Positions 1 to 42,602 of a DNA stretch of 42,602 nt are shown in pieces. Numbering within the stretch: the stretch's first letter is position 1; each line of letters opens with the position of its first letter. Position numbers and translations under genes: made by a program. The notes under the pieces are model-generated. The model worked only from the letters and a program-made list of their open reading frames with translations. It searched no databases and was not told the DNA's origin. Origin of the DNA: a virus; the IMG/VR virus record IMGVR_UViG_3300009157_000028, positions 1-42,602 of that record; one strand, given 5' to 3'.

Positions 1-61
1 ATGCATAGGGGGGGTGTATCCTACGAAGCCCCCCCCTCCCTACCTAACATTAGTTTTAGAT
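1..61. other. Left-end G-run/C-run inverted repeat
   Basis: No gene is seen here. A run of eight G (8-15) and a run of seven to eight C (28-36) could pair as a GC stem with a loop of about 13 nt. No T-tract follows on the minus strand within the window, so it is not a standard terminator. It lies just downstream of the last minus-strand gene. It may be a terminator core, a genome-end feature or a packaging signal; the sequence does not decide. Confidence 0.35.
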
Positions 62-313
62 TTATGTTTGTTCAATAACTTCTTTCTCAACTTTAAGATA
101 AATTCCTAAAACATTCTCTTCAACGATCTCATCAATTGCATCTTCTATTGCCTGGTCCTGGTCAGCTTCACTAAATTGATCTGAATCTTTCAGGATCCTA
201 GCAAGGAAGGCGCTTGTATGATAACCGGATGTAACATCATAAGTGTACCAGGCGGGGAAGTCATCAAAAGGAGAGAAGGGGTTATCAATTGTTGTTAACA
301 TTACTTGTCTCAT
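62..313 (-). CDS. Small acidic conserved phage protein, function unknown
   Basis: An 83-residue acidic protein. The start is the ATG at 313, because GAAAGGAG sits 5 nt upstream; a longer reading from a TTG at 328 would use the ribosome site itself as coding sequence. It begins 11 nt after the stop of the RNA polymerase-like gene, so the two are probably co-transcribed. The segment around GYHTSAFLARI, then SEADQDQAIEDAIDEIV and NVLGIY, resembles a small protein I recall in many phages of Gram-positive hosts. No function is known to me and no catalytic motif or membrane segment is visible. Confidence 0.8.
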   Translation of the reverse strand: MRQVMLTTIDNPFSPFDDFPAWYTYDVTSGYHTSAFLARILKDSDQFSEADQDQAIEDAIDEIVEENVLGIYLKVEKEVIEQT

Positions 314-324
314 CTTCTCTCCTT

Positions 325-2994
325 TCAATCACTACTAACTGTAGCTTTGTCCAATGTACTTACTGACACACCAAGTTGTTGAGCTACTTGTGCTCTAGTG
401 TAACCAAGAGCAAGCATGTCAGTAGCTCTCTTAGTCATACTAGATGACATAAGTATGTCTGTCTTAGGTGTTGCTAACTTACGAATTGTATCAATGTCTG
501 CATGTGTAAGGATCTGGGATAGTTTTGATTCACTGATGGCGCCGGCTTGAATAGCATCCCATTCTGATTGAGTGATGTCTATTCTTTTAGCATCGGCCTG
601 TGTTCTTCTACGCATCTCCTCAATAGCCTGTCTTTTAATCTTCTTAAGTGTAGCCTCATCCATGTTAGGATTAGCATTACGCTTGTCCTTAACCAGAGCA
701 CCTGCTAGGATGTTGGCTTGTCTTTCAAGGGGGCGGTTCCTAATAGCCAGGTTTAGTTTAGCATTGAGGGATTCAACTTCTTTTGCATACGTTTGTTTAG
801 AGGAGGGGTTTACTTTTGTAGTGGGGGTTTTAACTGCATCAAGACGGGCGGTATTAGCTAGAGCCTTAAGTTTATTAGAATGATTACCATACAACACTTC
901 CATAGGGGTACCTGATGAAAGAGTATGTGCATCCTTTGTAAGCGCTAGCTTAGAGATCTTTGTTACAAGTGGTTTCCCTGTCTTATAACTTACCTTACCA
1001 CTAGGAGTAAACTCTAACTCACCAGTCTCTCTATTAATTGGCCCACCTAGAGAGGCCTTCCTTGGTTCCCTATGGGGGATACGAACTTCAGACTTACGTC
1101 GAGAGATAAGCGTTGATGCGCCTAGCCCACCTTCTGGTTGTTGCTGATACTTTTGCTTAAGCTTCTTAATTCCATTATCATTATAAGATTGTTTGTGATT
1201 AAGGTTATGTTTCTCAGCATCAATAACTACCATCGAATGTCTAAGAGCAGCAGCCTTCTCATCTAGAGAAGCACCTCTAAGAGACATGTCAGTAATAAGA
1301 TTCGAAATTTTACCCATCTCTGTTTGCGTATTACGCATCGGCTCCATACCCTCATATGCTGGGTACGATGCACGAGGATCAAAGTTCTTCAACGCATCTA
1401 AAGCTGGGGATGTTGTAACTCTATTTGAATTATTAGGAATTACAAGAACAGTGTCGCCATCGAAGTCTGCGCCTGACAACCATTGCGCTACACTGTGATG
1501 AATTCCAACAACATCTTTTGAATCACCAAGAAGCTTTCTTCCTTCTGCATTTCTGTTGTTAACAATAAGTTCTGGGATTTCAAATGTACCACCATGTGGA
1601 TGACGAACTAGAACAACTCGCTCACCATCATTATAATTGGGGGCATAGATTTGACCAGGCTTAACTGTAGCGAGAGGAAGAATAACATGAATCCCTTGGC
1701 GTGGGAGAGCCGCTGCTTGAAGATGAACTGCGGCCGAGTCAGTAGAATCAGCAAAAGCTAAGAGCATCTTCTTACGAACTGTCGGATTAGTAAGCCTCAT
1801 GATAGCTTCATAATCATTCTGACGACGCTCATAAGTCATGTCAAGTTGTGCTTTAGCAAGCTCTCTACTCTGCTTAGACAACATCTGTGACGATAGATTT
1901 CTAGACCATTCGGCCCATCTTCCCTCTTCATTAACAATATTCATAGCAGATACTACACGCTCATCAGACTTACCTGGATTCTCCACAATTTGACGACGAA
2001 TATAAGATTTAAATGGATTATCAGGATCATCTTCAATCTTCTTCATAGCATCAAGTTTATGACCAGTATCAGTCTTACTGGTATTAAATTGAAGATCTAC
2101 ACCATCAGGAAGATCATCTTTAAGTACTGCCATACCCTTAAGATAATGTGTATCTGAAACCGCGATTCGAACTTGAGAATACTTCTTTCCTCCAAGAGAA
2201 AGATCATCTACGCCTGGCCGAACATAAATAACTCCATCAGCCTTAGCGCCACCTTCAGGCCCATAAACAACTTGAATACGCTTTGGATCCACTTGGATGG
2301 GGGGATGAATTCCATAATTAGTTCTACCATGATCATCAGAGAACTTTGTAATTTGTTGAATATTATCCCTATTCCTTTGAACTTCTCCCCATGTTGTACC
2401 TGGAGGACAAAGAACCTTCATGTTAGTATCACGACCACTTAAGACTTGCGGAACCTTCACATTATGAACTGTATATCCTTCATCCTTAAGTGACGCCACA
2501 GCATTATTAAGCATTGTGGAACTAACACCAATATGATTCTCTACACCACTACCAATATCAATGAATGTCTTTTCAGCTACTTGTTCTTTAAGCATAGACG
2601 TTGTGGTTTGCATAATAGTAGCTTTATCCTTAGCACCAGGAGCAAGCCATGATCTAACTGTTGCTTCAGGAGCACCCATTCGAGTTGCAATACTATTAGT
2701 TGAATATCCTTTATCCTTCAACCGTTGTGCCTCTGCAATATTAGCTGCTTTAAGTGCATTCTTTACATTAGACATCTTAGCCCTGAAATCAGTTGTAGAC
2801 ATTCCCATGCCTTGAGCAATTTGAGTATCCTTTTGGCCCTTAGACCTTAGATCATTAACATAATCAACCCATGAAAGATTACGCATATTCTCAGTGTAAG
2901 AAGTATCTGCATTACCACCAGAACCCCAAGGGTATCTACCTGAATGACGGGGTGTACCATAATGCAACAAATATACTTCTTCATCAAGCTCCAC
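325..2994 (-). CDS. Single-chain DPBB RNA polymerase-like protein (YonO/QDE-1 type)
   Basis: An 889-residue protein with a GTG start and GGGGGTGA upstream. Residues 508-516 read GADFDGDTV, which contains the DFDGD signature that binds catalytic magnesium in the beta-prime subunit of cellular RNA polymerases and in single-chain relatives such as YonO. The preceding region (about 420-500) is rich in predicted beta strands, as expected for double-psi beta-barrel cores. Residues 11-26 hold the tag HYGTPRHSGRYPWGSG. Helix-turn-helix-like segments lie near residues 55-75, 95-115 and 870-885. It is the third gene behind a degenerate copy of the phage promoter (3880-3905), after two nucleases. I infer that it transcribes phage genes. 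Template and promoter preference cannot be read from sequence. A non-polymerase role for the DFDGD fold is the main alternative. Confidence 0.75.
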   Translation of the reverse strand: MELDEEVYLLHYGTPRHSGRYPWGSGGNADTSYTENMRNLSWVDYVNDLRSKGQKDTQIAQGMGMSTTDFRAKMSNVKNALKAANIAEAQRLKDKGYSTNSIATRMGAPEATVRSWLAPGAKDKATIMQTTTSMLKEQVAEKTFIDIGSGVENHIGVSSTMLNNAVASLKDEGYTVHNVKVPQVLSGRDTNMKVLCPPGTTWGEVQRNRDNIQQITKFSDDHGRTNYGIHPPIQVDPKRIQVVYGPEGGAKADGVIYVRPGVDDLSLGGKKYSQVRIAVSDTHYLKGMAVLKDDLPDGVDLQFNTSKTDTGHKLDAMKKIEDDPDNPFKSYIRRQIVENPGKSDERVVSAMNIVNEEGRWAEWSRNLSSQMLSKQSRELAKAQLDMTYERRQNDYEAIMRLTNPTVRKKMLLAFADSTDSAAVHLQAAALPRQGIHVILPLATVKPGQIYAPNYNDGERVVLVRHPHGGTFEIPELIVNNRNAEGRKLLGDSKDVVGIHHSVAQWLSGADFDGDTVLVIPNNSNRVTTSPALDALKNFDPRASYPAYEGMEPMRNTQTEMGKISNLITDMSLRGASLDEKAAALRHSMVVIDAEKHNLNHKQSYNDNGIKKLKQKYQQQPEGGLGASTLISRRKSEVRIPHREPRKASLGGPINRETGELEFTPSGKVSYKTGKPLVTKISKLALTKDAHTLSSGTPMEVLYGNHSNKLKALANTARLDAVKTPTTKVNPSSKQTYAKEVESLNAKLNLAIRNRPLERQANILAGALVKDKRNANPNMDEATLKKIKRQAIEEMRRRTQADAKRIDITQSEWDAIQAGAISESKLSQILTHADIDTIRKLATPKTDILMSSSMTKRATDMLALGYTRAQVAQQLGVSVSTLDKATVSSD

Positions 2995-3005
2995 AACTCA
3001 CCCCC

Positions 3006-3566
3006 TTAGAATAGATCAGAAGTCTTCATTACTTCGATTTGCTGATCGAACTCTACGATCTTATCCATAATACCTAAAATGGTTTCAGGATATGGTTCAA
3101 ATACTCGAATCTCATCTCTTTGATAAATTCGAAGTTCGATCTCAATATCGAAAGGGCTAACGCTATACTCTAAACAAAACAGGGCTGCATAAATTTCGAG
3201 TTGGTGTTCTGAGGTAGGAGTTATTCCAGTTTTCAAATCATGAATTCTCAACTTATTACGACGGAAACAAATAGTATCCGCAGAACCAAAACAATTTGGA
3301 GAATAATATAACGGTTGATCACAAACCATACGATACCCAATAGCATCATTGACATATGTGGATAACGCTTTGTTTCCTCTTGCTAGCTTTATCCCTAAAC
3401 GAATTGCTTCATGAGCTAAGGCATGAAGGTCTGTTCCTCGCCTCGCTGCAGTAGCAGCAACATAACGAGCCTCAAGCTTCTGATCAGAATAGTTAAGCCA
3501 ATGATAAGCGCTTGGACTAAGAAATGCGTGACGGCCTGTCAAATCCGAATGCGCGTTGAAGATCAT
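3006..3566 (-). CDS. RecB/Cas4-like PD-(D/E)XK exonuclease
   Basis: A 186-residue protein. I choose the ATG at 3566 because AGAGGG lies 9 nt upstream; it then overlaps the end of the VRR-NUC gene by 50 bp in another frame. The centre holds FGSADTICFR and, shortly after, IHDLKTG, the D...(D/E)xK pattern of RecB-family nucleases, followed by HQLEIYAALF, which matches the downstream Q/E-containing helix. The family degrades or trims DNA ends and often takes part in phage recombination or host DNA breakdown. There is no helicase domain, so partners are likely, for example the SF2 helicase at 4644-5825. The four-Cys Fe-S cluster of true Cas4 is not evident. Confidence 0.75.
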   Translation of the reverse strand: MIFNAHSDLTGRHAFLSPSAYHWLNYSDQKLEARYVAATAARRGTDLHALAHEAIRLGIKLARGNKALSTYVNDAIGYRMVCDQPLYYSPNCFGSADTICFRRNKLRIHDLKTGITPTSEHQLEIYAALFCLEYSVSPFDIEIELRIYQRDEIRVFEPYPETILGIMDKIVEFDQQIEVMKTSDLF

Positions 3567-3828
3567 CCAACACATCCCTCTCATTTTCCGGATTAATAAA
3601 TGAGGCGAATGACATTTCATCAAGCAAACCAATGTAATGTTCTTGGTTAGGTTGAAAACTTGAATCGCCGGTAAGCTTGACTTCGAGCATAGCCCAAGTG
3701 GGTCCAAACAAAATTAGAATGTCTGGAACACCTTGCAGATATGATGGATCATTCTTTAGAATAACACAACCAGGTAGAAGATTTCTAAGCTTTCCAATGA
3801 GTTTTCGCTGGTATTCGGCCTCATTCAT
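3517..3828 (-). CDS. VRR-NUC domain nuclease
   Basis: A 103-residue protein, the length of a stand-alone VRR-NUC domain. The start is the ATG at 3828, with GCGAGG 7 nt upstream. A TTG at 3843 would add five residues but lacks a ribosome site. Visible motifs are an N-terminal E-x-x-x-Q (NEAEYQRKL), the GVPDILIL segment with the catalytic Asp, and LEVKLTG with the E-x-K pair, then a Q-containing tail (QPNQEHY). The fold cuts branched or structured DNA in phage and repair proteins. It is the first gene after promoter 3880-3905 and overlaps the RecB-like gene, so the two nucleases are probably made together. Confidence 0.85.
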   Translation of the reverse strand: MNEAEYQRKLIGKLRNLLPGCVILKNDPSYLQGVPDILILFGPTWAMLEVKLTGDSSFQPNQEHYIGLLDEMSFASFINPENERDVLDDLQRAFGFDRPSRIS

Positions 3829-3879
3829 GCTGTGACCTCGCAAAAGAGAGTAGGAATGTAAGAGATACTCTTCCTATTC

Positions 3880-3905
3880 ATTACAATCGATGTTTTTTTT
3901 ACAGG
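3880..3905 (-). promoter_or_regulatory. Phage promoter copy 1 (degenerate upstream box)
   Basis: The minus strand reads CCTGTA, a 14-bp spacer, then TGTAAT. The spacer keeps ACA at its positions 7-9 and GAT at 12-14, as in the other 12 copies. The CGCA core is changed to TGTA. It lies in front of the VRR-NUC, RecB-like and RNA polymerase-like genes. Confidence 0.6.
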
Positions 3906-3916
3906 TTTATATATTA

Positions 3917-4411
3917 TTACATTACATGTATAAATAATTGACCTGTAGGGAAGACAACGGTTTCATTATAGATGGAAGTTAGAATATCCACACAGAGTAA
4001 TCCATTCATAATAGCTGCTTGAACCACTGAATTATACTGTGTTTGACTAACCACATCAATAACTGGGAAGGATGTATACCATGGTGGATCGATACTAAAT
4101 TGATGCTTATACCTCCAAGCGAACCAACGAGGTCTCCATACGATATTGTCAGCCCTCATATTGTAGACATCGCAATCCAAGATGATAGGGGTATCAAATT
4201 GATCTGATTCACCAGGAACGAATGTTCTAGCCACCATACACTTGACTGAATATCTTGTTTGGTGCCCATCTCTGACTAACCCTACGCTTAACTCTCCTTG
4301 TGTGTTGGGGGTTAGGATCATATCTCTTCCGGTACGATGGTTGATTATCCTACCATAGTTAGTAACGGAATAATTAGGATAATCCTCTATTGGTCTCTCG
4401 ATTTCTCTCAT
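3917..4411 (-). CDS. NUMOD4-type protein with degenerate HNH region
   Basis: A 164-residue protein with ATG at 4411 and GAAAGGAT 3-4 nt upstream. Residues 5-30 (PIEDYPNYSVTNYGRIINH) match the NUMOD4 DNA-binding motif found in phage HNH homing endonucleases. Further on, VARTFVPG and YNMRADNIVWRP align with the flanks of the usual HNH_3 core, but the expected catalytic NHIDGN segment is replaced by ILDCDVY, so the key His appears lost. The remaining 60 residues are unrecognised. I infer a homing-endonuclease-derived protein that may bind DNA without cutting it. It stands alone between two AT-rich or structured intergenic regions. Confidence 0.65.
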   Translation of the reverse strand: MREIERPIEDYPNYSVTNYGRIINHRTGRDMILTPNTQGELSVGLVRDGHQTRYSVKCMVARTFVPGESDQFDTPIILDCDVYNMRADNIVWRPRWFAWRYKHQFSIDPPWYTSFPVIDVVSQTQYNSVVQAAIMNGLLCVDILTSIYNETVVFPTGQLFIHVM

Positions 4412-4563
4412 TTTATCCTTTCAGATAATATATAAACAATTCCGGCGTTTTTCGGCAAATAGGCGTTTTTTATATATGTGAAAACTTTCTACATAATTTG
4501 CGTTTTATATATTATTACTTTGTATAATATATAATACTACTATATTATATTGAGGGTAGTATA
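4412..4563. other. AT-rich intergenic region with promoter-like boxes
   Basis: About 150 bp, nearly all A and T, with several TATAAT-like hexamers on the minus strand (for example near 4505-4550) and TATATTAT close to 4425. It contains no copy of the 26-bp phage promoter. It probably holds the promoter of the NUMOD4 gene, but the exact site cannot be chosen. Confidence 0.4.
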
Positions 4564-4576
4564 AGAAATGCATAAA

Positions 4577-4638
4577 TGCCGTACAGAGCCGTTTCCCCAG
4601 CTCAGAATACCGGCATTCTCCCGTCAAACCATACGGCA
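4577..4638 (-). ncRNA. Structured RNA candidate, three-way junction
   Basis: Between the SF2 helicase stop and the NUMOD4 gene an outer 7-bp stem (4577-4583 with 4632-4638) encloses two hairpins: 4586-4591 with 4598-4603, and 4604-4608 with 4615-4619. One pair in the first hairpin is G-U only if the RNA is the minus-strand copy, which supports that direction. The anticodon-like loop has six nt and no T-arm is present, so it is not a tRNA. It may be a terminator, a processing site or a small regulatory RNA. Confidence 0.45.
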
Positions 4639-4643
4639 CGGCA

Positions 4644-5825
4644 CTAAATAAATGCCGGTTTTTGCCACTTTTTTAGCCATTTTCCCTCATTGAACGACTT
4701 TTTGTTACGTAAAGCCTCCTTTACCGCTCGATCGATAGCTGAGTCACTAATCAATACGTAATAGTAAAGTTTCTTGAATTTGGTATCCATCCTATCAATT
4801 CGCCCCTGAGATTGAATGTAGTTTCTGTACGAATACGTCAAGGAATAGAGGATCATGGCGTCAGTTTCGGTGCAATTCCACCCTTCAGATCCCGAGTTGT
4901 ATTGCACTAGATACACCCATTTGTCAGTATCAGGCACCGGTTGCTTACGATGTCCATTCCATTCAGCTACCACAATCCCATCCGCTAGGCCCCTCAAGAT
5001 ATCCAATTCATAATTGAAATTGTAGAAGATAATCAATTTAGGGTGAGTCCTCATCAGCTCCATGACCATCTGAAGCCTACTAGGATCTGTATTGACGATC
5101 TTCCTCATCACACGAAAAAGCTCACCTACATCCTTAATAGGCCGATCCTCATAAGGATGCCAACGTTTCTTAGTAGCCATATTCCACTTATCATGGTCGT
5201 ACCCAACATCTAAGTAGTTCACCACTCGCTCGACATCGCTTTCGAATGGCATCTCTACTAAGATATCGTTCCTCAACTTCTCGAGACGATCCTCACCTAA
5301 GTAGCGTGAGATGATAGGGAATTTTACATACGGAACATAGACGACATGTTGACGCTTGAAGTCAGTGATGTTCTTGTACCAGCCGTTAGCTATGAAGACG
5401 GGGGCGTAGTCGATCCAGGTGTCTCCTGGGGTTGCACTGAGCAAGACCCAGCTGTTTCCTCTGGCAATTCCAATGAAAGACTTGACCCAAACTCCAGATC
5501 CAACAACACGCTGTTCGTCGAAAATGAAGAAGGCGTCCCGTATATCCGTATATTTACTAACATTGTTCCAGGAGTCAACGGTAATCTTTCCAGCATACGA
5601 GAAATCTCTCTTAGTGCTAATCCCAAATTTTGCAGCTGTTCCATCCCAATCGAGACTGTCACGCTTTTTAGCTGTGGTGATGACATATAGATCCTTCTCC
5701 TTGTGGTCCTTCAAATAATACGCTAATGCGGTTATCGTCTTACCCGTTCCTACTCCCCCATACAAGATCTTACCGCTAGCTAAGAGCTCTACAGCTATCT
5801 TCTGATGTTCCCTTAGTTCTATCAT
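4644..5825 (-). CDS. SF2 DEAD/DEAH-type (SNF2-like) DNA helicase
   Basis: A 393-residue protein with ATG at 5825 and a strong GGGAGGTGAG site. Motifs in order: Q-like REHQ near residue 6, Walker A GGVGTGKT near 23-30, motif Ia VITTAKKR, motif II FIFDEQ (DEAx-like), motif III LLSATPGD, motif IV region IIFYNF, motif V NSGSEGWNCTETD and motif VI QSQGRIDRMDT. These define an ATP-dependent superfamily 2 helicase or translocase close to phage SNF2/DEAD proteins. Such enzymes assist replication or recombination. With the VRR-NUC and RecB-like nucleases downstream it could form a DNA processing set. It follows a 75-residue unknown gene with 39 bp between. Confidence 0.9.
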   Translation of the reverse strand: MIELREHQKIAVELLASGKILYGGVGTGKTITALAYYLKDHKEKDLYVITTAKKRDSLDWDGTAAKFGISTKRDFSYAGKITVDSWNNVSKYTDIRDAFFIFDEQRVVGSGVWVKSFIGIARGNSWVLLSATPGDTWIDYAPVFIANGWYKNITDFKRQHVVYVPYVKFPIISRYLGEDRLEKLRNDILVEMPFESDVERVVNYLDVGYDHDKWNMATKKRWHPYEDRPIKDVGELFRVMRKIVNTDPSRLQMVMELMRTHPKLIIFYNFNYELDILRGLADGIVVAEWNGHRKQPVPDTDKWVYLVQYNSGSEGWNCTETDAMILYSLTYSYRNYIQSQGRIDRMDTKFKKLYYYVLISDSAIDRAVKEALRNKKSFNEGKWLKKWQKPAFI

Positions 5826-5864
5826 CTCACCTCCCTTATAATGTATAATATTCGAAAAACTACC

Positions 5865-6092
5865 CTACTTTGGGACGATTGCGAAGAACCCGTTAAGAAG
5901 AGCCACACCCTTCTCATATGCTGCATCGAAGCCCGCTTGGTTCAAGACACCTTGATATCTCACTTCTCCATTATCTCCGAAGTCGGTGACCATGATGTAT
6001 CCGACAGGGAAGATATCCGCATCGATCTCTCCATAACGTAATAGTAGCTCTTGTTGGTTCTCGCTTGTTATCATTATACCCTTCATCGCCAT
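5865..6092 (-). CDS. Hypothetical small protein
   Basis: A 75-residue protein with ATG at 6092 and AAGGAGGACT upstream. A second in-frame ATG two codons on is less well spaced. No motif is recognised; the sequence mixes acidic stretches (GEIDADIF, DFGDNGE) with short hydrophobic segments and looks soluble. It lies downstream of a terminator at 6131-6163, so it is expressed by read-through or from a weak promoter I cannot locate. It precedes the SF2 helicase. Confidence 0.7.
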   Translation of the reverse strand: MAMKGIMITSENQQELLLRYGEIDADIFPVGYIMVTDFGDNGEVRYQGVLNQAGFDAAYEKGVALLNGFFAIVPK

Positions 6093-6130
6093 ACCAAGTC
6101 CTCCTTGTCAGAAAAAAGTAAATGCGTGTG

Positions 6131-6163
6131 AAAAAGGAAACCTACATTTCTGTAGACTTCCTT
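6131..6163 (-). terminator. Rho-independent terminator
   Basis: On the minus strand AGGAAGTCTACA pairs with TGTAGGTTTCCT across a GAAA loop and runs into TTTTT. It directly follows the 58-residue membrane protein gene. Confidence 0.85.
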
Positions 6164-6169
6164 CTGAAT

Positions 6170-6346
6170 TCACTTGCTCTTCCGGTTCTTTCGGGCCTTC
6201 CGACATTGACGAACCTTCACCAGGACGTAGACGCCTCCGACGATGACTGCCATCTTGACCAGATCACTCTTGACCTGATTGATGTCACTCACCTTCTTGG
6301 CTTCCAACGTCTTGTTGACGATCTCCTCGACGGTTGAATCCTTCAT
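6170..6346 (-). CDS. Small single-pass membrane protein
   Basis: A 58-residue protein: acidic N-terminal helix (KDSTVEEIVNKTLEAKKV), a hydrophobic segment near residues 31-44 (KMAVIVGGVYVLVKV) and a basic tail (RKARKNRKSK). The positive tail suggests that the C-terminus stays in the cytoplasm. ATG at 6346 has AAGGAGG 5 nt upstream. It forms a full cassette with promoter 6376-6401 and terminator 6131-6163. Function unknown; tiny membrane proteins of this kind recur in the 17-20 kb region. Confidence 0.8.
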   Translation of the reverse strand: MKDSTVEEIVNKTLEAKKVSDINQVKSDLVKMAVIVGGVYVLVKVRQCRKARKNRKSK

Positions 6347-6375
6347 GATTCCTCCTTATTAGTAGTGTTTCTTTC

Positions 6376-6401
6376 ATTATAATCGGTGTAAATCATGCGA
6401 A
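6376..6401 (-). promoter_or_regulatory. Phage promoter copy 2
   Basis: Minus strand: TTCGCA, 14-bp spacer with ACA at 7-9 and GAT at 12-14, TATAAT. It abuts the stop codon of the upstream gene and lies 30 nt before the start of the 58-residue membrane protein gene. Confidence 0.8.
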
Positions 6402-6626
6402 TCATACGTCCTCTATTGACACGATTTGAGCCGCATAAAGAGAAAAGATGCCCTCATTGTCTTCGAATAAGACCATTCCAGCCTTGATGATCTCGTCGAC
6501 AGGCGCCACTATCATCTCACCAACAACATAATAAAGCTGATTGATATCCTCTTCCTCGAGGCGGTTACAAATCTCGATAATCGCAAAAGGACCATTGACC
6601 CAAGTCAACCGGACCTTCTTCGCCAT
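6402..6626 (-). CDS. Hypothetical small acidic protein
   Basis: A 74-residue protein starting at ATG 6626 with GGGGGGAAT upstream. It has a basic first six residues, then an acidic body (RLEEEDINQLYYVVGEMIVAPVDEI). No membrane segment or known domain is recognised. It sits two nt after the stop of the 56-residue membrane protein and ends against promoter copy 2. It is probably the last gene of the operon that begins at 7772. Confidence 0.75.
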   Translation of the reverse strand: MAKKVRLTWVNGPFAIIEICNRLEEEDINQLYYVVGEMIVAPVDEIIKAGMVLFEDNEGIFSLYAAQIVSIEDV

Positions 6627-6627
6627 G

Positions 6628-6798
6628 TTATTCCCCCCAGAGATCTCGTTCCTGTTGATCCTCTACATCTCGAATTTCTTTCATTCCCTTAAGCCCCCGG
6701 AGAATAGCGTGCGTGATCGCAGCGATCCACATGAAGGCTGCGACCATCACAACAATGAAGTTGAGTCCTTGCTGGCTCAGCCCCCAGCCCCGTCTCAA
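6628..6798 (-). CDS. Small single-pass membrane protein, TTG start
   Basis: A 56-residue protein predicted from an overlap: its TTG start shares bases with the TGA stop of the zinc-ribbon gene (TTGA). After a short basic N-terminus a hydrophobic helix (about residues 13-33, NFIVVMVAAFMWIAAITHAIL) is followed by a charged tail ending RDLWGE. AAGAAG lies just upstream. The tight coupling at both ends supports a real gene. Function unknown. Confidence 0.65.
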   Translation of the reverse strand: MRRGWGLSQQGLNFIVVMVAAFMWIAAITHAILRGLKGMKEIRDVEDQQERDLWGE

Positions 6799-7043
6799 GG
6801 CTTCTTCTTATCTTTCTCCCAGTCGAAGATATTCACCACGTTCTCTGCAGTATGCTTGAATCCGCTTTGCACTCGATCCTCTCGAATCTGATAACGCCCA
6901 GAGTCAAGGCAGTCAGCACAAAGCTCGAAGTCGTTTAGAGCACCGGTAATCGAGACAATAACAAACCCAGCCGGTTTACCGCAATCCTTACACGTTCCGG
7001 CCAACGGCTCATCAAGATGGTACCCAACAATGTCAACTTCCAT
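6795..7043 (-). CDS. Small zinc-ribbon protein
   Basis: An 82-residue protein. ATG at 7043 has AAGGAGG 6 nt upstream, which settles the start against longer readings. Two Cys pairs, C18-x2-C21 (CKDC) and C42-x2-C45 (CADC), 20 residues apart form a likely zinc ribbon. The C-terminal part is charged. Zinc ribbons of this size bind nucleic acid or proteins; no specific role can be named. It overlaps the following membrane protein gene by 4 nt. Confidence 0.8.
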   Translation of the reverse strand: MEVDIVGYHLDEPLAGTCKDCGKPAGFVIVSITGALNDFELCADCLDSGRYQIREDRVQSGFKHTAENVVNIFDWEKDKKKP

Positions 7044-7056
7044 TCGTGCCTCCTTG

Positions 7057-7137
7057 TCAGAAAATCTTAATGGCGATAATGACTGCACATACTGCTGTGA
7101 CAACGTTCGCAACGGTGTTGATTGCGATTCGTTCCAT
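7057..7137 (-). CDS. 26-residue membrane micro-protein
   Basis: The predicted peptide is a single hydrophobic helix (TVANVVTAVCAVIIAI) with a Met-Glu-Arg head and a Lys-Ile-Phe end. ATG at 7137 has AGAAGGAG 7 nt upstream, and the next gene's ribosome site begins right after the stop. The spacing fits the neighbouring operon genes exactly, which is why I accept so short a gene. Function unknown. Confidence 0.6.
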   Translation of the reverse strand: MERIAINTVANVVTAVCAVIIAIKIF

Positions 7138-7149
7138 CGGTTTCTCCTT

Positions 7150-7497
7150 CTAAATGGTAGGAAGTTTGTAACCTTCTTCGCCTGCCAGCTCGCCCTGACG
7201 CTGAAAATAGTCCGCAATGGCCTTTAAATCCTCCTGTAAGAGGAGATTTCCACAATTATCGGCTACCATACCGATCATTGCCGCATACGTCAGCAGACAG
7301 GGACTGGCGAACTTATCCTGACGACGAATAACAACCGCATCAGATAAAACAAGACGATGCAGTTCATCTAGAAGCTGAAGAAATGTCGCATGGTTCATTC
7401 CACCACGAGACTTTAGTAATTCCTCAAACTCTTCACGTTTGAAAACGATGTATTTCTCATCGTCGATTGTCACATTGCTGATAATAACTGGTTCCAT
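7150..7497 (-). CDS. Hypothetical protein
   Basis: A 115-residue protein. ATG at 7497 (GGAGAAGTA upstream) is preferred over a longer start at 7542 that would overlap the previous gene. N-terminal strands (PVIISNVTIDDEKYIVFKRE) are followed by helices (EFEELLKSRG, FLQLLDELHRLVLSD) and a C-terminal helix (LKAIADYFQRQ). No known domain is recognised. It appears soluble and co-transcribed with the genes on both sides. Confidence 0.75.
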   Translation of the reverse strand: MEPVIISNVTIDDEKYIVFKREEFEELLKSRGGMNHATFLQLLDELHRLVLSDAVVIRRQDKFASPCLLTYAAMIGMVADNCGNLLLQEDLKAIADYFQRQGELAGEEGYKLPTI

Positions 7498-7772
7498 TAC
7501 TTCTCCTCGTATAGCTGCGCATTGATGTATTCTTCTTGACACTCTGGATGTGCCTGACCGTCAAGATGCGGTACCTTCATTTCATCGTCAGTCATTGCGA
7601 TTCCACAAAAGTAGCATTGAAGTTCCATCTTGTGTAGTCTCCTCTCGACGATCATGTAACAGATGAACCAAACAACTACGATCCAAATCAATAACATTAA
7701 CAATAATCCCCATTCTATTAAGTGAGTTCCTGTTGGTGTATACTGTCGTTCTTCATGTATTACGAATCGCAT
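7497..7772 (-). CDS. Membrane protein with C-terminal CxxC...HxxC zinc finger
   Basis: A 91-residue protein: a cytoplasm-sized N-terminus, a long hydrophobic segment (about residues 18-42) and a C-terminal domain with C53-x2-C56 and H75-x2-C78, a probable zinc site. ATG at 7772 follows AAAAGGAGGACC. It is the first protein gene after the structured RNA at 7790-8457, with no terminator between, so the RNA may be processed from the same transcript or act as a leader. Function unknown. Confidence 0.75.
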   Translation of the reverse strand: MRFVIHEERQYTPTGTHLIEWGLLLMLLIWIVVVWFICYMIVERRLHKMELQCYFCGIAMTDDEMKVPHLDGQAHPECQEEYINAQLYEEK

Positions 7773-7789
7773 CGAGGGGTCCTCCTTTT

Positions 7790-8457
7790 AGTGCTCGCTG
7801 CCCTTCTTCGTCCAGTGGCGAGCGCACTGGGATGTTCCGGCAAGGGTCAACCGGGTACAACCTTTGTTTCCTTAACCGTGTAAAGCGAGGTAGGTGGGTT
7901 ACTCCGCAGAGCCCCGTTCGTTAACCTACCCCGCTGTCCTTTCGCTGATCCCGACTTGCCCGTGGGATCCAGTTGCATGATAGCCGGCAAGTCTAGGCTA
8001 TCCAAGCGCTCCACTCCAGCCTGGTATCCCCAGGAACAAGAGTACGAAAGCGGTTTTTTATGTACCTGTACACTGGGTGATCAACCCAATGCGCTCTGTG
8101 TGTCCTTCACAGCCATGTGATGGGCGAGACGCCTTAAAGCACTTCGTCTTCGTTTAAGAGTACCCAGGTCTTTTCCGGAACTCCCCATCACCGCTCTGAG
8201 CCTAAGGTCTATTTAACGTCGCTCAGACGACGTACATCACTCGCACAAGCTTACCACTACCAAGCGATACTAGATCGCTGGGCTTGTCCAAGATGATGAG
8301 CTCACCGTTTGACAGTTGTATTGCCCACTTCATCTTGCGCTTCATTATATCTCCCTTCGAAACAGGGCGGCCTGACAAATGCGCCGAGCGGTCGGAAACA
8401 CATTTTACAGACAGTAGGACTAGCGACCAAACCGTCCTAGCGCCCTAGAAAATCACG
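7790..8457 (-). ncRNA. Large ornate structured RNA candidate
   Basis: About 670 nt with high GC and many perfect stems. Two hairpins (7947-7952/7964-7969 and 7979-7985/7996-8002) have loops that are complementary over 8 bp (7953-7960 with 7986-7993), a kissing-loop arrangement. Stem 8133-8138/8153-8158 interlocks with 8127-8131/8145-8149 as an H-type pseudoknot. The loop of hairpin 8216-8221/8228-8233 pairs with 8195-8200. Other stems: 7790-7798/7818-7828, 7886-7895/7924-7933, 8020-8024/8030-8034, 8074-8078/8084-8088, 8117-8124/8184-8191, 8245-8250/8282-8287, 8263-8268/8274-8279, 8289-8296/8330-8337. Size, density and phage context resemble the GOLLD and ROOL classes; identity is inference. 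Promoter copy 3 lies upstream. Confidence 0.7.
8223..8345 (-). CDS. 40-residue ORF embedded in the structured RNA
   Basis: ATG at 8345 has a good site (AAGGGAG, 5 nt upstream), and the protein reads like a small beta-rich polypeptide (KWAIQLSNGELIILDKPSD, then a GSGKLVRVMYVV end). The same bases form the stems 8245-8250/8282-8287, 8263-8268/8274-8279 and 8289-8296/8330-8337, and the stop lies in a pseudoknot loop. Either the ORF is translated inside the RNA or it is an accident of a conserved structure. I cannot decide from one sequence. Confidence 0.45.
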   Translation of the reverse strand: MKRKMKWAIQLSNGELIILDKPSDLVSLGSGKLVRVMYVV

Positions 8458-8508
8458 AAAAAGAAATGAGAAGTGTCTTTCGACTGGACGCTATGTCCTC
8501 TTCTCATT
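8457..8508 (-). promoter_or_regulatory. Terminator-like leader structure after promoter copy 3
   Basis: Nine-bp arms (8465-8473 with 8500-8508) enclose two small hairpins, GGAC/GTCC and GTC-GAAA-GAC, and are followed on the minus strand by TTCTTTTT. The upstream arm overlaps the -10 box of promoter copy 3. It may terminate transcripts from the gene before, or attenuate entry into the structured RNA. Confidence 0.55.
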
Positions 8509-8531
8509 ACAATCCATGTTTTTTCTGCGAA
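8506..8531 (-). promoter_or_regulatory. Phage promoter copy 3
   Basis: Minus strand: TTCGCA, 14-bp spacer with ACA at 7-9 and GAT at 12-14, TGTAAT. It touches the stop of the 58-residue gene upstream and faces the structured RNA. Confidence 0.75.
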
Positions 8532-8708
8532 CTACTCTTCAGAAATCTCCATTAGCAATTCAAAGACCCATTCGAGAGCTTTTCTTCTATCTTGGTTTCC
8601 ACCGCTTCCTAATTTCTTATGCATAACCCGAAGAGTCTTAATATGCTCCCATTCTTCGTCTGTGAAATCGGCATTAGGATTATTATAGATATCGATTAGT
8701 CGTGCCAT
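8532..8708 (-). CDS. Hypothetical 58-residue protein
   Basis: ATG at 8708 with GGAGAGATA upstream. Predicted protein is helical and acidic at both ends (DFTDEEWEHIKTL, ALEWVFELLMEISEE) with a basic centre (KKLGSGGNQDRRK). It lies between the zinc-ribbon fusion gene and promoter copy 3 and is the last gene of the replication operon. No domain is recognised. Confidence 0.7.
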   Translation of the reverse strand: MARLIDIYNNPNADFTDEEWEHIKTLRVMHKKLGSGGNQDRRKALEWVFELLMEISEE

Positions 8709-8720
8709 TATCTCTCCTAA

Positions 8721-9185
8721 TTATGCTACCGTGGTCTCGTTGCCGGTCATGTAATCGATCCAGGGCTTGATCTCTTCCGTCTGCTCCATGAACTGCTCAC
8801 GGAAAATCTTCCTCGAGTAGCACCGGATGTTCTCGCCCATCTTCGTCATGAAGAAGCCTGGGTACACCTTGAAAACATTCGGGACCAGACGACGATCAAC
8901 GAGGATATACGGCGTACCGTCCTCCTTCTCACGCAGATCACCGACGTACTTAGCCACCTCAGCAATATTCTCAGTCGTGATCTCTACCGCATCGACCACG
9001 AAAGGCTTACGGACAAAGGTTGCGAATTCCATTGGGTTCCTTTTCTCATTGGTTCGGTTACCGTACGCATCGCAAGGATAACATCCATAATAAACTTGAT
9101 GCTTAATTCCATCCAACTCCATGGATGCACCAGGAGTCATTAGATGATCACCACAGCTACACCACTTTAACTCTTTAGTCTCCAT
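8721..9185 (-). CDS. Zinc-ribbon plus conserved phage domain, unknown function
   Basis: A 154-residue reading from ATG 9185, which overlaps the end of the upstream gene by 11 bp with only a weak ribosome site. The first 40 residues hold CSC and CYPC, a likely zinc ribbon. From residue 52 (FVRKPFVVDAVEITTENIAEVAKYVG) the sequence matches a phage family I recall by its pattern xxVxAVxxTxEN...V. A second ATG at 9032 has AAAAGGAA 6 nt upstream, so an internal start giving a protein without the ribbon is possible. It belongs to the replication operon. Function unknown. Confidence 0.65.
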   Translation of the reverse strand: METKELKWCSCGDHLMTPGASMELDGIKHQVYYGCYPCDAYGNRTNEKRNPMEFATFVRKPFVVDAVEITTENIAEVAKYVGDLREKEDGTPYILVDRRLVPNVFKVYPGFFMTKMGENIRCYSRKIFREQFMEQTEEIKPWIDYMTGNETTVA

Positions 9186-9654
9186 ACGTCGTCGCTGGGT
9201 GCTCATGAATGGAATACTTTCGTTCCAATGCGTCCTCTTCAATCGTGACGAAGAGCGATTGGAGATACGCCTTAGTTCCCGACTTGCCGCCAACGTTCCA
9301 GTCGTAACCACGCGCAATAAGGTCAGCAGTCTTGATATCTGCCCAATCCAAAATCTCAACAGAGCCTTCATCAAGCTGCGTACGAGTCGTAGATGTAAGA
9401 AGCACAACTCGAGGAGGTCGGTTGCTAAAGTTGACCGAGACCGAGATGTACGGAGTATCCTCGTCTCCTTCTTCACGAGCCTCCAAATATCGGACGTTCC
9501 AACCATCTCGAAGCATTGTCTTAGCGACATCCTCGGTGAGGATAACTGCGAAATTACGATCACCTTCCCTATTATATTGGCCCTCCTTCCCCGCAAAATT
9601 ACGGAAGATAATTCGGGCATCTTCGATCATGAAGTTTTTAGCTTGGTCAGCCAT
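9175..9654 (-). CDS. Probable single-stranded DNA-binding protein
   Basis: A 159-residue protein with ATG at 9654 and AAAGGAG upstream. The sequence runs IEDARIIFRNFAGKEG, DRNFAVIL, DGWNVRYL, SNRPPRVVLLTS and YDWNVGGKSGTKAYLQSLF, a pattern I associate with a phage family annotated as gp32-like or ssDNA-binding and encoded beside phage DNA polymerases. Beta-strand-rich segments and exposed aromatic and basic residues fit an OB-type fold. It overlaps the end of the polymerase fusion gene by 8 bp, which supports a replication role. Assignment rests on recall and context, not on a diagnostic motif. Confidence 0.6.
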   Translation of the reverse strand: MADQAKNFMIEDARIIFRNFAGKEGQYNREGDRNFAVILTEDVAKTMLRDGWNVRYLEAREEGDEDTPYISVSVNFSNRPPRVVLLTSTTRTQLDEGSVEILDWADIKTADLIARGYDWNVGGKSGTKAYLQSLFVTIEEDALERKYSIHEHPATTYGD

Positions 9655-12600
9655 TCACAAACTCCTTTAGTGGTACGAATTGTTCAATAGCTCTGATTGC
9701 GTCTGTCTTCAGTCTTTCGAAATAATCCATGTCTGTGAATAGCTCATCGATACCATCTCGATAATGAGCCATATCACGCTCGATCCACTTGTAGCCTTTA
9801 GTTCCAGTTACGTGATATTTCTTTCCTTCCTTAATACGCCAAAGATCTCCGCCGTCGTAACGAACTGGCATGAAACTACCCGTACGTCCTACATGCTGCA
9901 TGTCAGAGATATCTTCAGCACCAATCTTGTCTAGGTACATGGTCCCCTGTGTGACATGCTTCGTCTCGCACAAGTCGTCGAATACGAGTGGCTCGTGAGT
10001 GAATAGTTCTTTGAAGACGTACGGGTGCTGAAACTGCGAACCCACAGCCACCCAGCCGCGATCGCTACGAGCAATATATACTGCATCGTTGACGAGAACG
10101 AACTTCTGGTAGGTTGTTTCATACTCGAAGTCATAACCATACTCCTTTCCGAAGTTAATGATGAAGTCGATTATCTCTTGTCCACCCTTAGGCGCATCTG
10201 GTGGAATAACAACCTTGATCGAGTCGGTCTTGATGTGAACAACTTGATATCCACGATCTTGCACTGCATGCTTCACATCGATCATAAACAATGCGCCACG
10301 CTTTGCTACAATGTTGTCTCTGTTTCGCTTATCTCTGAAAAGATTGTCGAAACGAGCGCTTGTAAGTCCGTAGACGATATTGATGACGATCTTAAGAGCA
10401 TATGAAAGCGCTTCAGCACTGCTATCGTCAGCCTCAGCATCGACAAGAAACTTTCCGAGCTTACCTTCAAGGAGATTTCTGGCCTCGCTGTAGTTCTTAT
10501 GCTTGATTGCCATACGAGCTTGTTTGAGGGCACTAAAGTTTTTGGTGTACGGCCCGAAAAGATTAAGTTGTTCGATACTCGTCGGATGCATACTCGCCAC
10601 GTCCAGAAGTACAACGTTCTCGTAGTATCCTGGTTCGGAATAAACGTAGCCACCCTCACCTGTGATTTCGTCACGATACGTGCTTTCCTTTCCGTCAAAT
10701 ACATAACCTGGGAACCGCTCACTCAGGTCGGTATAAATGAAATTTCTCTGTGGATTTCGCTCAAGTCCGAATATGATTCTCGCAGTATGTTGCTGTGTTG
10801 TGTGATTCACTGAGAGTCCAGACAGCTCAGCTAGAATCTCACGAGCAACGAAATCTTGATAACGATCTTCGAATACAGCCTCAGTAGCAATCACATCATT
10901 GACGCAGTATTCCTCTACCTTAGACCACATACCTGGTTCTACCGGCTGGTCCCAAGGGAGGTCAAGCTCCATATGATGGATGCCAAGCTCAATCTGAAAC
11001 TTCTTCAATCCTTGCTTCTTCGAGCTAAAGTCGTAAATATCCGCATAGGAAACATTGTAAGCTTCCCCGAACAATGAATTAGGATTGGCATTTCCTTCAT
11101 AGATGATTCTCTGACTCAACTCGAAAAGTTCTTCTAAACTGTACCCCATGTACCTTGCGTAAAGAATATGATTGTCGTACCGACGATTATTGAAGCCAAT
11201 CAGACGCTGTTGTAGCAAAGGCTCAATCTCATCTGCTGTGGGATTGATCATGCGAACTACGTTAGGATCTCCTCGAGCCTTCCAACACACAACAAAGAGA
11301 TTGGAGTAGACCTCAACATCGAAGAAGACAATAGGCTTGTCGTCCACATCATGAGGTTCAGTCATATTCGTCTTACCAACGAACTTCATGGTCTGGACAA
11401 CTTTAATACAAGTTGCGGCTTGATTAGTGCTTCTCATTGCGAAGGTCAAGATAGTTGATCGCATGTCACTTACGTCGTAACTTAGTCCACTCTCGTATGC
11501 TTCCTCAAGGATATGATGAATGAAGTCGATAGACGGCTTAGTTCCGGGGTGAATCTCCTTTCTCAAATTTCTATCGATGAGATCCCGGATACCCTTTTCC
11601 GTTTGCACATTTTTTGTATCGATCATTCTCTTCTGCTTCCTTGGTAGGCCACCAGTAAGAGTAGAGATATCAAGATTATTACACTTCGTAAGTCTCCTTC
11701 GAATTGCACTATCCCCAAGGAGAGTTTTAACTTCAATGCCCACATCAAGAATATTATCCAAATCAGACACGACACCGCTATAAAGATAGTGAAGATGAAT
11801 TCCTCTTCCACTTTGACTCAGTTCGGTGTAAGTGGGCGGCATTTTGGATGCTTCTTCGATATTTCTCTCTAGATCTTTCTCACCGTTCTCATCAGTAAGA
11901 TCGAAGTCAATAACGATATGTTCTTCCGGCACCTTCACATAATGAAGTTTAGTTGGATCAATATCAGCTAGAGTTGAAACAACGTTCTCCCATTTTCTTC
12001 CTGGAGCACCACTTGGCTTCGCCTCTTGTGCCGGCTGATCAGGATATAGATTATTGAAAGCAGACCCATGAGTAACCGGATCATAATCATTAAGTTCAAT
12101 AACGTACGAAGTATCCGGAACGAACGGGGTAGGTCCTTGAGTTGGGAGTCCTTTGAATCCGATGTAGACACTTCGATGCTCCTTCTCTCCAATGGTGTGA
12201 CGATCCTTGAATTCCTCGAAGTAACTACTGAGTTCATCTCGAACCTCATGGTATTGAAGGCGCTTTACAATATTAGCTTCCTCGCAGTACTCCTTGTACA
12301 TTTCCCAAGCACGCCTGAGCTGAATACCATCTTGCGCCTTGAAGATATCGAAGTTAGCCTCTATGAAGTTATAGAAAGTATCAGTCAACATCATCATCTT
12401 CGTCGGAATATAGTTCTCGTAATAGAACTTCCCCATCTCTCTATACCGCCGGAGACATTTCGCTGCAATCGCCCCGAGCTCATAGTTGATGTTCTCTACG
12501 AGAATATGATACCGACCAGGCTCGATCTTTACGCCTGTTGGATGCACATCGATAAGCCGTCTGGTATTACCAGCTTTTGCATCACTGATCTTGACTGGCT

Positions 12601-13444
12601 TGTTCGTACCGACAATCACAAAAGCATTAGGTCTGATGGTGAACGCTGATCTGTACTTCACATTGATAGTCATCGAGTCATGACCCACGATCGAATTCAG
12701 CTTTGTGTTATCCTCGACTCGAGACAAATCACCATCGTGTTGAATCGCTACAAGGGGATTCGATTGGAATGCTTCCATAGCAAATGTTCCATTATTGCTG
12801 GTCAGAGCCTTAGCTTCAAATGTAGCTACATATCCTTCGAACAGTTTCTCAATGACATCGATGACTGTGGACTTACCAGTTCCTGGTGGCCCATAGAACA
12901 CAAGGAATTTCTGGAGCCACTTCGAGTCCCCAGATACAATGGCTCCAATAGCCCACTCGATTTTATCTCGCTCGTCTGGAGAATATAGCACACCCAACAA
13001 CTCATCCCAAGCGTCCGTCTTCCCTTCCTCGAGAGAATATGGTAGACGCTTACTGACATAATCCTTCTTCTTGACATCTGTGTTAGCGAATGTGATGTTC
13101 TCATCCAAAGGATGGTAGTTACCACTGTCAGGAAGATTACGAATGAACTTGTTGAATCGTTCCCAGCTACCTGTACTAAAGTTCCTTGTCACCAAAGGTT
13201 CAATGATCGCACCGTTTTTCTTAGCGTCATTGACATAGTCGTATAAATCAGAGTCTACAATTCTCTGTACATCATATTCATTAGTGGACCACATACCAAG
13301 ATCATCATCCCAAACGGCATAAAATGCTCCGCCTCGAACCATAAGATCATCGAAACTATCAACGATCCAATCAGGATATGCTTGAATGATGCCTTTAGAT
13401 TCTTTAGTCTTAATTTTATAAAAATCCACCAGCACCCCCTTCAT
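9647..13444 (-). CDS. SF3 helicase / AEP-like primase / family B DNA polymerase fusion
   Basis: A 1265-residue replication protein. Residues 185-192 (GPPGTGKS) are a Walker A box in an SF3-type helicase region that ends near 300 with GTNKPVK and an Arg-finger-like NTRRLIDV. Residues 511-516 (VIDFDL) and 545-553 (SGRGIHLHY) match motifs I and II of archaeo-eukaryotic primases, with GIEVK as a possible motif III. A 3'-5' exonuclease follows: FFDVEVYSN (707-715), GFNNRRYDNHI and YCVND (846-850). Polymerase motifs are A DVASMHPTSI (948-957), B KIVINIVYG (1018-1026) and C IKTDSIKV (1071-1078), where Lys replaces the first Asp of DTDS. The start is ATG 13444 (ATGA overlap) or GTG 13429, which sits behind AAGGGGGTG. 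Confidence 0.85.
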   Translation of the reverse strand: MKGVLVDFYKIKTKESKGIIQAYPDWIVDSFDDLMVRGGAFYAVWDDDLGMWSTNEYDVQRIVDSDLYDYVNDAKKNGAIIEPLVTRNFSTGSWERFNKFIRNLPDSGNYHPLDENITFANTDVKKKDYVSKRLPYSLEEGKTDAWDELLGVLYSPDERDKIEWAIGAIVSGDSKWLQKFLVFYGPPGTGKSTVIDVIEKLFEGYVATFEAKALTSNNGTFAMEAFQSNPLVAIQHDGDLSRVEDNTKLNSIVGHDSMTINVKYRSAFTIRPNAFVIVGTNKPVKISDAKAGNTRRLIDVHPTGVKIEPGRYHILVENINYELGAIAAKCLRRYREMGKFYYENYIPTKMMMLTDTFYNFIEANFDIFKAQDGIQLRRAWEMYKEYCEEANIVKRLQYHEVRDELSSYFEEFKDRHTIGEKEHRSVYIGFKGLPTQGPTPFVPDTSYVIELNDYDPVTHGSAFNNLYPDQPAQEAKPSGAPGRKWENVVSTLADIDPTKLHYVKVPEEHIVIDFDLTDENGEKDLERNIEEASKMPPTYTELSQSGRGIHLHYLYSGVVSDLDNILDVGIEVKTLLGDSAIRRRLTKCNNLDISTLTGGLPRKQKRMIDTKNVQTEKGIRDLIDRNLRKEIHPGTKPSIDFIHHILEEAYESGLSYDVSDMRSTILTFAMRSTNQAATCIKVVQTMKFVGKTNMTEPHDVDDKPIVFFDVEVYSNLFVVCWKARGDPNVVRMINPTADEIEPLLQQRLIGFNNRRYDNHILYARYMGYSLEELFELSQRIIYEGNANPNSLFGEAYNVSYADIYDFSSKKQGLKKFQIELGIHHMELDLPWDQPVEPGMWSKVEEYCVNDVIATEAVFEDRYQDFVAREILAELSGLSVNHTTQQHTARIIFGLERNPQRNFIYTDLSERFPGYVFDGKESTYRDEITGEGGYVYSEPGYYENVVLLDVASMHPTSIEQLNLFGPYTKNFSALKQARMAIKHKNYSEARNLLEGKLGKFLVDAEADDSSAEALSYALKIVINIVYGLTSARFDNLFRDKRNRDNIVAKRGALFMIDVKHAVQDRGYQVVHIKTDSIKVVIPPDAPKGGQEIIDFIINFGKEYGYDFEYETTYQKFVLVNDAVYIARSDRGWVAVGSQFQHPYVFKELFTHEPLVFDDLCETKHVTQGTMYLDKIGAEDISDMQHVGRTGSFMPVRYDGGDLWRIKEGKKYHVTGTKGYKWIERDMAHYRDGIDELFTDMDYFERLKTDAIRAIEQFVPLKEFVNG

Positions 13445-13977
13445 GACAGACGTTCGTGATCCAGCAAATATCCACAGAACTGATACCAGATTTCTACATG
13501 ACGTTGATCTTCTCTAGGAACATCAACGGGGAAGAGGCCTCCGGTACCATTGACATCGTAGGTTCTCCAGATAAACACTTCTAGAATATCATCAATCTCT
13601 TTCTGTTTGATTCTGGCTCCGTCATTGAATCTCTTCAGATCAAGATTCTCCAACATCTCCCAGAACCAGTCATTCGCTGGAATATCTGTCATGAACTCAG
13701 CACGTCTAGAAAAGGCTATGAGCATTTCAAGCAAAGAGCATGGTGGAAATTCTCTCCATTCTGGATGATCAGGAATATCCGCTAGAAGCAAGAATTCTTT
13801 TCTGAGATCCAACCCATCTGCAGCTCTATTATCATCACCCGATAAAAGCCAAATGAACTCAGTACTTTGTAGAATTCTCAATATGTTATAATAGCTCTTT
13901 GAGGGGGTCATGTTTTGGTGATCCATAACTTTCGCACAGAGCCAGTTGAAATATAGATTTTCAAGAGGCTCAGTCAT
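13441..13977 (-). CDS. Conserved phage protein of unknown function
   Basis: A 178-residue soluble protein with ATG at 13977 and GGAAAGAG upstream. Key blocks are FNWLCAKV, TEFIWLLSGDDNRAADGLDLR, PCSLLEMLIAFSRR, DWFWEMLENLDL and a C-terminal VEIWYQFCGYL. I recall this NRxxDGxxLR...ENL...WYQ pattern as common in phages of Gram-positive bacteria, without a known role. It overlaps the replication fusion by 4 nt (ATGA), so translation is probably coupled. Confidence 0.75.
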   Translation of the reverse strand: MTEPLENLYFNWLCAKVMDHQNMTPSKSYYNILRILQSTEFIWLLSGDDNRAADGLDLRKEFLLLADIPDHPEWREFPPCSLLEMLIAFSRRAEFMTDIPANDWFWEMLENLDLKRFNDGARIKQKEIDDILEVFIWRTYDVNGTGGLFPVDVPREDQRHVEIWYQFCGYLLDHERLS

Positions 13978-13979
13978 AC

Positions 13980-14750
13980 TTACTCTTTCCTAAACTTTAG
14001 TACTGAATGGGAATGCTTTAAATCCTGAGCCGCTAGTTCTTCGTCAATCTGCTGGCCAAGGATCTCTACTTGATAATGTCCATGATCCAACAGAACTTCA
14101 TACTCCGCTTGAAGCTTTTCGTTACGGACATATACCACATTAGGATCGTTCGATCCATGCCCAAATATAAGATGGCCCACAATCTTCTCGGGATTATAGA
14201 TTGGTGTATCACGTTCGTCACAGAGGATATTATCACCCGCATAGTATGTGATTGTGGTTTGCGTACAATCCATCTCATCACCGAAATATTCATCTCTGTG
14301 AATGATGTATGGCGTATCAGGATCACGTTGTGCTAATTCAACCTCATAATCCCAATCACTATCTTCTTCTGAGAAAATATTAACAACATTATCCTCAACG
14401 TCTATCTCGCCTGTTGTGTCTGGTTCAACGAAAGATGGATGATTGGATTTTGCTAGTAGAATTGAGTAGTCGTCTTGATCATCATGACTATCAAGAACCG
14501 CCATCTGTTCCTTTAGGTCACGAAGAACTCGAGCGCATTGTTGGACCATGAAGTTGAATTCGCGAGTTATTTCTGTTCGTTCGAAATCGAGCTTAACTGT
14601 CTCAGACTCCAATTCCTCGATTTCTCGGTTTACTTGCTCAGTCTCCTTTCTAAATTTGCGCAAGATGAGAAAATATCCTACGCTTACTCCGGATGCGAAG
14701 GAAGTGACCCCAACCGCCGCTGGGATCACCCACTCCTTTTTGATTTGCAT
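13980..14750 (-). CDS. Membrane-anchored coiled-coil protein
   Basis: A 256-residue protein with ATG at 14750 and AGGAGAAG upstream. A hydrophobic helix spans about residues 9-30 (PAAVGVTSFASGVSVGYFLI); a coiled coil follows (about 34-90, KETEQVNREIEELESETV); then an acidic linker and a C-terminal domain with beta-strand character. The domain order suggests that most of the protein lies on the cytoplasmic side of the membrane. It stands next to two DUF6353-like proteins and may belong to the same membrane assembly. Function unknown. Confidence 0.75.
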   Translation of the reverse strand: MQIKKEWVIPAAVGVTSFASGVSVGYFLILRKFRKETEQVNREIEELESETVKLDFERTEITREFNFMVQQCARVLRDLKEQMAVLDSHDDQDDYSILLAKSNHPSFVEPDTTGEIDVEDNVVNIFSEEDSDWDYEVELAQRDPDTPYIIHRDEYFGDEMDCTQTTITYYAGDNILCDERDTPIYNPEKIVGHLIFGHGSNDPNVVYVRNEKLQAEYEVLLDHGHYQVEILGQQIDEELAAQDLKHSHSVLKFRKE

Positions 14751-14759
14751 TAGCTTCTC

Positions 14760-15677
14760 CTAAATCTTGTCGTAGATGACACCATCAACATTGAAGTCCA
14801 GGAGAATACTACGCTCGGTACCGTTGACAAATCGAGCATTCTCTGCCTCGAAGATGCCAAAAGTAATATAGTTGTCTCCTTCCCCGTTCCAAACCCACCC
14901 AACAACTTGACCCGCTTGCGTACGATCCACTCCGAGCATGTCATAGACCTCATTGAGAAAGACATGCCCTCTGGACTTCAGCAGATCGTTAGCATAATTC
15001 TGTTGACACTGAATATAAAGCCGATTGTATTCCGGATCCTTCTTCCAATGAACCGAACTCTCGTCGAAGAATTTGGCGTAAAGTGAATACTTCGATCCGT
15101 CTACTATCTTTACCTTCTTCTCTTCTCCATCATCCCCGACGACAGTCTTCGTCGTCATGCCCTGATAGAGGTCACTTTCCTTCTCGACACCGAGCTCTTC
15201 ACGAACTCGCTCACGATATTCATCGAACGCCGTCTGAATTGCTGTGTATGCCGCCATCAAAGCTGCATTTCGCCTGGTCAGTTGCACATGCGAGCCAGTA
15301 AGAGCCGTGATCGAAGCCACACCAATAAGAATCGACGGACCATACAGACGCCCAAGCTTGACTGCTCCTCGAGCATAGACGTACGTTAGATCCTGACGGT
15401 AACCATCGGCAGTTCTCTCGAGCTCGAGAGGAAGCGTATCCAACGCATTGTTACGCTTCTTCGCCGCCTCAACATCGCTCTGAATCTCATCGAGCGTATC
15501 TGAAAGCTTGAGAGTCGCACGACAGGCAAGCACAGTACTGATCACAGCTCCAGCAACACCAGCAACGAAGAAAATATGCGGAGATTGCTTCTTAAGAACA
15601 AGAACCTTACGCCCGACCGGTAGACTAATACGGTTCGGAATGACCTTGATAAGTGTTTGTCTCGAGATGAGTTTCAT
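14760..15677 (-). CDS. DUF6353-like membrane protein A
   Basis: A 305-residue protein with ATG at 15677 and AGGAGGATT upstream. Hydrophobic helices occur near residues 33-53 (PHIFFVAGVAGAVISTVLA) and about 115-135 (GPSILIGVASITALTGS), each near a charged helical stretch. The second half holds YSLYAKFFDESS, a QCQQNYANDLLKSRGHVFLNEVYDMLG helix and QVVGWVWN. This order matches family DUF6353 of phage proteins and the paralog at 17168-17923. Role unknown; a membrane-associated function during infection is inferred. Confidence 0.75.
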   Translation of the reverse strand: MKLISRQTLIKVIPNRISLPVGRKVLVLKKQSPHIFFVAGVAGAVISTVLACRATLKLSDTLDEIQSDVEAAKKRNNALDTLPLELERTADGYRQDLTYVYARGAVKLGRLYGPSILIGVASITALTGSHVQLTRRNAALMAAYTAIQTAFDEYRERVREELGVEKESDLYQGMTTKTVVGDDGEEKKVKIVDGSKYSLYAKFFDESSVHWKKDPEYNRLYIQCQQNYANDLLKSRGHVFLNEVYDMLGVDRTQAGQVVGWVWNGEGDNYITFGIFEAENARFVNGTERSILLDFNVDGVIYDKI

Positions 15678-15689
15678 TAAATCCTCCTA

Positions 15690-16334
15690 TCAGATGTACT
15701 CTGGTTGCGGGAACTCGATCAAATATCCATTCCTTACTTGCCTGACTACAACATTAGTCAAATATGTCCAACCCCACTTCTGATCGATTGGCGTACTGGG
15801 CAAACCCAACAGATCCATAAGGTCTCCATACGACACAAACTCGTATTTGTCCAGAATATCACCGAGACGCTCGACTACAATCTCGGCTTCTCCTCGAGTT
15901 CCAAGGATGATGTTGTCCATGGTGCGTCTATCAGGACGAAACGGACCCGGTGGTTGATCCGGAAGCTGTACTCGACTTGTATGACGTGGATCTCGTGTCA
16001 ACGGGTTGTTGTATGAGATATTCGAGATTGCCCCATAATTCGTCATACGACGTCTACGAGATGGATTGTCTCCGTAAACCACTCGCTCAATACCACCAGT
16101 AGTAATATCAACGAGAAGGTTTCTCAAAGCCGGCAAGAGAACATCTCCAGCGACATACCTGGCTGCCGTCTTGAAGTCACCACCAAAGAAAATATGACGG
16201 AACTTATGCCCGATTCCTTGAGGTTTCTGGATAACCTCACCGACAATAACCTTCTCGACTGGATCCTTCGCAATTTCCTTACCGGGCTTGGATGCAGATT
16301 CTTTGGCCTTATTACTATTACTTTGGTAATCCAT
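15690..16334 (-). CDS. Conserved phage protein of unknown function
   Basis: A 214-residue protein with ATG at 16334 and AGGAGTTA upstream. It opens with a polar Lys/Ser/Asn-rich segment, then VEKVIVGEVIQKPQ, HKFRHIFFGGDFKTAARYVAGDVLLPALRNLLVDITTGGIERVVYGD, a Pro/Arg-rich linker and a C-terminal domain (GEAEIVVERLGDILDKYEFV, SYGDLMDLLGL, KWGWTYL). I recall this layout in many phages of Gram-positive bacteria. It lies between a DUF6353-like gene and an unknown gene. No function is known. Confidence 0.75.
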   Translation of the reverse strand: MDYQSNSNKAKESASKPGKEIAKDPVEKVIVGEVIQKPQGIGHKFRHIFFGGDFKTAARYVAGDVLLPALRNLLVDITTGGIERVVYGDNPSRRRRMTNYGAISNISYNNPLTRDPRHTSRVQLPDQPPGPFRPDRRTMDNIILGTRGEAEIVVERLGDILDKYEFVSYGDLMDLLGLPSTPIDQKWGWTYLTNVVVRQVRNGYLIEFPQPEYI

Positions 16335-16336
16335 AG

Positions 16337-16777
16337 TTAACTCCTAGTTGGGGGTGTGGGAGGAAGATGCACAACTTCCGCAGTCTCAATCTTCTCAGCC
16401 TTCTCAATCTCTGCCACAATCCCCTTGGGGACGATGCCCTTGATGAATGCGGCAGCGAAATCGGCGTCAGTAGACAGCTTGATGAAGAGCTCGTCGTACG
16501 CAGCCGTCTGAGAGAATTCCTCACGAAGTTGATCGCTCTTGATGAATCGCTTACCATCTTCGGACTTCTGACCGTAAGCCAGCAAGACGATCTTCTTAAA
16601 TTCGGCAATCAGCTGTTTGTGGTCGTTAGTCTGGATAATTCTCTTAATCGCAGCCTCAAGACCACCCTCGTAACCAACCTCGAGCTCGATAATCTCCGTC
16701 TTAGTCAGGTTGAAGTAGAACGTATCAGTTGTTTGTTCACCATCGAAGTTCTCATAAGTGATGTCTTGCTTTAGCAT
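16337..16777 (-). CDS. Conserved phage protein, chaperone-like family
   Basis: A 146-residue protein with ATG at 16777 and AAAGGACGG upstream. TYENFDGEQTTDTFYFNLTKTEIIELE, then a helix with GGLEAAIKRI, QLIAEFKKIVLLAYG, FIKSDQLREEFSQTAAYDELF and FIKGIVPK form a pattern widely seen in phages and sometimes annotated as tail assembly chaperone. A clearer chaperone candidate sits in the tail operon (30011-30553), so I leave the role open. It begins after terminator 16799-16833 with no phage promoter, so read-through is expected. Confidence 0.7.
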   Translation of the reverse strand: MLKQDITYENFDGEQTTDTFYFNLTKTEIIELEVGYEGGLEAAIKRIIQTNDHKQLIAEFKKIVLLAYGQKSEDGKRFIKSDQLREEFSQTAAYDELFIKLSTDADFAAAFIKGIVPKGIVAEIEKAEKIETAEVVHLPPTPPTRS

Positions 16778-16798
16778 TTCCGTCCTTTGTCAGTGAGA

Positions 16799-16833
16799 GA
16801 AAGAAGAAATGAATCCTTGCGGACCCATTTCTT
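16799..16833 (-). terminator. Rho-independent terminator
   Basis: On the minus strand AAGAAATG-GGTCC pairs with GGATT-CATTTCTT across a GCAA loop; TTTCTC follows. It ends the 56-residue gene cassette. Confidence 0.75.
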
Positions 16834-16839
16834 CGAGTG

Positions 16840-17010
16840 CTACTTGGCAGTAGTCTTCCGATTCTGTAGCGCCTTCAGACCGGCCACGTACGCCTTCTCA
16901 GCGAGCTTCGACGCCCCCCATCCGACAATTGTGCCGAACAGGAGTTGTCCAAGCTGGTGCTTGACTGGCATTGGTGTGGCCGACTTTGCGACGACAACGA
17001 TATCTTCCAT
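16840..17010 (-). CDS. Small protein with amphipathic or membrane helix
   Basis: A 56-residue protein from ATG 17010, chosen because AAAGGAG lies 8 nt upstream and promoter copy 4 ends just before. The middle (LGQLLFGTIVGWGASKLAEKAYVAGLKAL) is a hydrophobic to amphipathic helix; the end is basic. Complete cassette with promoter 17035-17060 and terminator 16799-16833. Function unknown. Confidence 0.75.
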   Translation of the reverse strand: MEDIVVVAKSATPMPVKHQLGQLLFGTIVGWGASKLAEKAYVAGLKALQNRKTTAK

Positions 17011-17034
17011 TAACTTTCTCCTTTTGTAGTTCTC

Positions 17035-17060
17035 ACTATAACCGTTGTTTTTTCTGCGAC
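17035..17060 (-). promoter_or_regulatory. Phage promoter copy 4
   Basis: Minus strand: GTCGCA, 14-bp spacer with ACA at 7-9 and GGT at 12-14, TATAGT. It overlaps the last base of the stop codon of the 31-residue gene and lies 25 nt before the ATG at 17010. Confidence 0.75.
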
Positions 17061-17155
17061 TACGACTTAGTTCCAGTCTTTGTGCGAGTATAGACCTCGC
17101 CCGCAACCAAGATGGCGACAATAACCACCGCAGCAGTAAGCTTGTTCTTGATCAT
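17060..17155 (-). CDS. 31-residue membrane micro-protein
   Basis: ATG at 17155 with AAGGAG 8 nt upstream. A hydrophobic helix (LTAAVVIVAILVAG) is followed by a short basic tail (EVYTRTKTGTKS). It starts 12 nt after the DUF6353-like gene stop. The pattern equals that of the other micro-proteins here. Function unknown. Confidence 0.65.
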   Translation of the reverse strand: MIKNKLTAAVVIVAILVAGEVYTRTKTGTKS

Positions 17156-17167
17156 CGTTCTTTCTCC

Positions 17168-17923
17168 TTATAGGGTTTTGATGTAGTTGTATTCGAATGT
17201 GATACACGGACGATTGTCTTCTGTTAGCATCGTAGAATATGACATCTCGAGCTGTCTGGCTGATGTCCAACCCAGATTCCCACTGGTAGACGTCGTCTTT
17301 AGCCCTAGAATATAGTACAAATCGTCCAGAGTCGCATAGTCATGCTTTAAGATCTTGGCGTTGATGTCGTTCTGAGCTCGTCTCAGGCTCTCCATATCAC
17401 TGATGAAATATCGCCCTGTGTGGAGCTCACAGCACAGAACATTGCCTGGTCCGCTCATCAAGACCATTTGCTCTGATGGTGGCTTCTCCTTCACTCGATC
17501 CGCTGCAACCTGATCTCTAATGGATTGATCCTTACGTGCACCGAACTCCTCAATGACCTTATCTCGATACTCAGAATATGCTCGTTCAGTGACAGCGAAT
17601 GCAGTCTGAGCGGCGAGAGTCTTCTTGACTCCCATTCTGTTAGCACCAACGATGCACACGATCGTAGAAGTCGTAGAGATAGCTGCCGGAATATATAGTT
17701 TCCAGACAAGTTTTACACGTCCCTTTATACGTTCTTTACGATCGCCAGCTGTACCATAAATTCGTTCTTCGTATGTGATTATCTCAGCTGCTCTGAATGA
17801 TGCCTTCCCCACCAAATATGCAGTAGTTAGAACTCCAACTCCAGCAGAAACAGACAAGATAATCGGTGAGTTTGCTTTTGCATTCCGTAGAACTGTTCCA
17901 CTAAGTTGAGTTAGTTTATTCAT
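17168..17923 (-). CDS. DUF6353-like membrane protein B
   Basis: A 251-residue protein with ATG at 17923 and AAAGGACG upstream. Two hydrophobic stretches (about 20-40, SPIILSVSAGVGVLTTAYLVG, and about 73-95, KLYIPAAISTTSTIVCIVGA) flank a charged helix. The C-terminal half carries GRYFISDMESLRRAQNDINAK, LDDLYYILGL and GNLGWTSARQLE, the hallmark blocks of DUF6353. It is a paralog of 14760-15677, less than 2 kb away in the same operon. Function unknown. Confidence 0.8.
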   Translation of the reverse strand: MNKLTQLSGTVLRNAKANSPIILSVSAGVGVLTTAYLVGKASFRAAEIITYEERIYGTAGDRKERIKGRVKLVWKLYIPAAISTTSTIVCIVGANRMGVKKTLAAQTAFAVTERAYSEYRDKVIEEFGARKDQSIRDQVAADRVKEKPPSEQMVLMSGPGNVLCCELHTGRYFISDMESLRRAQNDINAKILKHDYATLDDLYYILGLKTTSTSGNLGWTSARQLEMSYSTMLTEDNRPCITFEYNYIKTL

Positions 17924-18048
17924 CGTCCTTTACGCATCTCCCGTACGAAAATCCAGATAAGCCAGAACCCACAGGTGAGAAGTGTCATGAAGACATCCCA
18001 ACAGAAACTGAAAAACCCATACTGTCGACGACAGCTACAATTATCCAT
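17920..18048 (-). CDS. 42-residue Cys-rich membrane micro-protein
   Basis: ATG at 18048 has GGGAGGAATA upstream and overlaps the stop of the upstream gene (TAATG); its own stop overlaps the ATG of the DUF6353-like gene (ATGA). The N-terminus holds NCSCRRQ, the rest is one hydrophobic helix (FMTLLTCGFWLIWIFV) and a basic tail. The double coupling argues strongly that it is a gene. Function unknown. Confidence 0.7.
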   Translation of the reverse strand: MDNCSCRRQYGFFSFCWDVFMTLLTCGFWLIWIFVREMRKGR

Positions 18049-18323
18049 TATTCCTCCCTTGTGTTACGCAATTCAGTGATAATGAGCCCAGCAACTTCGT
18101 CCTGAAGATTGAGCTTTCGAATAGTCCTCAACACAGCGGCATCTTGCTCAGCAGCTTCAGCTGCTTCGAAACACGCCACGCCATGCTCACGCATTTGCTC
18201 GGGTGTCAGTTGTCCGATTAGGATAATACCTCCTTCTGTGCTATGGGCAGCGACATGAATGAATCCTTCGCCATCCTCAGCGACTCCGGACGTCATGAAA
18301 ATGCTCGCCAATTCAATATCCAT
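18048..18323 (-). CDS. Hypothetical acidic protein
   Basis: A 91-residue protein with ATG at 18323 and TGGAGGATTA upstream. N-terminal strands (DIELASIFMTSG, GFIHVAAHSTEGGIILIGQL) precede an acidic helix (ACFEAAEAAEQDAAVL) and a C-terminal helix. No domain is recognised. It is the first gene behind promoter copy 5 and its folded leader. Confidence 0.75.
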   Translation of the reverse strand: MDIELASIFMTSGVAEDGEGFIHVAAHSTEGGIILIGQLTPEQMREHGVACFEAAEAAEQDAAVLRTIRKLNLQDEVAGLIITELRNTREE

Positions 18324-18339
18324 TAATCCTCCAGTCAGA

Positions 18340-18402
18340 AAGAAAATAAGAAGCTTAGGTTTCCCTAAGGTAGCTGATTGCTACAAGCTGGTTTCGCTTC
18401 TT
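18340..18402 (-). promoter_or_regulatory. Leader RNA with three-way junction, attenuator-like
   Basis: Outer arms 18348-18354 and 18396-18402 (7 bp) enclose 18354-18359/18364-18369 (GAAA loop) and 18370-18374/18380-18384. A T-rich run (TATTTTCTTTC) follows on the minus strand. It begins right behind promoter copy 5 and precedes the ribosome site of the 91-residue gene. It may be a partial terminator or a small RNA. Confidence 0.6.
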
Positions 18403-18405
18403 CTC

Positions 18406-18431
18406 ATTATAACCGTTGTAAATCCTGCGAA
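18406..18431 (-). promoter_or_regulatory. Phage promoter copy 5
   Basis: Minus strand: TTCGCA, 14-bp spacer with ACA at 7-9 and GGT at 12-14, TATAAT. It faces the folded leader and the operon that starts at 18323. Confidence 0.8.
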
Positions 18432-18433
18432 CT

Positions 18434-18463
18434 GAAAAAAGGAAATCCTTTCGGACTTCCTCT
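18434..18463 (-). terminator. Rho-independent terminator
   Basis: On the minus strand AGGAAGTCC pairs with GGATTTCCT across GAAA and runs into TTTTTT, which abuts promoter copy 5. Confidence 0.85.
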
Positions 18464-18472
18464 TCTTGAACA

Positions 18473-18658
18473 CTAGTTCATGTGCTTGCTTGCGATCTTG
18501 TAGTTGATCTGCCGAGCATACGCACGACGACCCTGTGCTGCCGACATCGCATCGATGAGCTTCGCTGCCGCTGTGGCTGCGAGCGCACCAACGGCGATGA
18601 CTGCAACGGGGTTCTCGTCCCACGCCTGCTTCAGCTTGTCTTTCCAAGTCTTGTGCAT
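18473..18658 (-). CDS. Small membrane protein
   Basis: A 61-residue protein from ATG 18658 (AAAGGAG upstream). A basic, amphipathic start (HKTWKDKLKQAW) leads into a hydrophobic Ala-rich helix (PVAVIAVGALAATAAAKLIDAM) and a basic end. It forms a cassette with promoter 18681-18706 and terminator 18434-18463. Function unknown. Confidence 0.8.
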   Translation of the reverse strand: MHKTWKDKLKQAWDENPVAVIAVGALAATAAAKLIDAMSAAQGRRAYARQINYKIASKHMN

Positions 18659-18680
18659 TACATTCTCCTTTGTTGTTCTC

Positions 18681-18706
18681 ATTATAATCGATGTTTCTTT
18701 TGCGAA
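18681..18706 (-). promoter_or_regulatory. Phage promoter copy 6
   Basis: Minus strand: TTCGCA, 14-bp spacer with ACA at 7-9 and GAT at 12-14, TATAAT. It lies 23 nt before the ATG at 18658. Confidence 0.8.
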
Positions 18707-18710
18707 TGAG

Positions 18711-18738
18711 AAAAAGGAAATCCTTGCGGGATCTCCTC
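18711..18738 (-). terminator. Rho-independent terminator
   Basis: On the minus strand AGGAGATCC pairs with GGATTTCCT around a CGCAA loop and is followed by TTTTTC, next to promoter copy 6. Confidence 0.8.
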
Positions 18739-18745
18739 TTTTGAG

Positions 18746-18955
18746 TTACTTCTCCTCGATGTTCTCAAGCTCCTTATCAAGCTTCCGCATCTTGCGCTTC
18801 TCCCACAAGCTGGCCACACCAACGATGGCCCCACCAATCACTAGTGGCGCAACCATGCTAACGACGGTTACGATACCAATGATCTTCAGGGACTCACCGA
18901 CAGTGAGGTCAGTTTGCTTCTTAGCGAACATGCTGACTTTCTCGATATCTTCCAT
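18746..18955 (-). CDS. Small membrane protein
   Basis: A 69-residue protein from ATG 18955 with AAGGAG upstream. A charged N-terminus (EDIEKVSMFAKKQTD) precedes a long hydrophobic helix (about residues 23-50, LKIIGIVTVVSMVAPLVIGG) and a strongly charged helix (EKRKMRKLDKELENIEEK), likely cytoplasmic coiled coil. Cassette with promoter 18979-19004 and terminator 18711-18738. Function unknown. Confidence 0.8.
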   Translation of the reverse strand: MEDIEKVSMFAKKQTDLTVGESLKIIGIVTVVSMVAPLVIGGAIVGVASLWEKRKMRKLDKELENIEEK

Positions 18956-18978
18956 GATTACTCCTTGTAGTTGTTCTC

Positions 18979-19004
18979 ATTATAATCGTTGTAAAAGCTG
19001 CGAG
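18979..19004 (-). promoter_or_regulatory. Phage promoter copy 7
   Basis: Minus strand: CTCGCA, 14-bp spacer with ACA at 7-9 and GAT at 12-14, TATAAT. The T-tract of the noncoding RNA upstream runs straight into it. Confidence 0.8.
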
Positions 19005-19086
19005 AAAAAGAGAAGCCTGCGTAATGTTTACTTAACCTTTCGGTCTGGGGTGCGCATTAACCAGGACTCCAATGCTGGTAGCTTCT
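19005..19086 (-). ncRNA. Small noncoding RNA cassette
   Basis: Promoter copy 8 has no gene behind it. From 19086 the minus strand forms an outer stem (19081-19086 with 19011-19016) enclosing CCAG/CTGG (19075-19078/19061-19064) and an ACC-GAAA-GGT hairpin (19035-19044), then ends in CTTTTTCTC. The only ATG gives nine codons without a ribosome site. I infer a terminated RNA of about 75-80 nt. Confidence 0.65.
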
Positions 19087-19090
19087 TCTC

Positions 19091-19116
19091 ATTATAACCG
19101 ATGTGGAAATTGCGAG
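19091..19116 (-). promoter_or_regulatory. Phage promoter copy 8
   Basis: Minus strand: CTCGCA, 14-bp spacer with ACA at 7-9 and GGT at 12-14, TATAAT. It faces the small noncoding RNA. Confidence 0.8.
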
Positions 19117-19120
19117 AGAC

Positions 19121-19149
19121 AAAAAGAGAACCCTTTCGGATCCTCTCTT
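19121..19149 (-). terminator. Rho-independent terminator
   Basis: On the minus strand AGAGAGGATCC pairs with GGGTTCTCT across GAAA and runs into TTTTT. Confidence 0.85.
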
Positions 19150-19156
19150 CGCATTA

Positions 19157-19396
19157 TTATGCTGCGACAACATTCTCAATTTTTGGTAGAATTACAATCT
19201 TTCCATTCATGTGTTGAATAGCAAGTCGTTCAATTCCATCACTGCACTTCCAGGTTTCTGCTCCACTGATCATCATACCACGCATGTCCTTCTTATAGAC
19301 ATACATTATACCAACGATCATACCAACCATAAGCCCACCAGTGCCGCCAATGATTTCCTTCTTGTTATTCTTCACGAATTTCTTGATCCGTTCCAT
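19157..19396 (-). CDS. Small membrane protein
   Basis: A 79-residue protein from ATG 19396 with AAAGGAG upstream. A Lys-rich start (ERIKKFVKNNKKE) precedes a Gly-rich hydrophobic helix (IIGGTGGLMVGMIVGIMYVY) and a small C-terminal domain with a conserved-looking TWKCSDGIERLAIQHMNGKIVIL strand pattern. Cassette with promoter 19421-19446 and terminator 19121-19149. Function unknown. Confidence 0.8.
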   Translation of the reverse strand: MERIKKFVKNNKKEIIGGTGGLMVGMIVGIMYVYKKDMRGMMISGAETWKCSDGIERLAIQHMNGKIVILPKIENVVAA

Positions 19397-19420
19397 TATT
19401 CTCCTTTTAGTTGTTATCTC

Positions 19421-19446
19421 ATTATAATCGTTGTAAAAGCTGCGAG
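19421..19446 (-). promoter_or_regulatory. Phage promoter copy 9
   Basis: Minus strand: CTCGCA, 14-bp spacer with ACA at 7-9 and GAT at 12-14, TATAAT. Its spacer is identical to those of copies 7 and 11. Confidence 0.8.
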
Positions 19447-19476
19447 AAAACCTAAACCCTTGCGGGGCTTAGGCTT
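19447..19476 (-). terminator. Rho-independent terminator
   Basis: On the minus strand GCCTAAGCCC pairs with GGGTTTAGG around a CGCAA loop and is followed by TTTTCTC. Confidence 0.8.
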
Positions 19477-19480
19477 TTGA

Positions 19481-19951
19481 TTATGACCAATAGTCATCAT
19501 CATATCTATATGAATTTGCTACGTTATGTAACATATCAATAGTTTCATCTAAAATTGATTCTCGACGCATTCTTTCGAAATGCAGTCCCATTACATGGTC
19601 TCTTTGACCTCGTATATGTTTTGATAATTCAACTGGGTTCAATCCAAGCTCTTTTGCAGCAGCTGTTTGGGTTGTCCAATGTCGATTCAATTCTCTACAC
19701 CATACTGGGAATCCAGGGTGTCCTTTCTTAACAGACATCATGTTGATTGTCTGGTTATGAATTGTATTTGCGTTTCCGATTGCTGTTTCAGCAATAACGG
19801 CTAACTGATTCTTGCTCTTCTTAGCAAAAACCAACGTTACAACAATACAGGTAAGACCTGTAATAGTTGATACTATATACACTTTTCCGTTTTCACGGAG
19901 GTGTTTCTTAACTTTCTGTAACTTACTTTCCTTACTTACTTCTTTACTCAT
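19481..19951 (-). CDS. Membrane protein with NUMOD1-like HTH domain
   Basis: A 156-residue protein. ATG 19951 is chosen because promoter copy 10 lies between it and any longer start; its ribosome site (AGAGAG) is weak. A Lys-rich segment is followed by a hydrophobic helix (about residues 24-42, VYIVSTITGLTCIVVTLVFA). The C-terminal part (FPVWCRELNRHWTTQTAAAK, then ELGLNPVELSKHIRGQRDH and GLHFERM) matches the pattern of NUMOD1-type helix-turn-helix domains found beside homing-endonuclease nuclease domains, but no nuclease is present. The protein could tether DNA to the membrane; that is inference. Confidence 0.7.
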   Translation of the reverse strand: MSKEVSKESKLQKVKKHLRENGKVYIVSTITGLTCIVVTLVFAKKSKNQLAVIAETAIGNANTIHNQTINMMSVKKGHPGFPVWCRELNRHWTTQTAAAKELGLNPVELSKHIRGQRDHVMGLHFERMRRESILDETIDMLHNVANSYRYDDDYWS

Positions 19952-19996
19952 TATTATACTCTCTTTCTGTGTTTTGGGTTGTTTTTGGTTACTTCT

Positions 19997-20022
19997 ATTA
20001 CAATCCCTGTTATTTGTACGAA
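19997..20022 (-). promoter_or_regulatory. Phage promoter copy 10 (variant)
   Basis: Minus strand: TTCGTA, 14-bp spacer with ACA at 7-9 and GAT at 12-14, TGTAAT. The leader to the ATG at 19951 is longer (45 nt) than in other cassettes. Confidence 0.65.
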
Positions 20023-20026
20023 AACA

Positions 20027-20047
20027 GAAAAAGAGAACCAATGTTCT
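20027..20047 (-). terminator. Rho-independent terminator
   Basis: On the minus strand AGAAC pairs with GTTCT across ATTG and runs into CTTTTTCTG. It ends the repeat-bearing noncoding RNA. Confidence 0.7.
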
Positions 20048-20071
20048 ACAATTATCCTTAGCTTAAGGCAC

Positions 20072-20122
20072 GTGTACCGTTAGATACGATCTTTATCACG
20101 GATGTGTACCGTTAGATACGAT
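20072..20122 (-). repeat. Two exact 19-bp direct repeats
   Basis: Minus-strand unit ATCGTATCTAACGGTACAC occurs at 20104-20122 and 20072-20090, a period of 32 bp. I noticed no further copy in the window. Confidence 0.9.
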
Positions 20123-20164
20123 TTTTTTCTCTTTTCACATCTCATTGTAGAGCATTATGTTCTC

Positions 20165-20190
20165 ATTATAATCGTTGTAAAAGCTGCGAA
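20165..20190 (-). promoter_or_regulatory. Phage promoter copy 11
   Basis: Minus strand: TTCGCA, 14-bp spacer with ACA at 7-9 and GAT at 12-14, TATAAT. It faces the tandem-repeat noncoding RNA. Confidence 0.8.
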
Positions 20191-20192
20191 CG

Positions 20193-20221
20193 AAAAAGAG
20201 AACCCTTGCGGATCCTCTCTT
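20193..20221 (-). terminator. Rho-independent terminator
   Basis: On the minus strand AGAGAGGATCC pairs with GGGTTCTCT across GCAA and runs into TTTTTCG, directly before promoter copy 11. Confidence 0.85.
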
Positions 20222-20226
20222 CGAGC

Positions 20227-20436
20227 CTACTCTTTGGCTGCTTCAACGGCAATCTTGCGTAGCGTATCCAAAACGACGTATGCGGCTACGGCATACCCGA
20301 TCTTCTTGATGCAACGCTCGGCGACTTTCACGATTATCTCGGTCTTGTCTTCGAACGTCATCTCAAGAACCTCAGGGTCCTTTGCCTGCACTTTCTTCGT
20401 CTTTACAACGTCTACTTGCAGTTTGCGATTAAACAT
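20227..20436 (-). CDS. Small protein with amphipathic or membrane helix
   Basis: A 69-residue protein. A longer reading would start at 20472 inside the spacer of promoter copy 12, so the ATG at 20436 with AAAGGAC is the start. The N-terminal half is basic then acidic (RKLQVDVVKTKKVQAKDPEVLEM), the C-terminal half a helix (CIKKIGYAVAAYVVLDTLRKIAVEAA). Cassette with promoter 20461-20486 and terminator 20193-20221. Function unknown. Confidence 0.8.
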   Translation of the reverse strand: MFNRKLQVDVVKTKKVQAKDPEVLEMTFEDKTEIIVKVAERCIKKIGYAVAAYVVLDTLRKIAVEAAKE

Positions 20437-20460
20437 TTCAGTCCTTTCGTAATAGTTCTC

Positions 20461-20486
20461 ATTATAATCCATGTTTATATTGCGAA
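20461..20486 (-). promoter_or_regulatory. Phage promoter copy 12
   Basis: Minus strand: TTCGCA, 14-bp spacer with ACA at 7-9 and GAT at 12-14, TATAAT. It is the first promoter after the structural gene operon. Confidence 0.8.
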
Positions 20487-20626
20487 AAGATCCTCAGAAA
20501 CTCTCCCCCGGGAAAATTTGGCCAAAACGTAGGCTATCTTTATACCACCCGACCCTTTTTCGTCGCTTAGAACGCAACGTAGAGGGTGTTTTTCTTACGA
20601 AAAAGGAGAAAAATTAGTAATCCATG
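20487..20626. other. Gene-free spacer with a CCCCCGGG site
   Basis: No gene is seen. The plus strand at 20495-20520 holds CTCTCCCCCGGG followed by AAAATTTGG, similar to the extreme right end of the window (42575-42602). A TTTTTC-GTAA-GAAAAA inverted repeat near 20590-20605 could be a weak second terminator for the tail operon. Confidence 0.4.
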
Positions 20627-20664
20627 TAGAAAGGCTCAGCCAGCACTATTACCTGACTGAGCCA
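20627..20664 (-). terminator. Terminator of the structural operon
   Basis: Perfect 7-bp arms (20633-20639 with 20657-20663), extended by an inner CAG/CTG, followed by TTTCT on the minus strand just after the secreted protein gene. Confidence 0.8.
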
Positions 20665-20675
20665 TCCCAACCATC

Positions 20676-21509
20676 TTAAGGTGTTGCTGGAATAGTGAAA
20701 GTAGGAGGAGATTCGCCACCCTCAGGCGGAAATGGGCCCTCAGGAGACGCACAGGCCTCTGTTTCAGGAGGATATGTCACAGTAGTAGTTGCTGAGACTT
20801 GGTTTAGGACGGGTAGACTTTGTCCCAATCCACCGAGTGCAGGCAACTCTGCAGTAACTAGAAGCCCATCCCTGAACTCAGCATCGCTTGGATCAGTCAC
20901 CCAGAACCCAAATTCGTTCAATCGCCAGCCTGGCCAGTCTGTAGCTTCTCCGGTGACTGGATCGAAGCTTGCACCTGGGAAGACGAGCCTGACGGTTGTA
21001 TTCGCTTGATACGTGAGAGGGACTGTTTCAACGAAGTCGCCATCCAACGTTGTGAAAGTGATCGTACCAACCAATCCATTGAATTGCGGCTCATTTCCAA
21101 ACGTCAGCTCAATGAATGGAACATCGTTTGTACACACTGAGGCAGCTGCACCAATATCGAATGTGTCAACGATTGGCGGAAGCGTCGTTGTGACGGGCAA
21201 CGTCGTCGTTGAGCTTGTCGTGGATGTACTCGTAGTGGTGGAAGTCGGACCAGGCAAGGAAGTCGTTGTAGTCGTTCCTGGAATTGTCGTCTGCTGGCCT
21301 GGTGTGCACGGCTCATCCTCCGGAGGACATTGATCAATACTTGTTGGAACGATAGTCGTTGGCTCAATATAAACGGTAGTCGTCGTAGTGGGCTTATTCT
21401 TGCCATCCACAATCTCTACATCAGGCGGACTAGGTCCTGTTAGAAACAGAAACCCCCCAGCAAGCAAAAATGGCACGGGTAAAACTGCTGATAGTACTCG
21501 ATACTTCAA
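20676..21509 (-). CDS. Secreted or surface protein with Thr-rich stalk and Ig-like domain
   Basis: A 277-residue protein with a TTG start at 21509 behind a perfect AAGGAGG. Residues 1-25 form a signal peptide or anchor (basic MKYR, then LSAVLPVPFLLAGGFLFLTG). Residues about 38-112 are a low-complexity stalk of Thr, Ser and Pro (TTTTTV, TTTSTSTTSSTTT). The C-terminal 165 residues are beta-strand-rich, Ig-like, and end in a Pro/Glu/Gly tail. Such stalks are typical of actinobacterial exported proteins. Being exported rather than built into the tail, it could alter the surface of the infected cell or block superinfection; both are inference. It ends the structural operon. Confidence 0.75.
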   Translation of the reverse strand: MKYRVLSAVLPVPFLLAGGFLFLTGPSPPDVEIVDGKNKPTTTTTVYIEPTTIVPTSIDQCPPEDEPCTPGQQTTIPGTTTTTSLPGPTSTTTSTSTTSSTTTLPVTTTLPPIVDTFDIGAAASVCTNDVPFIELTFGNEPQFNGLVGTITFTTLDGDFVETVPLTYQANTTVRLVFPGASFDPVTGEATDWPGWRLNEFGFWVTDPSDAEFRDGLLVTAELPALGGLGQSLPVLNQVSATTTVTYPPETEACASPEGPFPPEGGESPPTFTIPATP

Positions 21510-21525
21510 ATTTCCTCCTTGTAGA

Positions 21526-21574
21526 AAGAGAAAGCATGAAAGCTGTGCAACTTTCGCACAGCTCCCACGCTCTC
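21526..21574 (-). terminator. Rho-independent terminator inside the late region
   Basis: Perfect 8-bp arms (21541-21548 with 21556-21563), extended outwards by GAGAGCGTG against CATGCTTTCTC, then T-rich sequence. It separates the 95-residue gene from the secreted protein gene. Confidence 0.75.
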
Positions 21575-21596
21575 ACACATCCAGGGTGGATGTTGG

Positions 21597-21884
21597 CTAT
21601 TTCGTTCTCAGAATCAGCCCCAACCCCTTCGACACCATGACGTGCTTCTGCTCGTATGCCACGATGATCAGGATGCCGAGGAGGTTCCCGAGCACAATCG
21701 CCATCGTGTCAGGTGTGATGCGATTCCGGCGTTCGTCCGCCTTCAATCTCACCAACCTTTCCAGATAGTCAACTGCCTCTCGATATTCTCCAGTATCCGG
21801 ACCATATGTGTTCATCTCGGTCAAAAGCCTCGCAATGGGCTCGTCGAGGATTGAGGGTGCTTCTGCAAAGAATCGCCTCAACAT
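21597..21884 (-). CDS. Conserved small phage protein with one membrane helix
   Basis: A 95-residue protein from ATG 21884 (GAAAGGAT upstream). The longer start at 21905 lies in the -10 region of promoter copy 13 and is rejected. The N-terminal part is helical and charged (EPIARLLTEMNTYGPDTGEY, LERLVRLKADERRNR), then PDTMAIVLGNLLGILIIVAYEQKHVMVSKGLGL, a pattern I recall in many phages of Gram-positive hosts. Function unknown. Confidence 0.8.
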   Translation of the reverse strand: MLRRFFAEAPSILDEPIARLLTEMNTYGPDTGEYREAVDYLERLVRLKADERRNRITPDTMAIVLGNLLGILIIVAYEQKHVMVSKGLGLILRTK

Positions 21885-21903
21885 ATATCCTTTCTGTTGT
21901 TTC

Positions 21904-21929
21904 ATTATAATCAGTGTTTATTCTGCGAG
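21904..21929 (-). promoter_or_regulatory. Phage promoter copy 13
   Basis: Minus strand: CTCGCA, 14-bp spacer with ACA at 7-9 and GAT at 12-14, TATAAT. It overlaps the last codons of the upstream membrane protein gene. Confidence 0.8.
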
Positions 21930-22274
21930 ATTAGGAGGCGTTTCAGAAATTATCTTGAAAGACACAACATCCATCGCTTCAAGCTCGTTCGGATCCGCGT
22001 CGAGCTCGAGCGAAAATACTTTTGTGCCTAATTCGTTTTCTGTGATGATAATCTCACCAGAATGGGTTTCTTTGTAGTTATTAGAGCTTACTAGCAGGAT
22101 AATTCCGAGAATTAAGATGAAAATAAGAATGATGCCAAGGATGTAACGAATACCCCCAATGCTAAAGATTAGGGATGAGAAAAAGCATATTACTCCTAAT
22201 GCGGGTAGAAATATGTCCGCAATGTTTGATAATGCGGTATACGTTCTATTGCTGAGGTTCTTCTTGGACAACAA
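21918..22274 (-). CDS. Two-helix membrane protein, holin-like layout
   Basis: A 118-residue protein with TTG start at 22274 and AGGAGGATT upstream, overlapping the Gp37-like gene by 29 bp. Two hydrophobic segments (about residues 20-42 and 45-64, ADIFLPALGVICFFSSLIFS and ILGIILIFILILGIILLV) precede a soluble C-terminal part (SGEIIITENELGTKVFSLEL). The layout would suit a holin or an exclusion protein; the lysis genes are, however, elsewhere (38.9-40.1 kb). Promoter copy 13 lies in its 3' end. Confidence 0.65.
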   Translation of the reverse strand: MLSKKNLSNRTYTALSNIADIFLPALGVICFFSSLIFSIGGIRYILGIILIFILILGIILLVSSNNYKETHSGEIIITENELGTKVFSLELDADPNELEAMDVVSFKIISETPPNLAE

Positions 22275-23436
22275 ATCCTCCTAAAGTACGATTAGGGTGC
22301 GTCGTAACAACATAAGCAGAATATGGTAATGACAATGTCGGATGACCACTTTCTCCATTCTCATCTTCAATTTCTGTGTACTCTACAACTCGCATAACTG
22401 CAATTTGACCAAAGTTAGCATCTAAAGTAACCAAATCTCCAACATTATAATCTCGTCTGAATTGATATTGAGTGACATCTGAAACATCTGTTTGACCAAG
22501 AACAATGTTCATTCTGTTTCTAAGCGCAATACGTCCCCGCTCAACCATCTTAGTTACAACCGCATCATAATCAGCTCCAGCAGGAGGTTCAGTGAATACT
22601 TCATCAATATCACTGCCATCTACGAGCATTTGTCGTCTATTAAAGTCGGTTTCGTACCACAAACCGGAATCAATTACAACCCAAACGTAACGTCCGACAA
22701 CCATAGCTGCGTTCTTAGTCTTCTTGTTACTAAATAGATAATTTACAGCATCAAGATCTCCGGACTTCCATGAGAAAATAACTGAAGCAGTCTTGTCTTC
22801 TCCACCATGAACAACGAGTAGGTTATCATTAGGGAATTCAGAAAACCCTCGATTTGGGTATCTTACACGTAAAACCTTCAAACCAAGATCATCAATCGGC
22901 AAAAGTTCCATTACTGTTTTAAGACAATCCTGCTTTGGAATGACTCTGAAGTTAGGCGTTGGAATATCTGTAAATTCTGTTACTGCCCTGAATCCAGCAA
23001 CACCATCATCAGTTTCCGCCCAACCATGGAAGTTATCATTGATAATCAATGTAATCTGCAACGCAATACTGTTATTAGCAGTAATCATATATTCTTCAAT
23101 GTAGGGATAATTCCGAGCATCTTGATTCCCAATGATCCTTTGCTCAAGATAAGCAAATAGACTTCTACCTGTAACAACGACGATTGTCTCGTCGTCATCA
23201 TCTTCTTCTTTAATTTCATGATTCTCTACCATCATAATTTCAGCAGTATCAGTATGTGAAATAAGAGAACCAATGGGTAGTTTAGATCGAATATCAGAAC
23301 TAAGTGGTGATTGAATTTCGAATTCACCAGGCTCAGCATATCTCTCAGTCCACACAACACTTGTTATACCATTAACATACTCACCTTGTTCGAGATCTAA
23401 AGGATAATCACCTGAACCAAACTTGAAAATATCCAT
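22246..23436 (-). CDS. Tail protein, ReqiPepy6 Gp37-like (tail-tip hub)
   Basis: A 396-residue protein with ATG at 23436 (GGGGGGTGTA upstream, TAATG overlap with the previous gene). The N-terminal GDYPLDLEQGEY, VVWTERYAEPGEFEIQSPL, GSLISHTDTAEIMMVENHEI and VVVTGRSLFAYLEQRII follow the pattern of the siphovirus ReqiPepy6 Gp37-like family, which occupies the tail-hub position of actinophages. A long central segment with beta strands and a C-terminal RRDYNVGDLVTL motif complete it. It follows the distal tail gene, the usual order. Confidence 0.8.
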   Translation of the reverse strand: MDIFKFGSGDYPLDLEQGEYVNGITSVVWTERYAEPGEFEIQSPLSSDIRSKLPIGSLISHTDTAEIMMVENHEIKEEDDDDETIVVVTGRSLFAYLEQRIIGNQDARNYPYIEEYMITANNSIALQITLIINDNFHGWAETDDGVAGFRAVTEFTDIPTPNFRVIPKQDCLKTVMELLPIDDLGLKVLRVRYPNRGFSEFPNDNLLVVHGGEDKTASVIFSWKSGDLDAVNYLFSNKKTKNAAMVVGRYVWVVIDSGLWYETDFNRRQMLVDGSDIDEVFTEPPAGADYDAVVTKMVERGRIALRNRMNIVLGQTDVSDVTQYQFRRDYNVGDLVTLDANFGQIAVMRVVEYTEIEDENGESGHPTLSLPYSAYVVTTHPNRTLGGFVVQEEPQQ

Positions 23437-24299
23437 TACACCCCCCAGTAGCTAGCGTAATAATCAATAGACTCCCAATCAATTGCTGGCGCCTCTCCAA
23501 AGTAGAACTTGTTCTCTCCTGGAAATATGATTGGCCAAATAGATCCCGGTTCAATCAAATCGACCAAAGGACGGAAAATTCCTCCACGTTCCAAGACTAG
23601 CGATTTATTTGAAAACTCACTGGAGAAATGTAGAATATCACCAATAAGAAAGCTTTCTAATACTCTAAATCGCCAATCGTATTCATCAACATCGTCACTA
23701 TCTCTAATAGTAAACGATGACGAATTAGCTTTAAAGATGATCTTCGTAGTGAAACCATGTGGCGATGTCGAAAGAGTATCGGAGATATTAACATTGGGAT
23801 ACTCTAATGCAGCAATACCAATAACATCCTCAGGACGCAATGTAGCTGGGATAACAGACCTGAACATAGGATCATCACAACGAATAGTGATCTGAACCTC
23901 AGGCTCCTTGTTGAAATATCCCACTTCGAACTTAACGATAAAACCTTGAATCTTAGCTACCTGAGTGGCATTAGCATTAAAATGAAGGGTGACAATACCC
24001 GTCCTATTACCTGAAATCATTCTGTACAGTTCGTCTCTAACATCAGAAAACGATTCACCAAGCATATGATTAGGTCTAAGCACAATACGCATTACAATGT
24101 CTCTAGATCGCAAGCCGAAGTTATAGAACCGATTCTTTGAGACGGTACCAAAGCCATAGAATCTTGGTGTGATCTCTTCGGCATCCAAACCCATAATAGC
24201 TCGAATTAAGTATTTAGTCTTAATGGTTTTATCTCCGAGACTGAAGTTGACGGGTTCAGTAGAGTTGGGCGCGTACATTGCTATGTTAGTGGTTCTCAT
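23436..24299 (-). CDS. Distal tail-type protein
   Basis: A 287-residue protein with ATG at 24299, overlapping the tape measure stop by ATGA. N-terminal strands include KTKYLIRAIMGLDAEEITPRF and LRSRDIVMRIVLRPN, then DVRDELYRMISGNRTGIVTL, a pattern of Dit-like proteins where the N-terminal domain makes the ring and GFIVKFEVGYFNKEPEVQITIRC the end of that domain. The rest is a beta-rich insertion. Position between tape measure and hub gives the assignment. Confidence 0.75.
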   Translation of the reverse strand: MRTTNIAMYAPNSTEPVNFSLGDKTIKTKYLIRAIMGLDAEEITPRFYGFGTVSKNRFYNFGLRSRDIVMRIVLRPNHMLGESFSDVRDELYRMISGNRTGIVTLHFNANATQVAKIQGFIVKFEVGYFNKEPEVQITIRCDDPMFRSVIPATLRPEDVIGIAALEYPNVNISDTLSTSPHGFTTKIIFKANSSSFTIRDSDDVDEYDWRFRVLESFLIGDILHFSSEFSNKSLVLERGGIFRPLVDLIEPGSIWPIIFPGENKFYFGEAPAIDWESIDYYASYWGV

Positions 24300-27200
24300 A
24301 CGATGCTCAACTCCTCCTTGGCCAAGACGATCTGGTTACGGGTCTGCTTGTAAATATCCGTAGCAGAAAGCTGAGTAGGTGAATTAACGTTCTGGATGAA
24401 TGTAACTCCCTTTGGCGCTTCTGTAGTAGTCATAGGATCTGTAACGGGAGTAGATGTACCTGCAATTGCGTTAGCCTGAGAATATGAGAACGCTGGGTTA
24501 AGGCCATTACCTTGTTGAATATAGCTATCAATCTTACTAGCTCCTGCTTGAATTTGTGTGAGGTCAAGGACTGGAGTAATGACAGGAACCACTTCGCTGA
24601 TAGTGTCAAGACTGGAAGATATAGCGGCTACAGCATCGTTGACACTGTTGACTAGCGCCTCAGTAGGATTGAGATTGTTCATCCATCGCTCAACAGTCTT
24701 CCATTCATCTTCCATACCAATACGCAAGCCCATCATGATGAACTCACCATACTGCTTAGTAACCCTTGACGGAGAGAAGATGCCAAACGGATTAGTGATC
24801 ATATTCTTAAGATCGTTCATCTTATCGCCGATCCAGCTTGAAACACCACCCCAAGCATTCTTCATACCATTCAACAAACCCTGAATAATTTGACTACCAA
24901 TATTAAGCAACATACTAAGAGGATTTGGAATGGCACGTGTAATTTTACCAGGAATATCCTTAATCCAAGTGATAAGAGAATCCCATCTATCCTTAATACC
25001 ATCATAAAGACCTCTAATAATATCCCAACCCTTACTCCAAAGAGTACTAACTACGTTACCGACCCACCCAATGATCTTTCCAGCTAGAGTAGTGAAGAAA
25101 GTTGTGACTTCACCAATCTTGCCCTTGACGCCATTGAATAGACCAGAAATAAAGTCAGTTCCCTTTTGCCAGAGAGTACTAACTACATTGCCAACCCATC
25201 CAAGAACAGTACGTCCAAGATTCATAAACCATTCACCGACTGGACCAGTTGCCTCCATTACACCATTGAAGAAGCCGGTGAAGAACGCAACACCAACACC
25301 GACCATCAATGTGGCTGCAACTCTACCTACACCTTCAGCTACGCTTGTAAGAATTTCGATGTAGAGATTGACAAGCGACTCAACGATGCGAGGTACCTCT
25401 TGTGCAAATGCATCCAAGAAACCAACAATGATCTCCCCAACAAGAATAACAACATCGTCGATATTATCTCGGATGCCCGTCAGAAGAGTTGTAATAATGA
25501 ATAGACCAGTCTCGATAAGTTGGTCGGCATAAGTACGAATGGTCTCAAAGATTCCTTCAACCAACTCGATCACAACATCAATGACCTGCGGAATTAGCTT
25601 TCGGAGGCCCTCAATGATATGCCCAAGAATCACCACTAGTTGCTCAGCGATTACAGGCGCTGCGTCCGCCAAAGTCTGAAGGAACTCAAGTACTCCCTCA
25701 GCGATTCCTCTACCAAGAGCCGATAGAGATCGTCCAATAGCATGCAGAGATTTCTCAAGCGATTCAGCTCCTGCGGATCCAGCCTTAGCTAGACTTTCGA
25801 ATGCCTTGGCTACTTGAGCAGCACCAAATCCAAATAACGCGAAGCCAGCGCCTATGATAACCAATGCCGCACCGAGAGCCAACATAGCCGGAATAGCTGG
25901 TTGGATAAGGAATGCCGCAACAGCGAGAGTTGCTAGTACAGCTGCGATGGCGATAAGACCATGCACCAGTTCTCCCCAACTGATTCCGGCCATTTCCTTG
26001 AGCACCTTGGCCAATATAGCAAGAGATATAGACACAATACCGATGGCAATGGCTCCTGCGATTGCGCCGCTCATTGCGGTACAAGCCACTGCAAGAATAA
26101 GCAAGGATCCAGCTAGTGCAGTTAGCCCTCTACCAATCTCCTCCCAGCTCATACTGGCCATGATCTTCAGAGCACCAGCTAGAATAGTGATGCCGATGGC
26201 CATGAGAATAAGACCGGGGCCTACGAGAAGAATAATTGGGGACATGATTTGCATTGCCCCAGCAATAATAAGGAGGCCACCAGCTAGTGCAGCCATACCC
26301 TTACCGATTTCCTCCCAAGACATCGTAGCGAAAATCAAGAGAGCTCCTGCAAGAATATTAACGCCGATGGCTAGAAGGAGTAGACCTGCACCAAGTAAAG
26401 GAGCTGTAGCAGGCATGAGTTGCATTGCACCGGCCACAATAAGAAGAGCTCCGGCGAGGCCGACCATGCCCTTGGCCATCTCGCCCCAATCCATTGTGGC
26501 AAATATCTTTACTGCTCCGGCAAGAATAGATAAACCTGTCGCTAGAAGAATCATTCCAGCACCAGCAAGAATTAGACTACCTGCGCTACCAGACAGCAAC
26601 TTAGAAGCTCCAACCATTACACCCATGAGAACGATGATGGCGCCTAGGCCCTTACCAAGCTCATCCCAATCAAGATTGCCAAGAATTGCAGCTGCTCCAG
26701 CAAGAATAAGAATGGCAGTTGCTAGAACCGTCATGCCAGTAGCAATAAGAACGAATGAGCCTGCTCCCTTAGGACCAGCACTGATTTTAGTGATAATAGC
26801 AAATGCAGCCATTAGTTGAGCAAACCCAACGGCCATTGCAGTCAATGCCTTAGTCAAAGCTTCTGAATCAATCAACGACAATGCAACAACAGAAGCAGTA
26901 ATAACAGCAATAGCTCCAGCGATCTTCAGTAGAGCATTCGCCTTGATATCTGTTTGCATCGCCTTGAGTACGCCAGTAAGTTGCTCAAAGCTTTGACCGA
27001 TTTTATCTAGGAATCCGCCACCGAGATCGAAATTGATTCCAGAATTAAGGAACTTAGCCAATATACCTGCGATACCACCAAGCAGAGCGACATTCAAAAC
27101 GTCCAGAACAGCTTCGAAGTCTCCTTCTTCAGCAGCGTCTGCCATTTTGCCGCCGAGCTCTCTGAACCAATCAGCAATAGCATCCCAGATCTTATCTAGG

Positions 27201-28966
27201 ACGTCCTTGATCTTGATTAGAACATCTTGCACCGGCTTCCAGAGCTCACCAACCTTCTGGAATCGATCCTTCAACGTATCGAAACGGTCGCCAAGTCGTC
27301 CGAAAGCATTACCAAGATTGTCAGGGAAATTGGTATCCACTCCAGTAAAGAGACCGACAATCGCGTCCTTGACCTGGATCAAGAAACCAATAAGAACTTC
27401 TGCTCCATCACGAAGATCCATGAAGAATCTTGTGATTCCCTTACCCTCGACCAACGCGTCGTTTAATTCGATGAAGAAATCGCCAATCTTAGCCGCAAAA
27501 GCAAGAAACTTTCCACTTCCAGCACCAGTAAGACTGCCGATTAGTTCACCAATGAAATCGATACCTTCTTTAAGAATCGTCCAACCGATCTCAAGGATTC
27601 CGAAGAACCCCTTGAAAATACGCTTGAGCTTATCCACTGTGGCCCAGCTAGGCTCGAGCCTCTCCATTAGAATACTAAAAGCTCGTGTGAGATTGTACAA
27701 ACGCTCTGCTGTCAAAGGCGGGAAAATATCTTTGAAAGCGTCCTTAATAGGCTTAATGATCTTTCCTAGATTCTTGATTCCATCAGTTAAACCCTTAATG
27801 AGAAGATCTCTTCCACCAATATCTTTCCAACCTTGTAGCAACTCGTTTCTAGCCGTAGCCGACTTAGTGATCATTGCACCAATAGCATCAGAGATACCAC
27901 TGAATAGTACGGTAGCTTCCTCAAAGTTACCGAACACGATCTTGAATGACTCTGACCATCCAGAACCAAGTGCTTCCTTTGTCGTCTGGATAAGCTGAGT
28001 AAGTGTTCTAACCTTAGTTGCCGCTTCAACACCAGTCTTACCCAGTTCAATGATCTCGGCTGCTTGCTCCTTTGTATAACCAATAGCTAGGAGCTGAGCT
28101 TCGGTCATTTCTCCAGTAAAGCCCTGAAGAGTTGTGGTAAGAACTTCAGCAGTCAGCCAGTTGTCTTCGAGAGACGCCCTGAATGACTTTCCGCCCTTTG
28201 TCCACTCTTCGAATGTCTGGTCGATAGGAACGTCAGCAATCGTGCCTAGAGTCTTACCAGTTTCGAACAAAGCCTTCTGGAAGACTTCACCACCCATACC
28301 TGCATTAACAACCGAGTTCCAGTCGATCAACCGCAGTGTACCAGTCGATACTGCCTGAGACAGCTGATACATTGCGTTTGAAGCTTGCTCTGCACTAGAG
28401 CCAGAGATAGCAGCAAGGTTTGAAATGCCCTTGATAGACTGAACTGATGTTTCTAGATCAACACCGGCGGCGGTGAACGTACCGATGTTTCTCGTCATCT
28501 GACCGAAATTGTAAATGGTCTTATCAGCATATTCATTCAGTTGTCTAAGAGCATCATTAACTTGACCGAGATTAGTGCCATCCGCCTTGGTGTTGGATAG
28601 AATGGTCTGAATGGATGTCATGTTCTGTTCATATTCTCTGAAACCAGAGATAATTTGATCCAAGCTCAAAGACTTAGCTAGTTGAATACCAGTACTAATA
28701 GCTCTATTAGTAATATTAGCTAGAGCCGTAATAGCAATGGTACTAAGAGCAAGAAACTTAGCACTAGCGCCCTCAATAACGGCGCCCATATTACCAAGAT
28801 TGAATTTGTTAGCTGCAGAAGATACATCAGCTAATCCAGTTTTAGCTCCATCAAACTTAAGAGATTTTTCCAGTTTAGCGAGGCTGGCAATGGTAGTGTT
28901 CAGCTTCCTCTCAAATTGAGCATTATCAAATTCCATCCGTACAATTCGATCGTCAACACTAGGCAT
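24296..28966 (-). CDS. Tape measure protein
   Basis: A 1556-residue protein, the longest gene; start ATG 28966 with AGGTGAC upstream. N-terminal helices (FERKLNTTIASLAKLEKSL) and the GFREYEQNMTSIQTILSNT segment are typical of phage tape measure proteins. Nucleotides about 25960-26720 encode five hydrophobic repeats of about 57 residues. The C-terminal quarter holds PGKITRAIPNPL and FGIFSPSRVTKQYGEF, frequent in this family. By the usual length rule of about 1.5 Angstrom per residue the tail would be near 230 nm, an estimate only. It lies between the gp10-like gene and the distal tail gene. Confidence 0.95.
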   Translation of the reverse strand: MPSVDDRIVRMEFDNAQFERKLNTTIASLAKLEKSLKFDGAKTGLADVSSAANKFNLGNMGAVIEGASAKFLALSTIAITALANITNRAISTGIQLAKSLSLDQIISGFREYEQNMTSIQTILSNTKADGTNLGQVNDALRQLNEYADKTIYNFGQMTRNIGTFTAAGVDLETSVQSIKGISNLAAISGSSAEQASNAMYQLSQAVSTGTLRLIDWNSVVNAGMGGEVFQKALFETGKTLGTIADVPIDQTFEEWTKGGKSFRASLEDNWLTAEVLTTTLQGFTGEMTEAQLLAIGYTKEQAAEIIELGKTGVEAATKVRTLTQLIQTTKEALGSGWSESFKIVFGNFEEATVLFSGISDAIGAMITKSATARNELLQGWKDIGGRDLLIKGLTDGIKNLGKIIKPIKDAFKDIFPPLTAERLYNLTRAFSILMERLEPSWATVDKLKRIFKGFFGILEIGWTILKEGIDFIGELIGSLTGAGSGKFLAFAAKIGDFFIELNDALVEGKGITRFFMDLRDGAEVLIGFLIQVKDAIVGLFTGVDTNFPDNLGNAFGRLGDRFDTLKDRFQKVGELWKPVQDVLIKIKDVLDKIWDAIADWFRELGGKMADAAEEGDFEAVLDVLNVALLGGIAGILAKFLNSGINFDLGGGFLDKIGQSFEQLTGVLKAMQTDIKANALLKIAGAIAVITASVVALSLIDSEALTKALTAMAVGFAQLMAAFAIITKISAGPKGAGSFVLIATGMTVLATAILILAGAAAILGNLDWDELGKGLGAIIVLMGVMVGASKLLSGSAGSLILAGAGMILLATGLSILAGAVKIFATMDWGEMAKGMVGLAGALLIVAGAMQLMPATAPLLGAGLLLLAIGVNILAGALLIFATMSWEEIGKGMAALAGGLLIIAGAMQIMSPIILLVGPGLILMAIGITILAGALKIMASMSWEEIGRGLTALAGSLLILAVACTAMSGAIAGAIAIGIVSISLAILAKVLKEMAGISWGELVHGLIAIAAVLATLAVAAFLIQPAIPAMLALGAALVIIGAGFALFGFGAAQVAKAFESLAKAGSAGAESLEKSLHAIGRSLSALGRGIAEGVLEFLQTLADAAPVIAEQLVVILGHIIEGLRKLIPQVIDVVIELVEGIFETIRTYADQLIETGLFIITTLLTGIRDNIDDVVILVGEIIVGFLDAFAQEVPRIVESLVNLYIEILTSVAEGVGRVAATLMVGVGVAFFTGFFNGVMEATGPVGEWFMNLGRTVLGWVGNVVSTLWQKGTDFISGLFNGVKGKIGEVTTFFTTLAGKIIGWVGNVVSTLWSKGWDIIRGLYDGIKDRWDSLITWIKDIPGKITRAIPNPLSMLLNIGSQIIQGLLNGMKNAWGGVSSWIGDKMNDLKNMITNPFGIFSPSRVTKQYGEFIMMGLRIGMEDEWKTVERWMNNLNPTEALVNSVNDAVAAISSSLDTISEVVPVITPVLDLTQIQAGASKIDSYIQQGNGLNPAFSYSQANAIAGTSTPVTDPMTTTEAPKGVTFIQNVNSPTQLSATDIYKQTRNQIVLAKEELSIV
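25960..26720 (-). repeat. Five ~57-residue hydrophobic repeats in the tape measure gene
   Basis: Each unit carries a DW/SW-(D/E/G)-E-(L/I/M) core followed by LAGxLLIxAGAMQ and LLxxGLxLLAIGxxILAGA. Core positions lie near 26665, 26485, 26313, 26141 and 25975, spaced 166-180 bp. Middle units are the most similar, consistent with tandem duplication. Confidence 0.75.
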
Positions 28967-29336
28967 CTGTCACCTGCCTCCAAATATCAGCTACAGCTCG
29001 GTCAAAGAGAGGACGAAGGGCGGGATTAATATAATCTCTACCCATAACATAACCACCAGTTCCAGTGCCATGCCCATATTGAAGAATAACAGCGACATTA
29101 ACACTACCTTCTCTATCAGTATTGAACCAACTGATAGAGTGAACGCCATTCGTATGCCCTACTTGATATCCCCAGGATGAAGCAGCTCTACCAGTTTCTA
29201 CTGGTGTAGCGCTAGAAAGAAGATCTACTCCTTGACGTCCATAACGATCAAGATCTTTAAATGCTTTTCCACTCTTCATGAATTTAAGAAATTTATCAGT
29301 ATTGTTTGTATTACCTGTAGATATTACTTGGATCAT
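28959..29336 (-). CDS. HK97 gp10-like tail completion protein
   Basis: A 125-residue protein with ATG at 29336 and AAGGACC upstream. The central LLSSATPVETGRAASSWGYQ and the later NVAVILQYGHGTGTGGYV follow the HK97 gp10-like family pattern (PxxTGxLxxS...YxxxxEYG). Usually this protein sits between head closure and tail terminator; here it is next to the tape measure gene, after the second tail-tube-like gene. It overlaps the tape measure start by 8 bp. Confidence 0.7.
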   Translation of the reverse strand: MIQVISTGNTNNTDKFLKFMKSGKAFKDLDRYGRQGVDLLSSATPVETGRAASSWGYQVGHTNGVHSISWFNTDREGSVNVAVILQYGHGTGTGGYVMGRDYINPALRPLFDRAVADIWRQVTDA

Positions 29337-29345
29337 GGCTGGTCC

Positions 29346-29999
29346 TTACGGTGGAGTGAGCACCCAATCCCTGATCATCTTGACAAGCTGATTTGCTGGA
29401 GGAAGATATGCGTCTTGAAGATCGGTTCCATAAAGTACTTCTTTAATTTTGGACATAACCTCCGGAGCAATTTTGCGACTATCAAATATAAGATGCGCTG
29501 TGGGACGATAGTTTTCAATTTCTTCTGGAACTGCGGAAACAGTCCATTGAAATTCATGTGGCACTGGTTCAAGTGCCATTGTTTGATAAGATTTAGTTGA
29601 AACAAGCGCTGTTAAATTATAAATCACATGAGTTTGGTAATTTGCTTCCAAACCATTAAGATCGTCGCCAACTTGCGTTTGATAACACAATCCGAAACGT
29701 TCATATGGCTGTCCAGTTACCATCAAACCATAATCAGTTTCAATAACTCCTTCGTATGGAAGAAACTCATCAGGATAGGTGAAGGCTTTCAATGTAGCTG
29801 AGAAATTACCCAATGTCACAATGTCATTAATCTTTACTCCATCAAAAATAACGCCTTCAACTTCAGTATCCACATTCTCATCAATGGAAATTAGACCATT
29901 CCAAGCAACACCAGCACCTACAAAATCATAAAAGACGCCTTTACTAACACCAGTTTCAAAGATACGTTCACCAATACCATCCCAAGTAAGCGTAGCCAT
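29346..29999 (-). CDS. Second tail-tube-like protein
   Basis: A 217-residue protein with ATG at 29999 and GGAGGTTAA upstream. TLTWDGIGERIFETGVSKGVFY, GVAWNGLISIDE, FSATLKAFTYPDEF and GLCYQTQVGDDLNG run parallel to the 240-residue protein at 30574-31296, so the two are paralogs. The more upstream copy is the likelier main tube protein. This copy may be a minor tube, tail-tip or decoration subunit. The chaperone candidate lies between them. Confidence 0.75.
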   Translation of the reverse strand: MATLTWDGIGERIFETGVSKGVFYDFVGAGVAWNGLISIDENVDTEVEGVIFDGVKINDIVTLGNFSATLKAFTYPDEFLPYEGVIETDYGLMVTGQPYERFGLCYQTQVGDDLNGLEANYQTHVIYNLTALVSTKSYQTMALEPVPHEFQWTVSAVPEEIENYRPTAHLIFDSRKIAPEVMSKIKEVLYGTDLQDAYLPPANQLVKMIRDWVLTPP

Positions 30000-30010
30000 T
30001 TAACCTCCAA

Positions 30011-30553
30011 TCAACCTCGAGTATTTAGTTCTGCTCTACGTTGTGCATTCAATTCACGATTTCGCATCGCGATCTCGCTCTTCCCCATCTTCTTAGGTTT
30101 AGCATTCTTAATGTTACAAATGCGAACCAAAGCAAATAATCTATTAAGATGCCACGATTCGCATTCAAATGGAATGTTAAATGCTACCATCCAATAGTAG
30201 ATGAGTTCGGAGGTAATTATTTCACCTCTGGCTTTTTGATCAGGAAGTTTACCAAACGTAGTCGCAGATTCTTTTGACTCGATATAAGCATTAATTTGAT
30301 CAATGTTTCCTTGCGAAAGTCTACTTATAACATCTTCTGGGAAATCTTCGGTGAGAATCATACACCTTATGTAATGGAGAATTTCTTCTGTACTTTTAGT
30401 AACATTACTCAAGAAAGGCTTTTGGTGTTTTGACTCCCATTTTGACAGGGAGACTAGAGAGTGCTCTAATCGTAACTCAACGTCTCCAACAGTTTCAAAA
30501 GTCTCTGTCTCTTCGTTGTAGTATTCAGTACCTTCGAGGATGATTTTGAGCAT
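30011..30553 (-). CDS. Tail assembly chaperone-like protein
   Basis: A 180-residue protein with ATG at 30553 and AGGAGACT upstream. LRLEHSLVSLSKWESKHQKPFL, LHYIRCMILTEDFPEDVISRL, RGEIITSELIYYWMVAFNIPFECESWHL and NRLFALVRICNIKN are blocks of a family found at the tail chaperone position in many phages of Gram-positive bacteria. There is no overlapping second frame before the next gene, so no programmed frameshift is visible. Position between two tube proteins and ahead of the tape measure supports the role. Confidence 0.7.
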   Translation of the reverse strand: MLKIILEGTEYYNEETETFETVGDVELRLEHSLVSLSKWESKHQKPFLSNVTKSTEEILHYIRCMILTEDFPEDVISRLSQGNIDQINAYIESKESATTFGKLPDQKARGEIITSELIYYWMVAFNIPFECESWHLNRLFALVRICNIKNAKPKKMGKSEIAMRNRELNAQRRAELNTRG

Positions 30554-30573
30554 TCTCTAGTCTCCTACTATTA

Positions 30574-31296
30574 CTAAGACTCCTGGGACGGTGATACCAT
30601 AGAAGACGAACCACCAGAAGATTGTCCACGAGCCGTTGTAACAACACCACTAAACATTGCAATAACTTCATCTGGTGTAGGAAGCATTGGCTCAGTAGCC
30701 GCTTCGCCATAAAGAGCAGTTTCGAGTGCAAGAAGATCTGCCGCATCAACAATGCCCGAATCAACCACAATCAGTGAAGTTGGGTTGAATCCAGTCACAG
30801 GCACTGGGGTAGTAGTAATCTCCCAGCTGAATGTGATAGCCTCTGGGGAATCATTGATAGTGTTATAGGCCTTCTCAGACGGACTGGCAATACAACCATA
30901 AACGAGATGCAGCTTATAGCCATACGAGTCACCCTCGAGGTCATTACCCACTCGAGTGCGATAGGAAAGCCCGAAGAGCTTCCTAGGCTGTTGACCAACA
31001 AAGACGCCAGGCTCAGGAACACCAAGCCCATCGAACTGAGCCCATTCCTCAGGGTAAGTGAACGCCTCGAGCGTCCCACCAAACTCTTCTGCAGAAATGA
31101 GGTTCAGGTACTTAATGTTGTCGGCATACTGAGCAGTGGCTTCAGCTCCAGTCGGTGACTCAGTAACACTAACAAGACCATTCCAAGCAACGCCCGTGGT
31201 ATAAACACCAGACGCATCTGGAACATAAAGCACTCCATGATCGATACCAGTTTCGTAGTAACGATCGCCGATCTGATCCCAAACAAGTACAGCCAT
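30574..31296 (-). CDS. Major tail (tube) protein
   Basis: A 240-residue protein with ATG at 31296 and AAGGAGAAG upstream. VLVWDQIGDRYYETGIDHGVLY, GVAWNGLVSVTE, FGGTLEAFTYPEEW and FGLSYRTRVGNDLEGDSYGYKLHLVYG make a beta-rich tube-type domain. The C-terminus (LPTPDEVIAMF, then GQSSGGSSSMVSPSQES) is polar and flexible. It follows the tail terminator gene, the normal place for the tube gene. A paralog lies at 29346-29999. Confidence 0.8.
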   Translation of the reverse strand: MAVLVWDQIGDRYYETGIDHGVLYVPDASGVYTTGVAWNGLVSVTESPTGAEATAQYADNIKYLNLISAEEFGGTLEAFTYPEEWAQFDGLGVPEPGVFVGQQPRKLFGLSYRTRVGNDLEGDSYGYKLHLVYGCIASPSEKAYNTINDSPEAITFSWEITTTPVPVTGFNPTSLIVVDSGIVDAADLLALETALYGEAATEPMLPTPDEVIAMFSGVVTTARGQSSGGSSSMVSPSQES

Positions 31297-31308
31297 CGGT
31301 TCTTCTCC

Positions 31309-31614
31309 TTAGAAGAAAAGTTTGTAAACATCGTGATTGAGGTTGTCAGCTGTATAAAAACGATCAAATACGCATAGAGGTAATGCTGCCACCTTGTCTG
31401 GAACATCGCTATCGGGATTCCGATCTATGATCGTTACCTGATATCGTTTTGTACGTTTGTATGGTTTATCATCAGCATGATTAGTTAATAGATAATCTCG
31501 TTGATAAACAATACAAGGATATTCCATTTGTAATGTTGGTGGCGGTTGAAAATAAACGTGTTCTGTTCCTAAAATCTCGATCAACAGAGCTTGGAGCTCA
31601 AGGCGTTGGGCCAT
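31309..31614 (-). CDS. Tail terminator-like protein
   Basis: A 101-residue protein with ATG at 31614 and GGGAGCG upstream. LQALLIEILGTEHVYFQPPPTLQMEYPCIVYQRD and KRYQVTIIDRNPDSDVPDKV match the helix-strand pattern of gpU/tail terminator proteins, which cap the tube before joining to the head. It overlaps the head closure gene by 17 bp and precedes the tube gene. Confidence 0.75.
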   Translation of the reverse strand: MAQRLELQALLIEILGTEHVYFQPPPTLQMEYPCIVYQRDYLLTNHADDKPYKRTKRYQVTIIDRNPDSDVPDKVAALPLCVFDRFYTADNLNHDVYKLFF

Positions 31615-31927
31615 TGTAAACGCTCCCTAGATGAAGAATCAGACGAGGACTCCGAACCTCAACGTTTGTGACAGTCCAAAGAGTCCCCGCCCAATTCACG
31701 TACTTGATCTTAAAGAAATGTTTGATGGCATAGTCATCAGCAACGATGCTAATAGAATTACCAACAGTTAAATCGTCATTGAGACCTTCTCCAGATTCGG
31801 TCTTTCGTGTGTTACGAATAACATCACCATAATAATTTGTTTCAGTAATAACATCTTCCCATACACCAGAACCTTCTGGAGTTTCTACGGAATCAGCATA
31901 GCCTACTTCTCCGTGGAATCTTGCCAT
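31598..31927 (-). CDS. Head closure / head-tail connector protein
   Basis: A 109-residue protein. Two adjacent ATG codons follow AAGGAG; the second (31927) has the better spacing of 5 nt. ARFHGEVGYAD, GVWEDVITETNYYGDVIRNTR and later HFFKIKYVNWAGTLWTVTNVEVRSPRLILHLG show the beta-barrel pattern of SPP1 gp16-like head closure proteins. Its place between capsid and tail terminator fits. Confidence 0.75.
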   Translation of the reverse strand: MARFHGEVGYADSVETPEGSGVWEDVITETNYYGDVIRNTRKTESGEGLNDDLTVGNSISIVADDYAIKHFFKIKYVNWAGTLWTVTNVEVRSPRLILHLGSVYNGPTP

Positions 31928-31943
31928 CATGACTCCTTATCAG

Positions 31944-33776
31944 CTAATCAGAAGAGGGCCTCTTAGGAGGAGTCTTGGCTTCACTTGTCACTACGGCAGC
32001 ATCAGGAAGCGAACCATGGACGGGAGGATCACTCTGACGCTCATTCGGCGGCTCAGGCACGATAATATGCACGGTGCCAGCAGGCGGAGGAACGAACGTC
32101 CCCTGCTTGACACAGATCGCTGACTTGAGCTTGACCAAAGCACCAGACACACGAGTCTCGATGAGATACTTGTATTGGTTGTAGTCAATGTCGAAATCAT
32201 CGAAAAGGCTGACTGCCCCACCCTTGTCTGAACCGATGACATAGTCGTTCATGTTCACGAGAATCGCCAACGGCTGTCCAGCCGCAGGATCGAAGACGTC
32301 AACAGGAACAACCGATGAAACGCGAATTTCCTGAGCAAACTGCTCGAGAGAAGTATAGATACGACGCCCAAGTGTATCCTTCAGGAGCATGACCTGTGCG
32401 ATCAGCGTTTCGCTAGTGTACAGCGTGGGCATTCCACTACCACGATACTGTGCCCGCCACATGATGATAGCGTCAACGAAGTCTGAAATATCACCACCTG
32501 CGAGATCACACAGAACCTGAATGGTGAAGAGAGGATCATCCTTGGCGATTGGACGAATGCGATCTTCCAGGATCTTATCAGGATCCGGAACAGTACGACC
32601 ATCTCCAAGAAGAATTGCTCGAGCCAATTCCTCGTCGAGCATCAGACGCATCTCGCCCTTCATCCAGGCGACGACGTCAAAGTCCGTGATATCAAGAATA
32701 TCATCACGGTCCAGCTTCTGCTTCTTGTAAATGGTCTGCGGGTTGGTTTCCCGGCGAGCAGTCCCGTAGAACTCTTCCTGCTTCTCCGTGCCCGTAATAT
32801 AACCCTTCGCACGAGCATCATCATACGTGAGATCAGCCCAGTGAGTCTTCACCCGGCTGAAAGGGCTTTTACGAGCTCCGGAAAGAACCGAATTCACCCA
32901 TTCCGTACGACGAGTAAAGAATTCAGGAGCCGAGGTAAGCGCTTGAGCCTCAGGAAAGAGTGTATCAATCTGGTTGATACCGTGAGCAAGAGCATACCCT
33001 TCGACAGCTGCCTTGAGGGACCCAAGCTTAGTCGCATCAGCGACAATGCCCTGAACATCCGCATGCGAGAGAACTGGCGAAGACTCCTTATCGCCCTTCT
33101 CGAAAACGTTACGGGTCATTGTTGAACCTTCCTGATCGGAATTGTTGGAATCATCCTTGATGTTGTCTTGCTCTAGCTCGCCGGCACCGGTAAGAGCCTG
33201 GCCAAGCATGAAATGAAGAACCTGCTTCTGCTTATCCGACATCGAATCATAAACATCTTGTACAGTTTCCTCATCATCGTCATTATCATCGTCTTCTTCA
33301 TCTTCATCGCCATTAGCATGCTCAAGCTCGAGGCCCGAATAGATAATAGCCTCATCATCAAGAGTGTCTTCGCCGCCATCGGAATGACGAATTGTAACGT
33401 TTTCGATAAGTGCGCCAGGATTGGCTCCAGAAAGAACCAGGCTCACCTCTCGAATTGCACCGTGAAGAACCTTACCCGCTCGCTCAACGAGCTGATTAGC
33501 CCAAATAGAAAGCATCGTAATGTCTTTGTGATCCAAAAGGCCTCTTGCGTGAACTGCCTTAGGTGAATTATTGAAGAAGCCATAGGCATAAACGCCATCA
33601 TCTCGGCTTTCGAGGAGAGCGTGCCCAAGAACATTTTCTGGATCAGTATGACCATGCTGCCAAACAAGCGGGACCTTTGCCTGGTCTTGATGCTTGAATG
33701 CTCCTGGCATGATGGTTCGACCATCAGAACACACCAGGCCAGCCTTAGTTGCATAGCCGCTGAAATCTGGTTCCAT
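31944..33776 (-). CDS. Fused prohead protease and major capsid protein
   Basis: A 610-residue protein. ATG 33776 is preferred to the TTG at 33794, whose codons are the ribosome site (AAAGGAA). Residues about 1-150 are an HK97-type prohead protease: WQHGHTDPENVLG with the active His, DITMLSIWANQL with the active Ser, and IREVSLVLSGANPGA. An acidic linker (DEDEEDDDNDDDEE) and helices of delta-domain type follow. The capsid part starts near NVFEKGDKE and continues through WVNSVLSGARKSPFSR, GYITGTEKQEEFYGTARRE, AWMKGEMRLMLDEELARAILLGDG and a C-terminal P-domain pattern. A Pro-rich tail ends it. In most phages these are separate genes. Confidence 0.9.
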   Translation of the reverse strand: MEPDFSGYATKAGLVCSDGRTIMPGAFKHQDQAKVPLVWQHGHTDPENVLGHALLESRDDGVYAYGFFNNSPKAVHARGLLDHKDITMLSIWANQLVERAGKVLHGAIREVSLVLSGANPGALIENVTIRHSDGGEDTLDDEAIIYSGLELEHANGDEDEEDDDNDDDEETVQDVYDSMSDKQKQVLHFMLGQALTGAGELEQDNIKDDSNNSDQEGSTMTRNVFEKGDKESSPVLSHADVQGIVADATKLGSLKAAVEGYALAHGINQIDTLFPEAQALTSAPEFFTRRTEWVNSVLSGARKSPFSRVKTHWADLTYDDARAKGYITGTEKQEEFYGTARRETNPQTIYKKQKLDRDDILDITDFDVVAWMKGEMRLMLDEELARAILLGDGRTVPDPDKILEDRIRPIAKDDPLFTIQVLCDLAGGDISDFVDAIIMWRAQYRGSGMPTLYTSETLIAQVMLLKDTLGRRIYTSLEQFAQEIRVSSVVPVDVFDPAAGQPLAILVNMNDYVIGSDKGGAVSLFDDFDIDYNQYKYLIETRVSGALVKLKSAICVKQGTFVPPPAGTVHIIVPEPPNERQSDPPVHGSLPDAAVVTSEAKTPPKRPSSD

Positions 33777-33799
33777 TTTGACTGTTCCTTTCAAGAGAA

Positions 33800-35002
33800 C
33801 TAGGCCCCGGACTCTTCTGGTTGAGGCATGTTACTGTTCTTCAATTCGTCTGCCTTTGGATCGTCTGCTGGAGGAATTCCCATAAAGCCTCGGATCTCAT
33901 TTGCTGTTAGGATTTCATTACGAGTGAACTTATCAGCAATCTCAGCAATTTCGTTAACAGGAACAAGCTTAAACGGATCTCTAAAGTACTTGATCCGTTC
34001 ATCCTTCTGCGTACCATGGGGCCCAAGGAACGCTCTTTGCATTGCTTCGATAATTGCATCTACAATGGGTTCGATTGTACGATTAAAGTAGTTAAGCATA
34101 GCTTCTTCGTCGGCCGTACCATTCATAACTTCTTCGGTAAGTCCGAGTTGATTATAAAGCATTGTCGTAAGATACTCGACTTGCTTCAAAAGATTGTTCT
34201 CGGCTGGCCTATTAAGCTGAGTGATCTTCTCGGTACCATCAGTATAGGCAATCCCATACTGGCTACCCTTGAGTTGGAACTCAATGTCCTCTCGTCGCTT
34301 CTCTGCTTGTTGTCGACGAGCTTCTGACTTAATCACATACGGAAGCTGAATAATGATGTCCAACTTTCCTGAGCTCGATTGTTCATCGACAGCATCAAGA
34401 AGCCCCAACTTGCGAATCAATCGCTGAAGAGTTGAGTTCGGTTCATTCATTACTGCATAAAGAGGATTCTCAACAATAGCTACATAGCGCTTTTCGAGAG
34501 TAATCTCCTCACGCTGGCCACGATTCTCATTATACACGCTAAGTCGAACGTGTTTTGGATACCAAGTAACAACTTCTCCGACTCGAATGGAAAAGATGTC
34601 AAAGATCTCATTCGTTGCTGGATTTCGAGTTGTATCTACAGGAACAACTGCAGCAACACCTTTATCAAATAGTGTCATTGCAATGTCTTGTCTAAACGCT
34701 CGAGGTGCCTGATCAATATTAGATTCTAAAGTAAGACATTGATTCAAAGCACTATCCATATCTCCAGAATAACGACCCTTGTCATCCAACTTAACATGTT
34801 TAATCAAAATCCCGGCTACATCCACACTAATTCTTGTATAAATAGAGGAGACAATAGAACGTTCGGTATAGAAATGGAGTCTTTGACGGGATGGTGAACT
34901 ACCGCCGGAATACGACGTTGTTCCGCCATATTCCATTTCCTGAGTATCATCAGTATTACGAAAAGCATTCCAAGCCTTCTTTACTCTATCTAAAATCGGC
35001 AA
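33800..35002 (-). CDS. Portal protein
   Basis: A 400-residue protein with TTG start at 35002 and GGGAGGTGA upstream. A polar N-terminus, then RQRLHFYTERSIVSSIYTRISVDVAGILI, ALNQCLTLESNIDQAPRAFRQDIAMTLFDKG, and the C-terminal MLYNQLGLTEEVMNGTADEEAMLNYFNRTIEPIVDAIIEAMQ match HK97-type portals. It lies between the HYG-tagged protein that follows the large terminase and the protease-capsid gene. Portals form the dodecameric ring for DNA entry. Confidence 0.9.
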   Translation of the reverse strand: MPILDRVKKAWNAFRNTDDTQEMEYGGTTSYSGGSSPSRQRLHFYTERSIVSSIYTRISVDVAGILIKHVKLDDKGRYSGDMDSALNQCLTLESNIDQAPRAFRQDIAMTLFDKGVAAVVPVDTTRNPATNEIFDIFSIRVGEVVTWYPKHVRLSVYNENRGQREEITLEKRYVAIVENPLYAVMNEPNSTLQRLIRKLGLLDAVDEQSSSGKLDIIIQLPYVIKSEARRQQAEKRREDIEFQLKGSQYGIAYTDGTEKITQLNRPAENNLLKQVEYLTTMLYNQLGLTEEVMNGTADEEAMLNYFNRTIEPIVDAIIEAMQRAFLGPHGTQKDERIKYFRDPFKLVPVNEIAEIADKFTRNEILTANEIRGFMGIPPADDPKADELKNSNMPQPEESGA

Positions 35003-35015
35003 GATTCACCTCCCG

Positions 35016-35687
35016 TTATCTATTTCGTTTAAGAGCTGGAGCTAAACTTTCGGCTGCTTTACGACGTGCATCAGCCACAGCTGCTCTTCCTCTTAACATC
35101 TCCTTTGCATCCGTGTTTATTTGTCGAGAATAATCCGAACCAGTGCTCAAATATTCACGAAGATGAAGTGGTGTTTGACTCCTTTCGTACCATTTCTTAA
35201 GATCCTGATTAGCTTCACCATTTAGTCGACTAGTGCTTTTCTTCAATGCTTCAAGAGTAGCTCTTTCAGATTTCCATGTTTTAACCTTAGCTTGCTTTTC
35301 AATATTTGCACCAATCTTAAAACCTTGCTCTCTAGTAATCTTTCCCGCATTAAATGCTCTATTCAAACTATCTATTTTAAGACCCTTTTGAGCATCCATA
35401 AGTCTCTTAGTTGCATCAACATTAGATTGCATTCTTCGAATATCACCAAGTCTCGTTGCTTGATGCTGATTGATTATGGATTTTACTAAAAGACCACCGA
35501 CACCAATTACAACAGCCGCTCTAGCAACTTTAAAAGCAGTTTCTTTTCGATCAGCCGATTTTTGTTCTGGTGTTCTAGTATCTGGTTTCTTTCCACCACT
35601 AGTTCGTGCCTTACGTCGACCCCATTGCATACCCTTAACGCCATAATGTTCTAAATATGCAAGAACTTCGTCATCATCAACTATCAT
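35016..35687 (-). CDS. HYGVKGMQWG-tagged head-associated protein
   Basis: A 223-residue protein with ATG at 35687 and AGGAGGCG upstream, overlapping the terminase by 4 nt. Residues 13-25 (EHYGVKGMQWGRR) carry a tag found near the start of many phage head-region proteins. A hydrophobic stretch (VARAAVVIGVGGLLVKSII) follows, then a long helical Lys/Arg-rich region with AFNAGKITREQGFKIG. No MuF or peptidase motif is visible. It may be a cargo or internal head protein. The tag relates it to 37444-37806 and to the RNA polymerase-like gene. Confidence 0.75.
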   Translation of the reverse strand: MIVDDDEVLAYLEHYGVKGMQWGRRKARTSGGKKPDTRTPEQKSADRKETAFKVARAAVVIGVGGLLVKSIINQHQATRLGDIRRMQSNVDATKRLMDAQKGLKIDSLNRAFNAGKITREQGFKIGANIEKQAKVKTWKSERATLEALKKSTSRLNGEANQDLKKWYERSQTPLHLREYLSTGSDYSRQINTDAKEMLRGRAAVADARRKAAESLAPALKRNR

Positions 35688-37429
35688 TCGAACGCCTCCT
35701 TGTTAGCTTTGAAAGCGACATATGCGTCCATCAGAGCAGATACATTATCGATTTTTTCATCAGCTCTTTTCTTTAACAACTTACGATTTCCGTTAGTGTC
35801 TTCCAAAGTAACGGCGTTCCCCATAGCAAACGACATAAGATCTTGATCGAAAATAAGCTTACGTTCTTCTGCTAAAATCTTCAATTCTCCAAGAGGAACG
35901 GATTCAGTTCTTGCGCCTTGAATTACTTTTTCAATTCCAAAAGATCCATTCTCGTTTTCCCATCGAGTAACAAACTCTTTGGCATTATATGGGTCAAAGC
36001 CAAGACAACGAACATCATAATCACTCTGTTGAATAAAACCATCAAGATCGTCATAAACTTCCATCATATCAAGAACTGTACCATCTAGAACATGAAGACT
36101 TCCTTCTGCAATAAATTCTTCATACTTAACTCGCATAGCTCCAGGAAGTTTCATCAACGTTAAAGAAGTAATGTAACTTCTAGTTTTTACCCCAAATGTA
36201 TAATTTGGAAGTGGAAAGAGAAAGGTAAAAGCACAGAAGTCATCACCTTGCGAGAGATCTGCTCCAAGAGAGCAAGGCATACCCCAAAATTCTCTGATAC
36301 GATGCGGAAGTGTTTCTTCGTAAGTAAAGAAGTAAGTATAGCCTTCCATTGGAATTCCAAATCGCTTCGCAAGGGTATCGTTACGAGTTGCAGGAGCTTT
36401 CTCAGCTCTTTCAACATCCAAATGATAAACATCATAAGTAACTGTCTTACCTAAATTAGGATTTGCTTTCAACCACATAGCTGGATTATTAACTTCTTCA
36501 AGTTCGTCCAATTTGTAATGCCAGATAGAAATGTGAGGAGCTTGGTACTCACCTCTAAGAATCGTAGCGAGTTCCATTTTGATTGTGTCGCCAGAACCAT
36601 TTCGAACAGTTCCTTCTGAACTAATAGCAACAATCAAATAGTCGTCCATCTTAGAGGCGCCTTGTTCAATAGCTCCAACGACATCTTCTCTAATGTCTCC
36701 AGACAACCATTCATCAATTGTAGAGATTTTAGGACGAAGCCCCTGTAGTTTATTGATTGTCATTGGACGTACTTCAAGAAGAGAACCTGTAAGAAAGTTC
36801 TCAATACCCTTCTTTGTGGAAGCAAGTTTTACTCTCTGTGCTCTAGAACCAGTAGTATTCTGTAAAGAACCTTCGGTAAGAAACTTAAAAAGAGGCCCTC
36901 TTGCTCTGGTAATAGCAGTTCTAAAAGGAGACATTACCTCATCAGCCTGCTTCATTGTAGGAGCAGTTGTGATCTGATGAGTAGTTGCGGTATCTACGTT
37001 TAAGAAGTATGCCTGAATACAATTGGCATACATTGACTTTGCAGCGCCTCTGGCTACAATTAGATACTGCTTTGTTGTCAAACGCTTTTTGATAAGTTTT
37101 TTAACGTAACGTCCACCAAGTCCATCTTCATTTGGTTGATAAACACTTCTTTCAACAAAGAAGTACCATCCGAAGATTTGTTCCGCCCAAAGTTTGAAAG
37201 TATCAAGAAGATGAAGATCGCTTCCATCAGTGAGTGTGAGTTCAAACTCACAATACTTAATGAAACCATGAACTGCCATATCATCATAGTAAATATTAGG
37301 ATTAGCAATCAAATCATCAATGCGATTCATCTCCATTGAAACTTCTCTATTAACTGGAACTTCTCCTCGCAAGACTGACTCTCGAAACAGTCCATAATAA
37401 TAAGGAGTTGCAGTATTAGATAAAGTCAA
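35684..37429 (-). CDS. terL: Terminase large subunit
   Basis: A 581-residue protein with TTG start at 37429 behind GGAGGTGCAAA. Walker A-like VARGAAKS lies at residues 125-132, the Walker B STIDE at 236-240 and a motif III-like VAISSEGT near 268-275. The nuclease domain begins at LGADLSQGDD with Asp 391 as a metal ligand and continues with LGFDPYNAKEF. This ATPase-nuclease cuts and pumps DNA through the portal. The layout is typical of HK97-type TerL. It precedes the HYG-tagged gene and the portal. Confidence 0.95.
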   Translation of the reverse strand: MTLSNTATPYYYGLFRESVLRGEVPVNREVSMEMNRIDDLIANPNIYYDDMAVHGFIKYCEFELTLTDGSDLHLLDTFKLWAEQIFGWYFFVERSVYQPNEDGLGGRYVKKLIKKRLTTKQYLIVARGAAKSMYANCIQAYFLNVDTATTHQITTAPTMKQADEVMSPFRTAITRARGPLFKFLTEGSLQNTTGSRAQRVKLASTKKGIENFLTGSLLEVRPMTINKLQGLRPKISTIDEWLSGDIREDVVGAIEQGASKMDDYLIVAISSEGTVRNGSGDTIKMELATILRGEYQAPHISIWHYKLDELEEVNNPAMWLKANPNLGKTVTYDVYHLDVERAEKAPATRNDTLAKRFGIPMEGYTYFFTYEETLPHRIREFWGMPCSLGADLSQGDDFCAFTFLFPLPNYTFGVKTRSYITSLTLMKLPGAMRVKYEEFIAEGSLHVLDGTVLDMMEVYDDLDGFIQQSDYDVRCLGFDPYNAKEFVTRWENENGSFGIEKVIQGARTESVPLGELKILAEERKLIFDQDLMSFAMGNAVTLEDTNGNRKLLKKRADEKIDNVSALMDAYVAFKANKEAFE

Positions 37430-37443
37430 TTTGCACCTCCTTA

Positions 37444-37806
37444 CTACTTACCTCGTTTAGTAATTGCGCTCGCTGCTCCAGCTCCGAGTTTTGCTTCTAG
37501 TGCCTTCTTAACACCAAACAACACAGCGCCTGTAACAATTGTCGTAGCTACAGTTCTACCAGAATTAGTTAAAATTTCATGTGCAAGCTGGGAACCTCGA
37601 CTAACATCTTTTCTATTAAGATCATTATATCTTTTTTCAGTCTCCATTCTCTTAATACGCTTATCCAACTCAGCTGAAGTCAGTTTCTTTGGCGATCTAT
37701 TATATACAGTACGTTCTGTACTTCTTGATCCACGAGCTTTCCGTCGTCCCCATCGCATACCTTTGACTCCATAATGTTCAATAAAGTCCTCTACAGTCTG
37801 AGTCAT
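37444..37806 (-). CDS. HYGVKGMRWG-tagged small protein
   Basis: A 120-residue protein with ATG at 37806 and AAGGAGGAAG upstream. Residues 9-22 (IEHYGVKGMRWGRR) repeat the tag of the protein at 35016-35687. A basic region follows, then a helical stretch and a hydrophobic segment (TVATTIVTGAVLFGVKKAL). It overlaps the connector gene by 4 nt and sits directly before the terminase. It is probably a virion protein; function unknown. Confidence 0.75.
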   Translation of the reverse strand: MTQTVEDFIEHYGVKGMRWGRRKARGSRSTERTVYNRSPKKLTSAELDKRIKRMETEKRYNDLNRKDVSRGSQLAHEILTNSGRTVATTIVTGAVLFGVKKALEAKLGAGAASAITKRGK

Positions 37807-38207
37807 ACAGCTTCCTCCTTAGGATATGAGTACGTTGGCGGATGATCTTTCGATAGCTCATACTCAGGAAGCGCATACTCACGGAAAAGATTAAGTCTCC
37901 ACTCGTATTCCTTGATCTGCTTTTCGGTCGCCTCAATAAGAAACGAAGTGGTAGGCGGATCGAAGAGAGACCGCACCTTCAAATATACATATGTCTTAAC
38001 TAGATGCAGTTGATCAGGAGGAACATCATAATCCGTCCAGAAAGTAAGATCATCAGTAAGAGAAAATCCACCATCTGGGCCTACACCAAGCTGACTAAGA
38101 ATGGAGAAAGCGGCATTAATATGAGTAATAACGTCCAAATCAAATGCCGTATAATCTTGGTCCAAACCAAGAATTTTCTTTGTGCTTGTTAGGATGCTTT
38201 CTTCCAT
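37803..38207 (-). CDS. Head-tail connector-like protein
   Basis: A 134-residue protein with ATG at 38207 and GGAAGGTGA upstream. TKKILGLDQDYTAFDLDVITHINAAFSILSQLGVG, then QLHLVKTYVYLKVRSLFDPP and IKEYEWRLNLFREYA give the all-helical pattern of phage gp6/gp15-type connector proteins. Position next to the terminase rather than after the capsid is unusual but known in this kind of genome. Confidence 0.75.
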   Translation of the reverse strand: MEESILTSTKKILGLDQDYTAFDLDVITHINAAFSILSQLGVGPDGGFSLTDDLTFWTDYDVPPDQLHLVKTYVYLKVRSLFDPPTTSFLIEATEKQIKEYEWRLNLFREYALPEYELSKDHPPTYSYPKEEAV

Positions 38208-38222
38208 AATTCACCTTCCTTA

Positions 38223-38636
38223 CTACCAAAGTTTTGTATCGTTCGGAGTACGAGAAATAACAACCTTAGGAAGTAATTTATCGTTACCGAAATGGATTGC
38301 GTTATGTGTATTTTGTGTTGTTGTGATCAAATATTCTGGATCAAATACCCAATCTTCACCATGAATTATATCATCAGCATTCATTGGGTTAATATGATGA
38401 ATAAGTAAACCAACATGAATTTCATACCCAGATATACCTAAATCGCATCCATTATCTCTTACAATAACTTCTTGTCGAGCTCTTTGCCATTCATTTGAAT
38501 GATAAAATTGCTGATTAATATGACGATCAAACCCAAATGTAGCACTACCAACTTCTCCAGTTAAACGTAAATATTCAAATCTTTCTTCGAAAGTATGAAG
38601 TCGTCTAAGCTCAGAATATGATCTAAACCTCGTCAT
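38223..38636 (-). CDS. HNH endonuclease
   Basis: A 137-residue protein from ATG 38636, overlapping the gene before by 14 bp; the ribosome site is weak (AAGAG), so coupling is likely. EVIVRDNGCDLGISGYEI is followed by LLIHHINPMN (the HH pair) and ITTTQNTHNAIHFG (final N-x-x-H-N-x-I-H), which complete the HNH fold. The zinc-binding Cys pairs of some relatives are reduced to one Cys. HNH proteins next to terminase genes stimulate packaging cleavage at cos sites in several phages, which fits here. Confidence 0.85.
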   Translation of the reverse strand: MTRFRSYSELRRLHTFEERFEYLRLTGEVGSATFGFDRHINQQFYHSNEWQRARQEVIVRDNGCDLGISGYEIHVGLLIHHINPMNADDIIHGEDWVFDPEYLITTTQNTHNAIHFGNDKLLPKVVISRTPNDTKLW

Positions 38637-38955
38637 ACTCTTCGCCCGAATCCATTTCACGACCTACATAAGACCTCATAGCATTCAAAGCTTCTGCATA
38701 CAGCTCTTCAACCTTCTTAGCCGATGCTAGCATTTCCACCTTAGAATCAAGTAGAACGTTTTCACGATGTAGACGTTCTTGTTCTAGCTTTTCCCTTGTA
38801 GAACCTAGTCTCAAATAATGTGTAATAACTTGCGAAGACGCAGTGCCTTCGGATAACTGCTTTTCAGCCAGATCAATTGCAAGGGAGACCAACTGACTTT
38901 CTCTACCTTCATCTGTTGTTGCTGGTGCCCGACTAGGGCGACGCTTCGCAGCCAT
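38623..38955 (-). CDS. Terminase small subunit-like protein
   Basis: A 110-residue protein with ATG at 38955 and AAAGGAGG upstream. After a basic N-terminus, ESQLVSLAIDLAEKQLSEGTASSQVITHYLRLGSTREKLEQER and a coiled coil (HRENVLLDSKVEMLASAKKVEELYAEAL) match a family I recall next to phage terminases. It lacks a clear helix-turn-helix but could bind DNA by the first helices. Location just before the HNH and terminase genes supports the call. Confidence 0.65.
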   Translation of the reverse strand: MAAKRRPSRAPATTDEGRESQLVSLAIDLAEKQLSEGTASSQVITHYLRLGSTREKLEQERLHRENVLLDSKVEMLASAKKVEELYAEALNAMRSYVGREMDSGEEYDEV

Positions 38956-38971
38956 TTAGCCTCCTTTCAAA

Positions 38972-39907
38972 TTAAGCTACATGTAAATCAAACTCGCCAC
39001 CAGTCCAATTATGAAGAGTATCACCGGTGGGTAGTGGCCCAAGAAGAATAAGACCAGCCAAGTCCGCCATGTTCAAAGTGCGAAGTGGTGCCTTAAGTGT
39101 TTCGTATTGCTTGTACTCTGCTTCGGTACGAACCCAAGAAACTGTATGCCCAAGACCATTAGCGTCCATCATCCCAACGAACTTGGCGTTGGCTCGTTGA
39201 CTCGCAGGAACTGAGTCATCTCGCTTAATATCAATGCGATATAGCACGTCATCTCCTCCTTGTACGGGTGGTAAACCACCAGCCATTCGACCGGCTACAC
39301 CATTACGGAAACCATTCATTAGCCATTCAAATGGACCAGTATATGGGAAACCAGGAGTAGAAGTATTACCACCCCACGGATCAATCTTACGACTTGGAGC
39401 CCACTCAAAGTGCGCAACAACATCGGTAGCAGGTTGAAGAATATAAGCCTTACACATAGCTGCTACACCAATTTCATAAGACTCAACCATAACTGGAGCC
39501 CAATTCTCACCAACACCATTATTTTGAGCTTCAATCCCAATCGATCTGCTGTTTGCTGAATCTAAAGGTACTTGCCCCTTAGATGTATTCCATGGTCCAC
39601 CCTTACCAGCATGATTAGAAGCACCACCAGCATGAACTCCCCATTGACCTTCTCGGCCAAGAAGACTGTTTGCTACTGGCGCGTCTTGATGCCCTTGAGC
39701 GCAATATGACCAATCGTTTTGAAATGATGTACCTGATCCTGAAGCAGTATGATGGACAGTAACCATCATAGGACCTGGCTCATTATAACCACCGGTTGAA
39801 CGGGAACTGTATTCCCACCCATTCCAAGTTTGAACGTCTAAACCTTCTGCTCTAAGTACTTCGGCGAGATTTGGGAGTCCATCGCCATTCATCCATAGAC
39901 TACCCAT
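38972..39907 (-). CDS. Endolysin, N-acetylmuramoyl-L-alanine amidase
   Basis: A 311-residue protein with ATG at 39907 and GAGGAGGACT upstream. MMVTVHHTASG supplies the first zinc His of an Amidase_2 domain, SRSIGIEAQNNG the central strand, and VVAHFEWAPSRKIDPWG the second His and the catalytic Lys/Asp region. The domain covers residues about 40-190. The C-terminal 90 residues (from about LYRIDIKRDDSVPAS) are not a binding domain I recognise. There is no signal peptide, so release through a holin is expected; the small membrane gene at 39907-40137 is the candidate. Confidence 0.9.
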   Translation of the reverse strand: MGSLWMNGDGLPNLAEVLRAEGLDVQTWNGWEYSSRSTGGYNEPGPMMVTVHHTASGSGTSFQNDWSYCAQGHQDAPVANSLLGREGQWGVHAGGASNHAGKGGPWNTSKGQVPLDSANSRSIGIEAQNNGVGENWAPVMVESYEIGVAAMCKAYILQPATDVVAHFEWAPSRKIDPWGGNTSTPGFPYTGPFEWLMNGFRNGVAGRMAGGLPPVQGGDDVLYRIDIKRDDSVPASQRANAKFVGMMDANGLGHTVSWVRTEAEYKQYETLKAPLRTLNMADLAGLILLGPLPTGDTLHNWTGGEFDLHVA

Positions 39908-40137
39908 TAGTCCTCCTCATCTACGTCATGTCCTGGAGTATCGTATTGGCGTAAATATGACCACGCAACCCATGCAAGAGTAGCAATAGCAGCCACAGCA
40001 AAAGCAAGTAGAATGTCAGTAAAATATTCCAATAATTTAGCATCAGTTTTAACGCTGTCAATAAACATCAATCCATAGCAAACTATTACTAATGCTACAA
40101 ATACTCCTCCCCATTCTTTACCCTTAGGCGCTGCCAT
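39907..40137 (-). CDS. Holin candidate, two membrane helices
   Basis: A 76-residue protein with two hydrophobic segments (residues about 11-27, GVFVALVIVCYGLMFID, and about 40-62, TDILLAFAVAAIATLAWVAW), a short basic start and an acidic tail (DVDEED). Size and layout fit class II holins. It starts right after the stop of the previous gene with a weak ribosome site and overlaps the endolysin start by one base, so the two lysis genes are coupled. Confidence 0.7.
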   Translation of the reverse strand: MAAPKGKEWGGVFVALVIVCYGLMFIDSVKTDAKLLEYFTDILLAFAVAAIATLAWVAWSYLRQYDTPGHDVDEED

Positions 40138-40138
40138 T

Positions 40139-40366
40139 TTAAAGAGGCGCTTTCTGCCACTCTCGATTCAACTTATCAATAATATGAGCAAACACATACA
40201 CCATAAGAACACGAACTTCTTCTGATTCGTCTTCAAATCGTGCTGCTCGACTGGAATCTGGGGCAAGCTCATGCCGCTTGCGGTAAAAATATCGAACCAA
40301 TGCCTGGGGATCCGGCGGCTCGGTGTCTACAAGATCGTCTGGTTCAATATCTCCGAAATCACTCAT
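40139..40366 (-). CDS. Hypothetical protein
   Basis: A 75-residue protein with ATG at 40366 and GTGAGGG upstream. An acidic start (SDFGDIEPDDLVDTEPPDP) is followed by a helical body (ALVRYFYRKRHEL, then EVRVLMVYVFAHIIDKLNREW). No domain is known to me. It overlaps the upstream gene by 4 nt and lies between tail fibre and lysis genes. Confidence 0.7.
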   Translation of the reverse strand: MSDFGDIEPDDLVDTEPPDPQALVRYFYRKRHELAPDSSRAARFEDESEEVRVLMVYVFAHIIDKLNREWQKAPL

Positions 40367-40677
40367 GTAGGACCCTCACCTTCCATCCATGGCCAATGAG
40401 CATTAACTGCTGCGGTCAAAGCGGCATCAGTAATAACATCAGAGTCATGACCTGGAGCGCCGCGGCCAGCTTGAACAGCAGACTCATAAGCAGCCTCAGT
40501 ATCTACTGCCACTGGATACATCAAAGGCTCTTCATTAACAGTTCCAGCTGATAGATTCCTACCATAAGTACTAGCAGCCTTCATCTCATCGAACAGTAGC
40601 TCTCGATGTGCCATTGCCAATACTCTAGCTCGAAGTTCTTGATCACCAGCAGCTCGACTAATAGATGCAGCGCTCAT
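40363..40677 (-). CDS. Hypothetical protein
   Basis: A 104-residue protein with ATG at 40677 overlapping the tail fibre stop (ATGA). The N-terminal half is helical (SAASISRAAGDQELRARVLAMAHRELLF), the rest mixed and acidic. No motif is recognised. Position suggests a tail or lysis accessory role. Confidence 0.65.
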   Translation of the reverse strand: MSAASISRAAGDQELRARVLAMAHRELLFDEMKAASTYGRNLSAGTVNEEPLMYPVAVDTEAAYESAVQAGRGAPGHDSDVITDAALTAAVNAHWPWMEGEGPT

Positions 40678-42227
40678 GGTTGTCCTTCCAAATGTGTAAC
40701 TTGTTGACGTAGATCTCGTACTTCTGAAGCTAAACTCTTAAAGCCTCGCCATAGAATAGCAATCAATCCGCTAAGATCAATACCTGGGCCAAGCTCACTT
40801 GGGTCGATTAACTCACGAGCTGCCTCTTCCACTTCTTCAGCTACCATACCAAATCGAAAACGTGGCTCAACTACAGGAGGTTCTCTAACTGCGCCGCCTG
40901 GATATGGTGCTGTTGAGCCAGCATTAAACGCCATTTCATGCTGAAGATCTCTATAAAACACTGGTCTAACCCTATCAATGATTTCTCTAGCCCTTCTTCC
41001 TGAAAGACGTTCTATATTAGCTTTGAATTTCCTAGTAGAAATAATTGTAAAAGCTGATGCATATGACTTAACATATGCAGTATTATCACCATTTAGATTA
41101 CCAATATAAACGGTACCATCGCTAAACACCTGAAACCCTGCAGTTACACCAGTTAGATGATTAGCAAAACCGATACCAACTTCTCCTGCTCCACCAATCT
41201 TATGAATAGAAAGTGGACGTTCCCAATAAGTACCGCTTAGTGGCTGAGCAGTAATAGTTACCTTTGGTCTCGCGCCAACACCATAAGCATTACCAGGTTG
41301 AACGGCGGTTTGACCGTTATAAGCTTCAACATTAACATAACCCGCGCCATTTGACAAAATGTTCAAATTTCCATTACCATAAATATAACCACCATTTGCT
41401 ACGAAATCATTAGCACTAATCCGTCCACTAGCAGCAACATTAGGCAAGGTTAAACTACCAGCAGAACTAAGATACATTTCAGAAACAGCTCGATCAGTTC
41501 CATGAAAGAATCTTAGATATCCATCGGTATCGCTTGTGATGAACCAATCTTGAAGACCAAATTCGACATTCGCATTCGAAACTCTTCTAAATGAAGCTAC
41601 TTCTTTAGTAATAAATCTACTAGAAAACAATGAAAATTTATCGCCTAGCAATTGTAGAATATAATCATATGGATTTGGATTAACTCCATTCTCTCCATCA
41701 CCAAAACTAAACGTCAAACGTGGATATGTAACCCCCGTTTTGTCTCTAATAGTAATAGCATCCGCTGTTAAACTGGCAACTTGTGGAACAGAAGACCAAA
41801 CAGCATCACCATCAACACTTGACGCTTTGACTAGAAGGTTGTAGATCACTCCGCCTGGTGGAAGTCCTGTTCCACCACCGCCAGCAGTACCAGGAACCCA
41901 CAGTTGAGAAGGCCCATCATATCTTAGAACTTGCCCATCAGCTGCAACTGGAACACTGACATCAGTTAGTGAATTCAAATTTGTTACTGGTGTAACCCAC
42001 TGAGTGTTGAAATCTGTTCCATCGATTTTCCTAAGAGACTGACCTGTGGCTCCACCTACTGGAACTCCTGGCCCAGGAGGACCCATAGGACCTTCGTCAC
42101 CATCATCACCAGGAAGACCTTGAATACCGCCTGGACCTTGAGGGCCCATGTTGATGACAGAAACTGATCGGGTCGTTGGGTTGACAACGATCATCTGAAC
42201 TCGAGAGATCACATTGACTTCGCTCAT
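40674..42227 (-). CDS. Tail fibre with collagen-like segment and S74 chaperone
   Basis: A 517-residue protein with ATG at 42227. Residues about 28-58 hold Gly-x-y triplets (GPQGPGGIQGLPG, GDEGPMGPPGPG), a collagen-like trimer segment. The middle is beta-rich and likely trimeric. The C-terminal 120 residues are an S74 intramolecular chaperone: the active Ser-Lys pair in STRKFKANIERL, later RPVFYRDL and RFGMVAEEVEEA. This domain folds the trimer and then cuts itself off. The protein probably recognises the host surface. Confidence 0.9.
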   Translation of the reverse strand: MSEVNVISRVQMIVVNPTTRSVSVINMGPQGPGGIQGLPGDDGDEGPMGPPGPGVPVGGATGQSLRKIDGTDFNTQWVTPVTNLNSLTDVSVPVAADGQVLRYDGPSQLWVPGTAGGGGTGLPPGGVIYNLLVKASSVDGDAVWSSVPQVASLTADAITIRDKTGVTYPRLTFSFGDGENGVNPNPYDYILQLLGDKFSLFSSRFITKEVASFRRVSNANVEFGLQDWFITSDTDGYLRFFHGTDRAVSEMYLSSAGSLTLPNVAASGRISANDFVANGGYIYGNGNLNILSNGAGYVNVEAYNGQTAVQPGNAYGVGARPKVTITAQPLSGTYWERPLSIHKIGGAGEVGIGFANHLTGVTAGFQVFSDGTVYIGNLNGDNTAYVKSYASAFTIISTRKFKANIERLSGRRAREIIDRVRPVFYRDLQHEMAFNAGSTAPYPGGAVREPPVVEPRFRFGMVAEEVEEAARELIDPSELGPGIDLSGLIAILWRGFKSLASEVRDLRQQVTHLEGQP

Positions 42228-42544
42228 TCGGTCACCGTCTCTCTGAACTCAACCTCAAGGGGACGATCGAAAACAGGAATTGGTTCTCCAGCGCTAAGTC
42301 GCTTAATATCCATGTAGCCTTTTGCCTCTGCAATAGCAGCTGTGATAGCATCATCCAAAGTGAAGATTAGTCGACCATCAGTTCCATCGGTCAAATATCC
42401 GATAGTCCATGTAGCAATGAGATCTGAATCCACAGAAGCTTCGGAACGAATCTCGCTAGCCAGAGTTTCTCCGGCAATATCAATGCCCAGATCAACATAC
42501 AGCGTGTTGGTTCGGTTCTTATGAACGACAACTGTGTTACTCAT
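42224..42544 (-). CDS. LtfC-like tail/baseplate protein
   Basis: A 106-residue protein with ATG at 42544 and CGGAGGG upstream. VVVHKNRTNTLYVDLGIDIAGETLASEIRSEAS, then WTIGYLTDGTDGRLIFTLDDAITAAI and a final PLEVEFRETVTE match the small beta-sandwich seen in LtfC-type minor tail and BppU N-terminal domains. It overlaps the tail fibre start by 4 nt and probably joins the fibre to the tail. It is the first gene of the structural operon inside the window. Confidence 0.65.
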   Translation of the reverse strand: MSNTVVVHKNRTNTLYVDLGIDIAGETLASEIRSEASVDSDLIATWTIGYLTDGTDGRLIFTLDDAITAAIAEAKGYMDIKRLSAGEPIPVFDRPLEVEFRETVTE

Positions 42545-42602
42545 TCTTTCCCTCCGAGTTCAAAAACATTCTCCCAAAAGTCCCCCCGGGGAAAAAATAT
42601 GG
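42545..42602. other. Right-end leader with CCCCCCGGGG site
   Basis: No gene. It holds the ribosome site of the LtfC-like gene and, at 42582-42591, CCCCCCGGGG followed by an A-tract. No copy of the 26-bp promoter is present. The promoter of the structural operon must therefore lie beyond the window, at the joined ends, or use another sequence such as this site. Confidence 0.4.

Follow-up and report, generated by a model that had tools for sequence, protein, structure and literature searches.

A Pistol ribozyme followed by a large, covarying structured RNA in a siphovirus lineage

A large structured RNA follows a Pistol self-cleaving ribozyme in about 30 phages, which make up a family of ~30 distinct records from one siphovirus lineage. 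They share one arrangement: the ribozyme, a hairpin (CUGUGAAGG..CACAG), the element ACAAAAAACCG, a covarying core helix and two hairpins with complementary loops. The RNA is a Pistol plus something absent from Rfam 15, and it resembles the GOLLD and ROOL RNAs in kind. On balance, we favour a stand-alone non-coding RNA gene whose 5′ end would be made by the Pistol and whose product would act most likely in trans.

Strand, ribozyme and anatomy of the RNA

The region under study lies in IMG/VR record IMGVR_UViG_3300009157_000028, within a window (the whole stretch of DNA analysed) of 42,602 nt, for which an earlier note had described an ornate plus-strand RNA at 7790–8457. The correct strand is minus: the Pistol and all covarying homologues lie there, co-directional with the flanking genes (a primase/polymerase at 9647–13444, a helicase at 4644–5825 and a QDE-1-like RNA polymerase at 325–2994, all on the minus strand). 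Against dinucleotide shuffles, the minus strand folds with a z-score of −2.75 (1/20 shuffles as good) and the plus strand with −1.08 (4/20). Folding energy by itself is weak evidence and covariation is stronger, but as the Pistol, the covariation, the gene direction and the z-scores all point to minus, we reject a plus-strand RNA.

The ribozyme, which had been overlooked, is the one family found in an Rfam search of the 42.6-kb window (Pistol, RF02679; 8232–8161, minus strand; 43.0 bits against a cut-off of 34.5). Its score is above the gathering threshold, the P1 hairpin, P1-loop pseudoknot and P3 are all present, and relatives also have Pistols that score above the threshold. The contact between 8222–8227 and 8195–8200 pointed out earlier is real and is the P1-loop pseudoknot of the RF02679 match. 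With the described Pistol class (PMC4604425), the window copy shares the covariance model, P1, the pseudoknot, the conserved TTAGGC..AGAGCG and P3. The features at this side are as follows.

8365–8445, minus strand: module M, a three-way-junction RNA (GGGCGCUAG..YUACUGUCUG..GUCAGGCCGCCC), which in the window stands alone ahead of the small ORF
8223–8345, minus strand: 40-aa ORF (MKRKMKWAIQLSNGELIILDKPSDLVSLGSGKLVRVMYVV) with Shine–Dalgarno sequence GAAGGGAG and a TGA stop within the Pistol P1 loop
8116–8232, minus strand: Pistol self-cleaving ribozyme RF02679 (the covariance-model match itself is 8232–8161)
8232–8228/8221–8217, minus strand: Pistol P1
8226–8221 with 8201–8196, minus strand: Pistol pseudoknot, CTGAGC with GCTCAG
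8191–8184/8124–8117, minus strand: Pistol P3, 8 bp, enclosing a 59-nt insert
8127–8158, minus strand: H-type pseudoknot in the P3 insert (CTTAAA/TTTAAG with AGACG/CGTCT), by direct inspection

The interlocking stems noticed earlier at 8158–8127 are this H-type pseudoknot, which is not conserved; most relatives have another insert there. In all 29 members whose sequence covers the ribozyme, P3 is an unbroken stem of 5–12 bp; the inserts that it encloses are 4–170 nt long. The P3 loop of a usual Pistol is short, whereas nearly all members of this family carry structured inserts of 39–170 nt, and a further difference is the conserved RNA of 260 nt to ~1 kb that comes after the ribozyme. P2, usually four pairs, consists in the window of GACC with a weak 3′ partner, and many members have one mismatch in it. 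Cleavage is predicted between A8116 and U8115. The dinucleotide at this site is A-U in the window and in about one-third of members and G-U in most, G-U being the common case at Pistol cleavage sites and no absolute requirement. Active cleavage by the window copy is uncertain, because A-U stands where most members have G-U. Pistols show some variation at two junction nucleotides (PMC4604425), although these are perhaps not the pair that is A-U here.

Throughout the family, the ORF ahead of the ribozyme often ends within it (stop codon at 8225–8223 in the window; also L011, L026, L060 and L094), with TGA at +8 and TAA or TAG at about +18 to +22, so that a terminating ribosome would cover P1 and the pseudoknot.

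The extent proposed earlier for the ornate RNA holds in part. The RNA proper is approximately 8115–7790, with the ribozyme (8232–8116) ahead of it; 8457–8233 lies outside the main RNA and contains the separate three-way-junction module (8445–8365) and the 40-aa ORF (8345–8223). The many stems without a normal gene are real, and the stretch is not occupied by any conserved protein gene.

7790–8115, minus strand: large structured RNA, the expected Pistol product, ~326 nt to the Shine–Dalgarno sequence of the next gene; 3′ end inferred
8096–8112, minus strand: H1 hairpin, CTGTG-AAGGACA-CACAG, with a covarying stem (CTGTG/CACAG, CGGAG/CTCCG, CGGTG/CACCG)
8091–8071, minus strand: H2 hairpin, within 8052–8091
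8072–8061, minus strand: mini-hairpin TGTACAGGTACA
8061–8052, minus strand: conserved A-rich strand ATAAAAAACC
7939–8050, minus strand: core domain, closed by helix CTTTCGT 8050–8044/GCGAAAG 7945–7939
8013–8043, minus strand: H3 hairpin in the core
7979–8002, minus strand: H4 hairpin, GATAGCC/GGCTATC, with loop GACTTGCC (7993–7986), the first half of the loop–loop contact
7947–7969, minus strand: H5 hairpin, GATCCC/GGGATC, with loop GGCAAGTC (7960–7953), the second half of the loop–loop contact
7938–7936, minus strand: conserved GAC directly 3′ of the core helix
7884–7935, minus strand: H6, a long G-rich/C-rich hairpin (AGCGGGGTAGGT..ACCTACCTCGCT) immediately after the GAC
7793–7830, minus strand: possible 3′ H-type pseudoknot, formed by a CCAGTG/CACTGG hairpin and by potential pairing of its loop, CGCTCGC, to GCGAGC 7798–7793
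7497–7772, minus strand: next gene, 91 aa, with a membrane segment and CxxC motifs; nearly all relatives have another gene here

The two loops of H4 and H5 are, as had been observed, perfectly complementary over 8 nt, and each closes a perfect stem. By inspection, several relatives have an H6-like hairpin at the equivalent position; the possible 3′ pseudoknot is seen in one sequence only and lies just ahead of the Shine–Dalgarno sequence of the next gene. A direct look for relatives of the 91-aa protein found none.

Other identities for the stretch were considered. A coding region is rejected as short frames are not kept among relatives, and the only recurring peptide-like stretch, MxVKxTQSA, is rejected as coding because changes in H1 loop length break its frame. 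A tRNA or tmRNA is likewise rejected: ARAGORN makes no call in the window and yields just weak or permissive matches in homologues.

Compensatory change in the fold

The earlier note had proposed that homologous loci be examined for compensatory changes, and such changes are found in the homologues. All 26 sequences keep the H1 pairing, and two of its five base pairs show double changes. In permutation tests, which ignore relatedness and therefore give indicative figures, although the sequences are very diverged, the core helix (located via the conserved GAC after it, with 5′ strands permuted among members) has a mean score of 12.3 against 5.9 (sd 0.6), and the loop–loop contact (hairpins annotated by hand) scores 13.9 against 8.2 (sd 0.7); none of 20,000 permutations was as high in either case. 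An unsupervised loop–loop test on predicted loops gave a combined p of 8e-9, and shuffles of the inner domain never produced an equally good loop–loop match (0/200). The loop pairs keep their complementarity as their sequence changes, from GACTTGCC/GGCAAGTC in the window to CTTGCC/GGCAAG, TCTTGT/ACAAGA, CCTTGCT/AGCAAGG, CTCGTA/TACGAG, ATCTCA/TGAGAT, ACAAAC/GTTTGT and others.

Compensatory change in three separate elements (H1, the core helix and the loop–loop contact) indicates selection on the fold. This largely refutes the idea that an ordinary operon-cutting Pistol is followed by a structured spacer without a function of its own, which we regard as improbable although phage Pistols often lie between genes and the downstream fold has no known function. 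A covariance model of the core (R1) recovers members outside its alignment (L002, E = 4e-6; L028, 3e-9; L117, 5e-11), misses two divergent members (L009 and L068) and gives no significant match in eight primase relatives for which the Pistol search was negative.

Distribution in the phage lineage

Among IMG/VR relatives of the primase, six phages carry a Pistol at the equivalent place; downstream of the ribozyme there is almost no blastn similarity among relatives, yet the order of structural elements is identical. Scans with two kinds of pattern, one for the Pistol and one combining H1 with the A-rich strand, extended the family to ~30. Blastn of core consensuses against cultured phages matched only Microbacterium phages Count (MH153801) and Camille (MH153800), both of them lytic siphoviruses of Cluster EL; the paper that describes them (PMC7302621) does not use the word ‘ribozyme’. 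In Count, the annotated hypothetical protein of gene 88 (AWN03455.1; L108:3147–3284) overlies the structured RNA and is probably no gene.

The RNA polymerase and the primase are each present in 27 of the 30 carrier records (those lacking a gene include short fragments), the large terminase is 71–91% identical among carriers having one, and wherever a record shows all three, they lie on one strand in the constant order primase, RNA, RNA polymerase. Within this one branch the RNA is stable; neighbouring phages lack it. Several primase relatives without a Pistol also lack the core, and ten cultured relatives (Streptomyces, Gordonia, Arthrobacter, Rhodococcus and Lactococcus phages) yielded neither a Pistol above cut-off nor a significant match to the core; Curtobacterium phages carry a Pistol and a shorter RNA, which the core model does not recognize. 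As related phages have the same primase and RNA polymerase without the RNA, it must be dispensable in the wider lineage. Inheritance with the phage is a better fit than a mobile element, because the carriers all belong to a single phage lineage, in which gene order is constant.

The neighbouring polymerase raises two further readings. An obligate partnership of the RNA with this enzyme is rejected, as sampled phages that have the enzyme outside the family lack the RNA. The RNA could also be a replicon copied by the polymerase, with the Pistol cutting multimers as in viroid-like RNAs, given that the enzyme has the DFDGD motif, accompanies the RNA in most carriers and is annotated in some records as an RNA-dependent RNA polymerase. 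We consider this scarcely credible: the polymerase occurs in 250 phage records, the sampled ones outside the family being without the RNA; there is a single ribozyme, on one strand only; and no ligase or circular form was seen. Moreover, YonO, a relative of such QDE-1-like polymerases, is DNA-dependent.

Primary sequence and flanking genes change among members while the structure persists. The RNA itself ranges from ~260 nt to ~1 kb, insert lengths also vary widely, and clustering the first downstream gene of 28 members gives 26 clusters. A stand-alone RNA is most likely because structure and position are conserved while these genes change, and this turnover argues against a leader for one gene. 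A cis-acting 5′ leader, in which the Pistol splits off the downstream genes and the fold protects or regulates a 5′-OH mRNA, is possible because the next gene starts right behind the last hairpin in some members: in L060, L075, L115, L117, L118 and L119, a gene with a Shine–Dalgarno sequence starts ~230–270 nt after H1, close behind that hairpin. Other Pistols also lie directly between operon genes, as in L086, where each of three tandem Pistols has a short gene after it. Nevertheless, the conservation of the kissing contact and core helix exceeds what a stability leader needs, and the RNA holds its genome position although its neighbours turn over; we judge the leader, the main rival, unlikely, if still to be taken seriously.

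Relation to other RNAs and proposed role

The earlier note had suggested a GOLLD or ROOL member or a new class. The large, ornate RNA that it described is supported, and the loop–loop contact is conserved; membership is rejected by model searches. The Rfam covariance search that it called for, in which the GOLLD model is that of the conserved 3′ domain, gives no GOLLD or ROOL match in the window region (E ≤ 10), nor is there one in eight homologous loci (E ≤ 5), whereas the same search finds a GOLLD relative at 130 bits in L084. GOLLD (RF02032) is likewise large, phage-borne and ornate, with kissing contacts and a conserved core beside a variable region that receives other RNAs, in its case tRNAs; ROOL, also phage-borne and large, has pseudoknots and kissing loops and no known protein partner (PMC12286853). 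The window RNA differs from both in lacking a model match and in having a Pistol at its 5′ end, a ribozyme that belongs to neither family as described (PMC12286853). From GOLLD, which is often tRNA-adjacent, it differs further in its smaller size and in that ARAGORN finds no tRNA in the window. Despite the likenesses, and the GOLLD relative near another Pistol-headed RNA in L084, a divergent GOLLD or ROOL member is therefore very improbable. Theta ribozymes offer another parallel (PMC10879173), as there, too, a phage trims a non-coding RNA with a small self-cleaving ribozyme; these have an HDV-like fold and act at tRNA 3′ trailers, whereas here a Pistol heads a large RNA. The searched literature contained no description of a Pistol heading a large conserved RNA; an earlier mention is possible in the 2015 Pistol discovery paper or the 2017 survey of 224 RNAs.

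Module M looks like an exchangeable RNA module. Its consensus is GGGCGCUA..YUACWGUCUG..GUCAGRCCGCCC, also given as GYGCUAR..YUACWGUCUG..GUCAGRCCRC. It lies inside Pistol P3 in most carriers having it (L002, L003, L005, L011, L033, L075, L111 and L119), is free-standing in the window, L114, L047 and L015 (the last without a Pistol), and has extra copies in L032, L033 and L113. The P3 insert of L047 (minus strand) has a tRNA-like fold, with an acceptor-like stem continuous with P3 and a T-arm GTGGGGTTCGATTCCCAC; ARAGORN makes no call there.

Pistols accompany other RNAs as well. A second Pistol-headed conserved RNA, of ~450 nt, occurs in L121–L154 (mostly Clostridia contigs, of Oscillospiraceae and Lachnospiraceae; for example, L126, L143 and L149), with an integrase-like gene after it in L126. 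In L084, a Pistol (6282–6338, plus strand) is followed by a different structured RNA, and the GOLLD relative (7808–8220, plus strand; cut-off 150 bits) lies ~1.5 kb downstream on the same strand. Pistols with long conserved non-coding stretches unlike the window family were seen in L050, L053/L137 (Prochlorococcus) and L078, and further such groups in L036, L052, L061, L070 and L097 and in L023/L142 (Lysinibacillus). Tandem Pistols occur in L017 (four within 1.5 kb) and L092 (two).

For the favoured stand-alone RNA, we infer transcription, cleavage and trans action from sequence. A minus-strand operon would be read through the 40-aa ORF into the Pistol, which would cut the nascent transcript just after that ORF, presumably leaving a 2′,3′-cyclic phosphate on the upstream mRNA and a 5′-OH at U8115. 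The cut would define the 5′ end of the large RNA, which would fold into H1/H2, the A-rich strand, the helix-closed core with its kissing contact and the terminal G-rich hairpin. Once mature, the RNA would most likely work in trans in the infected cell, with a structural or RNP function like that proposed for other large ornate phage RNAs. We count against trans action the A-U cleavage site and weak P2 of the window, a length variation that is wide for a fixed machine, the leader-like genes right behind the last hairpin in several members, and the dispensability of the RNA in the wider lineage. The kissing contact may be intramolecular or, as in the RNA cages of GOLLD and ROOL (PMC12286853), may join separate molecules. 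More tentatively, we propose a new class with a Pistol-made 5′ end, a P3 loop that serves as a landing site for exchangeable modules, and kissing loops that assemble it, by contacts inside one molecule or across several, into an RNA particle, compact or multimeric, with a trans-acting role in infected actinobacteria.

Pistol ribozymes are common in phages and, to our knowledge, their biological role is unknown. Their tie to a large covarying RNA in ~30 genomes makes a concrete role, the making of a 5′ end, testable, and as two sequenced lytic phages, Count and Camille, carry the RNA, this can be done in culture. The family adds to the few known large ornate phage RNAs, GOLLD and ROOL, a structured class with what would be a built-in processing step and a variable insert site.
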